Shown here piece by piece: positions 1 to 64,000 of a stretch of DNA of 64,000 nucleotides (position 1 is the first letter of the stretch; the number at the start of each line of letters is the position of its first letter). Under the pieces are notes generated by a model, which was not told where the DNA came from, did not search any database, and saw only the letters and a list, made by a program, of their open reading frames with translations. Origin of the DNA: Lachnospiraceae bacterium (lineage in GTDB: Bacteria; Bacillota; Clostridia; Lachnospirales; Lachnospiraceae); NCBI GenBank assembly GCA_017620255.1, contig JAFZQU010000001.1, positions 62,001 through 126,000 on the forward strand. The letters run 5' to 3'. A program made the translations under genes and the position numbers.

Positions 1-675
1 GCAGCGGCAGAGGCGGCGAAGGCTGCGGAAGAGGCAGCAGCGGCACAGGCGGCTGCGGAAGCGGCAGCGCAGGCAGAAGCGGCGGCACAGTCTCTGGAAG
101 CCAAAAAAGAAGCCTATGTGCGTACGAATGATAAAGTCCGTATCCGTAAGAGTCCTTCCACGGATTCCAATGACAATATCATCACTACCTGCGAGATCGG
201 GGAAGTGTACTTAAGATTGGAAGAAGTGGATGACTGGAGCCGTATCGTTTATGACGAGGGCGAAGCCTATATCAAGACAGAATTTCTGGATGTACTTTCC
301 GATGAAGAAGCACAGGCAGCGCTGGAAGACCAGAAGAACAAGAGCGTGGAAGACGCCCTGAAGAAAGCAGAGGATCAGGCACAGAAAGCAAATGCGGCGG
401 ATCCGGTTGCGGCAGCAGCGGCGGAAGCAGCGAAAGCGCAGGATGATGCAGCCAAGGCGGCAGCAGATGCAGCGGCAGCGGAAGCAGCAGCGGCGGCAGC
501 GGCAGCAGCATCGGGAACAACCGTGGTCTGCAAAGACGGAACTGCAACCTTTACAGCAAATCAGGTAAATTACTTCCATGGCCTGTGGGATTATACGGGA
601 CAGTATGAGGAGATGGTCAGCCATCATACGATCGGAGAATTGAGACAACTCTGTGAGAATGCCGGAGTAAACTGA
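1..675 (+). CDS. Ala-rich SH3b-domain protein, C-terminal part
   Basis: The reading frame is open from the first base of the window, so the start lies upstream. The visible 224 residues begin with about 35 residues of Ala/Glu/Gln-rich helix. A bacterial SH3-like (SH3b) domain follows (RTNDKVRIRKSPST, then a glycine-turn strand and DDWSRIVYDEGEAYIKTEFL). A second Ala/Lys/Glu-rich stretch comes next, then a short C-terminal domain from GTTVVCKDG to the end. SH3b domains usually bind peptidoglycan or wall ligands, so a secreted, wall-associated protein is likely, but the signal peptide is not visible. The stop overlaps the next start (TGATG), which suggests translational coupling to the sugar operon. 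Precise role unknown. Confidence 0.8.
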   Translation, partial: AAAEAAKAAEEAAAAQAAAEAAAQAEAAAQSLEAKKEAYVRTNDKVRIRKSPSTDSNDNIITTCEIGEVYLRLEEVDDWSRIVYDEGEAYIKTEFLDVLSDEEAQAALEDQKNKSVEDALKKAEDQAQKANAADPVAAAAAEAAKAQDDAAKAAADAAAAEAAAAAAAAASGTTVVCKDGTATFTANQVNYFHGLWDYTGQYEEMVSHHTIGELRQLCENAGVN

Positions 676-1802
676 TGATACCATTTAATGTGCCTCCCTA
701 TGTGGGGACCGAAAGTAAATACATTACGGAGGCGATCGAAAGCCATAAGATCTGCGGCGACGGCGCCTTCACAAAAAAATGCAATGCTTGGATCGAACAG
801 ACGTCAGGGGTGCAGAAAGCACTCCTGACGACGTCATGTACGCATGCCCTTGAAATGGCTGCGATCCTTGCCGGGATAGAGGAAGGCGATGAGGTGATCA
901 TGCCTTCCTATACGTTTGTTTCGACTGCCAATGCGTTCGTGCTCCGCGGTGCGAGGATCAGGTTTGTGGATATCCGTCCGGATACGATGAACCTGGATGA
1001 GACGCTGATCGAAGATGCGATCACGGACCGCACGAAAGTCATTGCGCCTGTGCACTATGCAGGCGTCGGTTGCGAGATGGATACGATCATGGAGATCGCA
1101 AAGCGGCATGATCTGCTCGTGATCGAGGATGCCGCACAGGCACTGCAGGCGACCTATAAGGGTAAAGCGCTTGGAACATTCGGAAACTACGGCTGTTACA
1201 GTTTCCATGAGACCAAAAACTTAAGCATGGGCGAGGGCGGCGCGCTCCTGCTCCGCGATGAGAAGGATAATGACGAGGCCGAGATCATCCGTGAAAAAGG
1301 TACAAACCGGAGTAAGTTCTTCCGTGGCCAGATCGATAAATATACCTGGGTAAATGTTGGGTCTTCCTATCTGCCGAGCGAACTGAACGCGGCTTATCTG
1401 TATGCGCAGATGGAGAGTGCGGACCGGATCTATGAGGACCGCATGAACACATGGAATCTGTATTATGAGGGCCTGTCGCATCTGAAAGACCGGATCGGAC
1501 TGCCTTACATTCCGGATGAATGCGTGCACAATGCCCATATGTTTTATATTAAAACGAAAGACCTTGCGGAACGCACGGAGTTATCCTCCTTCCTGAAAGA
1601 AAACGAAGTCAGTTCCGTATTTCACTATATTCCGCTGCACAGTTCTCCTGCAGGCAGGAAATGTGCGGAGTTTGTCGGTGAAGACCGCTACACGACAAGG
1701 GAGAGCGAGAGACTGTTAAGGCTTCCCCTGCATTACGGACTGAAGCGTGAGGATACCGAAAAAGTCATTGCCCTGATCGATCGTTTTTATCAGGCAAAAT
1801 AG
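675..1802 (+). CDS. rffA: TDP-4-oxo-6-deoxy-D-glucose aminotransferase (WecE/RffA type)
   Basis: A 375-residue PLP-dependent DegT/DnrJ/EryC1/StrS sugar aminotransferase. It matches the enterobacterial WecE/RffA enzyme from end to end, including the N-terminus MIPFNVPPYVGTE, PSYTFVSTANAFVLRG, VPVHYAGV-like VIAPVHYAGVGCEMD, IREKGTNRSKFFRGQ and FHYIPLHSSPAG. The PLP lysine is K181 in SFHETKN, the same position as in E. coli. The family transfers an amino group from glutamate to C4 of TDP-4-keto-6-deoxyglucose, giving TDP-4-amino-4,6-dideoxy-D-galactose (TDP-Fuc4N). This is the first committed enzyme of the cluster and fixes its theme as amino-sugar synthesis. TDP-glucose synthesis genes (rmlA/rmlB) are not in the window. 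Confidence 0.93.
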   Translation: MIPFNVPPYVGTESKYITEAIESHKICGDGAFTKKCNAWIEQTSGVQKALLTTSCTHALEMAAILAGIEEGDEVIMPSYTFVSTANAFVLRGARIRFVDIRPDTMNLDETLIEDAITDRTKVIAPVHYAGVGCEMDTIMEIAKRHDLLVIEDAAQALQATYKGKALGTFGNYGCYSFHETKNLSMGEGGALLLRDEKDNDEAEIIREKGTNRSKFFRGQIDKYTWVNVGSSYLPSELNAAYLYAQMESADRIYEDRMNTWNLYYEGLSHLKDRIGLPYIPDECVHNAHMFYIKTKDLAERTELSSFLKENEVSSVFHYIPLHSSPAGRKCAEFVGEDRYTTRESERLLRLPLHYGLKREDTEKVIALIDRFYQAK

Positions 1803-1811
1803 GAACCGTTT

Positions 1812-2753
1812 ATGAATAAACTTTCATTTGTCATTCCCTGCTATAACTCGTCCGCTTCGATCCGCCAGGTGGTGGATTCGATCAGGGATATCTGCAGGGA
1901 GAACACATATCCGTATCAGATCATCCTGTCAAACGACGGATCAAAAGACAATGTCTGGGAAGTGATCTCATCTCTTTGCAAAGAAGATAAAAACATTACA
2001 GGCGTCTGTCTGTCCAGAAACTTCGGGCAGCAGTCTGCACGTATGGCTGCACTTCCGTTTGTTACCGGAGATTATGTTGTATTCATGGATGATGACGGTC
2101 AGCATCCCGCGGCCGGCATTCCCGTGCTGGTCACAAAACTGGAAGAGGGATATGACATCGTCTATGCATATTTCCGCAAGAAAAAAGAAAGCCGTTTCCG
2201 TATGGCCGGGAGTAATTTCAATCAATGGACCATGGAATGGCTGATGGAAAAACCCAAAAAGGTCAAAATGTCCAGCTTCTTTGTTGCCAGACGTTTTGTG
2301 ATCGATGCGCTGCGTGAATACTCCAGTCCGGGGCCTGTCCTGAACGGGTATTTCATGCAGATCACCAAGAATATAGCCAATGTGGAACTGGATCATAAAG
2401 AAAGGCTGGCCGGGAAAAGCGGCTATAATTTTAAGCGTCTTTTGCATCTGTGGATGGACAATGCCACAAGCTTTTCCGTGAAACCGCTGCGCCTGGCAAG
2501 TTCCCTGGGAATGATCCTGTCGGTGATCGGCTTTATTTGGGCGCTTGTCCTGGTCATCAAGAAGATCATATATCCGATGGTTCCGATCGGCTATACATCC
2601 ATTGTTGCTGCGATCCTGGTCTGCAGCGGCCTTTTGATGCTGCTAATGGGACTGATCGGTGAGTATATAGGCAGGATGTTCATGACCATGAATCATATCC
2701 CGCAATTTGTAATACGTGAAAAACTCAATGTGGAGGACGAACAGAATGTATGA
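1812..2753 (+). CDS. family 2 glycosyltransferase, polyprenyl-phosphate type
   Basis: A 313-residue GT-A glycosyltransferase. The N-terminus MNKLSFVIPCYNSSASI and VVFMDDDGQHP (the acidic metal/nucleotide motif) mark GT2. Two C-terminal hydrophobic helices (about residues 230-252 and 260-285, ending LIGEYIGRMF) are typical of the GtrB/ArnC/DPM1 subgroup, which transfers a sugar from an NDP donor to undecaprenyl phosphate at the inner membrane face. It starts 9 nt after rffA with AGGA upstream and overlaps the next gene by 8 bp. I infer that it loads the amino sugar made by the neighbouring enzymes onto the lipid carrier. Donor and acceptor cannot be read from sequence. Confidence 0.88.
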   Translation: MNKLSFVIPCYNSSASIRQVVDSIRDICRENTYPYQIILSNDGSKDNVWEVISSLCKEDKNITGVCLSRNFGQQSARMAALPFVTGDYVVFMDDDGQHPAAGIPVLVTKLEEGYDIVYAYFRKKKESRFRMAGSNFNQWTMEWLMEKPKKVKMSSFFVARRFVIDALREYSSPGPVLNGYFMQITKNIANVELDHKERLAGKSGYNFKRLLHLWMDNATSFSVKPLRLASSLGMILSVIGFIWALVLVIKKIIYPMVPIGYTSIVAAILVCSGLLMLLMGLIGEYIGRMFMTMNHIPQFVIREKLNVEDEQNV

Positions 2754-3708
2754 GGACCTGAAAGATCTTGAAAAAAAATTCGAGATCCGCGACTTTCCGT
2801 TAAATATCGCGATCGAACCGAGCAACTACTGTAACCTGAACTGTGTGATGTGCGCACATGATAAACTGACGCGTAAAAAGGGTGCCATGGATATCAGGCT
2901 CTATAAGAAGATCGTTGATGAGATCGCAAAAGAGAATCCGTATACCAGAGTGTGGCTTGATTTTTACGGTGAACCGCTGCTCGCGAAGTTCAGGCTTTAC
3001 TATATGATCGACTATGCGGTCAAGCAGGGATTGAAAAACCTCTGCTTTAATACCAATGCCACGCTTCTTGACAAAGAAATGGCAGAAATGCTTCTGGATT
3101 CCGGTGTGCACTTTATCAGTATCGACTGCGACGGTTTTTCGGCTGAGGTTTATGAGAAGATCCGTGTGGGTGCCAAGCGTGATGACATGTACCGGAACAC
3201 GGAATATCTTCTGCAGAGAAAGAAAGAACGCGGCCTGACTTCTCCGATCATTGAAGTGAAGGCAATGGAAATGGATGAAAACAAGCATGAGATCGACCAG
3301 ATCCTTTCCTACTGGAGAGAGAGGGGCGCATGGACCTGTATCAGGCGCCTGATCTCCTGGGGCGGCAGATACGATAATCATGCAGACGGAAATGCACAGG
3401 AACGCATCGCGTGCGGAAGCGGGATCGGGATCCTGCCGATCACATGGGAAGGCATTGCCGTCAACTGTGTCATGGATGTGGATGCTACCTATCCGTCCGG
3501 TGACGTCAATAAAGAATCGATCAAAGAGATCTGGATGAGGCGGAATGAGTATCTTGTGAAAAAACAGATGGAACATAAATGGGATGAACTGCCTGAGATC
3601 TGTAAAACATGTAACGACTGGATGGTCGTTGGTGAGATCCGCTATGATGAGACCGGAAAGCTTCTGGAAAAATCCTATGAGGCGGAAGCGGAAATGCTGA
3701 GTAATTAG
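2746..3708 (+). CDS. radical SAM/SPASM enzyme in glycan operon
   Basis: A 320-residue radical SAM protein. CNLNCVMC (about residues 25-32) is the CX3CX2C ligand set for the SAM-cleaving 4Fe-4S cluster, followed by FYGEPLL, the GGE-like SAM-binding segment. The C-terminal part has spaced cysteines (ACGSG, NCVMD, EICKTC), as in SPASM domains that hold auxiliary clusters. I chose the ATG at 2746 because GGAGG lies 9 nt upstream. An in-frame GTG at 2716 would extend the overlap with the glycosyltransferase. Embedded in a sugar operon, it may act on a sugar or an aminoacyl-sugar, but SPASM enzymes also modify peptides, so the substrate is unknown. Confidence 0.9.
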   Translation: MYEDLKDLEKKFEIRDFPLNIAIEPSNYCNLNCVMCAHDKLTRKKGAMDIRLYKKIVDEIAKENPYTRVWLDFYGEPLLAKFRLYYMIDYAVKQGLKNLCFNTNATLLDKEMAEMLLDSGVHFISIDCDGFSAEVYEKIRVGAKRDDMYRNTEYLLQRKKERGLTSPIIEVKAMEMDENKHEIDQILSYWRERGAWTCIRRLISWGGRYDNHADGNAQERIACGSGIGILPITWEGIAVNCVMDVDATYPSGDVNKESIKEIWMRRNEYLVKKQMEHKWDELPEICKTCNDWMVVGEIRYDETGKLLEKSYEAEAEMLSN

Positions 3709-3709
3709 T

Positions 3710-4369
3710 ATGAAAAAGATCGTTATTATCGGAAACGCCGAACATGCACTGACCATGTGCAATTACATCACCATCACCGGACCCGGTGAGGTGGTCGGGT
3801 TTGCCGTCAATGAAAGCATCATAAAGGAAAAGACGTTCTGTAACCGGCCGGTCGTGCCCGTGGAACATCTGACGGACTATTATGATCCGGAAGATGTGTC
3901 ACTGATCATGGGCGTCGGCTACACCTCGATGGGACAGGTCAAGCATTCGCTGATGGATACCTGCATGGATATGGGTTATCATTTTGAGAACTATATTCAT
4001 CCGACTGCGATCATCAGCGATGACGTGATCATCGGAACGGCAAATAACATTCTGGACGGCGTGATCTTGGAGTCCGGCGTTGTGATCGGCGATTGTAACC
4101 TGCTTTTCGGCGGTTGTATGATCGCACATGATACGACGATCGGCAGTTATAATACCTTCTCTGTCAAGGCTGTTGTGGCAGGCTGTACGAAAGTGGGCAG
4201 TCACTGCTTTGTGGGTGCGAATGCCACGGTGCGCGATCATGTGGAGATCCATGATTTTGCCCTGATCGGCGCAGCCGCCTATGCAGACGGGGATGTGGAT
4301 TCCTATGCGGTACTTGCGGCACAGAAGAGTGTGCTGATCAGCGGGAAGAGAAGTGTGGATATGCTATGA
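3710..4369 (+). CDS. NeuD/PglD-type sugar O/N-acyltransferase
   Basis: A 219-residue protein. Its N-terminal half is a Rossmann-like PglD_N domain (MKKIVIIGNAEHAL, IMGVGY). Its C-terminal half is a left-handed beta-helix of hexapeptide repeats (from about residue 92: HPTAIISDDVIIG, GVVIGDCNLLFG, AHDTTIGSYNTFS, VGANATVRDHVEI). The histidine in AHDTTIG is the likely catalytic base. Relatives such as PglD and NeuD acetylate UDP-amino sugars or sialic acid using acetyl-CoA. Next to a 4-aminotransferase, the simplest reading is N-acylation of the new 4-amino group. It begins one base after the radical SAM stop and overlaps the epimerase by ATGA. Confidence 0.87.
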   Translation: MKKIVIIGNAEHALTMCNYITITGPGEVVGFAVNESIIKEKTFCNRPVVPVEHLTDYYDPEDVSLIMGVGYTSMGQVKHSLMDTCMDMGYHFENYIHPTAIISDDVIIGTANNILDGVILESGVVIGDCNLLFGGCMIAHDTTIGSYNTFSVKAVVAGCTKVGSHCFVGANATVRDHVEIHDFALIGAAAYADGDVDSYAVLAAQKSVLISGKRSVDML

Positions 4370-5250
4370 ACCATGTAATAGTTACAGGCGGTGGCGGTTT
4401 CATAGGAACATATGTATGTAAAAGGCTGCATGAAAAAGGATGCAGCCTTATTGTGATAGACAGGGTCGCGGTGGAAGCGCCCTATGTATACAAAAGCATC
4501 GTGACCGATATCGGGAATGATGCCTGCGTAGAGCAGATCTGCAGGGAACTGACCGGTGATACGGTCAGCGCAGTTATTCATCTGGCGGCAGATATCCGTA
4601 TGAATGAGACGGAATCGCTGATCCGCACCAACTGCCTTGGTACCCTGCATATCACGGAAGTGGCCGCCCGTCTGCAGGCAGAGCGTTTTGTCTATCTGTC
4701 CAGTGCGCCGGTGATCGGAGAGCCGGTCAAGCGTCCGGTGGATGAGGAGCACCCGGTCAATCCGTTGACACTGTACCATGTGACCAAATATGCCGGGGAA
4801 ATGATCGTAAAAGACCTGGATGCAAAAGGCATCCGCACATCGGTCCTTAGGATCTGTTCACCCATCGGCGTGCGGGAAAAACAGACTGCCTATCTCGGGT
4901 TCCTGCTTGATAAGTGCAGGATGGATCAGGATATTCAGGTATACGGTACGGGATCCAGGGTCCAGAACTATATTGACGTACGCGACGTGGCAAACGCCGT
5001 CTGTCTGGCGCTCAAAGGACAGGGGCTGTATCTGATCCGCGGCGGGTCTTCGATCTCCAATCTGGAACTGGCAAAATTATGCGTGTACCTGACAGGCAGC
5101 AGTTCCAAAGTGGTCACAGGCACGAAGCCGGATCCGGACGATCATGTACAGTGGATCCTTGACGGCGGCAGGGCTGAGAGAGAACTTGGCTATGTACCGG
5201 CGTATTCCGTAGAAGATACGATCCGCTGGATCCTTGGGGAAGAACAATGA
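4366..5250 (+). CDS. NAD-dependent nucleotide-sugar epimerase/dehydratase (SDR)
   Basis: A 294-residue extended short-chain dehydrogenase. The N-terminus carries the NAD-binding GGGGFIG, the catalytic YxxxK is Y137-HVT-K141, and the serine-rich YLSSAPVIG strand precedes it. GSRVQNYIDVRDVANAV is the usual substrate-domain signature of GalE/RmlB-like enzymes. At 294 residues it is somewhat shorter than GalE (about 338). It probably epimerises, reduces or dehydrates a nucleotide sugar. The exact reaction is not deducible. It overlaps the genes on both sides by 4 bp, so its translation is probably coupled to theirs. Confidence 0.88.
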   Translation: MNHVIVTGGGGFIGTYVCKRLHEKGCSLIVIDRVAVEAPYVYKSIVTDIGNDACVEQICRELTGDTVSAVIHLAADIRMNETESLIRTNCLGTLHITEVAARLQAERFVYLSSAPVIGEPVKRPVDEEHPVNPLTLYHVTKYAGEMIVKDLDAKGIRTSVLRICSPIGVREKQTAYLGFLLDKCRMDQDIQVYGTGSRVQNYIDVRDVANAVCLALKGQGLYLIRGGSSISNLELAKLCVYLTGSSSKVVTGTKPDPDDHVQWILDGGRAERELGYVPAYSVEDTIRWILGEEQ

Positions 5251-5948
5251 AGATCGTGGTTTTTTCTGATATACACGGGAATCAGGATGCGTTGCAGGTG
5301 TTTACGGATGCACTCCGTAAGACCGGTTACGATCAGGCGGTCTTTTTAGGCGATATCTTCGGTTACTACTACCGGCAGAAAGAAGTGATCGAAAGCCTCC
5401 GTCAGATCCCGGGCCTGCTCTGGCTCAAGGGGAATCATGACCAATATGCGATCGACCTGCTTGCGGGAAGAGAGGATGCGGAACGTCTGATCCGCAACTA
5501 CGGACATTCCTATGCGGCGCTTTCCGACAAGACCGATCCCGCGGATATGGAATTCCTGAATACACTGCCGTCAATGGCAGAAAGAGAATACGACGGGGTG
5601 AAATTCGGATTTTTCCACGGAACACCCGCGGATCCGCTGGAAGGACGCTTATATCCCGATAATGAGATCACGGATATCCTGCCGTATCAGAAGTACGATT
5701 ATGTTGTTCTCGGGCATACACACTGTCAGATGAAGCGTAAAGCCGGGGACACAACGATCCTGAATCCGGGTTCTGTCGGGCAGCCAAGGGATGGCAGGGG
5801 ACATTGCTTTGCCACCATTGATACAAAGACCGGTGAGACGGAATTTGTCACGATCCCGGTGGACCGTACCGGACTGTATGAACAGATCGACCGGTTTGAT
5901 CCGGATCTTGCTAAGTTAAAAGAAGTGTTGGAGCGTAAACCTAAATGA
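5247..5948 (+). CDS. YfcE/MJ0936-type metallophosphoesterase
   Basis: A 233-residue calcineurin-like phosphoesterase with the full metal-ligand set: SDIHGN at the N-terminus, GDIFG, GNHDQ, FHGTP and LGHTHCQ, then NPGSVGQPR. The family hydrolyses phosphomonoesters or phosphodiesters with two divalent metals. In this operon it could remove phosphate from a sugar intermediate or recycle a phosphodiester-linked product, but house-cleaning roles are equally possible. It overlaps both neighbours by ATGA. It is an unusual partner for a glycan operon and worth noting for that reason. Confidence 0.85.
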   Translation: MKIVVFSDIHGNQDALQVFTDALRKTGYDQAVFLGDIFGYYYRQKEVIESLRQIPGLLWLKGNHDQYAIDLLAGREDAERLIRNYGHSYAALSDKTDPADMEFLNTLPSMAEREYDGVKFGFFHGTPADPLEGRLYPDNEITDILPYQKYDYVVLGHTHCQMKRKAGDTTILNPGSVGQPRDGRGHCFATIDTKTGETEFVTIPVDRTGLYEQIDRFDPDLAKLKEVLERKPK

Positions 5949-6877
5949 GAAGAATCCTAGTGACCGCGATCAGCGGGGATATCGGAAACGGCATACTGAA
6001 GATCCTGAAAGAGAACGGAGAAACGGTATTCGGTTGTGATGTGAACGCCTATGCAGCGGGAATGGACATCACGGAACAGTTCTGGCAATGCCCTTATGCC
6101 GTTGATACAGCCTATCCGGACTGGCTGCTTGATACCTGCACGCAGAATAAGATCGGCTATATCATTCCCACCAACGAACGGGAGATAGAGCGGCTGGATC
6201 CGGTCAGGGAACGTTTCCTTGCCGCGGGGATCAAACTGATGATCCAGTCTCCGGAAGTGCTCGCGCTTTGTCTGGACAAACATAAAACAGCCTGTTTTCT
6301 GAAGGAAACAGGTCTGGATGCACCTGACTCCAGGCTGGAGCCCGGAATGCTTGAGCCGGACAGGCTGTATATCAGCAAACCCTGCAGGTCAAACGGATCC
6401 AAAAACATCCGGATCGCAGACGGAAAGAGCTTTATGCGAACAGGTATCCCCGAGGGATGTGTTCTGCAGGAATACATTGATGATGCTTACGAATATACGA
6501 TCGGTCTCTTCAGGAATGAACAGATCACAAATGTTATTGTATTCAGAAGGGAATTGAAAAACGGATACAGTTATCTGGTGGAACTGGTGACAGATCCGGC
6601 GTTTACGGAACTCGCCAATAAAGTAGCAGATGCTATTCATCTGCAGGGATACATCAACATTCAGCTGCGCAGGAAGAACGGGAAGAACTATATCTTCGAG
6701 ATCAATCCCAGAATATCGGGTACCGTCCGTTTCCGGGATATGCTTGGTTTCCGGGATGTGCTCTGGTGGCTGGATCTGCTTGACGGGAATCCGGCACCGC
6801 GCTTTATAAACGAATACAAAGAGGCGGTAGGCATCCGCGAACTGAATGAAAAATTTGTGAAAACAGTCCGTGCATAA
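5945..6877 (+). CDS. ATP-grasp carboxylate-amine ligase (CarB/PylC-like)
   Basis: A 310-residue ATP-grasp enzyme. The N-terminal pre-ATP-grasp Rossmann segment reads MRRILVTAISGDIGNGIL. The central lid includes ISKPCRSNGSKNI, and the magnesium-binding end is IFEINPRISGTVRF, as in carbamoyl-phosphate synthase large subunit and PylC-like ligases. These enzymes form an acyl phosphate and join it to an amine or thiol. As the last gene of an amino-sugar operon it may attach an amino acid or hydroxy acid to the sugar amine. That is inference. It ends just before two terminators, so it closes the transcription unit. Confidence 0.85.
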   Translation: MRRILVTAISGDIGNGILKILKENGETVFGCDVNAYAAGMDITEQFWQCPYAVDTAYPDWLLDTCTQNKIGYIIPTNEREIERLDPVRERFLAAGIKLMIQSPEVLALCLDKHKTACFLKETGLDAPDSRLEPGMLEPDRLYISKPCRSNGSKNIRIADGKSFMRTGIPEGCVLQEYIDDAYEYTIGLFRNEQITNVIVFRRELKNGYSYLVELVTDPAFTELANKVADAIHLQGYINIQLRRKNGKNYIFEINPRISGTVRFRDMLGFRDVLWWLDLLDGNPAPRFINEYKEAVGIRELNEKFVKTVRA

Positions 6878-6880
6878 TGG

Positions 6881-6906
6881 GGAGTTCCTGCGGGAATTTC
6901 TTTTTT
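6881..6906 (+). terminator. Rho-independent terminator of the sugar operon
   Basis: An 8-bp stem (6881-6888 with 6893-6900, two G-U pairs) closes a TGCG tetraloop and is followed directly by six T. It starts three bases after the ATP-grasp stop codon. Confidence 0.75.
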
Positions 6907-6945
6907 GCCATAACGGACGGCAGGAACGGGACTTATACCATTTAT

Positions 6946-6977
6946 AAAAACACGCAGCTTCGGCGGCGTGTTTTTTT
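6946..6977 (+). terminator. second terminator with UUCG loop
   Basis: AAAAACACGC pairs with GCGTGTTTTT across a mismatch and an inner GC-TTCG-GC hairpin, and ends in a T-run. With the hairpin at 6881 it forms a tandem terminator insulating the following surface-protein gene. Confidence 0.8.
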
Positions 6978-7060
6978 ATGGAAGACCGGGACATTTATAC
7001 ATAGACAACGGAACAAAACCGATTTCCGGCGTAAACACTACAAACACTTGAATTGTGACA

Positions 7061-7089
7061 TTGACGAACGTTTTGCCCGGGTTTACAAT
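7061..7089 (+). promoter_or_regulatory. sigma-A promoter of the 7159 surface protein
   Basis: TTGACG at 7061-7066 and TACAAT at 7084-7089 with a 17-bp spacer. The predicted start near 7096 leaves a leader of about 63 nt before the ATG. Confidence 0.75.
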
Positions 7090-7158
7090 AGAATTGTTAC
7101 AATGTGAGCGTCTGCATTGTATACGGACCACAAATGAAATCATAATGGGAGGCTAGGT

Positions 7159-10100
7159 ATGAGGAAACTGCATTTTGGCACAAAACGCATGCTGACAGGA
7201 CTTCTCGCTGCAGCGATGATCGTTACGGCTCTGCCGGGATATGCGTTTGCAGAGGAGATACAGGCGGATCCGGCAGGCGGATCCGTGGTTTATTCTGAAA
7301 CCGCGGAAGATGAGCTGATCGGAGAAGCGCCCGGGGAAGAGCCGGCAAAGGTGCCGGAAGCGGAACCGGCTGATGAAATTCTGCAGGAAGAAGTAGCCGG
7401 CGAAGAGATCATACCGGAAACCGAAGCTGTAGTTGGAACGGATGAGTTGGAAGAAACAGAAGAAGCAGAAGAAGCAGAAGAAGTGGAAGAAATGCTTGGC
7501 GCTCCCACCTATACCGTGGCGATCAGCGAGGATATGGAAAACGATCTGTATACCATCCTGCCGGCGTATGAGGATGCGCATATTGTGGAGCAGGATTCCG
7601 TGTATTATGTCGAAGAGAATGCGACTGAGATCCGGGTGGAACTTGAACTCGCGCCCTGTTACAGCCTGACCGCTTTTACGGCAAAGATCGGTGAGGCAGA
7701 GGCCAGAGTCGTGAATGTCGATTATGGACTTTATCAGATCACGGTTGATGAGCAGGGAACACCCATAAACGGGAATGTAACTTTTGGGATCACCCTGGAA
7801 CCCACCGTATACACGCTTACGTTTATTACCAACGGGGGAATAGAATCGCTGGGTATCGATGCAGAAGCGGAGAATGTCACGGATAACGGAGACGGTACGG
7901 TAACAGTTGCTGAAAGAGAAGAGCCTACACGGGTGAGGTTTGCCCCCAGTAGGCAGGAAGGTTACGAGATATTGGATGTTGATAGCCGCAACCTTTCGAA
8001 TGGGGTGTCGACGATAGAAAAAAATGAAGACGGGTCGTTTGACATACATGTAGACGGAGACCAGATCATCGGCATCCGCACCGAAGAACGCTATCCTTCT
8101 GATCCGAAGCGGGTCACCTTCCATGCTTCGGCAGGTGCAGATATTTATCCGTACAGACCGGTCCTGAAAACCAGGGACGGGATCCTCGCGTTAAAAGAAG
8201 ATTTTGCTTATGATGCGGTGACCGAAACGGAAGTGCAGAACGGAGATCTCTTTGAATTTCATGTAGATTATGATGAAGAGAATTATACAGTGGAAGTAAA
8301 ACAGGGAAGAACGGTACTTGATGCACAGCGGGATACTTACCGGAAAAATCCGTCGGCTACAGAAGAATGGAGTTCAAGTGCTTATTATGTAACACCTCCC
8401 GTTACATCGGATACGGAAATAACCGTTACACTCAAAGCAAAAACAGTCTCTGATCAGGCCGGGTTTATTCTGGACAATGCATCCCACGCAAAGTTCAGTA
8501 CGAAAAATGCAAAACTGACAGATACAAATATCGGGAAATACACGTTTAACAAGGGAACAAGTGATTTTACCTTTACCCTGACAGAGCCTGTTGCGTATAC
8601 CGTCGAGGCAGGTTTATGGCGCAATGACGGAGATGAATGGGTAAAAGAAGCGGTGCTTAACCTGACAGAGACGACGGACAGGACCTATGCCAACAGGATC
8701 CTGACCTATAAAGGGGCGGGCACACGATTCGAAGGAAAAAAACTGGTGATCGAGGAAAAAGACGCAGATCCGGTCCGACTGACCGTGAATTACGGAGAAG
8801 GCATCTGTAAACCGACTGTCAGCATAGCGGGAAGCTTTGTGGCGCCGGAAAGTGAGGGTACGACCTCTGCGGTCTATTCCGTTCCGCAGTATCAGACCGT
8901 GACTGTGAAAGCAGCCGCAGCAGCTGATAACTATAAACTGAGCGCGGTCACATACAACGATACACTGCAGCCGGCGGCTCTTAAAAGCGGTTCCTTCAAA
9001 TTTGTTGCCACAGCGGATTCCGTTGTTTCATACACTGCAGCGGGAATCCCCAGATGGCAGGTGAATGGTGTCTTCTATAACAACAAGGCTACGGCCCATA
9101 TTAATTCATTCCCGACAAATTATTATGCATCCGTAATTGCAGGAAGCAGGGAACTGCCGATACAGACCGTATCAGCCGTGATGAAAGGGAAGAAACTGGA
9201 CGGTTTTGCAACGATCAACGGGAACGGCATCCGGCTGGATCAGACAGGGGCAGCCACGATGGGGACCGATCCGGTCAAAGTCACTGTAACCGGTGAGTTC
9301 GGTACCATGGAGCTGAACTTCATCGTTGCACAGAATATCGATCCGGCCGCTCTCGGTATCAAAGGTTTTCAGGACGGAAAAGTCAAACAGATAAACGGTA
9401 CGACGGTGAGCTATCCTGTCACGCTGAACAAGGGCGCGGATCTGAACCGTCTGCAAACGGATTTTACCGGGCAATACGCTGACTATGTAAAGCTGGAAAC
9501 GGATGCGAAAGGCAATCCGGTGGTCGAGATAAGCGCCTTTCATGAGGTGCTGAGCAACCGGGGCGGGTCATATTCCGTGCTTGCGCCTAAAACATTCACC
9601 TTCCAGTTCAAGGACAAATACGGAGGACCGATCGGCAATGCGTTTACGGTCGAGACGGAGGCCGCAAAGCTTCCTGCACCCACGGCAACATTTGTATCGT
9701 CCACGGATATCGATATGACGCTGTCTCTGGGGGTGCCGAAAACCGTGCAGGGGTATAAGAATCTGTATTATTGTGTGATGGCGAATGCGGCAGACGTGCC
9801 GGAAGGTTCACCCATGAAGGACAATGCCGTTAAATATGTGCGTGCAGATCAGGCGGGTACAACCTGTACGGTCAAATTGACGAAGAACGAAAGCGCCGAT
9901 CTGGGTGATGGAACAGCACAGAAGTACGATGTCGGGGTATGTCTGCTTCAGGTGATAAATGATGATCCGGAACTCAGTGATGCGCAGAAGTTCGTGCCGG
10001 CCAACCTCGTGCAGGAGCAGACGGACGTTAAATGCAAGGTACTTAAGAATGTATCCACCAAAAACCAGAGTTATGAAACGAAGCTGAGCCTTAATAAGAA

Positions 10101-12504
10101 AAACGTTTCCTTTACGGCCGGTGAGAAAAACGTAGTGCTTGCCACGGCGAAATTCTCGGCAAAGACTTCCTATGCAAGGCTGGGAAAGGCATCATTCTAC
10201 AGTAGCCTAACAAATCAGTATAACACGGAAGCTAATTCCGATGTGATCTGTCTTACGGAAGATAAACTGGGTGTTATGATCAAGGACAGTACAAATCTGA
10301 AGCCCGGCACTTATTCCCTTTCTGTGTTGCCGTGCCTGCCGGGCGATGCGTACTGTTCGCAGCCGGCATCCCTGACCGTTACCGTTAAAGCGCCGGTCAA
10401 TGAGATCGCGATCCATCTGCCGTCCACAAAACTGTTCAAGGCGGAGAACAAGGCCGCTTCCATGAAAATCACGGCGGATTGCTACTATGTCAATGCGCAA
10501 AACAAATGGGATAAGCCTGCCGAGAACAAAGTGGAATGGACGATCACCTCGGTTAATAATGATGCGCTGTCAAATGCGCTCAGTATCAATAAGACAACGG
10601 GCGTACTTACACTTGATAAAAACTATGTGCTTTCACCGGTGCCGAGAAACAACATGTTTATTGTCCGGGCAAAAGCAACAGATCTTGGAGCAGACGGAAA
10701 ACAGGAATCGACTGCCTGGATCACGATCACGGATAAAGTACTCACGCCTGCTTCCGTGAAGATCGGAAATGTAGCGGGCACGATAGGAAACGGGAAGCCT
10801 GCCGGCGTTGTCTCCGCGGAACTGTACGGGAAGAGCCTTATGGTATTGGATGCAAACGGAGAAGAAATATCAAAGGATGATCTGAGCATTGATATCACAC
10901 CTAAAAAGGGTATGACGCTTGAGGGTGACGGAAAGATCTACGTGAAGAGCTTAGGAACCTATACGGTAAAAGTAACCTGCAATGACGGCGGAAAGAAGAG
11001 CCTGTCAGCAAAGTTTGCGGTCACTTCGGCACAAAAGAATGCAACGGATCCGTATCAGATCAAGATCACTGCATATTACGGCAATTACGAGGCAAATAAG
11101 AAGGAACTGTATCCGAACGTGGAGAACAACACGAATGTCAATGCGGATAATGCTGCTTTCCTGAAGGTGACCGTTGATCCCCACGATCCGTATACAGCAA
11201 AGTCAATTACGGAAAACAAAGCCGGGGTGACCGTCAAAAACGCGAAGAAGATCTCATCCGATAATGACGGAGGCACGGAAACAACCATTCTGCAGCTGAC
11301 CGGTGAACAGGATGTGGAGATCACGGTTGCAGACAGATCCCTGAAACTTGCCGACGGCAAGACCTATGAGAAGACCTTTAAAGTCAGCCATACGGGATCG
11401 GAAGGCACACTGATGGCAAAAAAGAGCTATACCATCTGTAAAACATACCTGCCGTTTACGTTTACCTTTGATCTGAAGGATGTGCCATACAGTGCAAACA
11501 GCGGGAAGTGTAAACTGGTCGTCACGCCGAAGCTGCAAAGCAGGACGGTGCCGATGGAGGAACTCATGGCTTCCTTCGGATTCAGCGAGATACTTATGAA
11601 CGGCATGACATCGCTGCAGCAGGCAAAGAACGGAGATGTGGCAGGGCAGGTAACGCTGTCGTTCGCGTCAAATATTTTGGCTTCTCTTATGACAGGGACC
11701 TATGAATGCGATCTGTCCCTCTGGACGATCGATGAGCAGGGTAACCCGGTGAAGAGACTGACAGATGTTGTTCCGGCCACCTTTAAGGTAGAACCGGGAC
11801 CTGCGGTGAAAATGGCGTTGAATCCGAACCTTTCGATCGCGGCCAACGAAACAAAGACGGATCTGAAGTACAAGACCTGTAAGAATGTTTATTACATGCA
11901 GGCAGATCTGTCTAACGATGTGCCGGACGGAATGCCGAACAACTTCAAGGATTACTTCAGCCTGAGTACGGAGAAGATCGATCCTGCGGGTGATTCCGGT
12001 AATATGATAAATTATAAATGGGTTCTGGAGAGGACAGATAAAGAGCTCCCTGCCGTCGGAACGAAACTGAGCGGCTGGATCGAGTATATGGCTATAGGGA
12101 CTGACGGCAATTATGACAATGCGCTCGTCAATCGTGAGAAGATTACAGTAACCGTTACAAAGGCCGTGAAGAAACCGGTGCAGATCAAGGAAGAAACATC
12201 TTGTACTATTCCCATGCACGCAGATCCGGAGATCATATATGTATCCGGCAGGTCGAAAGACGGCAAGACGCAGGGAAAACCGGTTGTGTTCCGTATAAAA
12301 CCGGGAGAGGGGTGCGATGCGGAGATGTTACTTGCGTATTATGTAGTCGGAGAAGTTGCCCCGGAATACCCGTGGGATGAATGGATCGAGCTGGATCCTG
12401 CGGATGACGGGACATATACGATCCCCCAAGATGTGGTGGATCAGGCAGAAGCGGATCTGGAGGATATCTATATCTATGCCTACCCGGTGCACATGGTCTA
12501 TTGA
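7159..12504 (+). CDS. giant secreted surface protein with Ig-like regions
   Basis: 1781 residues. A signal peptide (MRKLHFG..., hydrophobic core, ALPGYAFA, cleavage probably after A31) is followed by an acidic Glu/Pro/Ala linker to about residue 112 that includes a run of near-identical EEAEE units. The rest is beta-rich, with bacterial Ig-like (Big_2-like) character clearest around residues 1079-1193 (KLFKAENKAASMKI ... STAWITITDK). I see no LPXTG motif, SLH repeats or C-terminal membrane anchor, and the protein ends ...YPVHMVY. The start has GGGAGG 7 nt upstream and its own promoter. Likely an extracellular adhesin or binding protein; ligand unknown. It has the same plan (signal peptide, acidic linker, repeated beta domains) as the 1926-residue protein at 37029. 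Confidence 0.85.
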   Translation: MRKLHFGTKRMLTGLLAAAMIVTALPGYAFAEEIQADPAGGSVVYSETAEDELIGEAPGEEPAKVPEAEPADEILQEEVAGEEIIPETEAVVGTDELEETEEAEEAEEVEEMLGAPTYTVAISEDMENDLYTILPAYEDAHIVEQDSVYYVEENATEIRVELELAPCYSLTAFTAKIGEAEARVVNVDYGLYQITVDEQGTPINGNVTFGITLEPTVYTLTFITNGGIESLGIDAEAENVTDNGDGTVTVAEREEPTRVRFAPSRQEGYEILDVDSRNLSNGVSTIEKNEDGSFDIHVDGDQIIGIRTEERYPSDPKRVTFHASAGADIYPYRPVLKTRDGILALKEDFAYDAVTETEVQNGDLFEFHVDYDEENYTVEVKQGRTVLDAQRDTYRKNPSATEEWSSSAYYVTPPVTSDTEITVTLKAKTVSDQAGFILDNASHAKFSTKNAKLTDTNIGKYTFNKGTSDFTFTLTEPVAYTVEAGLWRNDGDEWVKEAVLNLTETTDRTYANRILTYKGAGTRFEGKKLVIEEKDADPVRLTVNYGEGICKPTVSIAGSFVAPESEGTTSAVYSVPQYQTVTVKAAAAADNYKLSAVTYNDTLQPAALKSGSFKFVATADSVVSYTAAGIPRWQVNGVFYNNKATAHINSFPTNYYASVIAGSRELPIQTVSAVMKGKKLDGFATINGNGIRLDQTGAATMGTDPVKVTVTGEFGTMELNFIVAQNIDPAALGIKGFQDGKVKQINGTTVSYPVTLNKGADLNRLQTDFTGQYADYVKLETDAKGNPVVEISAFHEVLSNRGGSYSVLAPKTFTFQFKDKYGGPIGNAFTVETEAAKLPAPTATFVSSTDIDMTLSLGVPKTVQGYKNLYYCVMANAADVPEGSPMKDNAVKYVRADQAGTTCTVKLTKNESADLGDGTAQKYDVGVCLLQVINDDPELSDAQKFVPANLVQEQTDVKCKVLKNVSTKNQSYETKLSLNKKNVSFTAGEKNVVLATAKFSAKTSYARLGKASFYSSLTNQYNTEANSDVICLTEDKLGVMIKDSTNLKPGTYSLSVLPCLPGDAYCSQPASLTVTVKAPVNEIAIHLPSTKLFKAENKAASMKITADCYYVNAQNKWDKPAENKVEWTITSVNNDALSNALSINKTTGVLTLDKNYVLSPVPRNNMFIVRAKATDLGADGKQESTAWITITDKVLTPASVKIGNVAGTIGNGKPAGVVSAELYGKSLMVLDANGEEISKDDLSIDITPKKGMTLEGDGKIYVKSLGTYTVKVTCNDGGKKSLSAKFAVTSAQKNATDPYQIKITAYYGNYEANKKELYPNVENNTNVNADNAAFLKVTVDPHDPYTAKSITENKAGVTVKNAKKISSDNDGGTETTILQLTGEQDVEITVADRSLKLADGKTYEKTFKVSHTGSEGTLMAKKSYTICKTYLPFTFTFDLKDVPYSANSGKCKLVVTPKLQSRTVPMEELMASFGFSEILMNGMTSLQQAKNGDVAGQVTLSFASNILASLMTGTYECDLSLWTIDEQGNPVKRLTDVVPATFKVEPGPAVKMALNPNLSIAANETKTDLKYKTCKNVYYMQADLSNDVPDGMPNNFKDYFSLSTEKIDPAGDSGNMINYKWVLERTDKELPAVGTKLSGWIEYMAIGTDGNYDNALVNREKITVTVTKAVKKPVQIKEETSCTIPMHADPEIIYVSGRSKDGKTQGKPVVFRIKPGEGCDAEMLLAYYVVGEVAPEYPWDEWIELDPADDGTYTIPQDVVDQAEADLEDIYIYAYPVHMVY

Positions 12505-12506
12505 TC

Positions 12507-13196
12507 TTATTGTCCGCTGATCATTTTAAGCAACTGCAGTGCTGCGTCCGGGTGTTTCAGACGGGAAGTTACCGCAAACACCGGTTCCTCCTCCGGAACA
12601 AAGGTGCCGTGTTCACTTAGATCACGCAGATAAACTGAATCTCTGATATAGAAGCCGGCAGGAAAGGTCTGACCGTCACAGGTGGCGTAGTAGACCGGAA
12701 AGCCGGCTTCTTCCATGGCCTTGATCTGTGCATCGTCCATGATCGCATGGATATCCGAAAATGCGTTTTCAGGTGCATAGGTATCCATGATCGCAAGCGG
12801 CGCCGCCATCACATCGATCTCATCTGCCGAAAACAGCGCCAGGATCTTCTGTTCACTCGCCATGGACATCTGGTCATTGTGCTCAAGATCGATGCGCATT
12901 GTAGTATCGATCGTGATCTTGTATTCCTCCCTGTCCACGCCGGCATAAGCGGCAAGGTCCCCTGTGATATCCGAATCGGCAGCGTAATCGAGGATCGTGT
13001 TCAGCATGACGGCGTTCAGGTAATCCGGTCGTGAATTTACGATATAGTCACGCAAAAAGACAGCACCGAAGATGATCACCAGGATGCCGATCAGGATGTG
13101 GAATTTATAGTAGTCCCGTATATAGCCGATCTTGCCCTTCAGGGGCATGTCTTTGAACTTCTTTTGCTCTTCTCTGATCTCGTCTTTGATAGCCAT
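12507..13196 (-). CDS. membrane-anchored extracellular protein, unknown
   Basis: 229 residues from the ATG at 13196 (MAIKDEIREEQKKF). A cytoplasmic basic/acidic N-terminus precedes one transmembrane helix (about residues 33-51, HILIGILVIIFGAVFLRDY). The remainder is predicted outside the cell. Its C-terminal half (DVMAAPLAIMDTYAPENAFSDI, YIRDSVYL, AVTSRLKHPDAALQLLKMI) resembles the closing lobe of solute-binding proteins, but I would not name a ligand. No good ribosome binding site precedes the ATG. Upstream in-frame starts would run across the divergent promoter and into the neighbouring gene, so I rejected them. Convergent with the 7159 gene with only 2 bp between stops. Confidence 0.75.
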   Translation of the reverse strand: MAIKDEIREEQKKFKDMPLKGKIGYIRDYYKFHILIGILVIIFGAVFLRDYIVNSRPDYLNAVMLNTILDYAADSDITGDLAAYAGVDREEYKITIDTTMRIDLEHNDQMSMASEQKILALFSADEIDVMAAPLAIMDTYAPENAFSDIHAIMDDAQIKAMEEAGFPVYYATCDGQTFPAGFYIRDSVYLRDLSEHGTFVPEEEPVFAVTSRLKHPDAALQLLKMISGQ

Positions 13197-13202
13197 ATCT
13201 GT

Positions 13203-13254
13203 ATGGTAGCATTTTGCAAGTTTGGTTGCAACAGGGGGAGAGAGATGATATAAT
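13203..13254. promoter_or_regulatory. mirror-image divergent promoters sharing one -35
   Basis: The palindromic hexamer TTGCAA at 13226-13231 can serve as -35 in both directions. Rightward: 17-bp spacer, then TATAAT at 13249-13254. Leftward: 17-bp spacer, then TACCAT on the minus strand at 13208-13203. The flanking ATG codons (13261 rightward, 13196 leftward) are each exactly 6 nt past the -10, so both transcripts would begin at about the first base of the start codon. Confidence 0.6.
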
Positions 13255-13260
13255 GTCTGC

Positions 13261-13764
13261 ATGAATGAAGCATATGTGGAATACATGGTGGAGCGAAAAC
13301 CGAACCCGCTGACGAAGGTTCTTAGGATTGCAGTAATCGCGTTGGCGGTTATTTTATGTGCAATCGGTTTTGTCACGATGAATTTCTATTACCTGATCCC
13401 GGCGGTTGTGCTGGGACTTGTTGCGTATTTTCTTCTTCCGAGACTCGAGGTGGAATTTGAATATCTGTATCTGGACAAGGAGATCACGATCGACAAGATC
13501 TTCTCCAAGCAGAGCAGGAAACGCGCCATGGTCATTGATCTCAACAAGATGGAGATCATGGCACCGGCCACATCCCACGAATTTGATTCCTACAGGAACC
13601 GTAAAGTTCCGGTGAAGGATTTTTCCTCGAAGAACCCGGAAGTAAAGCCATATGGGATCGCTTACCGCGATGCATCAGGCGACATGCTCATACTCTTTGA
13701 GCCGAACGCAGAGATGCTCAAAGCGATCCGCACCGTGTTCCCGCGGAAGGTTCTTGATTTCTAA
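13261..13764 (+). CDS. two-helix membrane protein, DUF6106-like
   Basis: 167 residues. A short N-terminus (MNEAYVEYMVERKPNP) is followed by two closely spaced membrane helices (about 20-38 and 41-57), then a cytoplasmic beta-rich domain (LEVEFEYLYLDKEITIDKIFSKQSRK ... AYRDASGDMLILFEPNAEMLKAI). It resembles the DUF6106 proteins common in Lachnospiraceae; function unknown. The ATG at 13261 lies about where transcription should begin, so a leaderless message is possible. A second in-frame ATG at 13285 has only a weak GTGGA upstream. Transcribed away from the 13196 gene from a shared promoter region. Confidence 0.75.
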   Translation: MNEAYVEYMVERKPNPLTKVLRIAVIALAVILCAIGFVTMNFYYLIPAVVLGLVAYFLLPRLEVEFEYLYLDKEITIDKIFSKQSRKRAMVIDLNKMEIMAPATSHEFDSYRNRKVPVKDFSSKNPEVKPYGIAYRDASGDMLILFEPNAEMLKAIRTVFPRKVLDF

Positions 13765-13782
13765 TATCGGACAGGCATAGCA

Positions 13783-13849
13783 GGATTTTAGCGAAACACC
13801 TTGCGAAGATCGCGTGTTAGCGATTGAGGAAGGGAGTTTCGGAAAATCC
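13783..13849 (+). promoter_or_regulatory. folded RNA element in the guaB leader
   Basis: Nested complementary segments: 13783-13789 with 13843-13849 (7 bp), 13792-13797 with 13836-13841 (6 bp), 13799-13802 with 13830-13833 (4 bp), and an apical hairpin 13809-13813 with 13820-13824 (5 bp, loop GTGTTA). No U-tract follows, so it is not an ordinary terminator. It lies 33 nt upstream of guaB. It does not look like a purine riboswitch to me. Confidence 0.5.
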
Positions 13850-13864
13850 GTAATAAATATCTAA

Positions 13865-15337
<1,473 letters not shown>

Positions 15338-15362
15338 GCGGTGCGTACCAAAGAGGAACACT

Positions 15363-16136
15363 ATGCTTCAGTATATAGCCAGAGATTTTAACACCGCTCT
15401 GCACCGCAGATACACCTATGCGTATGTGATCGGCATATTTGCACTCTGCCTGATCTCCAACATCGCAGTGGTCGCGTTCAGAATGGTCTATGGCACCAAT
15501 GAAGGAACATACGCATATAACATCATCGTTTATACCACCTGGTGTTTTGTGATCCCGTATTACAGCTGTATCTTTATTGCCGATATGGGATTTGGAAAGG
15601 TATATCCGAATCCGCAGATCAAAGACAAGATCACGAAGAACATGAGCCGTACGGCGATCTATCTTTCCAAACTGGTCACCGAACTTCTGCTTGCGCTTTT
15701 GTTCATGGTGATCGCTTTTGTGTTACTGATCGGGATCACGACCGTCTTCCATTTTGCGGATGGCACGGTCAGGCTTTCCGATATCCGCGATTTTGTAGAC
15801 AAGATGCTGATCGCGGTACCCTTATGGTGTGCCGGCGTCTCTTTCGGCAATATGTTCCTCTTCATCTTTGAGGATAAACGCTGGGCATACACATGTTATT
15901 TTATTTTGACGCTGCTCATCCCGCGGCTGATCATGTCGCTCGCCGCCGAGCCGTTAAGTCTGGCACCGTTTAAATTTATCAGGACCTATCTGATCTCGCA
16001 GTGCTTCAGCCTTCTTCCGTATCCGGCTGATCCTGCCAGAAACGTTCCGCTGACCATAGCTTTGGGCATCATCTATCTGGTGATCTCCAGCGCTATCGGA
16101 GCGGCGTTCTATCACAAGAAAAAGGTTCGGTATTAA
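15363..16136 (+). CDS. six-helix membrane protein, ABC-2 permease-like
   Basis: 257 residues with six predicted membrane helices (about 17-38, 53-75, 102-125, 144-167, 173-195, 228-250). The spacing and the N-terminal cytoplasmic amphipathic segment (MLQYIARDFNTALHRR) resemble ABC-2-type permeases, but there is no adjacent ATPase gene, so the assignment is tentative. It begins 25 bp after guaB. Function unknown. Confidence 0.75.
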   Translation: MLQYIARDFNTALHRRYTYAYVIGIFALCLISNIAVVAFRMVYGTNEGTYAYNIIVYTTWCFVIPYYSCIFIADMGFGKVYPNPQIKDKITKNMSRTAIYLSKLVTELLLALLFMVIAFVLLIGITTVFHFADGTVRLSDIRDFVDKMLIAVPLWCAGVSFGNMFLFIFEDKRWAYTCYFILTLLIPRLIMSLAAEPLSLAPFKFIRTYLISQCFSLLPYPADPARNVPLTIALGIIYLVISSAIGAAFYHKKKVRY

Positions 16137-16178
16137 TTAAATAATATTTGATATTTTATCAGAAGTGAGGATGTTTCT

Positions 16179-18845
16179 ATGGCTTTTCACGGAAACGTCG
16201 ATCATCCGTCGGTCCTGCATCGCATGAAACTGGATGCCAATACGATGCAGAGAGCCCAGGACACCTATTCCCTGCTGACAAATCTGTTTCTGTTCTGTGT
16301 GAACGCCGAAGGCGAGCGCATCACGGATATGTCAGGGAATCCGAATGATATCACGCGGATCCTGGGATTGGTGGAGGAGCACAGGATCGAATCCGTACTC
16401 CGGCAGGTTCTGACCAGTTCGGTTGAGGAACAGGTAGTAGAAGATACCAACTATTCCAATATCAAGTTGGCGAGCATAGCGATCAGAGTTAACGGGAAAC
16501 TGGCATTTTGCTGGTTTGTTTGTGCTGTGCTCGATGATGTTTCCGACCGGGAAAACGCCGTCCTCAATATCAAATCCACAACCGATTATACGAAATTCAT
16601 CAAATCCCTGGATCTGTTACGCGAGATCTCCCGTAAAGTCTACGAAAATTCAGACATGCTTGAATCGGCCGTGGCCGAATCCAAGCGTTCCAAATACTCT
16701 GAACTGGAAATGGCAAGGTCCTTAAGACGCAGCGAATCCATCACGGATATTGTTCAGATGCTGGACAGCGATGAGAGTTTTGAAGATATCTGTCAGGCGG
16801 TCCTGAAAGAGGCGGCTCTCTATACGCAGGTCAGCCATGCCTATGTGATCAGACCGGGTGATGACGGCGCGGGAACGGATATTCTGGGCGTTTATCTTGC
16901 GGAGAATGCGCAACCGCTCGATGCAGTGCTTGCAGACCGGAATCTGCCGATCACGGCGATCTTTGGCGATAAGCCGGCGGTTGTATCCTACAAGACCAAG
17001 GTAAGCGACGATATACGGGCCCTGATGGAGGAAAATCACATCAGTGCGGTCGTTTCCCTGCCGATCTTTATCAACCGCTCACCGGCCATGTATGCGGTGT
17101 TCTTAGAGACCCATCCCCTGAAATGCTGGGAAATGGACGAGGTCAAGTTCTTTGCGGATGCCGTCCGCGTCCTGCAGAACATCCTGACCAGAAGGATCCA
17201 GAAGAATTCGCTGGCAAGCTCCTTCAAATCGCTCGAAGCCATTCTGGACAACGTCGGCAGTGCCATTTATGTCAAAGACATGGAAACAGAGGAGATCCTT
17301 TTCGTGAACCGTATGTTCCGCAATACCTTTGATAAGGAACTGCAGAACGGCATGGTCGAGAAGCTCTTTGAATCCAATCTGAAATATAACCGCGGTACTT
17401 CCTACATGGAAGTCGAATATAAAGAGAAGAACCGCTGGTATGACCTTCATACGACCGTTATTCAGTGGGTGGACGGCAGAAAAGTCACACTCTGCTCGAT
17501 CTTTGATATCACCGATAAGAAGCTCTATCAGCGCAAGATCGAGCAGCAGGCCAACAATGACTTCCTGACAGGTCTTTACAACCGTATGAGTTGTGAACGC
17601 GACCTCTTATCCTATATCGATGAAGCCAAGATCAGCGGAAAGAAGGGCGCTGTCCTTTATCTGGATCTGGATGATTTTAAACATATCAATGACGGACTCG
17701 GCCATCAGTACGGAGATGTGCTTTTAAAGGCGATCTCACACAGCCTGCAGCGCATTGAGGGCGTGGAGAATTCCTGCTACCGTATGGGCGGCGATGAATT
17801 TGTCGTGATCATTCCGCCTACGAGCTATGAGCGCTTTAAAGAGATCATTGAGGAGATCCAGATCGTATTCAATAAACCGTGGTTCTTAAAGGGCGCGGAT
17901 TACTACTGCACCAGCAGTATGGGTATCGTAACGTTCCCGGATGAGGGCGAAACGGTCCAGGATCTGATCCGTAAGGCTGATATCGCCATGTATGACGCCA
18001 AGAAGACGGGTAAAAACAGGACGGCCTACTATGCGGAGAATTCCGATGCGGACTCCAATAAGCGTCTGGACATGGAAAAGAGCATGCGTGACGCGACGGC
18101 AGACGGCTACAAGGAGTTTGAGGTATACTATCAGCCGATCGTGGACGTACACAAGGGAAACGCCGTCTGTACGGGTGCAGAAGCGCTTATCCGCTGGAAT
18201 TCCGTGGAACTCGGCTTTGTTACACCCGGAGAGTTCATTCCGCTTGCCGAGTATCTGGGGCTGATCAATCCCATCGGTAACTATGTGCTGAAAGAGGCCT
18301 GCAAGACCTGCAAACGCTGGAATGAGAGCGGGCATCCCTACTATAAAGTCAACGTGAACCTGTCGGTTGTACAGCTTCTGCAGAATGATATCGTGGAATC
18401 GATCGAGACGATCATACAGGAAACCGGGATCAACCCGAGAAATCTGACCCTGGAAGTTACGGAATCCCTGGCGATCAACGATATGACGCGCATGAAGAAG
18501 ATCTTAAGCAGTATCAAGAAACTGGGTGTCCGGATCGCGCTCGATGACTTCGGTACCGGTTATTCTTCCCTGAATCATGTCCGCGAGCTGCCGATCGATG
18601 TGATCAAAGTCGACCAGAGTTTCGTGACGGAACTGGCGACCGACCAGTACGCGCAGGCATTCGTCCGTATGGTCGGTGAACTTGCGAATGCGCTCGGCGT
18701 GAAAGTCTGTGTGGAAGGGATCGAGACCCAGGAACAGTACAAAGTGCTTGAAAACATGAATATCCGCATGATCCAGGGCTTTTATTTCGACCGGCCCATG
18801 CCGCGGGAAGCCTTTGAAAAGAAATATGTGGATGTAGAAGTCTGA
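16179..18845 (+). CDS. GAF-PAS-GGDEF-EAL cyclic-di-GMP protein
   Basis: 888 residues, no membrane helix or signal peptide. An N-terminal region of unknown fold is followed by a GAF-like domain (about 190-340), a PAS domain (about 350-450, LEAILDNVGSAIYVKDMETEEILFVN), GGDEF (about 465-625) and EAL (about 640-885). The diguanylate cyclase signature is intact (GGDEF around residue 536). The EAL motif starts at E668, and DDFGTGYSSL and VKVDQSF are present, so both cyclase and phosphodiesterase may be active. The product-inhibition RxxD motif is missing at its usual place upstream of GGDEF. A soluble sensor is likely, with the GAF/PAS ligand unknown. Confidence 0.92.
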   Translation: MAFHGNVDHPSVLHRMKLDANTMQRAQDTYSLLTNLFLFCVNAEGERITDMSGNPNDITRILGLVEEHRIESVLRQVLTSSVEEQVVEDTNYSNIKLASIAIRVNGKLAFCWFVCAVLDDVSDRENAVLNIKSTTDYTKFIKSLDLLREISRKVYENSDMLESAVAESKRSKYSELEMARSLRRSESITDIVQMLDSDESFEDICQAVLKEAALYTQVSHAYVIRPGDDGAGTDILGVYLAENAQPLDAVLADRNLPITAIFGDKPAVVSYKTKVSDDIRALMEENHISAVVSLPIFINRSPAMYAVFLETHPLKCWEMDEVKFFADAVRVLQNILTRRIQKNSLASSFKSLEAILDNVGSAIYVKDMETEEILFVNRMFRNTFDKELQNGMVEKLFESNLKYNRGTSYMEVEYKEKNRWYDLHTTVIQWVDGRKVTLCSIFDITDKKLYQRKIEQQANNDFLTGLYNRMSCERDLLSYIDEAKISGKKGAVLYLDLDDFKHINDGLGHQYGDVLLKAISHSLQRIEGVENSCYRMGGDEFVVIIPPTSYERFKEIIEEIQIVFNKPWFLKGADYYCTSSMGIVTFPDEGETVQDLIRKADIAMYDAKKTGKNRTAYYAENSDADSNKRLDMEKSMRDATADGYKEFEVYYQPIVDVHKGNAVCTGAEALIRWNSVELGFVTPGEFIPLAEYLGLINPIGNYVLKEACKTCKRWNESGHPYYKVNVNLSVVQLLQNDIVESIETIIQETGINPRNLTLEVTESLAINDMTRMKKILSSIKKLGVRIALDDFGTGYSSLNHVRELPIDVIKVDQSFVTELATDQYAQAFVRMVGELANALGVKVCVEGIETQEQYKVLENMNIRMIQGFYFDRPMPREAFEKKYVDVEV

Positions 18846-18853
18846 AGACAGGC

Positions 18854-18882
18854 TTGCAGATTTACATAATATATGATACACT
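18854..18882 (+). promoter_or_regulatory. promoter of the TetR gene
   Basis: TTGCAG at 18854-18859, 17-bp spacer, TACACT at 18877-18882. The predicted start near 18889 falls inside the inverted repeat that follows. Confidence 0.6.
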
Positions 18883-18913
18883 AGGACTTGACTAAAGGGG
18901 TCAAGTCTTTTTT
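18883..18913 (+). promoter_or_regulatory. inverted repeat: TetR operator or terminator
   Basis: GACTTGAC (18885-18892) and GTCAAGTC (18900-18907) are perfect arms around 7 nt, followed by six T. The T-run fits a terminator for the GGDEF-EAL gene. The position over the transcription start of the TetR gene fits an autoregulatory operator. Both may hold. Confidence 0.6.
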
Positions 18914-18951
18914 GTTGCGTTTTTGGGGGAAAACGATAAGGGGAGAATCAT

Positions 18952-19620
18952 ATGAATGCAAAGTTTTTTGACGTAAAGAAGGAAAAGCAGGATGCCATTA
19001 TCAATGCGGCATTGAAGGTCTTTGCGGAGAACGGCTACAAGAAGGCAAGCACGGATGTGATCGTACAGACGGCCGGTATCTCCAAAGGACTGCTTTTCCA
19101 TTATTTTATCAGCAAACAGGGCCTGTATGAGTTCGTGTTTGACTACAGTGTCAAGTATATGACACTGGAACTGACCCAATCGGTCAGAAAAGAGGAACAG
19201 GACTTCTTTGCGGTACAGATGATGATCGAGCAGGCCAAGACCAGAGTTATGCGGAACTATCCGTATATGCAGCAATTCCTGAATTCCGTGCGTTTTGAGG
19301 ACAATAGGGAAGCGCTTGCGGCCCTGGATGGAAGAACAGATGCTATTTTAAACATGTACAACGGCATCTACAGGCAGACAGATAATACGCGTTTTAAAGA
19401 TTTTGTCGAGGTAAACCGCGTGATCAGGATGATCTCATGGATGTCCGAGGGCTTTATCCGGGATAAGTTCCATGAAGGGGAAACGGATCTGGATGCCATG
19501 AATGAGGAATTCGGCAAATATCTGATCATGCTGAAGAAACATTTATATGTAGGCGGCCCGGATGACGAGTCGGAAGAGGATATGCCTCCGGAAGATACGG
19601 AAGGTGAAGGCACAGTCTGA
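18952..19620 (+). CDS. TetR-family transcriptional regulator
   Basis: 222 residues. The N-terminal helix-turn-helix reads AALKVFAENGYKKASTDVIVQTAGISKGLLFHYFISKQGLYEFVFDY, a textbook TetR DNA-binding domain. The C-terminal ligand-binding half has no recognisable specificity and ends in an acidic tail. Start chosen at the ATG with GGGGAG upstream (about 18940). The inverted repeat at 18885-18907 lies over its predicted transcription start, suggesting self-repression. The RNA methyltransferase gene begins 30 bp downstream and is probably on the same message. Confidence 0.92.
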   Translation: MNAKFFDVKKEKQDAIINAALKVFAENGYKKASTDVIVQTAGISKGLLFHYFISKQGLYEFVFDYSVKYMTLELTQSVRKEEQDFFAVQMMIEQAKTRVMRNYPYMQQFLNSVRFEDNREALAALDGRTDAILNMYNGIYRQTDNTRFKDFVEVNRVIRMISWMSEGFIRDKFHEGETDLDAMNEEFGKYLIMLKKHLYVGGPDDESEEDMPPEDTEGEGTV

Positions 19621-19650
19621 GCAGGCAGAGACAGGGTACGGAAAGAGCAC

Positions 19651-21129
19651 ATGACAAGGCAGGAATTACCGGTAGAATTTACAGACCGTATGCAGAAGAT
19701 GCTTCGTGAGGAGAGCGAAGCATTTTTTGCGTCCTATGAAGTTCCGGCCGCGCGCGCACTCCGGTTTAACCCGCTGAAGGTACAGGATCCGGAAGCAACG
19801 GCAGAACTATACGGACTGAACAGGTCAATACCGTGGGAAGAATGCGGATATTACTACACGGATGCAGGTATGCCCGGCGAGGGCACGCCGTTTGGAAAGC
19901 ATCCCCATCATGAGGCGGGCGTTTATTATATCCAGGAGCCGAGCGCCATGGCGCCGGTCTCTTTTCTGAATGTCGGGGAGAATGAGAGAATTCTCGATCT
20001 CTGTGCGGCACCGGGCGGTAAAAGCACGCAGATCGCCGGCAAAATGAAGGGGACGGGGATCCTGGTCGTCAATGAACCGCATGCGCAGCGTGCACGGATC
20101 CTTGCCCAGAATATGGAACGCCTGGGTGTCGGAAACGCCATGGTGACCAATGAGCTCCCGGACAGGCTGGCTGAGCATTTTCCGCTGTATTTTGACAAGA
20201 TCCTTGTGGACGCACCCTGTTCCGGAGAGGGAATGTTTAAAAAGAACCCCGAAGCCTGCGAACAGTGGAGTGTAGAGAACGTGTATATGTGCGCAAACAG
20301 GCAGGACGAGATCCTCTCTTTTGCAGACCGGATGCTCCGCGTGGGCGGACGGCTGGTCTATTCGACCTGCACATTTGAAACGGAAGAAGATGAAGGCGTG
20401 ATCCGGCGCTTTCTGGATACACACCCGGAATATAAGATCTGTTCCGTGCCGCTAAGTGACGGTATGGTTTTAGGAGAAGACGGTACGATCCGCCTCTGGC
20501 CGCATAAAGTGCAGGGGGAGGGCCATTTTGCAGCGGTTCTGACCAAGGGCGTAGAAAGCAGCAGCCCCGGTGCAAACCGTCCGGCTCCAAACCGGCGCCC
20601 AAAGAGCCCCGGAAAGCGGGAGATCGCACAGATCCTTGATTTTGCGAAAAGACATCTGCAACAGGAATGTCTGCAGAGACTCGGACTTACGGAACGATCC
20701 GTGGATCCTACTGCCTTTCTTTGTTTCGGTGAAAGGATATTCCTGCTTCCTGTGGGATTTCCGTCAACGGACGGGCTGAAGGTACTCAGGGCCGGTCTGG
20801 AACTCGGCTCCTTTCATAAAGACCGCTTTGAGCCTGCACACGCGCTGGCGCACGGATTGAAAATGACCGATACGGTCAACCATTTGAATCTGCAAGGGGA
20901 TTCAGAGGCTGCAAGGCAGTACCTGAATGGGCAGGAATACCGCATAAATACGCCATTTAATAAAACGTCGGCTGTTATTTTAAACGCCGCGGATGCGGAG
21001 ATCTCCCTAACGGATCCTGCTGCTCCCTGGACGCTCGTCTGTGTGGATTCCTATCCTCTCGGATGGAGCAAGTATGCATCCGGTGTTTTTAAAAACCATT
21101 ATCCCAAGGGGTTAAGGATACCGATTTAA
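19651..21129 (+). CDS. RsmF/YebU-type rRNA cytosine-C5 methyltransferase
   Basis: 492 residues of the NOL1/NOP2/Sun family. The SAM-binding motif is LDLCAAPGGKSTQIA. The two conserved cysteines are C190 in DAPCSGEGMF and C240 in YSTCTFETEED. The C-terminal extension (from about residue 310) carries the RsmF/PUA-like RNA-binding part (VNHLNLQGDSEAARQYLNGQEY, GWSKYASGVFKNHYPKGLR). Relatives make m5C in small-subunit rRNA; the exact base is not predictable here. It lies 30 bp after the TetR gene. Confidence 0.92.
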   Translation: MTRQELPVEFTDRMQKMLREESEAFFASYEVPAARALRFNPLKVQDPEATAELYGLNRSIPWEECGYYYTDAGMPGEGTPFGKHPHHEAGVYYIQEPSAMAPVSFLNVGENERILDLCAAPGGKSTQIAGKMKGTGILVVNEPHAQRARILAQNMERLGVGNAMVTNELPDRLAEHFPLYFDKILVDAPCSGEGMFKKNPEACEQWSVENVYMCANRQDEILSFADRMLRVGGRLVYSTCTFETEEDEGVIRRFLDTHPEYKICSVPLSDGMVLGEDGTIRLWPHKVQGEGHFAAVLTKGVESSSPGANRPAPNRRPKSPGKREIAQILDFAKRHLQQECLQRLGLTERSVDPTAFLCFGERIFLLPVGFPSTDGLKVLRAGLELGSFHKDRFEPAHALAHGLKMTDTVNHLNLQGDSEAARQYLNGQEYRINTPFNKTSAVILNAADAEISLTDPAAPWTLVCVDSYPLGWSKYASGVFKNHYPKGLRIPI

Positions 21130-21166
21130 CAAGCGTTTCCGGCGCTTTACAACTTCGTAACAATTA

Positions 21167-21195
21167 TTGACAAAGCCGCTGATTCGTGTGATATT
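21167..21195 (+). promoter_or_regulatory. promoter of the GH2 gene
   Basis: TTGACA at 21167-21172, 17-bp spacer, GATATT at 21190-21195 preceded by an extended TGT. AAGGA at 21212-21216 is the ribosome binding site for the ATG at 21227. Confidence 0.7.
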
Positions 21196-21226
21196 AATAT
21201 AAAGAATCTTTAAGGAACTGCAATTC

Positions 21227-23719
21227 ATGATCTTTCAGTCACTCAACGGAACCTGGATGATGAATGAAAAGGGTTCGGAAGCTTTCATTGAAGCGAAAGT
21301 GCCGGGCTCTGTTTTATCTGCGCTCTTAGTGCAGCACAGGATCCAGGACCCGTACTTCGGGACAAATGAATATCTGGCGGAAGAACTGTTTCGACACGAT
21401 TATTTCTTCTCCCGCGAATTTGAGGTCATGCCGGAACTGATACAGCAGGACAGGGTACGTTTATGCTGCAAAGGGATCGATACGATCTCGCATATCTATC
21501 TGAACGGAACGCTTGTCGGCTCCACATCCGACATGCACAGGACATACGAGTTTGAGGTAAAGGAGCTCTTAAGGCCCGGGATCAACCTGATCACGGTCGA
21601 ACTGCTTTCCCCGCTCGAATACATCGAAAATTACCACACCGGTTACGATAAGGATATTTTCCATACGCCGCAGGGCAGCACGGAGAATGCACAGTTCCTG
21701 CGCAAGCCCCACAGCCAGTTCGGCTGGGACTGGGGCCCGAAACTGCCTGATCTGGGGATCTGGCGCAGCATCGATCTGATCGGCTACAGCCTGATCCACC
21801 TCGATGATGTCTCGATCATCCAGCATCATGAGAAGAAAACAGTCCGTCTGGAGATCCATGTGCATGCGGAACTGTTCCGCAGAGGTCCTTATATCATCCA
21901 GGCCGAACTGCGTCCGCCGGAAGGCAGGGTCGTTGCGATCACGGAGACCATGACAGAGCGTGACTGCGTGCTCTATATCGACGTGGAGAACCCGAAACTC
22001 TGGTGGCCGAACGGCTACGGGGAGCACCCGATCTATCAGGTCAGCGTGTATGCGCTTGACATGACAGGCACCCAGTGGGACTACAAGTCGTACAAGATCG
22101 GTCTGCGTACCATCAGCGTTTCGCAGGATCGTGACGAGTTTGGCAACGAATTCTGCTTCAAAGTCAACAATGTCCGCCTGTTTGCGATGGGCGCGAATTA
22201 TATACCGGAAGACGCGATCTATCCGTTCATCACGAAGGAAAAGATCGATTATCTGCTGCGCTCCGCAGTGAAATGTAATTTCAACATGATCCGCGTCTGG
22301 GGCGGAGGCTACTACCCGTCGGATGATTTTTACGATATGTGCGACGAATACGGCCTTCTCGTCTGGCAGGACATGATGTTTGCGGGCAATCTCTATGAGC
22401 TGACCGAAGACTTCCGCAGGAATATCGAAGCGGAGGCTGTCGATAACATCAAACGTTTCAGGCATCATGCCTGTATCGCACTGATCTGCGGTAACGACAG
22501 GATCGAGCAGAAGATCGTGGACGGCGCGTTCAGGGATCATTCCGAGGCGCTCAAGCAGGATTATCTGGAGATCTTTGAGGAGATCCTGGCACAGACTGCC
22601 GAAAAACTGGCGCCGCAGACCTTCTACTGGCCTTCTTCGCCGTCTTCAGGCGGGGCGTTAAATGATCCGAACAGCGAAACGATGGGCGATGCCCACTGCT
22701 GGGATGTATGGTATGAACTGCATCCGTTCTCGGCGTTTGACAACCACGGGATGCGTTTCTGCTCTTCCTTCGGGTTCCAGTCGTTCCCGTCCGTCAAGAC
22801 CGTGAAAACCTTTACAAAAGAAGAAGATCACAACATTTTCTCTTCCGTTATGGAATCCCATCAGAAAAACGGAGGCGGAAACGGCAGGATCGTGTCCTAT
22901 CTGGCGGAAAACTTCCTTTATCCCAAGGATTTTGAGAGTATGCTCTATGTGACGCAGATCCAGCAGGCCGTTGCGACCAAGTACGGCGTGGAGCACTTCA
23001 GGAGACAGCGCGGACGCACCATGGGCACGCTGTTCTGGCAGTTGAACGATAACTGGCCGGGTATCTCGTGGTCGAGCATTGACTATTTCGGTCGATGGAA
23101 AGCACTGCAGTATATGGCCAAGAATTTCTTCGCACCGGTCGCCGGTTCGATCAAACGCGAAGGGAACGTGGTCTCCGTATATATCCAGAATGAAACAAGG
23201 GACTATGAGATGCGCAGGGTACGCATCAGCCTGCAGACATTTGACTTCCGTCTGCTTCACGAAGCAGAGTATGAAGTCGATGTAAGACCCGGCGAAGCCC
23301 TGCTCGTCTGTGAGATGGACTACAGTTCCTATATCGAGGGGATCGAGAATTCGGTCTTCATGGAGGCTGTATTCATCGACGAGGAAGACACCGTGCTCTC
23401 CTCCGAGATCGAGGTGTTTGTTCCCTATAAGAGGCTGGCGCTCGATTATTCCAGCATTTCCTATTCGGTCATCGAGCTGGTGGATGAGTATGTGATCCGC
23501 ATGATGAGCGGCGGATTTGCTGCGTTTGTGGAACTCGATCTGAAACAGGCAGACGCGGTATTCTCGGAAAACTACTTCCATCTGACTTCCAAAAGAGAAA
23601 AAGCGGTACGCCTGAAAAAATCAGACATCCGCTATCTTGACTACAGTGTGCCGGAGATCCAGAACGGTTACGAGCTGGAGCAGCAGCTTGTGATCCGCAC
23701 CCTCCGGGATACCTACTGA
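21227..23719 (+). CDS. GH2 beta-mannosidase homologue lacking both catalytic Glu
   Basis: 830 residues, full length for a family 2 beta-mannosidase: N-terminal sugar-binding sandwich, Ig-like domain, TIM barrel (FNMIRVWGGGYYPSDDFYDMCDEYGLLVWQD) and C-terminal beta domains. No signal peptide, so cytoplasmic. The catalytic sites are altered. The acid/base motif GNNE reads G422-N-D-R425. The nucleophile motif SEFG reads S513-S514-F-G, inside an otherwise well conserved FCSSFGFQSFP. The frame is intact with no sign of decay. In active relatives these glutamates cleave terminal beta-mannosides. This copy probably binds sugar or has another role. It has its own promoter and stands alone. Confidence 0.88.
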   Translation: MIFQSLNGTWMMNEKGSEAFIEAKVPGSVLSALLVQHRIQDPYFGTNEYLAEELFRHDYFFSREFEVMPELIQQDRVRLCCKGIDTISHIYLNGTLVGSTSDMHRTYEFEVKELLRPGINLITVELLSPLEYIENYHTGYDKDIFHTPQGSTENAQFLRKPHSQFGWDWGPKLPDLGIWRSIDLIGYSLIHLDDVSIIQHHEKKTVRLEIHVHAELFRRGPYIIQAELRPPEGRVVAITETMTERDCVLYIDVENPKLWWPNGYGEHPIYQVSVYALDMTGTQWDYKSYKIGLRTISVSQDRDEFGNEFCFKVNNVRLFAMGANYIPEDAIYPFITKEKIDYLLRSAVKCNFNMIRVWGGGYYPSDDFYDMCDEYGLLVWQDMMFAGNLYELTEDFRRNIEAEAVDNIKRFRHHACIALICGNDRIEQKIVDGAFRDHSEALKQDYLEIFEEILAQTAEKLAPQTFYWPSSPSSGGALNDPNSETMGDAHCWDVWYELHPFSAFDNHGMRFCSSFGFQSFPSVKTVKTFTKEEDHNIFSSVMESHQKNGGGNGRIVSYLAENFLYPKDFESMLYVTQIQQAVATKYGVEHFRRQRGRTMGTLFWQLNDNWPGISWSSIDYFGRWKALQYMAKNFFAPVAGSIKREGNVVSVYIQNETRDYEMRRVRISLQTFDFRLLHEAEYEVDVRPGEALLVCEMDYSSYIEGIENSVFMEAVFIDEEDTVLSSEIEVFVPYKRLALDYSSISYSVIELVDEYVIRMMSGGFAAFVELDLKQADAVFSENYFHLTSKREKAVRLKKSDIRYLDYSVPEIQNGYELEQQLVIRTLRDTY

Positions 23720-23750
23720 TCCGGCACGGTGTGAAACCGGGCTATATCAT

Positions 23751-24263
23751 TCAGAGCAGTTTTTCCATCAGATATGTATAGATCTCCTGATTTTTCTTCT
23801 GCCAGTTCTCACAGAGCGTTTTGGCTGCTTCTTCGCTTGGCATGGAGATCTTCAGATTCATCAGTTCCACGTTCTTTTCCGTGGCGATCAGTTCGGCCAC
23901 GTATTCCCCGCTTGTGATCCGGTAATAATTTGACAGAACGGACAGCTCGTTCCGAAGCTGCATCTCGTTTTCGCGGAAATAGGTCCTGATCTCTTCCTTG
24001 ATCGTGTCAGAGATCCGTTTTTCGAAATAATGGATCGTGTTTTCGCCTTCTTTGGTAATGCGCAGATGGGAACTGTTACGGATCGACTTGGACTCCACGA
24101 GCCCTGTGTCGATCAGTTCGCAGGTGACCTGATTGAGCGTGAAGAAATTGGTATATTCCTTATTTAAGATAAAATCGAATATCTGAGCCTTCGTCAGGGG
24201 AAAATCGACCTGATCCAGCATATAGAGTACGATCAGTTTGTATAGAGTCAGCGGTTCTGTCAT
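23751..24263 (-). CDS. DUF4364 winged-helix protein
   Basis: 170 residues. The N-terminal 90 residues look like a winged helix (LYKLIVLYMLDQVDFPLTKAQIFDFIL, NQVTCELIDTGLVESKSIRNSSHLRITKEGENTIHYF), and the C-terminal half is a small alpha/beta domain. This matches the DUF4364 family of Clostridia, presumed transcription regulators with unknown targets. It follows the DHH gene on the minus strand after 60 bp and is probably in the same operon. Confidence 0.85.
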   Translation of the reverse strand: MTEPLTLYKLIVLYMLDQVDFPLTKAQIFDFILNKEYTNFFTLNQVTCELIDTGLVESKSIRNSSHLRITKEGENTIHYFEKRISDTIKEEIRTYFRENEMQLRNELSVLSNYYRITSGEYVAELIATEKNVELMNLKISMPSEEAAKTLCENWQKKNQEIYTYLMEKLL

Positions 24264-24323
24264 GAGAACAGTATAGCAGTTTGCGCAGGGTTTGGCAAAA
24301 AGGAAATTGGCGGGACAGGCTTG

Positions 24324-25307
24324 TCAATGACACCGGCAGGTCCTGAAATAATCCGTGATCCTCTCATGAAAGATGCGGTTGACGGAGGAGGAGAGTTCGC
24401 GCATGGTGTCCGCGCCGATCCTGTCCGGGCGTATGGTCCCGCCGGCTTTGTTCAGATGTCCGCCGCCACCGCCGAGCTGATCGGCGATATGTAAGGCCAG
24501 ATCGTTGGCAGGTATCTCCCTGACACAGCTCCGGATCGAGAATTTGATCTCGGATGGCGCGACAAAATAGACCACGCACACGTCCACGCCTTCCGTACCC
24601 ATGGAAAAATCACTGATCACGCCGAGAATGTTGGGATCGCAGGGCTCGGCCTTCAGGATCAGACAGTGATCGCTTTCATCATATTCGTATTCCTGGATCG
24701 CTTTGCCGGTTAAGCGCAGTTCGGATAAGGAAATGTTCGAATGGTTCATTCTCTGGATGATGCCGGGTCTGACAGACAGGGATTCCACCATGGTCTGGTC
24801 CAGCGGATCCTTTAATCCCGCAAGCCCGTTGGAATCCGTATACAGGCCGTAATAGAGGGCAGTCGAGAGAAGAGGCTCTTTGTCAAGATCAAAGCCTTCC
24901 GTGCAGAGCATATCCCAGACGATCGTTGAAGCGCTGCCAACGTGGCTTCGGATCTCCGATAAGGGCGGCAGCACGCCGCTGATGGGATGGTGATCGATGA
25001 CCGCTATGTTTTCCGCCTTGGTGGCGGTCACGTTTCTCTGTCCGTACTGACAGTCCACCGTGATGAGCAACTGTGGGATATCCGCTATCTCAGGCTCATA
25101 GAGGATGGGGATCTTCAGTTCGTCGACCATGATCAGCAGATCGCGCTTTGTGATCCTGCGGTTGCCGCGATAAATAAACCGTACCTGCTTTCCCAGTTTT
25201 TGGAAATACAGATACAGCGCATAACCGGATGCGAGCGCGTCGGCATCCGGGTTGTCGTGGCATTGGATCAAAATATTGTCAAAACAAGTACATTCACTGA
25301 GTCTCAT
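24324..25307 (-). CDS. DHH-family phosphoesterase (NrnA-like)
   Basis: 327 residues from the ATG at 25307, chosen because AGGT lies upstream. A TTG at 25358 would add 17 residues. Motifs: HDNPDADALASGYAL (metal site I), TVDCQYGQ, IDHHPISG (the DHH motif) and, in the C-terminal DHHA1 domain, GGGGHLNKAGGT. Relatives degrade nanoRNA, pAp or cyclic dinucleotides. With c-di-GMP enzymes elsewhere in the window, a role in degrading pGpG is possible but not shown. Transcribed divergently from rho. Confidence 0.9.
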   Translation of the reverse strand: MRLSECTCFDNILIQCHDNPDADALASGYALYLYFQKLGKQVRFIYRGNRRITKRDLLIMVDELKIPILYEPEIADIPQLLITVDCQYGQRNVTATKAENIAVIDHHPISGVLPPLSEIRSHVGSASTIVWDMLCTEGFDLDKEPLLSTALYYGLYTDSNGLAGLKDPLDQTMVESLSVRPGIIQRMNHSNISLSELRLTGKAIQEYEYDESDHCLILKAEPCDPNILGVISDFSMGTEGVDVCVVYFVAPSEIKFSIRSCVREIPANDLALHIADQLGGGGGHLNKAGGTIRPDRIGADTMRELSSSVNRIFHERITDYFRTCRCH

Positions 25308-25395
25308 GATTTTACCTGCAAGCGATTTGTATTCATTGTAACAGATATTCTTGCTCAAATCAATCCGAATGTCTCATTGTGACCGTAAGAGGTAC

Positions 25396-25424
25396 TTGCA
25401 AAGGCCGTAAGAATCCTGTATAAT
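25396..25424 (+). promoter_or_regulatory. promoter of rho
   Basis: TTGCAA at 25396-25401, 17-bp spacer, TATAAT at 25419-25424. The leader of about 130 nt before the ATG at 25562 has no structure I would name. Confidence 0.75.
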
Positions 25425-25561
25425 CAGTTCAACACTTCGGGAGTGCGTAGGCATTTCCCAGGAAGCAAAGTATTTCAATTCACGATTTTTCCGTTTTTCC
25501 CAGTAACCTGTATGAAAAATGTTTTTAAGAAGAAAATGATGAAGAGGGAGATGAAAAAAGT

Positions 25562-26995
25562 ATGATGCGTGCAAAGTATGAATCCTTGTCGCTTACTGTC
25601 CTGAAAGATCTGGCAAAAGCAAGAGGGATCAAAAACGTGTCCGCCATGAAGAAGGCGGATGTGGTAGAAGCGATGCTTGCAAAGGACCGCGAGGAAGCAT
25701 CTGCGCCGGCAGCAGGCCCTGTGGAACCGGTTGCAGAGGCAGAACCTGTGCCTGCCGAAACAAAGAAGAGCAGCGCAAAGGCCGAACGGGAAGAAAGCCA
25801 GAGCGTTTCCGCAAAGGGTGAGAAATCCGAAGAGGAACTGGATATTTCCGAAGAAAAGAAGAATCTCGACAGCGGAGAAGTGGCGGAAGGGATCCTCGAG
25901 GTGCTGGCCGACGGCTACGGTTTTATCCGCAGCGAGAACTATCTGCCCGGTGAAAACGATGTCTATGTCGCACCCAGTCAGATCCGCCGTTTCGGCTTAA
26001 AGACGGGTGATATCATTTCCGGAAACACGCGGATCCGAAACCAGAACGATAAATTCGGTGCGCTTTTGTTTGTCAAATCCATCAACGGATATACGCCGTC
26101 CGAAGCGGCAAGAAGAACGAATTTTGAAGACCTGACGCCGATCTTCCCGGACGAGCGTCTGAGACTGGAAGTGCCCGGCGGAACCGTGGCCATGCGTATC
26201 ATGGACCTGCTTTCCCCGGTCGGCAAAGGGCAGCGCGGTATGATCGTTTCCCCGCCCAAAGCCGGTAAGACGACGCTGTTAAAGGACGTTGCGAGATCCG
26301 TGAAACGCAACAATCCCGAGATGCATCTGATCATTCTGCTGATCGACGAACGTCCCGAGGAAGTAACGGATATCAAGGAAGCCATTGAAGGACCGAATGT
26401 CGAAGTCATTTATTCCACGTTTGACGAATTGCCCGAGCATCACAAACGTGTATCGGAGATGGTGATCGAGCGTGCAAAACGCCTTGTGGAGCATGGCCGT
26501 GACGTTATGATCCTGCTCGATTCCATCACCAGACTGACACGTGCCTACAACCTGACGGTTCCGCCCTCAGGACGTACGCTCTCCGGCGGTCTCGATCCGG
26601 CAGCGCTGCATATGCCCAAACGTTTCTTTGGCGCAGCCCGTAACATGCGCGAAGGCGGCAGCCTGACGATCTTAGCAACGGCACTGATCGAAACGGGATC
26701 CAAAATGGACGATGTTGTTTACGAGGAATTCAAAGGAACCGGTAACATGGAAATGGTCCTCGACCGGAAACTGTCCGAGAAGCGTGTCTTCCCGGCGATC
26801 GATATCGCCAAATCCGGTACCAGACGTGAGGATCTGCTGCTTGAAAAAGAGGAGCTGGAGACCGTCAATACGATGCGCCGTTCCATCAACGGCCTGAAGC
26901 AGGATGAAGCCGTGGAACGCATCCTTGACCTGTTTGCGCATACGCGCCATAACCGCGAGTTCGTGGACATGGTCAACAAACGTCATATGGTATAA
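25562..26995 (+). CDS. rho: transcription termination factor Rho
   Basis: 477 residues. Rho_N helix bundle (about 8-43, [30 protein letters not shown]), then a low-complexity Ala/Glu/Lys/Ser linker (about 44-103). An RNA-binding cold-shock-like domain follows (about 106-185, [27 protein letters not shown]), then the hexameric RNA translocase ATPase (about 190-477). Walker A is [11 protein letters not shown] and the Q-loop/R-loop region includes [12 protein letters not shown]. The extra linker is typical of Rho from Clostridia and related bacteria and varies in length. GAGGGAG precedes the start. An ATG one codon downstream could also be used. Confidence 0.97.
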
Positions 26996-27014
26996 ATTCG
27001 TATAAAACTTTTTC

Positions 27015-27043
27015 TTGCGTTCTAAGATTTGCTGTGATACAAT
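27015..27043 (+). promoter_or_regulatory. promoter of rpmE
   Basis: TTGCGT at 27015-27020, 17-bp spacer, TACAAT at 27038-27043. Transcription should start near 27050, giving a leader of about 75 nt. Confidence 0.7.
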
Positions 27044-27070
27044 GATTAGGCTGTTGTAACAGGCATATTT

Positions 27071-27088
27071 GCGGACCTGTGGGTCCGC
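27071..27088 (+). promoter_or_regulatory. hairpin in rpmE leader, possible L31 autoregulatory site
   Basis: GCGGACC and GGTCCGC form a perfect 7-bp stem with a TGTG loop, about 20 nt into the predicted rpmE transcript and 38 nt before the start codon. No T-run follows. Ribosomal protein leaders that bind their own product are known for L31 in several phyla. Confidence 0.45.
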
Positions 27089-27125
27089 GCGATAGAATAG
27101 ATCAGTTTTAGAGAGGTGAAATACA

Positions 27126-27332
27126 ATGAGAGAAGGAATCCATCCGAATTATTACCAGGCGACGGTAACCTGTAACTGCGGTAATACATTTGTGACAGGT
27201 TCTACCAGGGAAAACATCCGCGTAGAGATCTGCTCCAAATGCCATTCTTTCTATACAGGCCAGCAGAAGACGGCAAGATCTGACGGACGTATAGATAAGT
27301 TCAACAAGAAGTACGGCGTACAGGCGCAGTAA
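27126..27332 (+). CDS. rpmE: 50S ribosomal protein L31
   Basis: 68 residues. The zinc-binding type of L31, with cysteines in VTCNCGNTF and [11 protein letters not shown] (CxC and CxxC) and the usual N-terminus MREGIHPNY. It keeps the zinc ligands, so it is the zinc-replete (C+) form. AGAGGTG precedes the start. It has its own promoter downstream of rho and is followed at once by a terminator. Confidence 0.97.
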
Positions 27333-27342
27333 GAAAGGTAGG

Positions 27343-27374
27343 AAGCTGGGACTTCGGTCTCAGCTTTATTTTTT
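27343..27374 (+). terminator. terminator after rpmE
   Basis: AAGCTGGGAC pairs with GTCTCAGCTT (one G-U) around a TTCG tetraloop, followed by TATTTTTT. Confidence 0.9.
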
Positions 27375-27399
27375 ATATCAGCGCATTTTTGGAGGAAAC

Positions 27400-28533
27400 A
27401 TGGCTAGACGGAAACGGGGACATTATTCGGGAATAGGCGGACAGGCGGTCATCGAAGGCGTCATGATGAAAAATCATGACCGTTACGCCGTTGCTGTCAG
27501 AACGCCCTCCGGCGAGATCGAAGTGGCGCTTGAGGAATATGAGTCTTTCGCGCCGGCCAAGATCCTGACGCGCATCCCGTTTATCCGCGGGATCTTTAAC
27601 TTTATCGATTCCCTGATCTTAGGGACGAAGACGCTGACCTATTCCGCTTCTTTCTATGAGGAAGTGGACGATAAAAAACAGAAGGAAAAACCGTTGGATA
27701 AGGCACTTGGCGACAATTCCGGAAAGGTCCTGAGCGTTTTCTCGGTCATACTTTCGGTGATCCTTGCGATCGGTCTGTTCATGCTCCTTCCGTATTATCT
27801 GTCGCAGTATCTTCGCAGATGGGTCATTTCCGAGACGGCGATCGCTGTGTTTGAGGGTCTGATCCGCGTGCTGATCTTTGTACTGTATATTGTAGCGATC
27901 TCCCTGATGAAAGACATCCGCCGGGTGTTCATGTATCACGGAGCGGAACACAAGTGCATCAACTGCCTTGAGAAAGGAAACGCGCTCACCGTTGAGAATG
28001 TCCGGAATGCTTCCAGACTGCACAAACGCTGCGGTACGAGTTTCCTGTTCTATGTGATCTTCATCAGTGTGATCCTGTTTATCTTCATCAGGGTCGATGA
28101 TCCGATCCTGCGTGTTCTGGTAAGGATCCTGCTGATCCCCGTGATCGCGGGTATTTCCTATGAGATCATCCGGCTGGCGGGACGCAGCAACAACATCCTG
28201 ATCCTGCTGCTTTCATCCCCTGGTTTCCTGCTGCAGCGCATGACAACGCGGGAGCCGGACGATGATATGATCGAAGTCGGGATCGCTTCGATCGAAGCTG
28301 TCTTTGACTGGAAGGAATATCTGTGGAAGGAATTCCGCATTGATGTGGATGCGATCGCACCGGAGCCTGAACCTGTATACGAGGAACCGGCGCCTGCGGC
28401 CGAGCCCGTAGCCGAACCGGTATACGAAGAAGCGGTACCTGCACCTGAGCCGGTATACGAAGAACCGGTGCAGACTGCAGCAGAGCCCGTGAATGAAGAA
28501 ACGCCGCAGGATAAGCAGTATTTCCTCGGCTGA
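27400..28533 (+). CDS. DUF1385 membrane protein (YqhQ-like)
   Basis: 377 residues. The N-terminus GIGGQAVIEGVMMKNHDRYAVAVRTPSGEI, the central EHKCINCLE and the RLHKRCGTSFLFYVI segment are hallmark DUF1385 sequences. About four membrane helices lie between residues 105 and 275. The last 60 residues are an acidic Pro-Glu tail built from imperfect EPVYEEP units, absent from shorter family members. The biochemical role is unknown. The gene sits, as in many Clostridia, between rpmE and prmC. Confidence 0.9.
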   Translation: MARRKRGHYSGIGGQAVIEGVMMKNHDRYAVAVRTPSGEIEVALEEYESFAPAKILTRIPFIRGIFNFIDSLILGTKTLTYSASFYEEVDDKKQKEKPLDKALGDNSGKVLSVFSVILSVILAIGLFMLLPYYLSQYLRRWVISETAIAVFEGLIRVLIFVLYIVAISLMKDIRRVFMYHGAEHKCINCLEKGNALTVENVRNASRLHKRCGTSFLFYVIFISVILFIFIRVDDPILRVLVRILLIPVIAGISYEIIRLAGRSNNILILLLSSPGFLLQRMTTREPDDDMIEVGIASIEAVFDWKEYLWKEFRIDVDAIAPEPEPVYEEPAPAAEPVAEPVYEEAVPAPEPVYEEPVQTAAEPVNEETPQDKQYFLG

Positions 28534-28544
28534 TCGATACGGAT

Positions 28545-29387
28545 ATGGATAAGACAACCTACAGAGCGTTGTATACATGGGGCGCAGAAAGCCTACAAAG
28601 CGCCGGCGTGCCGGATGCGGAACCGGATGCAAGGCTGCTGCTCGAATATGTATGCCACACGGACCGGAATACTTTATATGCCCACGGCGATCTGCCTGTG
28701 GGAAGCGAGATGGGAGAACTGTATGAGCGCCTGATCGGACGCAGAATGAAGCGGGTACCGCTGCAGCACATTCTGGGCACACAGGAGTTTATGGGGCTCT
28801 CTTTTGTTGTGAATGAGCATGTGCTGATCCCCAGACAGGACAGTGAATGTCTGGTAGAAGAGGCCATGCTGTTTGTGAAGGACGGCGACAGGGTATTGGA
28901 TCTTTGCACCGGAAGCGGGTGCATTTTATTAAGTATCATGTGTTATAAAAACGGGATCGAGGGGGTCGGAACGGACCTCTCAAAAGAGGCCCTGGAGATC
29001 GCCCGGCTGAACGCGGAAAAGCTTGAAAAACCGGCGCTTTTCATAGAAAGTGACCTGTTCGGTCAACTGGAGGAAAAGCCCTTTCACGCCATTGTTTCGA
29101 ACCCGCCCTACATCCGGACGGACGTGATCCCCACACTGGAGCCGGAAGTGAAGGACCATGAGCCCTTCTGTGCGCTTGACGGGGGCAGCGACGGTCTTGT
29201 ATTCTATAGAAAGATCATCGCCACTGCGCCGCAGTTTCTGCTGCCGGGCGGCATGCTGCTCTTAGAGATCGGTTATGATCAGGGGGAGGCTGTCAGCGGT
29301 CTGATGCGTGAAAACGGCTTTGGGGATGTGACCGTCGTGCAGGATCTTACAGGCAACGACCGTGTGGTACGCGGGATCCGTCCGTAG
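28545..29387 (+). CDS. prmC: release-factor glutamine methyltransferase PrmC
   Basis: 280 residues, full length. It methylates the glutamine of the GGQ motif in release factors using SAM. The N-terminal helical domain is followed by the SAM-binding [13 protein letters not shown] and the catalytic NPPYI (N186). [22 protein letters not shown] is a family signature. It directly precedes prfA, its substrate, with 67 bp between them, the standard arrangement. Confidence 0.97.
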
Positions 29388-29454
29388 ATCACCGGAAGCA
29401 GGGTATATACGGACATACACATATACAGAAACAGAACATAATAAGAGGAAAACC

Positions 29455-30531
29455 ATGTTTGATAAACTGGAAGATCTCGTACGCAAGTACGAGGACATCA
29501 TGAACGAACTGAATGAACCGGGCGTTGCGGACAATCAGAAGCGCTTTCAGGCGCTGATGAAGGAGCAGAACAACCTGGCGCCGATCGTTGAGGCCTACCG
29601 CGCTTATAAGAAAAGCTCGCAGGATATCGAAGACAGCCTTGCGATGCTGGAAGAAGAGAACGACGAAGATATGCGCGAGATGCTCAAGGAAGAGCTGAAT
29701 GACGCCAAAAAGAGGGTCGAGGAACTGGAAGAAAAGCTCAAGATCCTTCTGCTTCCCAAAGACCCGAACGACGACAAGAACGTGATCGTGGAGATCCGTG
29801 CGGGTGCCGGCGGCGACGAAGCCGCGCTCTTTGCCGCGGAGATCTACCGCATGTATGTGCATTACGCAGAAGGACGCCATTGGAAGGTCGAACTGGTGGA
29901 ATGCGAAGAGATCGGGATCGGCGGCATGAAATCCGTGACTTTCATGATCACGGGGCAGGGTGCGTATTCCGTCATGAAGTATGAAAGCGGCGTGCACCGT
30001 GTGCAGCGTGTGCCGGAGACGGAATCAGGCGGCCGCATCCACACTTCGACGATCAGTGTTGCGGTCATGCCGGAAGCAGAGGACGTGGAGATCGAGATCA
30101 ACGAGAAAGACGTCCGTATCGACGTGATGCGTGCGAGCGGAAACGGCGGTCAGTGCGTCAATACCACGGACTCGGCGGTACGTTTGACACATTACCCGAC
30201 CGGTATCGTGATCTATTCCCAGACGGAAAAATCACAGCTGCAGAATAAAGAAAAGGCATTTGCGCTGCTGCGTGCCAAGTTATATGACCTCGAGCAGCAA
30301 AAGGCGCATGATGCGGAGGCTGAACTCAGAAAGAGCCAGATCGGGACCGGCGACCGTTCGGAAAAGATACGCACCTACAACTTCCCGCAGGGGCGTGTGA
30401 CGGACCACCGGATCAATCTGACTCTGTATAAGCTCGACAAGATCATGAATGGCGATATTCAGGAGATCATAGACGCCTGCATTGCGGCGGACCAGGCCGC
30501 CAAGCTATCCAAAATGCAGGAGACTGCGTAA
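29455..30531 (+). CDS. prfA: peptide chain release factor 1
   Basis: 358 residues from the ATG at 29455 with AGAGGA upstream. Upstream in-frame starts overlap prmC and lack a binding site. Domain 1 helices are followed by the codon-recognition loop [17 protein letters not shown] (PxT class, so RF1 reading UAA/UAG) and the catalytic GNGGQ near residue 230. The tail [19 protein letters not shown] is typical. It converges on the lipoprotein gene with 4 bp between stops and no visible terminator between them. Confidence 0.97.
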
Positions 30532-30535
30532 ATCA

Positions 30536-31783
30536 TTAATAATATACAAAATACCGCATGCACTGGTCGTGATCAAAGGCCAGGCGGAAACTGTAGGAAT
30601 ACGTGCCGGGGGTTGTAAAGACGCCGTTATCAGCGAGCGTGCAATCCTCGGCATAATTTACGATATAGGCATACATCTTTCCATCCTGCAGGCTTAAGAC
30701 ACACAGATCGATCCGTTCCGAATCCTCTCCCTGCTGCTTTAACCAGAGAACGCATTCCTGCGTTCCGTCGCAGTCGATGTCGGCATACTGCTGTCTTTCG
30801 ATGTCAAACGGGATATTTCCCCACTGATCCAGCTTGGTCAGCATTTCATCAAACGGGATCGTGCCGAGATCCGGGCTGTAACGGTCAGACCGGACGCAGA
30901 CGACGGCACCGCCGTAAGTGATGACCTGATCCACTGCAGCGGACAGTTCAGGGTCCGGTGTATCCACATGTTTTCCGGCCGGAAGATTTCCTTCCATACC
31001 GGCCAGGATATTTTCATATTGCAGAACGTAGATATCCTGATTGATATCTCCCGCGTTCAGGTAGACGGCTCCGGGAACGATCGTATTTACCTCGGTATAA
31101 TCCTGATCCGGATCCTGGATATAATCCGAGAAGAGCTCCTCATACTGCAGCTCGTTGTTTTGAAGCGTTGCGCGCTGGACGTCCTGCGCGCCCATATGTG
31201 CCCATTCGAAGATGATGCCGTTTTCATTCGGATCGGTGTAGAGTGCACTGTGTCCGAGCGCCAGATCATACTGGATGGCTCTTGCGGCATAGCCGTCGTT
31301 CTTGATGAGATCTCCGTTGTAATCCGCTTCACAGGAGCCGCGTTTGATGATCATTTCGGGGATCCCGTCTTTATCAATGTCATAGAGATAGTATTCGGTC
31401 GGCGTATAACTCGAGGCCGCCGCATCCGGATCGTCCGGGATGTCTTCCCGCACAACATCGAGCAGACGTATATACAGTTTCTTCCACATGACATCTTCAG
31501 GGTCTTCCGTGTCATCCGTCTGCTCTGCAGCCTGATCCGTATCCGGCGCGATATCTTCGGCAGGCTCCGTCACATCCGGCTCTTCCGTATCAGCGTCCTG
31601 CTCCTCGTCCGTTTCAGGTTCTTCAACGGTATTTTCCACTGTTTCCCTGCCGCCAAGGAAGCGTTCCTTCAGTTTGCCGGCACCCGCTTTCACGGCGGAT
31701 CTGAGCAGCCCGCAGCCCGTCAGGGTAAAGAGCAGGCAGATCACTAGGATCAGGCAGAGGATTTGTCTGTTACGTTTTTTCAT
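30536..31783 (-). CDS. lipoprotein with acidic linker and Ca-loop-like motifs
   Basis: 415 residues. A lipoprotein signal peptide (MKKRNRQILCLILVICLLFTLTGC) places the lipidated cysteine at C24. A basic patch and a long Glu/Asp/Pro/Thr linker (about 45-100) follow. The mature domain has two calcium-loop-like segments, YDIDKDGIPEMII and ADIDCDGTQECVLW, of the kind seen in FG-GAP/VCBS-like and EF-hand-like folds. AAGGAG precedes the start. It follows the YfcC transporter by 41 bp on the same strand and may share its transcript. Function unknown; surface anchored. Confidence 0.83.
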   Translation of the reverse strand: MKKRNRQILCLILVICLLFTLTGCGLLRSAVKAGAGKLKERFLGGRETVENTVEEPETDEEQDADTEEPDVTEPAEDIAPDTDQAAEQTDDTEDPEDVMWKKLYIRLLDVVREDIPDDPDAAASSYTPTEYYLYDIDKDGIPEMIIKRGSCEADYNGDLIKNDGYAARAIQYDLALGHSALYTDPNENGIIFEWAHMGAQDVQRATLQNNELQYEELFSDYIQDPDQDYTEVNTIVPGAVYLNAGDINQDIYVLQYENILAGMEGNLPAGKHVDTPDPELSAAVDQVITYGGAVVCVRSDRYSPDLGTIPFDEMLTKLDQWGNIPFDIERQQYADIDCDGTQECVLWLKQQGEDSERIDLCVLSLQDGKMYAYIVNYAEDCTLADNGVFTTPGTYSYSFRLAFDHDQCMRYFVYY

Positions 31784-31824
31784 TTCTTTATACTCTCCTT
31801 TGTTATTACATATCTGTCATTATA

Positions 31825-33243
31825 TCAGAATCCCGCGTTGGTTGCATACACCAGGAAGCAGAGGGCAATGACCCACCATATGATGAAGATGGGCAGAAGG
31901 TATTTGATCCATTTTCCAAAAGGCACCTTGCAGATCGCGAGTGCCGCAAGGATCTCTCCGCCGGTCGGTGCGAGCACGTTCGTGAATGCATCGCCAAGCT
32001 GGTAGGCAAGAACGGCGGTCTGGCGGCTTAAGTCGAACTTGTCGGCGATCGTGACCATCAACGGCATTGTCACGTCCGCCTGCGTGGAGCCGGAGGGAAC
32101 AAAGACGTTAAAGATCTCATGGAAGATAAACATGCCGCAGGCCATCAGCGCGGACGGGAAGCGGTTTAAGAGCCCGGCCAGCGTATGCAGGATCGTGTCC
32201 AGCACGTTGGCGTTCTCCAGCAGCACCATCGCCGCTCTGGCCAGACCGATCATGAGTCCCGGCAAAAGCATGTCTTTGCAGCCTTTTTCAAAGTATTCGC
32301 AGATCTCCCGCGGACGCATGCCTGCAACAATGCCACCGATGATGCCGATCAGCAGGAAAACGGCGGAAAGTTCATCCACATAGAAGCCCTGTTTGACAGA
32401 GCCGAAGACGGCAAATGCGATCCCCGCAAGGAACACGACGATCACGAGTGTCTGCCTGACAGTGAGTGCAGGGACATTTTCCAGATTGATCTTTTTCCCT
32501 TTGTTGAATTCCTGATCAAAGGCGAAGGAGCCGCTTAACTGCGGATTCTTTTTGACCTGTGTTGCGATCCACATGACGTAGATCATGGAAGCTGCTTCCA
32601 GACAGATGAAAAGGACGACCCGAAGTCCCATGCCCGAAAACAGCGGCAAACCTGCAATCTGCTGCGCGTTTCCTTCCGTGAAAGCGTTGGTGATGGCACC
32701 ACCGTAGCCGGCCGTGGCGGCCAGGAAGATAATGCCGACAGCCGTCAGGGAATCGTATCCGATCGTGATGCAGCAGGCGAGCACCAGGGGAACGAAAACC
32801 AGGAACTCCTCAAAATTACCGCAAAAAGCGGCGCCACAGCCAAAGAAGAGCATAAAGATCGGTATGATCAGGATCTCTCTGCCCTTCAGCCGCTTCAAAA
32901 TATTGGCGATCCCGATGTTTAATGCACCGGAGCCGTTGATGATCGCAAACATCCCGCCGATGATCAGCAGGAAGAAGATCACATCCGCCGCAGCCTGCAG
33001 TCCTCTTGTCAGGGACATCAGCACGTCTATCGGTGTGGACGGTGTGCGTTCGATATAACTGAAATTGTCCGGATTGACGATCTCCTGACCGATCTCCTCA
33101 TCCATCACCCGCTCATAGTTGCCTGCGGGTATGATATAGGTAAGAACGGCGCAGATCAGCACGATGGCAGACATCAGCAGGATCGGATGCAGATTCTTCC
33201 GTGTGGTTTCATCTCCGTTTTTGTTTGAAAAAAGTCGCAGCAT
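31825..33243 (-). CDS. YfcC-family anaerobic carrier
   Basis: 472 residues from the ATG at 33243, selected because GGGAGG lies 7 nt upstream. About 12 membrane helices. Sequences such as IIPAGNYERV, FGCGAAFCGNFEEFLVFVPL and FVPSGSTQADVTMPLM place it in the YfcC/C4-dicarboxylate anaerobic carrier family, whose substrates include basic amino acids, peptides or dicarboxylates. It begins 20 bp after the HD-GYP sensor stop, so the two are probably cotranscribed. The sensor ligand may be related to the transported solute (inference). Confidence 0.87.
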   Translation of the reverse strand: MLRLFSNKNGDETTRKNLHPILLMSAIVLICAVLTYIIPAGNYERVMDEEIGQEIVNPDNFSYIERTPSTPIDVLMSLTRGLQAAADVIFFLLIIGGMFAIINGSGALNIGIANILKRLKGREILIIPIFMLFFGCGAAFCGNFEEFLVFVPLVLACCITIGYDSLTAVGIIFLAATAGYGGAITNAFTEGNAQQIAGLPLFSGMGLRVVLFICLEAASMIYVMWIATQVKKNPQLSGSFAFDQEFNKGKKINLENVPALTVRQTLVIVVFLAGIAFAVFGSVKQGFYVDELSAVFLLIGIIGGIVAGMRPREICEYFEKGCKDMLLPGLMIGLARAAMVLLENANVLDTILHTLAGLLNRFPSALMACGMFIFHEIFNVFVPSGSTQADVTMPLMVTIADKFDLSRQTAVLAYQLGDAFTNVLAPTGGEILAALAICKVPFGKWIKYLLPIFIIWWVIALCFLVYATNAGF

Positions 33244-33262
33244 GATTTTGCCTCCCGTCAGT

Positions 33263-36200
33263 TCAGTTTCCAAGTCCCAGATCGTTCAGGAAATCCTCAT
33301 CTTCCCTGGCCTGGGATTCCTTTCTGGCCTGTTCCTTTTCTATTTCCTTTTCCAGTTCTTCTTTCGGCAGGGATGCGAGCATGGGTTCGTCACCGATCGC
33401 GGCATCCACTTTCGCCTTGTCCAGTTTACCGTCAAAAGCAAGTTTCAGGAGCGCATCGACCACATCAGGATCCAGCTGTGAGCCGCGGATGCGCTTGATC
33501 TCGTCGAGTACGACGGACAGATCCAACTGTTTGCGGTAAGGACGTGTGGAATACATGGCATCGAAGGTATCCGCGACAGCGATGATCCTTGCCACATCCG
33601 GGATCTCATCTCCCGAAAGATGGTTCGGATAGCCGCGCCCGTCGATCCGCTCGTGGTGGCAGCCTGCGCCGACCGCCAGATTCTGCACGATCGTAACGTC
33701 TTTCAGCAGTTCTGCCCCGTTTGGCGCGTGCTGTTTCATCACTTCATATTCTTCATCATTTAAGCGTTCCGGTTTGTTTAAGATCACATCCGGAATGCTC
33801 AGTTTTCCGATATCGTGCAGGAGCGCGATGTTGTAGAATTCGTTGATCTGTTCCTTGGTGTAGCCGCGCTGCGACTTCAGTTCCTCCGCGAGCATCTTTG
33901 TATAGTAGGCCACGCGGAAACTGTGGCCGCGGTTCTGCGTATCACGCATATCGATGCACTTTGCGAAGGTATGCATGATCTGGCTGATGAACTTTTCATC
34001 TTCTTCCTGTTTCTTCTGGTAAGCTTCCGCGCGTTTCTGGAAGCGCTGCCAGATCACGGTCGTCAGGACAAAGACGGATACGACCATCAGCGCGATCCAG
34101 AACCCGACGTGTTCATAAGGGGAACTTTCCTTGGTGATCGTAATGGTCGCACTCTTATCCGTTTCCCCGGTCTTGGCGTTCAGTACATCCAGATGGAAGG
34201 TGTATGTGCCGCCGTCCAGGTTCGTATAGGAAATGACCGGCATTTCCTGTTTCGTCGTGCGGATCGGCTCCTGGTCAAAGCCCTGCAGATAGTAGCTGAT
34301 CCTGGGATTTGCGAGTCCGTAGGTCAGCACATAGGCGTTGATATCCAGACGTTTGCTGCCTGCCGGCAGGGAGACGGTGCCGTTTTCACCAACGAGCATT
34401 TTCTTTCCGTCCACCTCGACGGAAGGAATGGAGAGCATCAGCGCATCGTTTCTTAACGTATCGGAGTTGATGTTCACCATGCTGACACCCGTGGTGCCGG
34501 CGATATAGAGATTGCCGCGTTCGTCCACGCAGCTTCGCGAGTTGCCGGTCGCAACGTAGGGCAGTCCGCTTTTGGTGTTATAGAAGGAATAATCGATGCT
34601 CTGATTGGCGAGCAGCTGGTCCGCCTTGGTGATATAGACACCGTTTGAGGAAAGGATCCAGGCGTAACCGCGTTCATCGAAAAAGATATCATAGTTGTTG
34701 GAATACGGGAAATTCGTGATCGCCGTGAGATTGCCGTCTTTTAAGTATTCGATGGAATTGGAGGTGATGAGCCAGAAGACTTTGCGCTCCTCGTCCCATT
34801 TGATCCGCATGACCACTTCGCTGGTAAGGCCGTCGTCATAACCGATGCGGGTGACTTTGTTTCCGTCCACGATATAGATGCCGTCGCCGTCGCTGCCGAG
34901 GTAGAGCCGGCCGTCAGGCCCCTGTTCGACGGAGAGGATCTCGGTCGTGTTGATGCCGTGCTCATGTCCGTAGTGTGCGGTGACCGTGTTGTTCTCGATC
35001 AGATAGACGCCGTTTCCGGTCGCGGCGGCGATCGCACCGTTGCTGCACTGGATCACGTCGCGCACACGCGTTGAATCAAGGCCGTTATTCTCGTTAAAGC
35101 AGGTGATGGATCCGGACTCCGGATCATAGCAGACAAGGCCCAGATCCCCGTGTGTGGCAAGCCACAGGCGGCCGGTCGCATCTTTGATGATACAGCGGAT
35201 CCGGACGCCGTCCACATATTCGCACAGTTTATTGAAGATGAGATTGTTGGTCTTGGTGTTGACCACCTTTAAGCCGCTGTCGGTCCCAAGATACAGTTCC
35301 GCTCCGCTTAAGCAGGTGGTATTGATCACCATGGACTCTAAACCGATGAGGGAACTTAAGTCCGTGAAACGGTCCGGAACCAGCTTCAGCACGCCCTGTC
35401 TGGTGGAAGTGAACCACATGTTGCCCTCGTGGTCCGTCCGGATATGTCCGACGGAATTGTTCATCGGGATATCGTTCAGCTGCCGCAACTGTCCGTGTTC
35501 ATCGAAATATCCGAGACCGTTGGTGGCGCAGACCCATTTGAGTCCGTGCGCGATGATCATATCGGTGATATTTTTCAAAGGAGCCGTGGAACGGCGCGCA
35601 GTGATCTCGAGCGTGTTGTTCATGTTGGCCGTATAGATCTCGGAACCGGTGGTCCCCATGTAAACGATCCCGGGTTCCTTGGGATCGGGATAGAGGGAAT
35701 TGACCTGATAGTTACCGAAAGCATTGGAATCATAGAAAGCACTGATGCGCAGGTTCTCCACCGTAAACACGGCGCCGTCCAGCGTCAGGCCGTACACGTT
35801 CTTATAGTCATCCTTCTTCAGGGCAGTGATGTATTCGAGATTCACCTGCGGGTCGTCAATGACATGGATCGTCAGATCGTCTTTTTTGACATAGGCAAGG
35901 CCTTCTGTGGTGGCGATCAGGATATTGCCGTCCCTGTCCTCCACCATGTCACGGATCGAGTACGATTTCAGGCCTTCCACACGGCCGTACACATGGATCT
36001 CGCCGTGGTCATAATAGGCGATGCCGTTTTCGTTGGTGCCGATCCAGACGCGGTCCTTACTGTCCACATAGAGACTGAATACACTGGAGATGCCGGTGGA
36101 AGAGTCAAAACGCTGGAAATTGGTGCCGTCATACCGGATCAGGCCGCTGTAACCGCCGATCCAGATAAAGCCGTCCGCGCTCTGCACGATGGCATTGGCT

Positions 36201-36379
36201 TCGGAGGTCGGAAGTCCGTTGGACGAATCATAGAGGATTGCCGTATAGTCCGTACCGGTCCCGAAGATGTTCCGCTGCTGCCCGATGGCAGCATCCGCCC
36301 TGCAGGGCGAGATCACGAGGAGCGCTCCCAGTAAGAGAGACACCGTCATCAGTAAGTGTGCGATCTTTTTCCCAGCCAT
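33263..36379 (-). CDS. beta-propeller/Y_Y_Y transmembrane HD-GYP phosphodiesterase
   Basis: 1038 residues. A signal peptide or anchor (1-30) precedes an extracellular double beta-propeller of Reg_prop repeats (NAIVQSADGFIWIGGYSGLIRYDG and many similar units, about 40-650). A Y_Y_Y domain (about 655-755), a single membrane helix (760-781), a cytoplasmic HD-GYP domain (HDIGK near 855, HHERIDGRGYP near 910) and an acidic coiled tail follow. HD-GYP domains hydrolyse c-di-GMP. The sensory part is the one found in hybrid two-component systems for polysaccharides, here fused to a phosphodiesterase instead of a kinase. It heads the minus-strand group with the transporter and lipoprotein. Confidence 0.92.
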   Translation of the reverse strand: MAGKKIAHLLMTVSLLLGALLVISPCRADAAIGQQRNIFGTGTDYTAILYDSSNGLPTSEANAIVQSADGFIWIGGYSGLIRYDGTNFQRFDSSTGISSVFSLYVDSKDRVWIGTNENGIAYYDHGEIHVYGRVEGLKSYSIRDMVEDRDGNILIATTEGLAYVKKDDLTIHVIDDPQVNLEYITALKKDDYKNVYGLTLDGAVFTVENLRISAFYDSNAFGNYQVNSLYPDPKEPGIVYMGTTGSEIYTANMNNTLEITARRSTAPLKNITDMIIAHGLKWVCATNGLGYFDEHGQLRQLNDIPMNNSVGHIRTDHEGNMWFTSTRQGVLKLVPDRFTDLSSLIGLESMVINTTCLSGAELYLGTDSGLKVVNTKTNNLIFNKLCEYVDGVRIRCIIKDATGRLWLATHGDLGLVCYDPESGSITCFNENNGLDSTRVRDVIQCSNGAIAAATGNGVYLIENNTVTAHYGHEHGINTTEILSVEQGPDGRLYLGSDGDGIYIVDGNKVTRIGYDDGLTSEVVMRIKWDEERKVFWLITSNSIEYLKDGNLTAITNFPYSNNYDIFFDERGYAWILSSNGVYITKADQLLANQSIDYSFYNTKSGLPYVATGNSRSCVDERGNLYIAGTTGVSMVNINSDTLRNDALMLSIPSVEVDGKKMLVGENGTVSLPAGSKRLDINAYVLTYGLANPRISYYLQGFDQEPIRTTKQEMPVISYTNLDGGTYTFHLDVLNAKTGETDKSATITITKESSPYEHVGFWIALMVVSVFVLTTVIWQRFQKRAEAYQKKQEEDEKFISQIMHTFAKCIDMRDTQNRGHSFRVAYYTKMLAEELKSQRGYTKEQINEFYNIALLHDIGKLSIPDVILNKPERLNDEEYEVMKQHAPNGAELLKDVTIVQNLAVGAGCHHERIDGRGYPNHLSGDEIPDVARIIAVADTFDAMYSTRPYRKQLDLSVVLDEIKRIRGSQLDPDVVDALLKLAFDGKLDKAKVDAAIGDEPMLASLPKEELEKEIEKEQARKESQAREDEDFLNDLGLGN

Positions 36380-36559
36380 GATACCTTATCTCCCACAGTA
36401 TATTCAGAAATGAATGCATTAGAATTTACACAGATATCATACACCAAACGGCACTTTTTTGCACCACCTTATCTGATCGGAAAAATCAGAAAACCATCAC
36501 TTTTTTCTATATGAAACGGGGCTCTGCTTTGGTATATTTTAGAGAGAAATCCCGAAGCG

Positions 36560-36729
36560 ACTACGTGTGAAAAGCCGGTAAAGAGGAAATTCACACGTAG
36601 TGTCGAGGAAAAAACAGGAAATGACTACGTGTAAAATCAACGATATGGGGAGTTTTACACGTAGCCGGTTAAAAAACCGGGCAAAATACTACGTGTAAAA
36701 ATGCAAGAAAGCATGATCATACACGTAGT
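36560..36729. repeat. array of three inverted repeats, 64-bp period
   Basis: Three 42-bp dyads start at 36560, 36624 and 36688, exactly 64 bp apart, with 22-bp spacers. Unit 1 pairs ACTACGTGTGAA with TTCACACGTAGT. Unit 2 pairs CTACGTGTAAAA with TTTTACACGTAG. Unit 3 pairs ACTACGTGTA with TACACGTAGT and has an inner ATGC/GCAT hairpin. Arms are conserved, while loops (18, 16 and 22 nt) differ. Compensating changes keep the pairing (GTGA/TCAC in unit 1, GTAA/TTAC in unit 2). Confidence 0.9.
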
Positions 36730-36818
36730 CGGCGCAGAGAAACCGGTCAGGAGACCCGGGGAGGTGCCGGAATGGTATGAAAAGGCAATGAAAGGTAATT
36801 GATCATCGGACCAGGGGC

Positions 36819-36847
36819 TTGAGAAACCCATGAAATGATGATAAAAT
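36819..36847 (+). promoter_or_regulatory. candidate promoter upstream of the 37029 gene
   Basis: TTGAGA at 36819-36824, 17-bp spacer, TAAAAT at 36842-36847. Transcription would start near 36854, just ahead of a terminator. Confidence 0.5.
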
Positions 36848-36862
36848 AGGATCCGAAAGGGA

Positions 36863-36907
36863 GCGCCCGAAACAATGAGCCCGTGAGCTTATCGTTCGGG
36901 TGTTTTT
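36863..36907 (+). terminator. leader terminator or attenuator
   Basis: GCGCCCGAA pairs with TTCGGGTGT (with G-U pairs). After a small internal loop, TGAGC-type bases pair with GCTTA around CCGTGA, and TGTTTTTG follows. No gene lies upstream on this strand, so it would end a very short RNA or attenuate the 37029 gene. Confidence 0.7.
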
Positions 36908-37028
36908 GATTTGGTTGATCGCAGTTTTTGAGGGGAAAAACCGGGTCCTTTGGCAACTGACAGATAGAACGTGTTTTTGAACGGGATCGTTCGTGCAAAT
37001 TCCAGGATCATACGGATGGAGGTAGAAA

Positions 37029-40000
37029 ATGAAAAAAAGAATCGGGAACTCTTGGAACAAGCGCATACTTGCAGTGGTACTGGCAACAGCTATTCTGGCT
37101 GCATGCATGCCGGCAACCGCATTGGCGGAGCAGGAAAACAGTATGGAAGCCGTTCCGGAAACCGGTGCGGAAATCCTGCAGGAGGAGGGAGCAGAGATAA
37201 CGGAGCAGGAAGAGCGGGCGGATGTGCCTGAAGAAACTGCATACGAAACTGCAGATGAAACCATCGATGAAACGGCAGATGAAGCTGTCGAAGAGACCAC
37301 TGAGGACCGGGACTTCCCCGGATCAGCCGACTATGAGACCGCAGAAAGATTGGGTGACCCGATCATATTGAATCCGGTTGCTGACCCTGAGCCGGCGCTC
37401 CAGGAAGGATACGGCATTCTGACGAAGGGTATGGGTACAGGCGAATACCAGTGGCTGTATTTTGGATACAGGCCGGGGGCGTTTGGTTCCGTTTCGGACG
37501 GATATATCAAGTGGGGAGTAGCCGACACCCGTTATAATTCCGGATTCGGCGCTCTTAATGGGCTAATACTGCTTAGCATGAACTCTTTTGGTCAGGTAAA
37601 ATTTCAGGCTGACGAGAGCGTGGATTTGCTTCGGAGAAGTGAGTATGATATATCGACATTAAAGGCACATCTTGATTCTTTGGAATATGAAGGAGAGAAC
37701 GCGATCGTTACGGCCGGGGAGCAGTCGGCGCTGAATCTCAGAGAATTAAGAGGAGGCGGACCTTATTATACTACGGACGACCATATAGACTACCGTATTA
37801 AAGGGGATGATGCACGCGCCAGGTTCTGGGCGCCTACGATTACGGATGTGTATGATATCATAGGTAAAAATATGCAAGGGGTCATTTGTCTGGGGACCTT
37901 ATTAAGTACACCCGGGATCAAAAAATTATACTCTGACCCGTTTCCGCCGGAGGCCTGTGTCGTATATGTGGATGTGATGTGGAATACGGAAAGCCAACAG
38001 TATGAATGGCGCATTAAAAGCAATTGTCCCGCTGACAAGGCTTATCCGAACCATGCCCTGTGTCAGCTGAATTTTGATAAGATCCTTTTTACCAGTTCTG
38101 CCGAGAACGGAAAACTTTCCCAAACTACCGGCCCCGGTGCGTTAGATGCTGTTGGCATGAATAGGACCAAGGAGTGGAAGGTCACGCTTCTTGCCGAACA
38201 TGACGGATTTGGGGTCGACCCGTGCCGTGTCCGCTATTCTGCGCAGACGATGACGGCTGAGATTCCCTTTACGGGAGCAAAAGTAGAAGAGAACGGATAT
38301 ATTTCCGCCATCATCAAGGATGCAGACGGAAAGATCAAGTACTACGGAAGGATCCTGGAAGTGACAGAGCCTAACGGTACTGCAACGGTTGCGCTTTCCG
38401 GGAAAATGACAGATACGGATAAGCTATATATCTTTAATGAGCAGTGTAACGGCGATAAGCTGACAGATTATGCGTCCGGTCTGAAAGAGATCCCGATCGT
38501 GCCGGGTGAGGATCTGGACGGTCTCCATGCGCTCACTCATGTGGACAGGGTCGATCCGACACCGATCACAGAAGGAAAAGAAGAGTATTGGGTCTGTGAT
38601 GAGTGCGGAAAAAAATTCTCCGATGAAGAAGGCCTGAATGAGATCCGCGAACCGGCTATACTCCCACGTACGCTGGAAGCGACACCGTCGGCACTTGATT
38701 TTGGCGCCATGACGGAAGGATACGTGCCGGAAACAAAGACGATCACACTGAAAAATAACGGAACAAAGAATATCACATTCACGCAACCGGACGCTGAACT
38801 GTTTACGATCGGCAGTCTTTCCAAAATGACGATCGGACCCGATGAAACAGTAGGTTTTACGGTAACTCCCAAGACGTTAAAACCCGTGGGCAGATATGAG
38901 GAGCAACTCCGTATATCCTGCAGTGAAGGTAGCGGAAATTATACGACGGAACTGAATCTGAAATTCAGGGTGATCGAGAATAATACAGTCGTCACCGGGT
39001 ATACAAGGGTTGCCTCAACGCATACCGGCTGTAACAATAATGAAAATGAAGACAAGATGATAGACGGAGACAGGACGACCAAGTTCTGCGGAACTCTTTC
39101 GAAAGGGGCAAACAGTGTATTCCAGGATAACAGGAAGCCTGTGATCTATTTGGATTTCAGGACGGAAAAGCCTGTTATACCAAAGGGCTATATCCTGACA
39201 ACGGGAAATGATACGAAAGAAAATCCGGAACGGAATCCTTTATATTGGGAAATCTATGCAAGCAAGGTCGACGGTCCCCCCTGGACACGCCTTACAAAGG
39301 TTACGGATGGTGGGAATCTGCCGGAAGAAAATACAACAGATTGTACATTCCTGCTGGATAACGATGACGACAGAGCATATAAATACTTCCATTTTGAGAT
39401 CTGGGGTCACAGGCAGTCACGGGAAGATCTCATACAGCTTTCCGAAATACAGCTATTGGGCTTCGAAGGCAGAGTGGTCACTTTCGATGCCAACGGCGGT
39501 ACGCTGAAAGAGAAAAGTGCATTTACCGGCGAAGGGAAGAAACTGGACATCTTACCGGTACCGTCGCACCCCCAAAAGAATTTTGCGGGCTGGTTCACTG
39601 CTAAAACGGGTGGAGAACCGGTCACGACAGATACGGTATTTCCGGTTGATACGACGATCTATGCACATTGGGAAGATGCGGCAAATATAGCGATCAGTCC
39701 GGAATTGCTTGATTTTTCCTATCTGACACCGGGGTATGAAACTGCACCGGAAGCGCAGATGATCACTGTCACCAATAAAGGGAAAAGCTCCATCGCGCTT
39801 GCAATGCCTGAATCTGAAGCATATGACATCCAAACGGAGAATAACCTGACAAATGTGGCACCGGGAAGCAGCGTGAGATTCAGTGTCAGACCCCTTACGG
39901 GACTGCCGGCGGGAGAGTATAACGAAACCCTGAAGATCAGTACAACCGGCAGGCTGACGGTTGATACGGTGGAAGCCGATCTGTGCTTCAGGGTGGGGTA

Positions 40001-42809
40001 TTTCCTGAGCGGTAATGTGGAAGCCGGTGATCTGACCGACAATGCCACATATGTCATGACCGGTAATACGATCTTGCATGTCGGAGAAGATGCCGACAAG
40101 ACGCTCCGAAAGATCACGTGGGAACAGGGAAAAACCTGCAGTCTGATGATCATAGGAGAAGCATCCGGCAAACTGACCGTGACAGATGGCATTTCGGCAC
40201 CTGATCCGCAAGAGGCGCTAAACACGGTCACGATCTGCGGCGGCGAAGTGAACCTGGGATCAAAGCTTGATCCGGGCGGAGATGTCAGGATCGAAGGAGG
40301 AAATATCACATCTAAGACCATACGGAGCCGGAACGGAAATATCACCGTAACAGGCGGTACGATCAGCGTTCAATGCAAATCCCTGGATCGTGCCATGTGG
40401 GCAGCAGGTACCATAGCGATCACCGGTGGTGATTCGCATCTGTCAACGAGCGGTATCGGTAATTTTGTGGCAAATTCTGCCGTAAAAGCTACAGATGTAG
40501 TTTTGGGCGGTGAAGCGGTTCTGTATATCGCCGGCAAGCTTGAAGCGGTCGAGCTGGATAGCTATGATGGGCATTCCATTTCGATCGCAGACAGCCTGAA
40601 TGTGATCACACCGGAAGGCGGTCATGTGGCAGAAACCGATACAAATGCCGGTCACATTGTGGACGACAAGGGAAACAGGGCAAAGACCGTACGCATTTAC
40701 CCGAAGGTTCTTTTTGCAACACCTGCAAAGGTTGATTTTGGCGCAGCATCCGATACGATCCCTGAGGAAAGGATCGTGACGGTCATCAACAGGGATGCAG
40801 AAGCGGTAGAACTTGAGCCTGTTGTGTCCGAATATTTTACGATCGGCGCATTCTCGAAGACGACACTTGGGAGCGGGCAGAGTGCAACTTTTACGATCGT
40901 ACCGGATGAGACCAAAACGGCGGAACCCGGGCAGTATAGGGAAACGCTGAAGCTCACGACGGATCGTGGGGATGTATATACGAACATCGAAGTATCGTAT
41001 CTGAAAGGGGATGCCGGGGATCAGATCTGGGTTGCAAAAGTGGATCCCTACACGTATACCGGAAGCGAGATCCGTCCGGTTCCGGAAGTATATTATCACG
41101 GAAAGAAACTGACGGCATCCGACTACAGCATCAAGTATTCCGGAAACGTCAACGTGGCAAGGGATAAGAACGGAGAAGTCATTGAAGGAGCCAGGATCAC
41201 CGTTACCGGAAAAGGAGATTTTTCGGGCAAGACTACCGTAACGTTTGGGATCCTTCCTTTCAGTCTCGGGACCGGAACACGCACGCCGGCAGCAGGGATC
41301 AGCGTCGGTGCACTCAGCATTGTATCTAGCAGCAAGGCTGTGCCTGTCATTACATACGGCAGTTATAAACTCGGCACGAGGGACTATGCGGTCGCGGATG
41401 CAAATAAGAAATATCTCTCAGACGGCGAGATGCTCGTGACAGGTAAGGGGAATTTCACAGGCTCGGTCCTGATCCCCGTACATGTGGTCGCAAATAAAAA
41501 AGACGTGAAAACGTTCAAGGTCGCAGCGGATACGAAGACACCGATCGTGTATGATCCGGCAAGGTCGGAAGATGATATGAGGCAACTTCTGGCATCGCGT
41601 ATCAAAGTGTATGATTCTGCGGATAAGAAGAAAGAACATCCGCTTGATGCAGGCTTTATGATCACCTATCCTTCCGGTCTGACAGATGCCGGAGTGAAGA
41701 CCGTGCAGGTGATCGGGACAGGCGAATACACCGGGACGGTCACGCAGAAACTGACCGTGAAGCCGCTTGCAGTCAAGACGGTGGCGGATGGTTTGATCAC
41801 GACCAATGCGGCAGATGTCAAAGCATCGGATGCCTATTTCTTTGATCCGGCAGGCGTGAGCGTCGGAGGAAATCTTACCGTTTCCTATACGCCAAATGGC
41901 GCAGCACTTCCTGTTTCCACGCTGAAAGAGGGACGGGATTATACGATCGCATACAAGGACAACAAGGCCGCAAGTACGGATACGAAGAAAGCAACTTACA
42001 CGATCAACTTCATCGGGAACTACAAGGGCACGCCGGCGATCAAAAATGACAAGAGAAACGGTGTGGAAGACTATATGTTCACGATCCGGCCGGTTAAGAT
42101 CGAAAAGGATCAGAATATGCCGGCAGATCATGTGAAGGTCACCCTGAGAGATCTGGCATATAATAATAAACCGGATCTGTATGCGTCCACAGTTTATGTG
42201 GAAGCAAACGGTGTGCTGCTTGGCTCGAAGGATTGCACGGTCAGATACTTTAAGGACAGGTATTACACAGAAGAGATCACAAAAAGGAACAAACTGGAGA
42301 TCCCGGCTTATCAGGATTATGCGGATGTTTATGTAGTGATCACGGGCAAAGGAAATTACGAGGGTGTCATTCACCGGGATTACAGAGTGTATAGGACGAA
42401 TGACCAGGTTCTGGATATCAGCAAAGCAAGGGTGACGATCTACGGACCGGACTATGATCCTGCGAGCACAAAAAATAAGAAACTGACCGGCGTTCCCTAC
42501 ACCGGAGAACCGATCACGTTAAATACCCTGAACAATAATACACAAACGACAGGAAGGGTTGTGGTGGAATACAAACTGGACGGGAACAACTATACGGAAC
42601 TGGTACCGGGGACGGATTTTTATCTTTCCTATGTCAACAATACCCATAAGGGGAAAGCAACCCTGATCATTGATGGTGTTAATCAGCTGTACACATATGA
42701 AGCGGGAAAATCACGGAAGTTTGTCGGAACCATGAAAGTGCAGTTTTCGATCGGAACAAAGAGTATTGCGGATCTGTGGGATGCATTTAAGAACCTGATC
42801 GTTCCATAA
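37029..42809 (+). CDS. giant multidomain surface protein
   Basis: 1926 residues. Signal peptide (MKKRIGNSWNKRILAVVLATAILAACMPATALA, cleaved before EQE), then an acidic Glu/Thr linker (to about 105) and an N-terminal module (about 115-330). A CxxC segment (EEYWVCDECGKKFSDEEG) is followed by three ASH/choice-of-anchor-like domains (about 549-648, 888-990, 1228-1327), an F5/8-type-C-like region (about 658-815) and one InlB/Listeria-Bacteroides repeat (about 817-883, VTFDANGGTL ... TTIYAHWED). From about 1331 onward there are MBG/YDG-like repeats (YTYTGSEIRPVPEVYYHGKKL...). No LPXTG anchor is visible. GGAGGT precedes the start. Probably a carbohydrate- or matrix-binding surface protein. Confidence 0.87.
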   Translation: MKKRIGNSWNKRILAVVLATAILAACMPATALAEQENSMEAVPETGAEILQEEGAEITEQEERADVPEETAYETADETIDETADEAVEETTEDRDFPGSADYETAERLGDPIILNPVADPEPALQEGYGILTKGMGTGEYQWLYFGYRPGAFGSVSDGYIKWGVADTRYNSGFGALNGLILLSMNSFGQVKFQADESVDLLRRSEYDISTLKAHLDSLEYEGENAIVTAGEQSALNLRELRGGGPYYTTDDHIDYRIKGDDARARFWAPTITDVYDIIGKNMQGVICLGTLLSTPGIKKLYSDPFPPEACVVYVDVMWNTESQQYEWRIKSNCPADKAYPNHALCQLNFDKILFTSSAENGKLSQTTGPGALDAVGMNRTKEWKVTLLAEHDGFGVDPCRVRYSAQTMTAEIPFTGAKVEENGYISAIIKDADGKIKYYGRILEVTEPNGTATVALSGKMTDTDKLYIFNEQCNGDKLTDYASGLKEIPIVPGEDLDGLHALTHVDRVDPTPITEGKEEYWVCDECGKKFSDEEGLNEIREPAILPRTLEATPSALDFGAMTEGYVPETKTITLKNNGTKNITFTQPDAELFTIGSLSKMTIGPDETVGFTVTPKTLKPVGRYEEQLRISCSEGSGNYTTELNLKFRVIENNTVVTGYTRVASTHTGCNNNENEDKMIDGDRTTKFCGTLSKGANSVFQDNRKPVIYLDFRTEKPVIPKGYILTTGNDTKENPERNPLYWEIYASKVDGPPWTRLTKVTDGGNLPEENTTDCTFLLDNDDDRAYKYFHFEIWGHRQSREDLIQLSEIQLLGFEGRVVTFDANGGTLKEKSAFTGEGKKLDILPVPSHPQKNFAGWFTAKTGGEPVTTDTVFPVDTTIYAHWEDAANIAISPELLDFSYLTPGYETAPEAQMITVTNKGKSSIALAMPESEAYDIQTENNLTNVAPGSSVRFSVRPLTGLPAGEYNETLKISTTGRLTVDTVEADLCFRVGYFLSGNVEAGDLTDNATYVMTGNTILHVGEDADKTLRKITWEQGKTCSLMIIGEASGKLTVTDGISAPDPQEALNTVTICGGEVNLGSKLDPGGDVRIEGGNITSKTIRSRNGNITVTGGTISVQCKSLDRAMWAAGTIAITGGDSHLSTSGIGNFVANSAVKATDVVLGGEAVLYIAGKLEAVELDSYDGHSISIADSLNVITPEGGHVAETDTNAGHIVDDKGNRAKTVRIYPKVLFATPAKVDFGAASDTIPEERIVTVINRDAEAVELEPVVSEYFTIGAFSKTTLGSGQSATFTIVPDETKTAEPGQYRETLKLTTDRGDVYTNIEVSYLKGDAGDQIWVAKVDPYTYTGSEIRPVPEVYYHGKKLTASDYSIKYSGNVNVARDKNGEVIEGARITVTGKGDFSGKTTVTFGILPFSLGTGTRTPAAGISVGALSIVSSSKAVPVITYGSYKLGTRDYAVADANKKYLSDGEMLVTGKGNFTGSVLIPVHVVANKKDVKTFKVAADTKTPIVYDPARSEDDMRQLLASRIKVYDSADKKKEHPLDAGFMITYPSGLTDAGVKTVQVIGTGEYTGTVTQKLTVKPLAVKTVADGLITTNAADVKASDAYFFDPAGVSVGGNLTVSYTPNGAALPVSTLKEGRDYTIAYKDNKAASTDTKKATYTINFIGNYKGTPAIKNDKRNGVEDYMFTIRPVKIEKDQNMPADHVKVTLRDLAYNNKPDLYASTVYVEANGVLLGSKDCTVRYFKDRYYTEEITKRNKLEIPAYQDYADVYVVITGKGNYEGVIHRDYRVYRTNDQVLDISKARVTIYGPDYDPASTKNKKLTGVPYTGEPITLNTLNNNTQTTGRVVVEYKLDGNNYTELVPGTDFYLSYVNNTHKGKATLIIDGVNQLYTYEAGKSRKFVGTMKVQFSIGTKSIADLWDAFKNLIVP

Positions 42810-42906
42810 ACAGAGGAATTGCTTTTTATGATTCGAACGCAGACGGTATCTAAATGAAGAACATGCTGTATAGATTAATAGCCGAGAGATTTTTTTTTGC
42901 AGGAAG

Positions 42907-42977
42907 CAGGGGAAGAGGGATTCGAACCCCCGTGAACGGTTTTGGAGACCGTCATACTGCCACTGTATGATTCCCCT
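42907..42977 (-). tRNA. tRNA-Trp (CCA anticodon)
   Basis: 71 nt, minus strand. Acceptor AGGGGAA pairs with TTCCCCT, the discriminator is G, and the CCA tail is not encoded. The D-arm is a short ATAC/GTAT stem with a 7-nt loop. The anticodon arm ACGGT-CTCCAAA-ACCGT gives anticodon CCA. The T-arm GGGGG-TTCGAAT-CCCTC has one G-U. The D-arm is compact and position 10 is A rather than the common G, but all four arms pair. Confidence 0.93.
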
Positions 42978-42990
42978 GTGCGACCTTATA

Positions 42991-43020
42991 TTTATAGCAT
43001 ACTCAAACCCATACTGTCAA
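42991..43020 (-). promoter_or_regulatory. promoter of tRNA-Trp
   Basis: On the minus strand TTGACA (43020-43015), 18-bp spacer, TATAAA (42996-42991), 13 bp before the tRNA. Confidence 0.75.
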
Positions 43021-43041
43021 TGTATATTACAAAAGGATATT

Positions 43042-43069
43042 ACAAAAGGAGCAGGAATGCCTGCTCCTT
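43042..43069 (-). terminator. terminator of the chemoreceptor gene
   Basis: AAGGAGCAGG and CCTGCTCCTT form a perfect 10-bp stem with a 4-nt loop. On the minus strand it is followed by TTTTGTAAT. It lies 51 bp after the chemoreceptor stop and just upstream of the tRNA promoter. Confidence 0.75.
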
Positions 43070-43120
43070 CTGTATGGTTCCCGGGTCTGTTCCGGTCCCG
43101 TTTGGGATATCCGGTGATCC

Positions 43121-45580
43121 TCAGATCTTAAACCGGTTGATGATCTTGTTCAGGTTCTCAACGGCGTTTCTGCATTCCTTTGCCATATCTGCGCTGTCAA
43201 CGGATTCCTGCGTCATATTTGTCGTACGGTCTGCTATATCCGTAATACCCTGACTCGTGTCATTGATATTTGTATCGATACCCTGGATCGCGTCTGCGAT
43301 CTTTTCGATCTCTTTGGTCAGGATGCCGATATTCTCACGGATCTCCTGCATGCTCTTACCGAAGGTGTCGGCATCGTTCCTGTACTGAACGCTGACATTG
43401 CCGAATTCCTTATAATCCGATAAGACATTGGTTTCCAGGAAAGAAGTGGCCTGATTCAGGCAGTCGGCCATCTGTTTCACTGCACCGTTGACTTCATCCA
43501 CGATGGTACCGATATTCTGTACCGCCTGCGAAGTTTGTGTAGCCAGGTTGCCGATCTCTGTTGCTACGACAGCGAATCCGCGGCCGGCTTCGCCGGCTCT
43601 TGCAGCTTCAATGGAAGCATTCAGTGCAAGAAGGCTTGTCTGGGAAGAGATGGCCATGATGGTTCCGGTGAGCTCATTGATCTTCTCAACTGCTTCGGAA
43701 GCTTTGATGGCTTCTTCGGATTTTACCTTCACACTGTCATAGATCTCCATGGTCTTTCTGCTTGCGGTTTCCGTTGTGGCAGCCAGTTCGTTTGCCCTGC
43801 TGCTTACTTCGGCGGCCATCTGTACACCGTCATCTGCCATCTGATCGATTCCGTTCGCATTAGCCTGGATATTTCCGACATTACTGCTGATCATGGTCGT
43901 TGTCGCTGCGGTTTCCTGCGTTCCTGCAGCAAGTTCCTGTGTTGTTGCGGAGTTATCCGCACAGATCTGTCCGACTTTCCCGATCGAGATCTGCATCTGA
44001 TCCACATTGGATTCGATGCTTTCTTCTGCTGTGTAAATGGATGTTACAATCTCCTTGAGGTTGTCTCTGGTCTTACCGAGTGCCTGGGCGATCATGCCGA
44101 CTTCGTCATTGCTCTTTGCCAGCTGAAGCGAAACCTCGTCAGAGGTAAAGTCGTATTCCGCGGTCTTGTTGATCACGGGAACCAGTCTGCCAAGTCCTCT
44201 GAGCATGAGCGATACAAGGAATGCCACCAGGATAACGGCGATGAGCAGGCAGATGATACCGATGACGATCAGTATATTTCTCATGCTATTCACTTCTGCC
44301 ATCATCACATCCCGGTCTGCTGTTACGATAACGATGTTTCCGGCACTTGTGAACGCGTAGCCGGCAACTTTGTAAGCCCCTTTGTATTCGTATGTGCAGG
44401 AACCGTTTGGCACCTGTTTTCCTGCCTGCAGATCCGCTACAATGCTTTTAACAGCTGCGTTCTCAACCGGCTGGCCGATCTTCTCGGGATTGTTGTGATA
44501 CAGCATCGTGCCGTCCGGGGATACCATGTATGCATAGGATCCGGCAACACCGGACATCTCGATCTGCCCGATCAGTTTGTCGTAGTCTATTCTGATCAGC
44601 TTCTCATGATCGGCAGTGACAAGAACGATGTTTCCGGTATCGGTGAAGGAATAACCTGCCAGTTTCATGGCGCCTTTGTATTCATAGATGCAGTATCCGT
44701 CCGGTACCTGTTTTCCTGCCTGCAGGTCGGCCACAATACCTTTGACAGCCGCATTTTCCACCGGCTGACCGATCTTATCCGGATTGGTGTGCCAGAGCAT
44801 CGTGCCGTCCGGAGAAACCATGTATGCATAGGATCCCTCCACGCCGTCGATCGTGATATTTCCAAGAAGCGTGTCATAATCGATCTTCATGAACTGATCG
44901 TAATCCGCTGTCACGATCAGGATATTGCCTTCTCTTGTAAAGGCGTATCCGGCAAGTTTTAACGCTTCCTTATATTCGTAAAGAACAGAACCGTTCTCTA
45001 CCGTCTTGCCTGCCTGCAGGTCAGCCACAATACCTTTGACAGCCGCATTTTCCACCGGATTTCCGATCTTTTCCGGATTCGGATGCCAGAGCATTGTGCC
45101 GTCAGGCGATACCATATAGGCGTAAGACCCTTCCACGTTTAAGATCTGGACGGATTCCAGAAGTCTGGTCAGTGCGGCCTGATTTACACTGCCGTCTTCT
45201 CCTGCCGGCAGCAGATCGATCCCTTTTACGACTTCTTCCGCCAGATTCTGTGCGTAGGACTTGTAAACCGTTTCGCCGAACTCTCTGGAAAAGTTGATCG
45301 AAACAGCGGCTTCCTGCGCCAGATTCTGTGCATATCCGCCATAGGCCTGTTCTCCGAACTCTGTGGCAAAATCAACGCCGACCGCCGCTTCTTCCGCCAG
45401 GTTCTGTGCGTAGTTCAGATACGTCTTCTCAAGCGTGCCCGTGGATCTGACCGTAGTGATCACGATCAGCGCCGCAACCGTTACTACCACAACCGCGATC
45501 ATAAGCAGAGTGATCTTGGTGCTCAGTTTGGACGTGGCTTTCAGGCCGCCCGGTGTTTTTTTTGTTTCCCCCGTTTTCAT
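43121..45580 (-). CDS. methyl-accepting chemotaxis protein with triplicated sensor
   Basis: 819 residues from the ATG at 45580 (GGAGG 8 nt upstream; the ATG at 45616 has none). TM1 is about 22-44. The extracellular part has three helical units of 26 residues (YAQNLA at 57, 83, 109), then three Cache-like units of 98 residues ([13 protein letters not shown] at 151, 249, 347). TM2 is about 433-460, followed by HAMP ([10 protein letters not shown]) and the signalling hairpin with [34 protein letters not shown]. It senses an external ligand and signals to CheA/CheW, for which no genes are in the window. Single gene between its promoter and terminator. Confidence 0.95.
44309..45190 (-). repeat. 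threefold tandem Cache-domain repeat
   Basis: Three 294-bp in-frame units inside the chemoreceptor gene, each coding 98 residues with [36 protein letters not shown] and NI(L/V)(I/L)VTAD in register. There are no insertions or deletions between units. Confidence 0.9.
45215..45412 (-). repeat. threefold 78-bp helical repeat
   Basis: Units beginning [30 protein letters not shown] and [15 protein letters not shown], each 26 residues apart, lie between TM1 and the Cache units. Confidence 0.88.
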
Positions 45581-45632
45581 TGAATTTTCCTCCGTTTTTT
45601 CTGATCCTTTATACATGGATCAATGTTCCTAT

Positions 45633-45662
45633 ATTATATCCCATAAATATGGGGAGTTGCAA
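45633..45662 (-). promoter_or_regulatory. chemoreceptor promoter with internal palindrome
   Basis: Minus strand TTGCAA (45662-45657), 18-bp spacer, TATAAT (45638-45633). The spacer contains the near-palindrome CCCATAAATATGGG (45640-45653), a possible operator. Confidence 0.65.
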
Positions 45663-45731
45663 ATACTTTGTGTCCTTCCCAAAATAATTATGCGTCTGTT
45701 TCCTGCCGGAATGGGTGATGACCGGCCGAGA

Positions 45732-45779
45732 TGTCAATATCGACCGAAATATTGACAATATAGTACGTATGATTATGTA
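45732..45779 (+). promoter_or_regulatory. GH3 promoter with operator over the -35
   Basis: TGTCAATAT (45732-45740) and ATATTGACA (45749-45757) are perfect 9-bp arms around 8 nt. The right arm contains the -35 TTGACA (45752-45757). A -10-like TATGTA follows at 45774-45779 (16-bp spacer). A better TATAAT at 45791 lacks a matching -35. Confidence 0.6.
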
Positions 45780-45836
45780 TAAAAATCAAGTATAATCATA
45801 TTTGCATACACCGTTTATATCATAAGGAGAAAAAGA

Positions 45837-48251
45837 ATGAACAAATGGAGAAGGTATCAGTATCTGCCGGGAACACCTCTTGGCAAGGACGGACGGAGAG
45901 CAACCGCTTCCTGTGAACACATCGGAATGTCCTGCAAGGCGGCGCAGGAAGGCATGGTGCTTTTAAAGAACGATAAGCACGTGCTGCCGCTTTCATACGG
46001 ACAGCGGATCGCACTGTTTGGAAAGGGTACATTTGACTATGTGAAAGGCGGCGGCGGCAGCGGAGATGTAACGGTTTCCTATATCCGCAATCTCTATGAC
46101 GGCTTTGTGCAGCTGGGTGACCGCGTGGCCTTATATGAGAAACTGGGTGATTTTTACCGCGATTATGTGGAAAAAGAGTATGAAAAAGGCAGTGTGCCGG
46201 GCATGATCGCAGAGCCGGAGCTGCCGGACGACCTGCTGTGTGGCGCAAGAGCCTACACAGACACGGCTGTGATCAGCATCAGCCGCTTTTCCGGTGAGGG
46301 CTGGGACCGGAAGAGCAGCTTTGACGGCGACAAAGTCCAGAAGGAAGACGGAGATCTGACGCAGGAATCCGCAAAGATCTTTGCGAAGGGCGATTTTTAC
46401 CTGACAGACGCGGAATCCGCCATGGTTGAGAAGGTTTCGGCAGCGTTTGACAAGGTGATCGTTGTGCTGAACGTCGGCGGGATCGTGGATACCGGGTGGT
46501 TTAGCAGGAACGAGAAGATCCAGAGCGTCCTGCTTGCATTCCAGGGCGGTATGGAAGGCGGACTTGCAGCGGCAACACTCCTGACGGGCCTCAATACGCC
46601 AAGCGGCAAGCTTACCGACACCTATGCGGCGCGGCTTGAGGACTATCCTTCCTCGAAAACGTTCCATGAATCCAACGACTATGTGGACTATCTTGAGGAT
46701 ATTTACGTGGGCTACCGCTACTTTGAGACGATCCCGGGTATGGCGGAACGCGTGGTCTATCCGTTCGGCTACGGCCTTTCCTACACAACCTTTGAGATCG
46801 GGGATGTGAAGATCACACAGAAAGACGATACATTCACGGTGCTTGCATCGGTGTGCAATACAGGAACCGTGTCCGGAAAAGAAGTGGTGCAGGTTTACTG
46901 CGAGAAACCGCAGGGAAAGCTCGGAAAGCCCGCCAGGGAACTGGTCGCTTTTGCCAAGACGAAGCTGCTTTCACCCGGAGAGACACAGCGCCTTTGCATG
47001 ACTTTTACGGAATATCAGCTGTCATCTTATGATGATCTGGGCAAGACCGCAAAATCCGCTTATGTGCTGGAAGCAGGAGATTACTTCTTCCATGTGGGTA
47101 CTTCCGTGCGTGACACGGAGCAGAACCCGTTTGTACTGTGTGTGGACAGGGACCGTGTGATCAGGCAGTTGTCCGAAAAGATGAAGCCTACACAGCTTTC
47201 GGAGCGTATGCTTGCGGACGGCAGTTTTGAGAAGTTGCCGGCCGGGACTCCGAACGATCCGTGCGAGAACGCCCTGACACCGTTGACGCATGATGTTTAT
47301 GAAGGGTTCACGCCGGATACGGATTTCAAGGCAGGCCAGCACTGGTGGGGCCCGGGCATCGAAAAAGTCATTACGCTCGAGGATGTTGCAGACGGAAAAG
47401 AAAGCATGGACGATTTTCTTGCGCAGCTTTCGGACAGACAGATCGCGGAACTGCTTGGCGGACAGCCCAATACCGGACTTGCGGACACCTTCGGTTTCGG
47501 TAATCTGCCGCTCTACGGCATTCCGAACATCATGACGGAAGACGGACCTGCGGGACTTCGTATCCGTCCTGACCGCGGTGTATATACGACCGCCTGGCCC
47601 TGTGCGACTTTACTCGCTTCCTCCTGGGATCCGGAGATCATCGAAGAAGTGGGAAGGCATGCAGGTCTGGAAGTGAAGGAAAATAACATCGGTTTCTGGC
47701 TGACTCCTGCGGTCAATATCCACAGAAGTCCGCTCTGCGGCCGTAATTTCGAGTACTACTCGGAAGATCCGTACCTGGCAGGCAAACTTGCCTCTGCGAT
47801 GGTACGCGGGATCCAAAGCAACCGGATCGGCGTTTCCGTGAAGCATTTTGCACTGAACAATAAGGAAACAAACCGGAAACAGAGTGACTCCAGAGCATCC
47901 GAGCGCGCGATCCGTGAGATCTATCTGAAAGCGTTTGAGATCATTGTGACGGATACAGATCCCTGGACGATCATGTCTTCCTATAATATCATCAACGGAC
48001 ACCGCGCATCGGAGAACCGGGAACTGCTGGAAGACATCCTGCGCGGCGAATGGGGATTCAAGGGCATCGTGACGACAGACTGGTGGACAGCCGGCGAGCA
48101 TTACAAGGAACTGCTTGCGGGAAATGACATCAAGATGGGCCGCGGCTATCCGGACCGCCTGATGCAGGCACAGGAAATGGGCCTGATCACCCGTGCAGAC
48201 ATGGAAGTGAGCGTCCGCAGACTGCTTGACGTTCTGATGCGTTTCGAGTAA
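45837..48251 (+). CDS. GH3 beta-glucosidase with permuted domain order
   Basis: 804 residues, no signal peptide. The domains run in reversed order: the alpha/beta sandwich first (about 35-300, GMVLLKNDKHVLPL, FGKGTFDYVKGGGGSGDV), then an Fn3-like domain (about 317-400, GKEVVQVYCEKPQGKLGKPARELV), then the (beta/alpha)8 barrel (about 520-790). The barrel has KHFALNNKE (K669) and the nucleophile D748 in GIVTTDWW. This order is known from beta-glucosidases of Butyrivibrio and Ruminococcus. It releases glucose from beta-glucosides in the cytoplasm. The palindrome over its -35 suggests control by a repressor. Confidence 0.93.
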   Translation: MNKWRRYQYLPGTPLGKDGRRATASCEHIGMSCKAAQEGMVLLKNDKHVLPLSYGQRIALFGKGTFDYVKGGGGSGDVTVSYIRNLYDGFVQLGDRVALYEKLGDFYRDYVEKEYEKGSVPGMIAEPELPDDLLCGARAYTDTAVISISRFSGEGWDRKSSFDGDKVQKEDGDLTQESAKIFAKGDFYLTDAESAMVEKVSAAFDKVIVVLNVGGIVDTGWFSRNEKIQSVLLAFQGGMEGGLAAATLLTGLNTPSGKLTDTYAARLEDYPSSKTFHESNDYVDYLEDIYVGYRYFETIPGMAERVVYPFGYGLSYTTFEIGDVKITQKDDTFTVLASVCNTGTVSGKEVVQVYCEKPQGKLGKPARELVAFAKTKLLSPGETQRLCMTFTEYQLSSYDDLGKTAKSAYVLEAGDYFFHVGTSVRDTEQNPFVLCVDRDRVIRQLSEKMKPTQLSERMLADGSFEKLPAGTPNDPCENALTPLTHDVYEGFTPDTDFKAGQHWWGPGIEKVITLEDVADGKESMDDFLAQLSDRQIAELLGGQPNTGLADTFGFGNLPLYGIPNIMTEDGPAGLRIRPDRGVYTTAWPCATLLASSWDPEIIEEVGRHAGLEVKENNIGFWLTPAVNIHRSPLCGRNFEYYSEDPYLAGKLASAMVRGIQSNRIGVSVKHFALNNKETNRKQSDSRASERAIREIYLKAFEIIVTDTDPWTIMSSYNIINGHRASENRELLEDILRGEWGFKGIVTTDWWTAGEHYKELLAGNDIKMGRGYPDRLMQAQEMGLITRADMEVSVRRLLDVLMRFE

Positions 48252-48301
48252 AGTGTATGTGATGCGCATGTGCGGATCAGTATTTAGATCGGAGGAGCAC
48301 G

Positions 48302-48559
48302 ATGACACACACATACCGGACAAGAGGAACCTGTTCAAAGCAGATCACCTTTGACCTGAATGACGGGATCGTCAGCAATGTATCGTTTGTCGGCGGTTGC
48401 AACGGCAATCTGCAGGGCGTTGGCAGATTGGTGGAAGGCCAGAAGGCCGAGGAACTGGTGGCCAAATTAAAAGGCATTAACTGCGGCGGAAAGGGAACAT
48501 CCTGCCCCGATCAGCTTGCGCGCGCGATCGAGATCGCGCTTGCGGGAAAAGAAGGTTGA
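48302..48559 (+). CDS. TSCPD-domain protein (TIGR03905 type)
   Basis: 85 residues. The whole protein is the TSCPD domain: FDLNDGIVSNVSFVGGCNGNLQGVGRLVEGQ, then CGGKGTSCPDQLARAI with its cysteines. The same domain is found at the end of some ribonucleotide reductases, where it may bind metal. Stand-alone versions are of unknown function. GGAGGAG precedes the start, and lgt follows after a single base. Confidence 0.9.
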   Translation: MTHTYRTRGTCSKQITFDLNDGIVSNVSFVGGCNGNLQGVGRLVEGQKAEELVAKLKGINCGGKGTSCPDQLARAIEIALAGKEG

Positions 48560-48560
48560 T

Positions 48561-49406
48561 ATGGCAAGAGATCTCTTTAGTATAGGAAGATTTACGATAC
48601 ACGGCTACGGCCTGATGATCGGACTCGGATTCCTGCTCGCAGTGCTTATGGGGAATTACCGGGCGAAGAAACGCGGACTGTCGGATGACCATTTTACCAA
48701 CATGGCGATCTGTGTGCTGCTGTTTGGTTTCATGGGCGGAAAACTGCTCTTCATCATTGTGGAGTATAAGAACTTTTTCGAGAATCCGCTCGGAGCCCTC
48801 GGATCGGAAGGGTTTGTCGTCTACGGCGGTATCATCACGGGGATCTTAACGATCATTCTTTACTGCAGGATCAAGAAGATCTCGGTGGCGACCTATATGG
48901 ATCTGTTTGTGCCAAGCGTTGCCTTAAACCAGGGGATCGGCCGGATCGGCTGTTTTCTGGCAGGGTGCTGTTACGGAAGGGAAACGGACGGACCTGTTTA
49001 TGTGGTCTTTCCGGAAGAGAGCCTTGCACCGGCAGGTATTCACCTGCTCCCGACGCAGCTGTTTTCCGCAGCGGGCATGCTTCTGATCGCAGCGGGACTC
49101 ATCCTGTACGCAAGAAAAGCCGCATACAGGGGACTGACAACAGGTTATTACCTTCTGGCTTACAGTATCGGACGGTTTATCATAGAATTTTTCAGAAATG
49201 ACTACAGGGGAAGCGTCGGTTTCCTCTCGACATCGCAGTTTATTTCCATATTCATATTTGCGCTCAGTATCGGAGTGCTCGTTGTTGCGTACCGGAAGAA
49301 GATACCGGTTGAATATCAACTGTTATCGGACAAGGGTGTGGCGGGCGAAGAACAGCCAAAAGACGGGGATCCGGAAGACAAAGGAGCGGAAGCTCAGGAC
49401 GGCTGA
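48561..49406 (+). CDS. lgt: prolipoprotein diacylglyceryl transferase
   Basis: 281 residues, about seven membrane helices. It transfers diacylglycerol from phosphatidylglycerol to the lipobox cysteine of prolipoproteins. Signatures: FTIHGYGLMIGLGF at the N-terminus, EGFVVYGGII, and NQGIGRIGCFLAGCCYG around the essential arginine, then YSIGRFIIEFFRNDYRG. The ATG at 48561 is one base after the TSCPD stop. An upstream in-frame start at 48516 lies inside that gene and is less likely. The lipoprotein at 30536 would be a substrate. The 3' end overlaps the convergent hydrolase by 13 bp. Confidence 0.96.
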   Translation: MARDLFSIGRFTIHGYGLMIGLGFLLAVLMGNYRAKKRGLSDDHFTNMAICVLLFGFMGGKLLFIIVEYKNFFENPLGALGSEGFVVYGGIITGILTIILYCRIKKISVATYMDLFVPSVALNQGIGRIGCFLAGCCYGRETDGPVYVVFPEESLAPAGIHLLPTQLFSAAGMLLIAAGLILYARKAAYRGLTTGYYLLAYSIGRFIIEFFRNDYRGSVGFLSTSQFISIFIFALSIGVLVVAYRKKIPVEYQLLSDKGVAGEEQPKDGDPEDKGAEAQDG

Positions 49407-50365
49407 TCCTGCAGGAAAGAGAATATGGTTTCATAGTAGACAGCGATGACGGAGTCATCGCTGTTATATATTTCATGACGACTGTTATCAAAGTCGACGA
49501 TCCTGCAACCTGCGGTATGTGCGGCGAACTGATCCAGACCTTTGGGGTCGATCAGGGAATCGGCACTGCAGCGGAGGATCAGGACAGGGATCCTGATCTT
49601 TGCACAGGCCGGTGCGGAGCGGATCTTAGCGATCGCTTTGACGGAGTGGTAGATCCAGCTGTAACTGGTCGCGCTGATCTGGAATTCTTTGTTGGCAAGT
49701 TTCTTCTGCTGGTAATAATCAAAGCGTGCCTCGTTAGCGGAAGATGAATTGTCAAAGGGTTCTAAGCCCGTGTAGGGGCTCTGCCCGGGACCGAACGTAT
49801 CTCCGCGGCCGATGAGGCACATACTGCCGGTGAAAAGACGCGTAACAGGTTCCGGAAACGGCAGATAGAGCTTGAGCATCGGTGAAGAGAGCACGGCTTT
49901 TCTAAAGTCCTGCGGATAGGATTCAATGTATGCAGCCGCGATGCCACCGCCCATGGAATGGCCGTAAAGATACAGAGGCAGATCCGTATCGGTCTTTACG
50001 ATCAGTGAGACAAACTGATGCAGATCCTCCACATAGTCGCTGAAACGACGGATGTTGGCCAGATTGGGATGATGGGACTGCCTGAAGGAGCGGCCGTGGC
50101 CGCGATGGTCGACGGCGTAAACACGGTAGCCCTGCTCGACCATATAATAAATGACTTCTTTGAGTTTTTCGGTATTTTCGGAGAATCCGTGGCTTAGGAC
50201 GATCGCGCCCTTTGCGCCCGGTGTCTTATAGATCTCATAGTAGATCCCCTCGCCGTCTTTGGCATCTTTCACCGGCATCATGCCGGATGTGCGGATACTT
50301 AAAAGGGCCGGTTCCGCGATATTGTTCATTTCTTCTGCATACTGGGAAGCCTGAATGATGCGCAT
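49394..50365 (-). CDS. alpha/beta hydrolase, monoacylglycerol-lipase-like
   Basis: 323 residues. The Hydrolase_4 pattern: IVLSHGFSENTEKLKEVIYYMVEQGYRVYAVDHRGHGRS, the nucleophile elbow YGHSMGGGIAAAYIE, LRCSADSLID (acid) and SRHEIYN (histidine). The fold covers lysophospholipases and monoacylglycerol lipases; the substrate is not predictable. No signal peptide. AAAGGAGGAT precedes the start. It converges on and overlaps lgt by 13 bp and is divergent from the MATE gene. Confidence 0.9.
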   Translation of the reverse strand: MRIIQASQYAEEMNNIAEPALLSIRTSGMMPVKDAKDGEGIYYEIYKTPGAKGAIVLSHGFSENTEKLKEVIYYMVEQGYRVYAVDHRGHGRSFRQSHHPNLANIRRFSDYVEDLHQFVSLIVKTDTDLPLYLYGHSMGGGIAAAYIESYPQDFRKAVLSSPMLKLYLPFPEPVTRLFTGSMCLIGRGDTFGPGQSPYTGLEPFDNSSSANEARFDYYQQKKLANKEFQISATSYSWIYHSVKAIAKIRSAPACAKIRIPVLILRCSADSLIDPKGLDQFAAHTAGCRIVDFDNSRHEIYNSDDSVIAVYYETIFSFLQDQPS

Positions 50366-50405
50366 GGGATCCTCCTTTGATATGAAATGATCTCTGTCTG
50401 CTTAA

Positions 50406-50434
50406 ATTGTAATATAATCGCAGGCTGCCGTAAA
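50406..50434 (-). promoter_or_regulatory. hydrolase promoter, overlapping MATE -10
   Basis: Minus strand TTTACG (50434-50429), 17-bp spacer, TACAAT (50411-50406). On the plus strand TATAAT at 50413-50418 is a possible -10 for the MATE gene but lacks a good -35. Confidence 0.55.
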
Positions 50435-50444
50435 GGAGAGAGTA

Positions 50445-51797
50445 ATGGAAGCAAAAACATTCTATAAAAGTGCGATCAAACTGACGCTGCCGATCGTGGT
50501 GCAGAATCTTCTGTCTGCCACCATATCATCGACAGACGTCGTGATGTTAAATTATGTAAACCAATCGTCCATTTCGGCCGTATCCCTGGCAGCAAACTAT
50601 ACCAGCGTCCTGTTCATGATCTACTACGGGATCGGGACCGGCGTGACGATGCTGGCCAGCCAGTACAACGGCAAGGGCGACAGGGAAGCGATCCATCTGG
50701 TGCAGGGCATCGCCCTGCGGTTTTCCGTGGCTGTTTCCCTGCTGTTTACGATCTGCGCGCTGACGATCCCGGAACTGATGATGCAGGTGTTTACGGCGGA
50801 TCCGGAGCTGATCGCGATCGGTACGAAATATCTGCGCGTTGTATCCGGCAGTTATCTGTGCTGGAGTATCACGGAGATCTATATGGCATCCCTGCGCAGC
50901 GTGGAGCGCGTGACGATCTGTACGGTGCTGAACATTGTCGCGTTTATCTGCAATATCTTCTTAAATGCGATCTTTATCTTCGGCCTTTTCGGCCTGCCCA
51001 ATCTCGGGGCTGTCGGTGTGGCACTCGGAACCACGCTCTCGCGTTTTGTCGCACTGATCGGCTGTGTGATCGTTTCGGTAAAAAGCAGGGATATCAAACT
51101 GAAACTGTCTTATATTTTCCGTAAAAACAGTCTGCTCCTGCATGATTTTCTCCATATGGCCCTGCCGGCACTTGTCAATGATGTCAGCTGGGGTGTCGCA
51201 TTCTCCCTGTATTCGGCGATCATCGGACATCTGGGGAACGATGCGGTAGCTGCTTATTCCTTTGTAAATGTGGTCAGAAACTTCGGTACGGTCCTATGTT
51301 TTGCCGTGGCGGGCGCCAGCGGGATCATTCTCGGCAACGAGATGGGAGAGGGCAAGTTCGAACAGGCCAGGCAAAGCGCCAAACGCCTGATGATCATGAC
51401 CATCATTTCCGCGCTGATCGGTTCCGTGGTCATCTTCATCCTGATCCCGATCATCCTGAATTTCGCGGATCTGACGCCGCAGGCCATGCATTATCTGAAA
51501 TATATGATGTTCATCAACACTTACTATATCATCGGCGCAGCCGTGAATACCACGCTGATCGCGGGCGTATTCCGCGCGGGCGGCGATTCCAAGTTCGGCA
51601 TGATCTGCGATACGATCGATATGTGGTGCTACGCACTGCCGCTTGGGTTCCTTGCCGCGTTTGTCTTTAAGCTGCCCGTCATGTGGGTATATGTGCTGCT
51701 CTGTACGGATGAATTCGTGAAATGGCCGTGGGTGCTGAAGAATTACTTCTCCGGCAAGTGGATCCGGAACATCACAAGGGATGATCTCTACGAATAG
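50445..51797 (+). CDS. MATE-family efflux transporter
   Basis: 450 residues with twelve predicted helices in two homologous halves. The N-terminus LTLPIVVQNLLSATISSTDVVML and IGTGVTMLASQYNGKGD are typical of NorM/DinF-type multidrug and toxin extruders, which use a sodium or proton gradient. AAAGGAGAG precedes the start. Monocistronic, ended by a strong bidirectional terminator. Substrate unknown. Confidence 0.93.
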   Translation: MEAKTFYKSAIKLTLPIVVQNLLSATISSTDVVMLNYVNQSSISAVSLAANYTSVLFMIYYGIGTGVTMLASQYNGKGDREAIHLVQGIALRFSVAVSLLFTICALTIPELMMQVFTADPELIAIGTKYLRVVSGSYLCWSITEIYMASLRSVERVTICTVLNIVAFICNIFLNAIFIFGLFGLPNLGAVGVALGTTLSRFVALIGCVIVSVKSRDIKLKLSYIFRKNSLLLHDFLHMALPALVNDVSWGVAFSLYSAIIGHLGNDAVAAYSFVNVVRNFGTVLCFAVAGASGIILGNEMGEGKFEQARQSAKRLMIMTIISALIGSVVIFILIPIILNFADLTPQAMHYLKYMMFINTYYIIGAAVNTTLIAGVFRAGGDSKFGMICDTIDMWCYALPLGFLAAFVFKLPVMWVYVLLCTDEFVKWPWVLKNYFSGKWIRNITRDDLYE

Positions 51798-51802
51798 GGA
51801 AG

Positions 51803-51832
51803 AAAAAGAGCCGGGCAGAGCCGGCTCTTTTT
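51803..51832. terminator. bidirectional terminator, MATE / uracil permease
   Basis: AAAAAGAGCCGG and CCGGCTCTTTTT form a perfect 12-bp stem around GCAGAG, giving a T-run on both strands. Confidence 0.9.
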
Positions 51833-51875
51833 CATATGTTTATGCGGTTTGCTAACCGTTATGCATTTCTCTCGA

Positions 51876-53192
51876 TCAGCTCTCCGGTGCGTTCTTGAAG
51901 CACAGGTTTGTGATGATGCCGAGGATCAGTGCACAGGCAACGGATGTGATGGTCACGGAACCGAAGTTCAGTACCATGCCGCCGATGCCGGCGATCAGGA
52001 TCACGGATACAACGAAGAGATTCTTGTTCTTGTTCAGGTCAACCACCTGGATCATCTTCAGACCGGATACTGCGATGAAGCCGTAAAGCGCTACGCAGAC
52101 GCCGCCCATGACACAGGAAGGGATCGTTGACAGGAATGTTACGAACGGAGCGATGAAGGAAGCGATGATCGCCATGATCGCTGTTGTCATGATCGTGATG
52201 ATCGAAGCGTTTCCGGAGATCGCAACACAGCCTACGGACTCACCGTAAGTGGTGTTCGGGCAGCCGCCGAAGAATGCGCCGACGATGGAGCCGATACCGT
52301 CACCGAGAAGTGTTCTGTGCAGACCGGGCTCTTCGAGCAGGTCTTTTTCAATGATCGAGGACAGGTTCTTGTGGTCGGCAATATGCTCCGCGAAAACAAC
52401 GAATGCAACGGGAACATAAGCAGCGGCAACCGTGCCGACATAGCCTGCGTCGATCGCGCCGGTTCCCTTGAAAGCCGTCAGGAACGTGAAATCGGGGATC
52501 AGCTGCATGCTTGCGAACTTGGAAAAATCAACTACCATCAGTGCATCGTTGCCGGTCGCATTGCCGATCAGCGTGAAGATCGTAGCTACGATATATCCAC
52601 AGCAGATCCCGATGATGAACGGGATCATGCGCATCATTTTCTTTCCGAATACTGCGCAGAACATGGTAACAAACAGGGTTACCAGACCGCAGATGATGCA
52701 GACATAGGGGGAAGTGGGAACGCTTCCGCCGGAATTGGTCAGGTCGCCGATGGCGTTGCCTGCGAGTGACAGTCCGATGATCGCAACCGTGGGTCCGATC
52801 ACGACAGCGGGCATCAGCTTATTGATCCAGCCTACACCGACCGTCTTAACGATCACGGCGATCAGTACATATACAAGACCTGCGAAGCAGGCACCGAGGA
52901 TCAGTCCTAAATATCCTGCCTCCATGGAAGCCGCCCCTCCGAAAGCAGCGAACATGGAGCCGATGAATGCAAAGGACGAGCCAAGGAATACCGGACTCTT
53001 AAATTTGGTAAATACGAGATAAACAAGTGTTCCGACGCCGGCACCGAACAGTGCGGCGGATGCAGACATGCCGTTTCCGATGATCGCGGGAACCGCAATG
53101 GTTGCGGCCAGGATCGCGAGCAGCTGCTGCAGAGCGAAGACAAGCGTCTGTCCGAAACGCGGCTTGTCATCAACCTGGTAAATTAATTTCAT
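51876..53192 (-). CDS. uraA: uracil permease (NCS2/UraA)
   Basis: 438 residues from the ATG at 53192 (GAGGAGGG just upstream; longer in-frame starts run through the promoter). The N-terminus MKLIYQVDDKPRFGQTLVFALQQLLAILAATIAVP is typical of UraA-type nucleobase:proton symporters, and FAEHIADHKNLSSI matches the substrate-binding helix containing the conserved Glu-His. Fourteen helices expected. The leader has an AT-rich hairpin with a T9 run (53228-53253). A xanthine-type specificity cannot be fully excluded. Confidence 0.9.
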   Translation of the reverse strand: MKLIYQVDDKPRFGQTLVFALQQLLAILAATIAVPAIIGNGMSASAALFGAGVGTLVYLVFTKFKSPVFLGSSFAFIGSMFAAFGGAASMEAGYLGLILGACFAGLVYVLIAVIVKTVGVGWINKLMPAVVIGPTVAIIGLSLAGNAIGDLTNSGGSVPTSPYVCIICGLVTLFVTMFCAVFGKKMMRMIPFIIGICCGYIVATIFTLIGNATGNDALMVVDFSKFASMQLIPDFTFLTAFKGTGAIDAGYVGTVAAAYVPVAFVVFAEHIADHKNLSSIIEKDLLEEPGLHRTLLGDGIGSIVGAFFGGCPNTTYGESVGCVAISGNASIITIMTTAIMAIIASFIAPFVTFLSTIPSCVMGGVCVALYGFIAVSGLKMIQVVDLNKNKNLFVVSVILIAGIGGMVLNFGSVTITSVACALILGIITNLCFKNAPES

Positions 53193-53227
53193 AGTCCCTC
53201 CTCTTCTCCAAACCAATGTATTTGGGC

Positions 53228-53253
53228 AAAAAAAAATAGTTGAGTCTATTTTT
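53228..53253 (-). promoter_or_regulatory. AT-rich hairpin plus T9 in uraA leader
   Basis: On the minus strand AAAAATAG and CTATTTTT form an 8-bp stem around ACTCAA, leading into nine T. It lies 36 bp before the uraA start. Possible attenuator. I do not recognise a PyrR-binding loop. Confidence 0.4.
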
Positions 53254-53312
53254 CTCACACAGAAATATACCATATATAGTGGTTGATTGTAAACAAGAAA
53301 ATATATTTGGTG

Positions 53313-53341
53313 TTGACAAATTATTTGCCGTTTTGTATACT
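53313..53341 (+). promoter_or_regulatory. promoter of the GntR-ABC operon
   Basis: TTGACA at 53313-53318, 17-bp spacer, TATACT at 53336-53341. The predicted start near 53348 lies inside the operator. Confidence 0.85.
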
Positions 53342-53342
53342 A

Positions 53343-53367
53343 TGTGTACTAGTTGTGATAGTACACA
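53343..53367 (+). promoter_or_regulatory. operator for the YtrA-type repressor
   Basis: TGTGTACTA (53343-53351) and TAGTACACA (53359-53367) are perfect 9-bp arms around a 7-nt centre, directly downstream of the -10. Position and symmetry fit autoregulation by the GntR protein encoded next. Confidence 0.8.
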
Positions 53368-53410
53368 CGAAACGCCTAGCGTTTGATGATATTTTTTGAA
53401 AGGAGACGGC

Positions 53411-53839
53411 ATGATACAGATCAATTATCAGGACAAGCGGCCGATCTATGAACAGGTCGTGGAACGCTTCCGGCAGCTGATCGTAAAAGGTGTCCTGTCA
53501 GAGGATGACAAGATCCCGTCGGTCAGAAATCTGGCGATCGATCTGTCCATTAATCCGAACACGATCCAAAAGGCCTATCAGGAACTGGAACGCCTCGGCT
53601 TTATCTACACGGTCAAGGGACGCGGCAACTTTGTGTGCGGCAGGGACAGATGGATGGAAGATGAAACGACGGAAGTGCTGCAGCAGCTGAAGACCTGCGT
53701 ACACGAACTGATCTCGCTCGGGATGCAGGGTGATGGGATCGTGGATACCGTGCGGACGGAAGTGAAGAAGTGCGCAAACGGGAAAGACGACGCAGCCGCT
53801 GCAGGTGATTATAATAGGAAGGGGAGTGATGCGACATGA
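53411..53839 (+). CDS. GntR-family regulator, YtrA subfamily
   Basis: 142 residues from the ATG at 53411 (AAGGAG upstream). The N-terminal winged helix reads PIYEQVVERFRQLIVKGVLSEDDKIPSVRNLAIDLSINPNTIQKAYQELERLGFIYTVKGRGNFV. The short helical C-terminus without a ligand domain marks the YtrA subfamily, which controls ABC transporter operons. It overlaps the ATPase gene by ATGA. The palindrome at 53343-53367 is its probable operator. Confidence 0.93.
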   Translation: MIQINYQDKRPIYEQVVERFRQLIVKGVLSEDDKIPSVRNLAIDLSINPNTIQKAYQELERLGFIYTVKGRGNFVCGRDRWMEDETTEVLQQLKTCVHELISLGMQGDGIVDTVRTEVKKCANGKDDAAAAGDYNRKGSDAT

Positions 53840-54738
53840 TAGAGATCAGAAATGTCAGTAAGAATTACGACCGGATCGAGGCAGTCAAAGGGATCACGGC
53901 TTCGATGGAAGAAGGCAACGTATTTGGTCTGGTCGGTACGAACGGGGCAGGAAAAAGTACCCTGTTAAGAATGATAGCAGGCGTTATCAAACCGGATGCG
54001 GGAGAGATCCTGATAGACGGAGAGAACGTATATGAGAACGAAAGCGCAAAACGCAATCTGTTCTATATCTCGGATGAACAGTTCTTTTTCCCGGCGGCGA
54101 CCCCGGAAACCATGCGGAGATTCTACGCCGGTGTATATGAGAATTTCGATAACGAGCGTTATGCAGATCTGATGGGAAAATTCAACCTGCGCACGGACCG
54201 CAAGATCATGACTTTTTCCAAAGGCATGAAGAAACAGTTGTCCGTGATCCTCGGCATCTGTGCCAACACGAAATATCTGCTCTGTGATGAAACCTTTGAC
54301 GGACTGGATCCGGTGATGCGTCAGGCAGTGAAACGGCTTTTCGCGGCGGATATGGAAGACCGCAACATGACGCCGGTCATTGCTTCCCACAATCTGCGGG
54401 AACTGGAAGACATCTGCGATCACGTGGGACTGCTGCATCAGGGCGGCATCCTCTTCTCAAGAGACATGGATGACATGAAACTGAACATCCACAAAGTACA
54501 GTGTGTATTTAAGGAAGAGAGTGACCGTGAGAAATTTGAATCTGCCCTGCAGTTCCTGACAAAAGAGCAGAGAGGCTCGCTCTACACTTACACGGTTCGC
54601 GGCACGCAGGAACAGCTGGACACCCTGCTTGCAGGCGCGGACATGATCTTTGCGGAGATCCTTCCGCTTTCCCTGGAAGAGATCTTTATCAGTGAAACGG
54701 AGGTGGTCGGATATGACATCAAAGACATTATGGAGTAA
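53836..54738 (+). CDS. ABC transporter ATP-binding protein
   Basis: 300 residues. Walker A is GTNGAGKST (about 34-42), the signature motif is a variant FSKGMKKQ, Walker B is YLLCDETFDGLD, and the switch histidine is in ASHNLRELE. It resembles the YtrB/BcrA group that pairs with ABC-2-type permeases in cell-envelope or peptide-resistance systems. It overlaps the regulator by 4 bp and the permease by 26 bp, so the three proteins are made together. Confidence 0.93.
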   Translation: MIEIRNVSKNYDRIEAVKGITASMEEGNVFGLVGTNGAGKSTLLRMIAGVIKPDAGEILIDGENVYENESAKRNLFYISDEQFFFPAATPETMRRFYAGVYENFDNERYADLMGKFNLRTDRKIMTFSKGMKKQLSVILGICANTKYLLCDETFDGLDPVMRQAVKRLFAADMEDRNMTPVIASHNLRELEDICDHVGLLHQGGILFSRDMDDMKLNIHKVQCVFKEESDREKFESALQFLTKEQRGSLYTYTVRGTQEQLDTLLAGADMIFAEILPLSLEEIFISETEVVGYDIKDIME

Positions 54739-56818
54739 TCTGCAAAAGATCGAATGCAGACACAGGCTTTCGATGTATATCTGCTGGTTTGTTGCCATGC
54801 TCTTTCTGCCGGTCACGCTTTTGATGACGATCGACGGCATGGAACTGAACGGCTATATGATCAGGGAAGAACTGGCGGAAAATCTTGCCATGTATTTGGA
54901 TAACGGCGGCCTTGGCGCAAACGGGGTCATGGCTGTCACGCTGGGGCTTGCAACGGCGTTCTTCTGTTACTACTATGTATTCGGAAGACCGATGCTGGAT
55001 CTCTACCACAGTATACCGGTGCGCCGGGAGAAACTGTTCTTTATCAAATATCTGTCAGGCCTGGTGCCTTCCGTTCTGTTCCTGCTCGTGTCGACCCTGT
55101 TATCCTTTGCGACGCTGGCGGTAAAAGGTTATCTGGCTCCTGTCGTGCTGCATTCCTTCTGGATCGCCGCGACAAAGAACCTGGTCGCTTTTGTGATCGC
55201 ATTCAATCTGGCGATCATCGCGATCATGCTGACAGGCAACCTGGTCTGCGCCGTGTTAGGCTCGGCCGTACTGAGCCTGTTTGCGACTTTTGCAACGGAG
55301 CTGGTAGAACTTTACCACAGCAACTGTTTCCAGACCTACTGGGAGCTTGGCGGAACGGATACGCTGCTCTACATGCTCTTTAACCCGTTCTCGCTGGCCG
55401 GTTTTGACACGGAAACGGACCGTATCGTGCTGCGCTTTATCCTGCTCCTGCTCGAAGCTGCGGTCTTTGGCGCGATCGGACTGCTCCTCTATCTGAAGAG
55501 ACCGTCCGAGAGTGTGGGAAAAGCAGTCTGCTACAAAATTGCCAAACCGTTCATCCGTATCCCGCTCGTGATCATGGCAGCGCTTGGCGGAGGCCTCTAT
55601 GTGGCTTTCATGTTCAACAGCCTTCCGGCCATCTGGTACTGGGCAGCCTTTCTGCTTATCGGACTGCTGGCACATGTGATACTGGAGATCTTCCTCGAAC
55701 AGGATGCAAGGGGCATTTACAGACACCCGATCCAGCTCGTCGCTTCGCTTGCGGTTGCTGCCGTGATCGCCGTGATCTTCCAGTACGATCTGCTCGGATA
55801 TGACCGGTATTTACCGAAAGAAGCGGATATTCAGAGCGTTTCCGTCCGCTTATCCGGTATAGAGAGCGAACTGGCTCATTTTGAACCGAATGAAAAGGGT
55901 GAATGGGATTACGCGGATTATGAAGCGATCCTTGATGATGTGCAGATCGCGGATCATGCAGCTGTGATGGATCTGGCAGGTGCGGGCATTGCCGCCCTGG
56001 ATCCGGAGCGTTCCGCGATAGCCAGAAGACAGAATTCCATGCAGAATGTGGATGTCCCGGAAAAAGAACCCTTATACTACGTGATCAAATACACGCTGCG
56101 ATCCGGAAGGGAAGTCTACCGGTCCTATACGGCTGATTTTGACGGACTCTACGATGCCTCGGAGCGCATTTACGAAGATCCCGCCTACAGGGATTATCTC
56201 TACCAGATCGATGATTTTGTTAACGAGGACCTGCTTGGGATCATTTCCGCAAGGACCTGGGACGATATGCAGGCGTTCGACAATTCGCAGATCGACGTCA
56301 AAGCCTTCCTGAAGGCGTATGAAGCCGACCTTGCAAAGAGAAAACTCGCGGATCTTGCACAGATCCCGCTCCTGCGCCTGTCCTCATACGATCCGGTGAC
56401 CTACTGCGATTACCTGAACGGCTACTATATCTACGCATCGGACACGATGACCATCGCCTACCTGCAGAGTGCGGGCTTTGATACGGATGCCTTTGCTTTC
56501 AGGCTGGATCCGGAGGCGATCGAACAGATCATTGTGCATGATTACAGCCAGCCGGCGGATCTGTATGCCGGCGACATGAAATTCGCTTATACAGACAGCA
56601 TGGCTTATTCGGATGAAAACATGGTCTGCTACACGCGGGAAGACGATGCGGAAACGATCGCAAGGATCGCGGAAGTGATGGTTCCGCAGAGTTTCTCCTA
56701 TAATAACAGTGTTCTGCACCCGATGCAGCCGCAGATCGACCTGGAGGTAACTTACTCCGGGGATATGAATAACGGCATCGTCAGCTATTTCTCACTGCCT
56801 TACGGCTGCACCTACTGA
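54713..56818 (+). CDS. ABC transporter permease with large C-terminal domain
   Basis: 701 residues from the ATG at 54713 (GGAGGT 8 nt upstream). About ten membrane helices lie in residues 20-385. The remaining 315 residues (from YDRYLPKEADIQSVSVRLSG) are soluble and probably extracellular, with no recognised family. The permease half resembles YtrC/YtrD or bacitracin-type exporters. The large outer domain may bind substrate or wall components. It is the last gene of the operon, followed by a terminator. Confidence 0.87.
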   Translation: MTSKTLWSNLQKIECRHRLSMYICWFVAMLFLPVTLLMTIDGMELNGYMIREELAENLAMYLDNGGLGANGVMAVTLGLATAFFCYYYVFGRPMLDLYHSIPVRREKLFFIKYLSGLVPSVLFLLVSTLLSFATLAVKGYLAPVVLHSFWIAATKNLVAFVIAFNLAIIAIMLTGNLVCAVLGSAVLSLFATFATELVELYHSNCFQTYWELGGTDTLLYMLFNPFSLAGFDTETDRIVLRFILLLLEAAVFGAIGLLLYLKRPSESVGKAVCYKIAKPFIRIPLVIMAALGGGLYVAFMFNSLPAIWYWAAFLLIGLLAHVILEIFLEQDARGIYRHPIQLVASLAVAAVIAVIFQYDLLGYDRYLPKEADIQSVSVRLSGIESELAHFEPNEKGEWDYADYEAILDDVQIADHAAVMDLAGAGIAALDPERSAIARRQNSMQNVDVPEKEPLYYVIKYTLRSGREVYRSYTADFDGLYDASERIYEDPAYRDYLYQIDDFVNEDLLGIISARTWDDMQAFDNSQIDVKAFLKAYEADLAKRKLADLAQIPLLRLSSYDPVTYCDYLNGYYIYASDTMTIAYLQSAGFDTDAFAFRLDPEAIEQIIVHDYSQPADLYAGDMKFAYTDSMAYSDENMVCYTREDDAETIARIAEVMVPQSFSYNNSVLHPMQPQIDLEVTYSGDMNNGIVSYFSLPYGCTY

Positions 56819-56859
56819 TGAAATGATTCTTGTGCAGAAATGATCGGATATGTTACTAT

Positions 56860-56890
56860 GAAACGGTGATCTGTATCACCGTTTCTTTTT
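56860..56890 (+). terminator. terminator of the GntR-ABC operon
   Basis: GAAACGGTGAT and ATCACCGTTTC form a perfect 11-bp stem around CTGT, followed by five T. Confidence 0.92.
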
Positions 56891-56942
56891 GCCCTTTTTG
56901 GATGTCGGAGAGGGCACAGGACACCGGAAAAAGAGGATAGAT

Positions 56943-57809
56943 ATGAAAATCACCGATATTTACGCACAAAAACGCAACAAAGTCATTTCCTTTGAGATCT
57001 TCCCGCCCAAGAAAGACGAGGAACTCATGCATATTGACGACACACTGGAGATCCTGTCCGAATGCAGACCTGATTATATCAGCGTCACCTTCGGTGCGGG
57101 CGGCAGTTCCAACAACAATAAGACGATCGAGATCGCAAGAAAAATAAAGGAAACCTACCATATCGAGCCGGTCGTGCATCTGACGGGCATGTGCTATGAC
57201 AAGGCAGAGATCGATGCCTTTGCAAAGGCGATCGAGGACGCGGGGATCGAGAATATCATGGCCCTGCGCGGGGATGAGAATCCGAACGCACAGCCAAAGG
57301 GCGTATTTCCGCATGCGAGCGACCTGATCGCGTATCTGAAGGAACAGTATGATTTCTGCATCAGCGGGGCCTGCTATCCGGAGATCCACCCGGATTCAAA
57401 GGACCGTGTCAGCGAGATCCGGAATCTGAAAACAAAAGTGGATGCAGGCGCACAGGTCCTGTTATCCCAGCTCTTTTTCGACAATGAAGCGTTCTACCGT
57501 TTTAGGGAGGACTGCGCGATCGCAGGGATCGATGTGCCTTTGACACCCGGGATCATGCCCGTGACAAAGGGCGCCCAGATCAAGCGCATGGTCGAACTGT
57601 GCGGTGCGACGCTGCCCGAACGCTACGAGCGGATCATCCGCCGGTTTGAGAACGACCCGGATGCGCTCTTTGACGCCGGAATGGCCTACTGTGTCAGCCA
57701 GATCATCGATCTTCTGGCCAACGACACCGACGGCATCCATATTTACACGATGAATAACACAAAGATCGCACGGACGATCTGTGACAGTATCCGGAATATC
57801 GTCCGTTAG
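56943..57809 (+). CDS. metF: 5,10-methylenetetrahydrofolate reductase
   Basis: 288 residues from the ATG at 56943 (AGAGGA upstream). A TIM-barrel flavoenzyme reducing methylene-THF to methyl-THF, the methyl donor for MetH. Signatures: VISFEIFPPKKDEE (with the catalytic Glu), SVTFGAGGSSNNN, HLTGMCYD, NIMALRGDEN, SGACYPEIHPDS, QLFFDNEAFYRF and PGIMPV. It leads the methionine cluster. The 124 bp upstream hold the preceding terminator and no SAM or cobalamin riboswitch that I can recognise. Confidence 0.96.
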   Translation: MKITDIYAQKRNKVISFEIFPPKKDEELMHIDDTLEILSECRPDYISVTFGAGGSSNNNKTIEIARKIKETYHIEPVVHLTGMCYDKAEIDAFAKAIEDAGIENIMALRGDENPNAQPKGVFPHASDLIAYLKEQYDFCISGACYPEIHPDSKDRVSEIRNLKTKVDAGAQVLLSQLFFDNEAFYRFREDCAIAGIDVPLTPGIMPVTKGAQIKRMVELCGATLPERYERIIRRFENDPDALFDAGMAYCVSQIIDLLANDTDGIHIYTMNNTKIARTICDSIRNIVR

Positions 57810-57821
57810 GTGATAATACAT

Positions 57822-58508
57822 ATGCAAAAGACAGATGAGCAACTGATGCGTAGGAGGACCCTTTCCTATCTGGGCGACCATAAGATGGAAGGGGCTCTTG
57901 TTCTGTCAGAAGAGATCGAACGCTGCTTCGCAGAACTGCAGGCAGAAGCACGCTTTATGGCCTGTTATGAAAAGTATGCGCTTGATTTTGACGAAGAAGG
58001 ATATCCCGTGATCAGGGAATGCAGCGACCTGACGTTTCAGTCAGAGGACCTTCGCTCGATCTTTGCAGGCTGCAAGAGCGTCTGTGTGCTTGCTTCCACG
58101 CTGGGGATCGAATTTGAGCGGTACAGCAAGCGTGTGATGTCCATGGATATGAGCCATGGCGTGGTGCTGGATGCGGCGGCCTCGGCCTATCTGGAAGGCA
58201 TGACGGACGCTTACGAGGCAGATCTTGCGCTTGGCGCGCATACGATCCGCTTTGCACCCGGCTACGGGGACCTGGACCTGTCCTACAATGCGGTCCTGCT
58301 GCGCGCGATCAACGCAGACAAGCGCATCGGGATCTCACATACGGGCGGTGGGCTGTTTCTTCCGCAAAAATCAATGCTCGGGCTGATCGGCATCGGCGGG
58401 GAGGACGGTTTTACGGCCGATCGCTGCAAAAACTGCAGAAAACGCGATGATTGCGGATTCCGCAAGGCAGGCAGGACCTGCTATCAGCGCGATGAGGATA
58501 CAAAATGA
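57822..58508 (+). CDS. stand-alone MetH reactivation domain protein
   Basis: 228 residues from the ATG at 57822, with AGGTG 9 nt upstream (a GTG at 57810 is possible). It corresponds to the C-terminal Met_synt_B12 (SAM-binding, AdoMet-dependent reactivation) domain of MetH, with RFAPGYGDLDLS and the cysteine-rich tail CKNCRKRDDCGFRKAGRTC. In E. coli this is fused to MetH. Here it is separate and overlaps metH by ATGA. It should remethylate oxidised cob(II)alamin on MetH using SAM and a reductant. Confidence 0.92.
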   Translation: MQKTDEQLMRRRTLSYLGDHKMEGALVLSEEIERCFAELQAEARFMACYEKYALDFDEEGYPVIRECSDLTFQSEDLRSIFAGCKSVCVLASTLGIEFERYSKRVMSMDMSHGVVLDAAASAYLEGMTDAYEADLALGAHTIRFAPGYGDLDLSYNAVLLRAINADKRIGISHTGGGLFLPQKSMLGLIGIGGEDGFTADRCKNCRKRDDCGFRKAGRTCYQRDEDTK

Positions 58509-60952
58509 GCAATAACGGGAAAGACAAATTAAGGGAACGGTTAAACCGCGATCTTCTGCTGTTTGACGGCGGAATGGGTACGCAACTGCAGAATGCAGGC
58601 CTGAAAGCGGGACAGATCCCTGAGGAACTGAATATCACGAACCCGGATCTGATCACGGACGTACACCGGAGATACCTGGAAGCGGGCGCGGATTTCATCA
58701 CACTCAACACCTTCGGCTGCAACAGGCTGAAGATGGCAGATGCGCGGTTTTCCGTATCAGAGATGATCTCTGCCGCCATTGAGAATGCAAGGCGCGCGCA
58801 GAAGATCTGCAACAGGGAAGAGGACAGCTATATCGTTCTGGACGTCGGACCCATCGGGACCATGTTAAAACCGCTCGGCACGCTGCCGTTTGACGAAGCC
58901 TGCGAGATCATTGCCGAGCAGATCACGGCAGCAGGAGATAAGGTGGATGCGATCCTGTTTGAGACCATGACGGACGTCTATGAGGTGAAAGCAGGGATCC
59001 TGACGGCAAGAGAGCATACGGATGTACCCGTCTTTACGACGATGACATTTGATGAGTCCGGACGGACGCTGACAGGTACGAATGTGGAGACATTCGTCAA
59101 TATCGTGGAAAGCCTGGGCGTTGACATGCTTGGCGTCAACTGTTCCCTGGGACCTAAAGAACTGGAGCCGATCATCGAAGATCTGCTGCAGTATGCGCAT
59201 ATTCCCGTGATGGCGCAGCCCAACGCGGGGCTGCCGAACTTCCGGCACGGAGAGACCGTTTATGAACTGACGCCTGATGCATTTGCAGCCGATCTGATCC
59301 CGTTCATGGAAAACGGGCTTGCGGCCTGCGGCGGCTGCTGCGGGACGACGCCTGATTTTATAAAAGAACTGTATGCGCACCGGCCGGGGAGCGTGAAACC
59401 GCGTCAAAATCCGTATATCACCAAAGTTTCCTCGCCCACGCGGACCGTCCGCTTTGACGGGCATGTCATTGTCTGCGGCGAGCGCCTAAATCCGACCGGG
59501 AAAAAGAAAATGCAGAAGGCTCTGCTTGAAAACCGCCTGGATGAGGTGATCGCGGAAGGCATCCGGCAGGAAGACGCCGGGGCGGAAGTGCTCGATGTGA
59601 ACGTGGGCCTGCCCGGGATCGACGAAGCAAAGATGATGGAAAAGCTCGTCCCGATGCTGCAGGAAGTGATCAGCCTGCCGTTGCAGCTGGATTCCTCCTC
59701 TGCGGAAGCACTCGAGAAAGCCTGCAGGATCTACAACGGACGTCCGCTGATCAACTCGGTGAACGCAAAGCCCGCGGTGATGGAAGCGGTGCTGCCGATC
59801 GTGAAGAAATACGGCGGCGTGGTCATCGCCCTGACACTGGAAGAAGAGATCCCGCTGTTGGCTGAAGAACGTGTTGCCCTTGCAAAACGCATCATTGACC
59901 GTGCCGGTCAGGAAGGGATCCGCAGGGAAGATGTGATCGTGGACTGCCTGACACTGACGGCAAGCGCCCAGCAGAAGGAAGTGGCGGAAACACTGAAGGC
60001 GGTGCGTACTGTCCGTGAGATGGGCCACCAGACGGTGCTTGGCGTTTCAAACGTGTCGTTTGGCCTGCCGTACCGGGCGCTGTTAAACAGAACATTCCTG
60101 TCCATGGCGATCGACGCGGGACTGACGCTGCCGATCATGAATCCGCTGGATACGCAGATGATGGGCTGTGTGGATGCGGCAAATCTGCTGCTGAATTACG
60201 ATAAAGATAGCACCTGTTATATAAATAAATACGCAAATGCCACAGATGCGGGCGTCTCGACGACCGATGCGGTCAATTCCGGGGCCGGATCTGCCGGAAA
60301 CGGCGGTTCTGCGGGCAATGCAGCCGGTGCGGAAGCCACTGCCTTTGATCTTTCCTACATTATCCGCCGCGGTATGAAAAACGAAGCATCTGCAGCAACC
60401 GCAAAGGCACTCGAGAGCACGGATGCCATGACACTGATCAATGATGTCATGATCCCGACGCTCGATCAGGTAGGCAGGGACTATGAGAACGGAAAGATCT
60501 TCCTGCCGCAGCTCATTCAGGCCGCGGAAACTACAAAGATCGCCTTTGAAGTGGTACAGGAAACCTTTACGGCTTCGGATGACAAGAAAGGGCCCGTGAT
60601 CATCTGCACGGTGGAAGGAGATATTCACGACATCGGCAAGAATATCGTGAAAGTCGTGCTGGAGAGTTACGGTTACGATATGATCGATCTCGGAAAAGAC
60701 GTCAAAGTGGATGAAGTCGTTGAAGCCTGCAAAAAGATCGGACCAAAGGCCATCGGCTTATCGGCCCTGATGACGACAACGGTCGTCAATATGCAGAAAA
60801 CCATAGATGCACTGCATGCGGCGGGGATCAGCGTACCCGTCTTTGTCGGCGGAGCCGTGCTGACGCAGGAGATCGCCGATGAGATCGGCGCGGACTACTA
60901 CGCCGCAGACGCCATGGGCACCGTACGGCTGCTTGACGGGATCATCGTATAG
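58505..60952 (+). CDS. metH: cobalamin-dependent methionine synthase, short form
   Basis: 815 residues. Homocysteine-binding barrel (1-300; zinc cysteines in GVNCSLG and GGCCGTTPDFI), pterin-binding barrel (about 310-575; GERLNPTGKKK, DVNVGLPGID), B12 cap and Rossmann cobalamin domain (about 617-815; DIHDIGKNIV with ligand H708). It lacks the reactivation domain, which is the preceding gene. An unusual Gly/Ala/Ser-rich linker (about 577-612) joins the pterin and cobalamin modules. It transfers methyl from methyl-THF to homocysteine via cobalamin. Confidence 0.96.
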   Translation: MSNNGKDKLRERLNRDLLLFDGGMGTQLQNAGLKAGQIPEELNITNPDLITDVHRRYLEAGADFITLNTFGCNRLKMADARFSVSEMISAAIENARRAQKICNREEDSYIVLDVGPIGTMLKPLGTLPFDEACEIIAEQITAAGDKVDAILFETMTDVYEVKAGILTAREHTDVPVFTTMTFDESGRTLTGTNVETFVNIVESLGVDMLGVNCSLGPKELEPIIEDLLQYAHIPVMAQPNAGLPNFRHGETVYELTPDAFAADLIPFMENGLAACGGCCGTTPDFIKELYAHRPGSVKPRQNPYITKVSSPTRTVRFDGHVIVCGERLNPTGKKKMQKALLENRLDEVIAEGIRQEDAGAEVLDVNVGLPGIDEAKMMEKLVPMLQEVISLPLQLDSSSAEALEKACRIYNGRPLINSVNAKPAVMEAVLPIVKKYGGVVIALTLEEEIPLLAEERVALAKRIIDRAGQEGIRREDVIVDCLTLTASAQQKEVAETLKAVRTVREMGHQTVLGVSNVSFGLPYRALLNRTFLSMAIDAGLTLPIMNPLDTQMMGCVDAANLLLNYDKDSTCYINKYANATDAGVSTTDAVNSGAGSAGNGGSAGNAAGAEATAFDLSYIIRRGMKNEASAATAKALESTDAMTLINDVMIPTLDQVGRDYENGKIFLPQLIQAAETTKIAFEVVQETFTASDDKKGPVIICTVEGDIHDIGKNIVKVVLESYGYDMIDLGKDVKVDEVVEACKKIGPKAIGLSALMTTTVVNMQKTIDALHAAGISVPVFVGGAVLTQEIADEIGADYYAADAMGTVRLLDGIIV

Positions 60953-60975
60953 CGCTTCCCCGGTGGGAATATCGT

Positions 60976-61010
60976 AAAAAAACCGCACCGTAAATGGTGC
61001 GGTTTCCTTT
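60976..61010. terminator. bidirectional terminator, metH / symporter
   Basis: AAACCGCACC and GGTGCGGTTT form a 10-bp stem around GTAAAT. The minus strand ends in a run of seven T and the plus strand in CCTTTT. Confidence 0.88.
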
Positions 61011-61029
61011 TGGGAAGAAAGAATTGTTA

Positions 61030-62562
61030 TCAGTCGCCAAGCGCGGTTTTCTGCGCGATCTGGCGTTTCTGTTCGTAGCAGGCGAAAGAAGCGTCCACTT
61101 CTTCTTTCGGCGGCTTTTTGGTGATCAGACTGACAAGCGGAACGATCACAAGGCCCGCCACCATGGCGAAAGCGCCGCAGTTGATCGGGGACTGCAGGAT
61201 CGCCGGAAAAGCACTTCTGAAAAGCATATTTGCAAGCATCAGGACGGAACCGAAGATAAAGCAGACCGCACAGGATGCTTTTGTGACTTTTTTGGAATAG
61301 AGACCGTACATGAACGGAGCCAGGAAAGCACCGGCCATTGCGCCCCATGAAACGCCCATCAGCTGTGCGATGAACGTGATGTTGCTCTTGTACTGTACCA
61401 TCGCGATCACGGAAGAGATGGCGATGAACACGACGATCAGGGCACGGATCATGCGAACCTGTGCTTTTTCCGACATCTCCTTGATAAAAGTTCCCTTCAG
61501 GAAGTCAAGCGTCAGCGTGGAAGCGGAAGTCATGACCAGGGAAGATAAGGTCGACATCGACGCAGAGAGCACGAGGATGACTACGAGAGCGATGATCCCG
61601 GGATGAAGCCTTGAGAGCATGGTCGGGATGATCGAGTCAAAGCCGTCCGCCGCGATATCGATCTCATCGGAGAAGAGTCTGCCGAAACCGCCGAGGAAGT
61701 AGCAGCCGCCTGCCACCACGATTGCGAAGAACGTGGAGATGATCGTACCTTTGCGGATGCTGCCTTCATCGTTGATCGAGTAGAATTTCTGTACCATCTG
61801 CGGCAGTCCCCAGGTTCCAAGGGATGTCAGGATCACAACGAAGAACAGGCCGACAGGGTCTGCGCCAAAGAAAGAAGCGAAGATACCCGGCGTATCCGAA
61901 ACGGCGGGGTCGCTCACGCGTGCAAGGCCGTCCAGTGCCATCAGGAGGCCGCCTTTGGCGTTTAAGACCGCTGCGATGACAGCCACGATGCCGACCAACA
62001 TGATGAGACCCTGGATAAAATCATTGATGGCCGTTGCCATGTAGCCGCCGGCGATCACGTAGATCGCGGTCAGGATCGCCATCAGGACGATGCAGACGCT
62101 GTAATCGATATTGAAGGCCATACCGAAAAGTCTCGATAAGCCGTTATAAAGCGATGCCGTGTAAGGGATCATAAAGATAAAGATGATGATCGAGGCGCCG
62201 ATCTTGAGGGCTTTGGAATCAAAACGCTTCTCAAAGAACTGCGGCATGGTCGCGGAATTCAGATGCTGTGTCATGATACGTGTCCTTCTGCCGAGGATGA
62301 TCCAGGCCAAAAGGGAGCCGATCGCAGCATTTCCAAGACCGATCCAGGTCGATGCGATACCGAATTTCCATCCGAACTGTCCGGCATAGCCGACAAAGAT
62401 AACTGCGGAGAAATAGGACGTACCGTATGCGAAAGCGGTCAGCCAGGGGCCTACGTTACGGCCGCCGAGGACAAATCCGTTGACGTCTGTTGCTGTTTTT
62501 CTGCAGTAGATGCCGATCGCGACCAGGACTGCAAAATACAGGATCAAAATCACTACTTTCAT
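61030..62562 (-). CDS. sodium/solute symporter (SSS family)
   Basis: 510 residues with about 13 membrane helices. N-terminus ILILYFAVLVAIGIYC and FVLGGRNVGPWLTAFAYGTSYFSAVIFVGYAGQFGWKFG match the sodium:solute symporter family (PutP/PanF-like). VVILVLSASMSTLSSLVMTSASTLTLDFL is the conserved sodium-site helix region. The substrate is unknown. The promoter carries stacked palindromes (62597-62627), suggesting repression by a LacI-type regulator and hence a sugar or organic-acid inducer. Confidence 0.9.
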   Translation of the reverse strand: MKVVILILYFAVLVAIGIYCRKTATDVNGFVLGGRNVGPWLTAFAYGTSYFSAVIFVGYAGQFGWKFGIASTWIGLGNAAIGSLLAWIILGRRTRIMTQHLNSATMPQFFEKRFDSKALKIGASIIIFIFMIPYTASLYNGLSRLFGMAFNIDYSVCIVLMAILTAIYVIAGGYMATAINDFIQGLIMLVGIVAVIAAVLNAKGGLLMALDGLARVSDPAVSDTPGIFASFFGADPVGLFFVVILTSLGTWGLPQMVQKFYSINDEGSIRKGTIISTFFAIVVAGGCYFLGGFGRLFSDEIDIAADGFDSIIPTMLSRLHPGIIALVVILVLSASMSTLSSLVMTSASTLTLDFLKGTFIKEMSEKAQVRMIRALIVVFIAISSVIAMVQYKSNITFIAQLMGVSWGAMAGAFLAPFMYGLYSKKVTKASCAVCFIFGSVLMLANMLFRSAFPAILQSPINCGAFAMVAGLVIVPLVSLITKKPPKEEVDASFACYEQKRQIAQKTALGD

Positions 62563-62596
62563 GTTCTTACCTCACTTTGGTTCACTGTTCTGATTT

Positions 62597-62655
62597 GCTT
62601 TAAAGCGTAACGCTTTAACGCGTTAAACTATAACACAAATAAAAAAGAATTGCAA
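62597..62655 (-). promoter_or_regulatory. symporter promoter with overlapping palindromes
   Basis: Minus strand TTGCAA (62655-62650), 17-bp spacer, TATAGT (62632-62627). Over and after the start lie TTTAACGCGTTAAA (62614-62627, perfect), TAAAGCG-TAA-CGCTTTA (62601-62617) and GCTTTAAAGC (62597-62606). The central CG and the position resemble LacI-family operators. Confidence 0.7.
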
Positions 62656-62704
62656 GCATAAATTGCAGGCAATTTGAACGGGGTCAAAGACCGGATCAAA
62701 TGGT

Positions 62705-63007
62705 TTACATAATTCGGAATTTCAGAGGAGATAAAAAGAGAATGATCAGGATCGCAACGACCTGAATGACCAAAATCGCCGGCATTCCGTACTGGAATGC
62801 CGGTTTCATGGTCTTATGCCGGAACAGGTACATGCCGGCGATGCAGCCCGGCGCGCCGCCAAAGAGCGCGACCGTAAACATGGCTGCTTCCGAGATCCGC
62901 CATTTTCTGCGGCTTCTCGAACGCCGTTTGTCAATGCCCATGGCCAGGAATCCGGCCGCATTGATGATGATCACATACAGGATCAGTACCTGAATCACTT
63001 CTTGCAT
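62705..63007 (-). CDS. DUF1294 membrane protein
   Basis: 100 residues. The helix pair with KRRSRSRRKWRISEAAMFTVALFGGAPGCIAGMYLFRHKTMKPAFQYGMP is the DUF1294 signature. Three to four membrane helices. Function unknown. It starts 4 bp after the argG stop, with AAGGA lying in the end of argG, so it is translated from the argG message. Confidence 0.9.
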   Translation of the reverse strand: MQEVIQVLILYVIIINAAGFLAMGIDKRRSRSRRKWRISEAAMFTVALFGGAPGCIAGMYLFRHKTMKPAFQYGMPAILVIQVVAILIILFLSPLKFRIM

Positions 63008-63011
63008 GGTG

Positions 63012-64000
63012 TTATTTTTCCTTATTCACGGAAGCCATCTTCATCGCACGCACCTTGGTGGACAGCCCGAACAGGTTGATGAAGCCCGAAGCATCCTTAT
63101 GATCGTAGAGATCGCCGGTGGTAAAGCTTGCGATGTCTTCATTATACAATGAATACGGGGAAGTTGTACCTGCTTTGATGATATTTCCTTTATAAAGTTT
63201 GAATTTCACTTCACCGGTCACATACTGCTGCGTGCTGTCGATGAAAGCGCAGACCGCTTCGCGCAGCGGGGAGAACCATTTGCCTTCGTATACGATCTGT
63301 GCAAGCTTGTTGCCCAAATCCTTTTTGACTGCGTAGGTATCGCGGTCGAGGATCAGTTCCTCGAGCTGCTGGTGTGCTTCCATTAAGATCGTGCCGCCCG
63401 GTGTCTCGTAAACGCCGCGGGATTTCATGCCGACAACGCGGTTTTCCACGATATCCACGATACCGATGCCGTGCTTGCCGCCGAGCTTGTTCAGCGTGCG
63501 GATGATATCGGATACCTTCATTTCCTTACCGTTCACGGACTTCGGAACGCCCGCTTCAAACGTCATGGTCACATATTCGCCCTCATCGGGAGCTTTTTCG
63601 GGGGATACGCCGAGTACCAGAAGGTGATCGTAGTTGGGTTCGCTCGCAGGATCCTCGAGTTCGAGACCTTCATGGCTGATGTGCCATAAGTTCCTGTCGC
63701 GGCTGTAGCTGTTGTCGGCAGAAAACGGAAGATGAATGCCGTGTGCCTCACAGTATGCGATCTCGGACTCACGCGAATCCATCGTCCACTTTTCATCACG
63801 CCAGGCGGCGATGATCTTCAGATCCGGCGCCAAAGCCTTGATCCCCAGCTCGAAACGGATCTGGTCGTTACCCTTACCGGTCGCACCGTGGCAGATCGCA
63901 GCAGCACCTTCCTTACGTGCGATCTCAACAAGCCTTTTCGCGATCACGGGCCTTGCCATGGAAGTACCGAGCAGGTATTTGTTCTCGTATACCGCATAGC
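63012..64000 (-). CDS. argG: argininosuccinate synthase, C-terminal part
   Basis: The frame is open to the window edge and reads YAVYENKYLLGTSMARPVIAKRLVEIA, so the true start lies beyond 64000 and the first 80 or so residues are missing. It joins citrulline and aspartate with ATP to form argininosuccinate in arginine synthesis. Visible signatures: HGATGKGNDQIRFE, SADNSYSRDRNLWHISHEG, NKLGGKHGIGIVDIVENRVVGMKSRGVYETPGG and DASGFINLFGLS. DUF1294 follows on the same message. Confidence 0.97.
   Translation of the reverse strand, partial: YAVYENKYLLGTSMARPVIAKRLVEIARKEGAAAICHGATGKGNDQIRFELGIKALAPDLKIIAAWRDEKWTMDSRESEIAYCEAHGIHLPFSADNSYSRDRNLWHISHEGLELEDPASEPNYDHLLVLGVSPEKAPDEGEYVTMTFEAGVPKSVNGKEMKVSDIIRTLNKLGGKHGIGIVDIVENRVVGMKSRGVYETPGGTILMEAHQQLEELILDRDTYAVKKDLGNKLAQIVYEGKWFSPLREAVCAFIDSTQQYVTGEVKFKLYKGNIIKAGTTSPYSLYNEDIASFTTGDLYDHKDASGFINLFGLSTKVRAMKMASVNKEK

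Follow-up and report, generated by a model that had tools for sequence, protein, structure and literature searches.

The palindrome array in the window is probably one of 16 arrays scattered through the genome and belonging to a nuclease gene located elsewhere in it; judging from sequence, this nuclease would bind double-stranded DNA and possess its own phased sites. The window is the whole stretch of DNA that was analysed, 64,000 nucleotides from a Lachnospiraceae genome (G000; a 2.93-Mb assembly of 48 contigs, labelled C with a number). Sequence comparisons demonstrated a link between gene and array, arms that follow the nuclease lineage, spacing by full turns of the helix, conservation of the arms but not of the remaining positions and, in some genomes, scattered cognate arrays. 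Whether these elements amount to a new gene-plus-repeat class seems to us evenly balanced; in such a class, a solitary TnsA-fold nuclease would recognise its own helically phased dyad arrays, arms and protein would diverge together, several separate systems would coexist in a genome, and arrays would spread and then be selected as binding sites. No such gene-repeat link was found in the open-access library that we searched, subscription papers being outside its coverage.

The array in the window and its family in the genome

Three 42-bp inverted repeats starting at 36560, 36624 and 36688, in an exact 64-bp register and 22 bp apart, had been reported in the first-pass annotation, and we verified their places (Table 1). 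The units have the form CTACGTGT-N24-ACACGTAG, and the exact arm pair CTACGTGT...ACACGTAG (N18..28) has three occurrences in the window and none in 100 dinucleotide-preserving shuffles. Counted from the 8-bp arms, the inner segment and the gap both measure 24 bp, which places an arm every 32 bp, in alternating orientation. The outermost pair of unit 2 is broken by its terminal C. The array lies between two divergently transcribed genes, for a sensor and a giant repeat protein, just as the annotation described, and the start codon of the sensor gene is 181 bp away. Promoter-like matches around the array were about as numerous as in shuffles (2 versus 1.1). Rfam gave no match at the array and a single tRNA in the whole window. 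A tRNA-Trp gene is located at 42906-42977 on the minus strand, directly behind the gene for the 1926-aa protein. Between the array and that gene, at 36860-36910, a long stem-loop is followed by T-rich sequence (GCCCGAAACAATGAGCCCGTGAGCTTATCGTTCGGGT); it resembles a terminator by eye, although the scan that gave the promoter-like matches did not list it.

Table 1. Positions of the array units, gaps and neighbouring genes in the window
Feature	Position	Strand	Description
Dyad unit 1	36560..36601	no strand	arms ACTACGTGT / ACACGTAGT
Gap 1-2	36602..36623		22 bp (24 bp between 8-bp arms); like second-last gap of some other G000 arrays (by eye)
Dyad unit 2	36624..36665	no strand	arms ACTACGTGT / ACACGTAGC
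Gap 2-3	36666..36687		22 bp; type CCGG..AAAAA..GGGCA.AATA (by eye)
Dyad unit 3	36688..36729	no strand	arms ACTACGTGT / ACACGTAGT
Reg_prop + Y_Y_Y + HD_5 sensor protein (propeller + HD domain)	33263..36379	-	neighbour, outside the system
1926-aa protein with Listeria-Bacteroides repeat (Flg_new)	37029..42809	+	neighbour, outside the system

A scan of fetched stretches of G000 found 68 units at 17 places; a place has between 1 and 7, and the window has three. A pattern search returned 55 exact units, and a covariance model built from 14 units gave 134 strand matches, or about 67 units, when 150 of 648 first-look candidates were scored. Units measure 40 bp (52/68) or 39 bp (16/68), and the gap between units is 24 bp in 49 of 51 cases. 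According to the annotation, single scattered units with decayed arms would mark a passive repeat; the opposite was found, with multi-unit arrays in register at 16 of the 17 places and perfect arms in 55 of the 68 units; of 1088 arm bases, 13 are mismatched. The commonest base reaches 27-81% at positions in the interior of 40-bp units. By eye, several arrays have ordered, position-specific gaps and loops in common and therefore look like diverged copies of one multi-unit element; the last gap, of the type CCGGTC.GAAAAATGGGCAGAATA, recurs by eye on C3, on C11 (C11:38093), twice on C27 (C27:28025 and C27:113094) and, as gap 2-3, in the window.

The annotation had also read compensated arm changes (GTGA/TCAC against GTAA/TTAC) as a sign of maintained pairing. 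This description holds for window units 1 and 2 but not genome-wide: in 52 G000 units of 40 bp, with independence as the expectation, the observed and expected numbers of Watson-Crick pairs in the seven columns inside the arms were 24/28.3, 30/30.6, 31/30.3, 25/24.2, 12/15.3, 16/13.7 and 8/13.9, with no excess of compensatory pairing. An RNA reading is weakened by this result.

Short ORFs, none above 87 aa, are the only exception to the intergenic position of the G000 arrays. Thirty proteins that flank 16 of the 17 arrays, among them an opp transporter, QueH/ArgS, HydF and TetR, have no common theme; an operator of c-di-GMP or surface genes was rejected on this ground, and the link to such genes drawn in the annotation was not supported. 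On C3, an array of 295 bp within about 490 bp of extra DNA splits the opp operon between permease and ATPase; this was the one site examined for absence of the array, and two relatives of the same genus (85-89% protein identity) have no more than 54 bp and no array there. Beside the opp array, a 15-bp tandem repeat (AATAGAACCAAACGG type) lies within the same extra stretch (L123, about 8150-8280). Thirteen of the 17 arrays fall on C25, C27 and C11, which make up 13% of the genome, a crowding for which we have no explanation. C25 has arrays at both contig ends. In the flanks of 15 arrays, neither target-site duplications nor flanking inverted repeats were detected. Transposon ends were rejected, since direct flank matches were no longer than those of mismatched pairs (5.8 versus 5.6) and inverted ones were shorter (5.3 versus 5.9).

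The nuclease gene and the arrays beside it

BLAST of 61 array-neighbour records from 14 other genomes revealed a recurring flank gene. Its G000 homologue (C11:41481-42281) is unannotated, is preceded by an array of its own that lies within 50 bp of the start codon, and encodes a product of about 270 aa with a C-terminal PD-(D/E)XK nuclease domain. The match to a TnsA-like fold and the acidic active-site columns (E in 58/58, D in 57/57 and EH in 57/57, with the P of PD in 56/57) indicate membership in the PD-(D/E)XK nucleases. The N-terminal part is predicted to form a helical hairpin that carries a three-stranded beta tip. For the tip, its strand order had suggested an AP2- or integrase-arm-like fold, which was discarded because the fold lists show only helical hairpins; the PDB comparison likewise gave helical-hairpin matches only, so that a DNA-reading role for this part is a guess.

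A search with five members found homologues in 20 of 30 chosen genomes, including two in G000, and a class-wide draw found them in 12 of 196 genomes, G000 among them. We tested the best 58 of 89 distinct homologue matches for arrays, defined as chains of five or more alternating 6-mer arms. A palindrome array was present at 35 of these 58 loci, and by this chain test 23 had none; of the 38 arrays, 32 lie upstream, some of them within about 20 bp of the start, and 6 downstream. Five of the first 30 loci were search seeds, which biases that part of the count; among the loci new in the class-wide search, 14 of 28 had an array. On shuffles, the longest chain was 4 (reached in 2 of 174), and 314 windows of same-genus relatives gave no array; among 98 loci, the test also returned two irregular, unphased chains (L043, L073). 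An 8-mer array finder found nothing in 284 kb of relatives, and a looser 7-mer finder made chance calls (4/40 unrelated loci, 2/61 same-genus pieces, 1/58 shuffles), so we relied on the chain test. In a genome without a homologue (G010), 1017 overlapping windows, which cover about one-eighth of it, contained no array, whatever the arm.

Among 529 windows of G000, nine had arrays with known arms, and three others held arrays of two further arm types at 53-64 bp steps, two of them CAGGGTG. The second G000 homologue, on C33 (L245), has CAGGGTG arms, and CAGGGTG/CACCCTG arrays with 53-64 bp steps stand at three other places in G000 (L124:1757-1995, L167:19116-19274 and L175:1370-1565). This gene and these arrays appear to form a second, separate nuclease/array system in G000. 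A third arm type, TACCTAC/GTAGGTA at 63-64 bp, was noticed at the end of L177 and at L178:42-210 (C11, about 19.9-20.2 kb), where it adjoins a CAGGGTG unit; neither G000 homologue has this arm.

Within 1.5 kb of the 58 homologue loci, no partner gene recurs, the largest neighbour cluster having five members in four genomes. Only 3 of the 55 gene loci scanned hold tRNA genes, and tRNA targets were rejected on this ground. Gene-array loci next to tRNA genes were seen at L226:2877-3384, L221:2582-3143 and L258:968-1042, with an Arg-His-Gln-Lys run at two of them and Pro at the third. Carriage by plasmids was dismissed because the plasmid records (three) match only part of the nuclease domain. Phage carriage was also dismissed, with three matches in phage records, one of them full-length at 31% (MT839528.1, unannotated, no array found); no homologue was confirmed in IMG/VR.

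The arms beside the gene belong to many families, including TACGTG, TACGCG, TACGGG, GCAATG, GGCAAT, TGTGCA, TTAGTG, TTGAGA, AAGTCA, TACTTA, ACCTAC, GTCCGT, AAACGC, GGAGGC, CGGCCT, TACCCC and GTATTC. On the protein tree, the TACG arm label requires 5 changes compared with a shuffled mean of 11.1, and none of 500 shuffles was as low, although the seeds of the search had been selected for this arm and near copies contribute to the clustering. In G052, GCAATG units of its gene occur at 11 places (41 units, 72-73 bp, plus one lone match), one of which adjoins the gene; G058 has a scattered array with TACGGG, its gene's own arm, and G051 contains both TACGTG and GGCAAT types. TACGTGT arrays for which no cognate gene was found are present in G052 and G057 (in each, the only homologue has other arms), in G055 (arms unclear), and in G059 and G060, where no homologue was found. 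G048 has TACGTGT arrays, and its best gene-side arm, TACGCG, is one base different. Several of these assemblies break at arrays, which by itself does not prove a missing gene. G085 and G227 keep gene and TACGTG array side by side, with one lone match elsewhere and no scattered copies, so spreading is not general.

These last two genomes are from close species (95.8% identical over one 3.8-kb locus). In their two gene-side arrays, one of which has an extra unit, the arms changed in 1 of 114 columns and the other array columns in 71 of 429 (Fisher p 5e-7); the arms are conserved while the rest of the array diverges. Neighbouring-unit segments are 68% identical on average (range 20 to 100%, with some arrays as low as 20-40%); they are therefore mostly tandem copies that diverge while the arms stay, and not separate spacers.

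The median periods of the 38 arrays are 52-54, 62-64, 73-75 and 83-85 bp, plus one of 57, within an overall range of 51-86 bp; the 57-bp median comes from an array alternating 53 and 62, and the 75 from an array of 65 and 86. Among trial periods from 8.5 to 13, the peak was at 10.5 bp (Rayleigh R 0.87, p 4e-13, offset 0.3 bp), and 30 distinct arm/period pairs gave R 0.84 (p 5e-10). To allow for the dependence between related arrays, a single value was picked by hand for each lineage (22 values); R was then 0.91 at 10.5 and 0.916 at 10.25, and none of 5000 random sets was as good. Within arrays or genomes, seven departures were seen, all of them jumps by 9 to 11 or 20.5 bp, and distances of 90 bp in L199 and 55 in L254 are off whole turns. 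The periods group around 5, 6, 7 or 8 turns of the helix. Proteins that bind side by side on one face of B-DNA need such phasing, and RNA hairpins have no reason for it.

Scanning 84,980 species genomes for the arm pattern yielded 98 stretches. The regular arrays among them came from ruminant-gut Lachnospiraceae or Clostridiales MAGs and one Treponema MAG, and the rest were mostly single matches. Start-to-start distances in 14 such genomes were mostly 53-54, 62-65, 73 and 85-86 bp, with single values of 43, 90 and 158. The annotation had suggested testing whether copies in related genomes keep the 64-bp period. Forty relatives, of which 24 belong to the same genus, lacked the arm pattern. The repeat class is one at which several rumen genome assemblies break. 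An ACCACG-arm array with 73/83 bp spacing was noticed in Lachnospiraceae RUI274 (L023:3989-4400), on the same contig as a TACGTGT array. In Anaerolineae Zod_Metabat.487 (L021 and L025), CTACGTGTCATTCCCG... palindromes with long stems occur on several contigs; they look like an unrelated repeat family with the arm in common by chance.

Explanations for the scattered arrays

We propose a putative mechanism for the nuclease and its arrays. The N-terminal part of a nuclease dimer would read the two arms of a dyad on double-stranded DNA, and neighbouring dimers would pack on one face of the helix, which would force periods of 5, 6, 7 or 8 turns. The array before the gene may control the gene and keep it close to its sites. 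By nicking or breaking DNA, the nuclease could lead repair to copy array DNA into other intergenic sites, where the scattered arrays may persist as live binding sites. The annotation had offered three options, of which a DNA array on one helix face and a mobile palindromic family are each likely part of the answer, and a structured RNA does poorly.

An autoregulated DNA-binding protein with a regulon is an unlikely alternative. The arrays would be operators, the gene-side array repressing the gene and the scattered ones recruiting other genes, and spreading would be ordinary duplication. The upstream position of most gene-side arrays (32/38, some almost at the start), the phasing, which suits cooperative operators, and the single gene-side TACGTG array of G085 and G227 agree with this explanation. 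However, the array neighbours have no theme, the opp operon is split by an array, and the invariant catalytic residues would be needless for a pure regulator. In its favour, none of the G000 arrays for which both neighbours could be seen stands between convergent genes, but some arrays in G047, G051 and G053 do. The crowding on three contigs, the intergenic positions and the selection on the arms could also point to chromosome-organising sites, anchors of a nucleoid or replication-fork system such as parS or matS. We consider this quite improbable, because arm families differ among relatives and several coexist per genome, and because G085 and G227 have a single array of the TACGTG arm. Origin-linked sites in particular were rejected: no array lies on C34, the dnaA contig, and no GC-skew switch was found on C25, C27, C11 or C40.

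An RNA system, in which hairpins transcribed from the arrays would undergo processing or serve the nuclease as guides or antitoxin, as in TIGR-Tas or type III toxin-antitoxin, is very improbable. Tandem repeats directly upstream of a small nuclease gene would fit such a system, and the RNA folds of the three window units, at -14 to -20 kcal/mol whichever strand is taken, each beat all 200 shuffles. However, compensatory pairing inside the arms is missing, helical-turn phasing is useless in RNA, promoter-like matches are at shuffle level, and neighbouring segments are mostly tandem copies, though their identity is low in some arrays. Neither a Nop domain match in the protein nor an Rfam match at the array was obtained; with no covariation either, a structured RNA was rejected. 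Hardly credible, finally, is an ordinary passive REP/MITE family moved by RAYT or recombination, with the nuclease as a chance neighbour. The arrays are indeed short tandem intergenic palindromes, lineage-specific and absent from the opp site of two relatives. However, PF01797 (Y1_Tnp, RAYT) had no match in G000, G045, G053 or G054, although 6 of the 10 genomes searched have one, and a RAYT-driven REP was rejected for G000 on this basis. Moreover, gene and array adjoin at half of the class-wide loci (14/28), and the arms follow the nuclease lineage and do not decay. Of these explanations, we prefer a nuclease with its own phased sites on double-stranded DNA.

Comparison with known systems

The PADLOC models PDC-S68 and HEAT_CxxC_PD-DEXK match the C-terminal nuclease domain, with E down to 2e-26. 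However, the PDC-S68 models extend over 1200 positions and match the nuclease only at their end, and the HEAT_CxxC_PD-DEXK match is confined to the nuclease part. Unlike PD-(D/E)XK nucleases of the TnsA (Tn7), Vsr or XisH type, the gene described here has no conserved adjoining partner, a different N-terminus and tandem dyad arrays; no TnsB/TnsC-type partner of a Tn7-like transposon recurs within 1.5 kb of the 58 loci. The nuclease fold differs from the toxin fold of type III toxin-antitoxin systems, in which ToxN is MazF-like.

A tandem array beside a small nuclease gene recalls TIGR-Tas and CRISPR. TIGR arrays consist of alternating short repeats with two variable segments (PMC12045711). The units here measure 51-86 bp, in contrast to a 36-nt TIGR unit with two spacers of about 9 nt, and the partner protein has no Nop domain match. 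The annotation had set CRISPR aside, and we agree: no cas family was present among the 30 flanking proteins scanned, and the variable segments, with their 68% average identity, are mostly diverged copies and not independent spacers.

The functionally closest known system is REP/RAYT, although its defining enzyme, tag and pairing features are not shared. REPs and BIMEs are short intergenic palindromes, both tandem and scattered, with a nuclease gene flanked by the same palindromes and several such genes per genome (PMC2817692, PMC3733652). Similarly, the gene here is flanked by its own repeat and the repeat is scattered in G000, G047, G051, G052 and others, but not in G085 and G227. In contrast to the HUH/Y1 enzyme of REP/RAYT, the enzyme here is of the PD-(D/E)XK type, G000 lacks Y1_Tnp, and the sites appear double-stranded and helix-phased. 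Most REPs are described as having a GTAG or CGTC tag at the palindrome foot (PMC3733652); TACGTGT arms end in GTAG, whereas GCAATG, TTAGTG, AAACGC and CAGGGTG arms have no such tag in the arm. REP pairing is kept by complementary changes (PMC2817692), unlike the G000 units, which have no excess of pairs. Some twenty or more natural, putative protein-site pairs with differing recognition sequences would make the specificity code of the new nuclease family directly testable. If our reading is correct, these arrays represent a second, independent way, after REP/RAYT, in which palindromic repeats obtain a dedicated enzyme in bacteria, one that uses double-stranded, helically phased sites.
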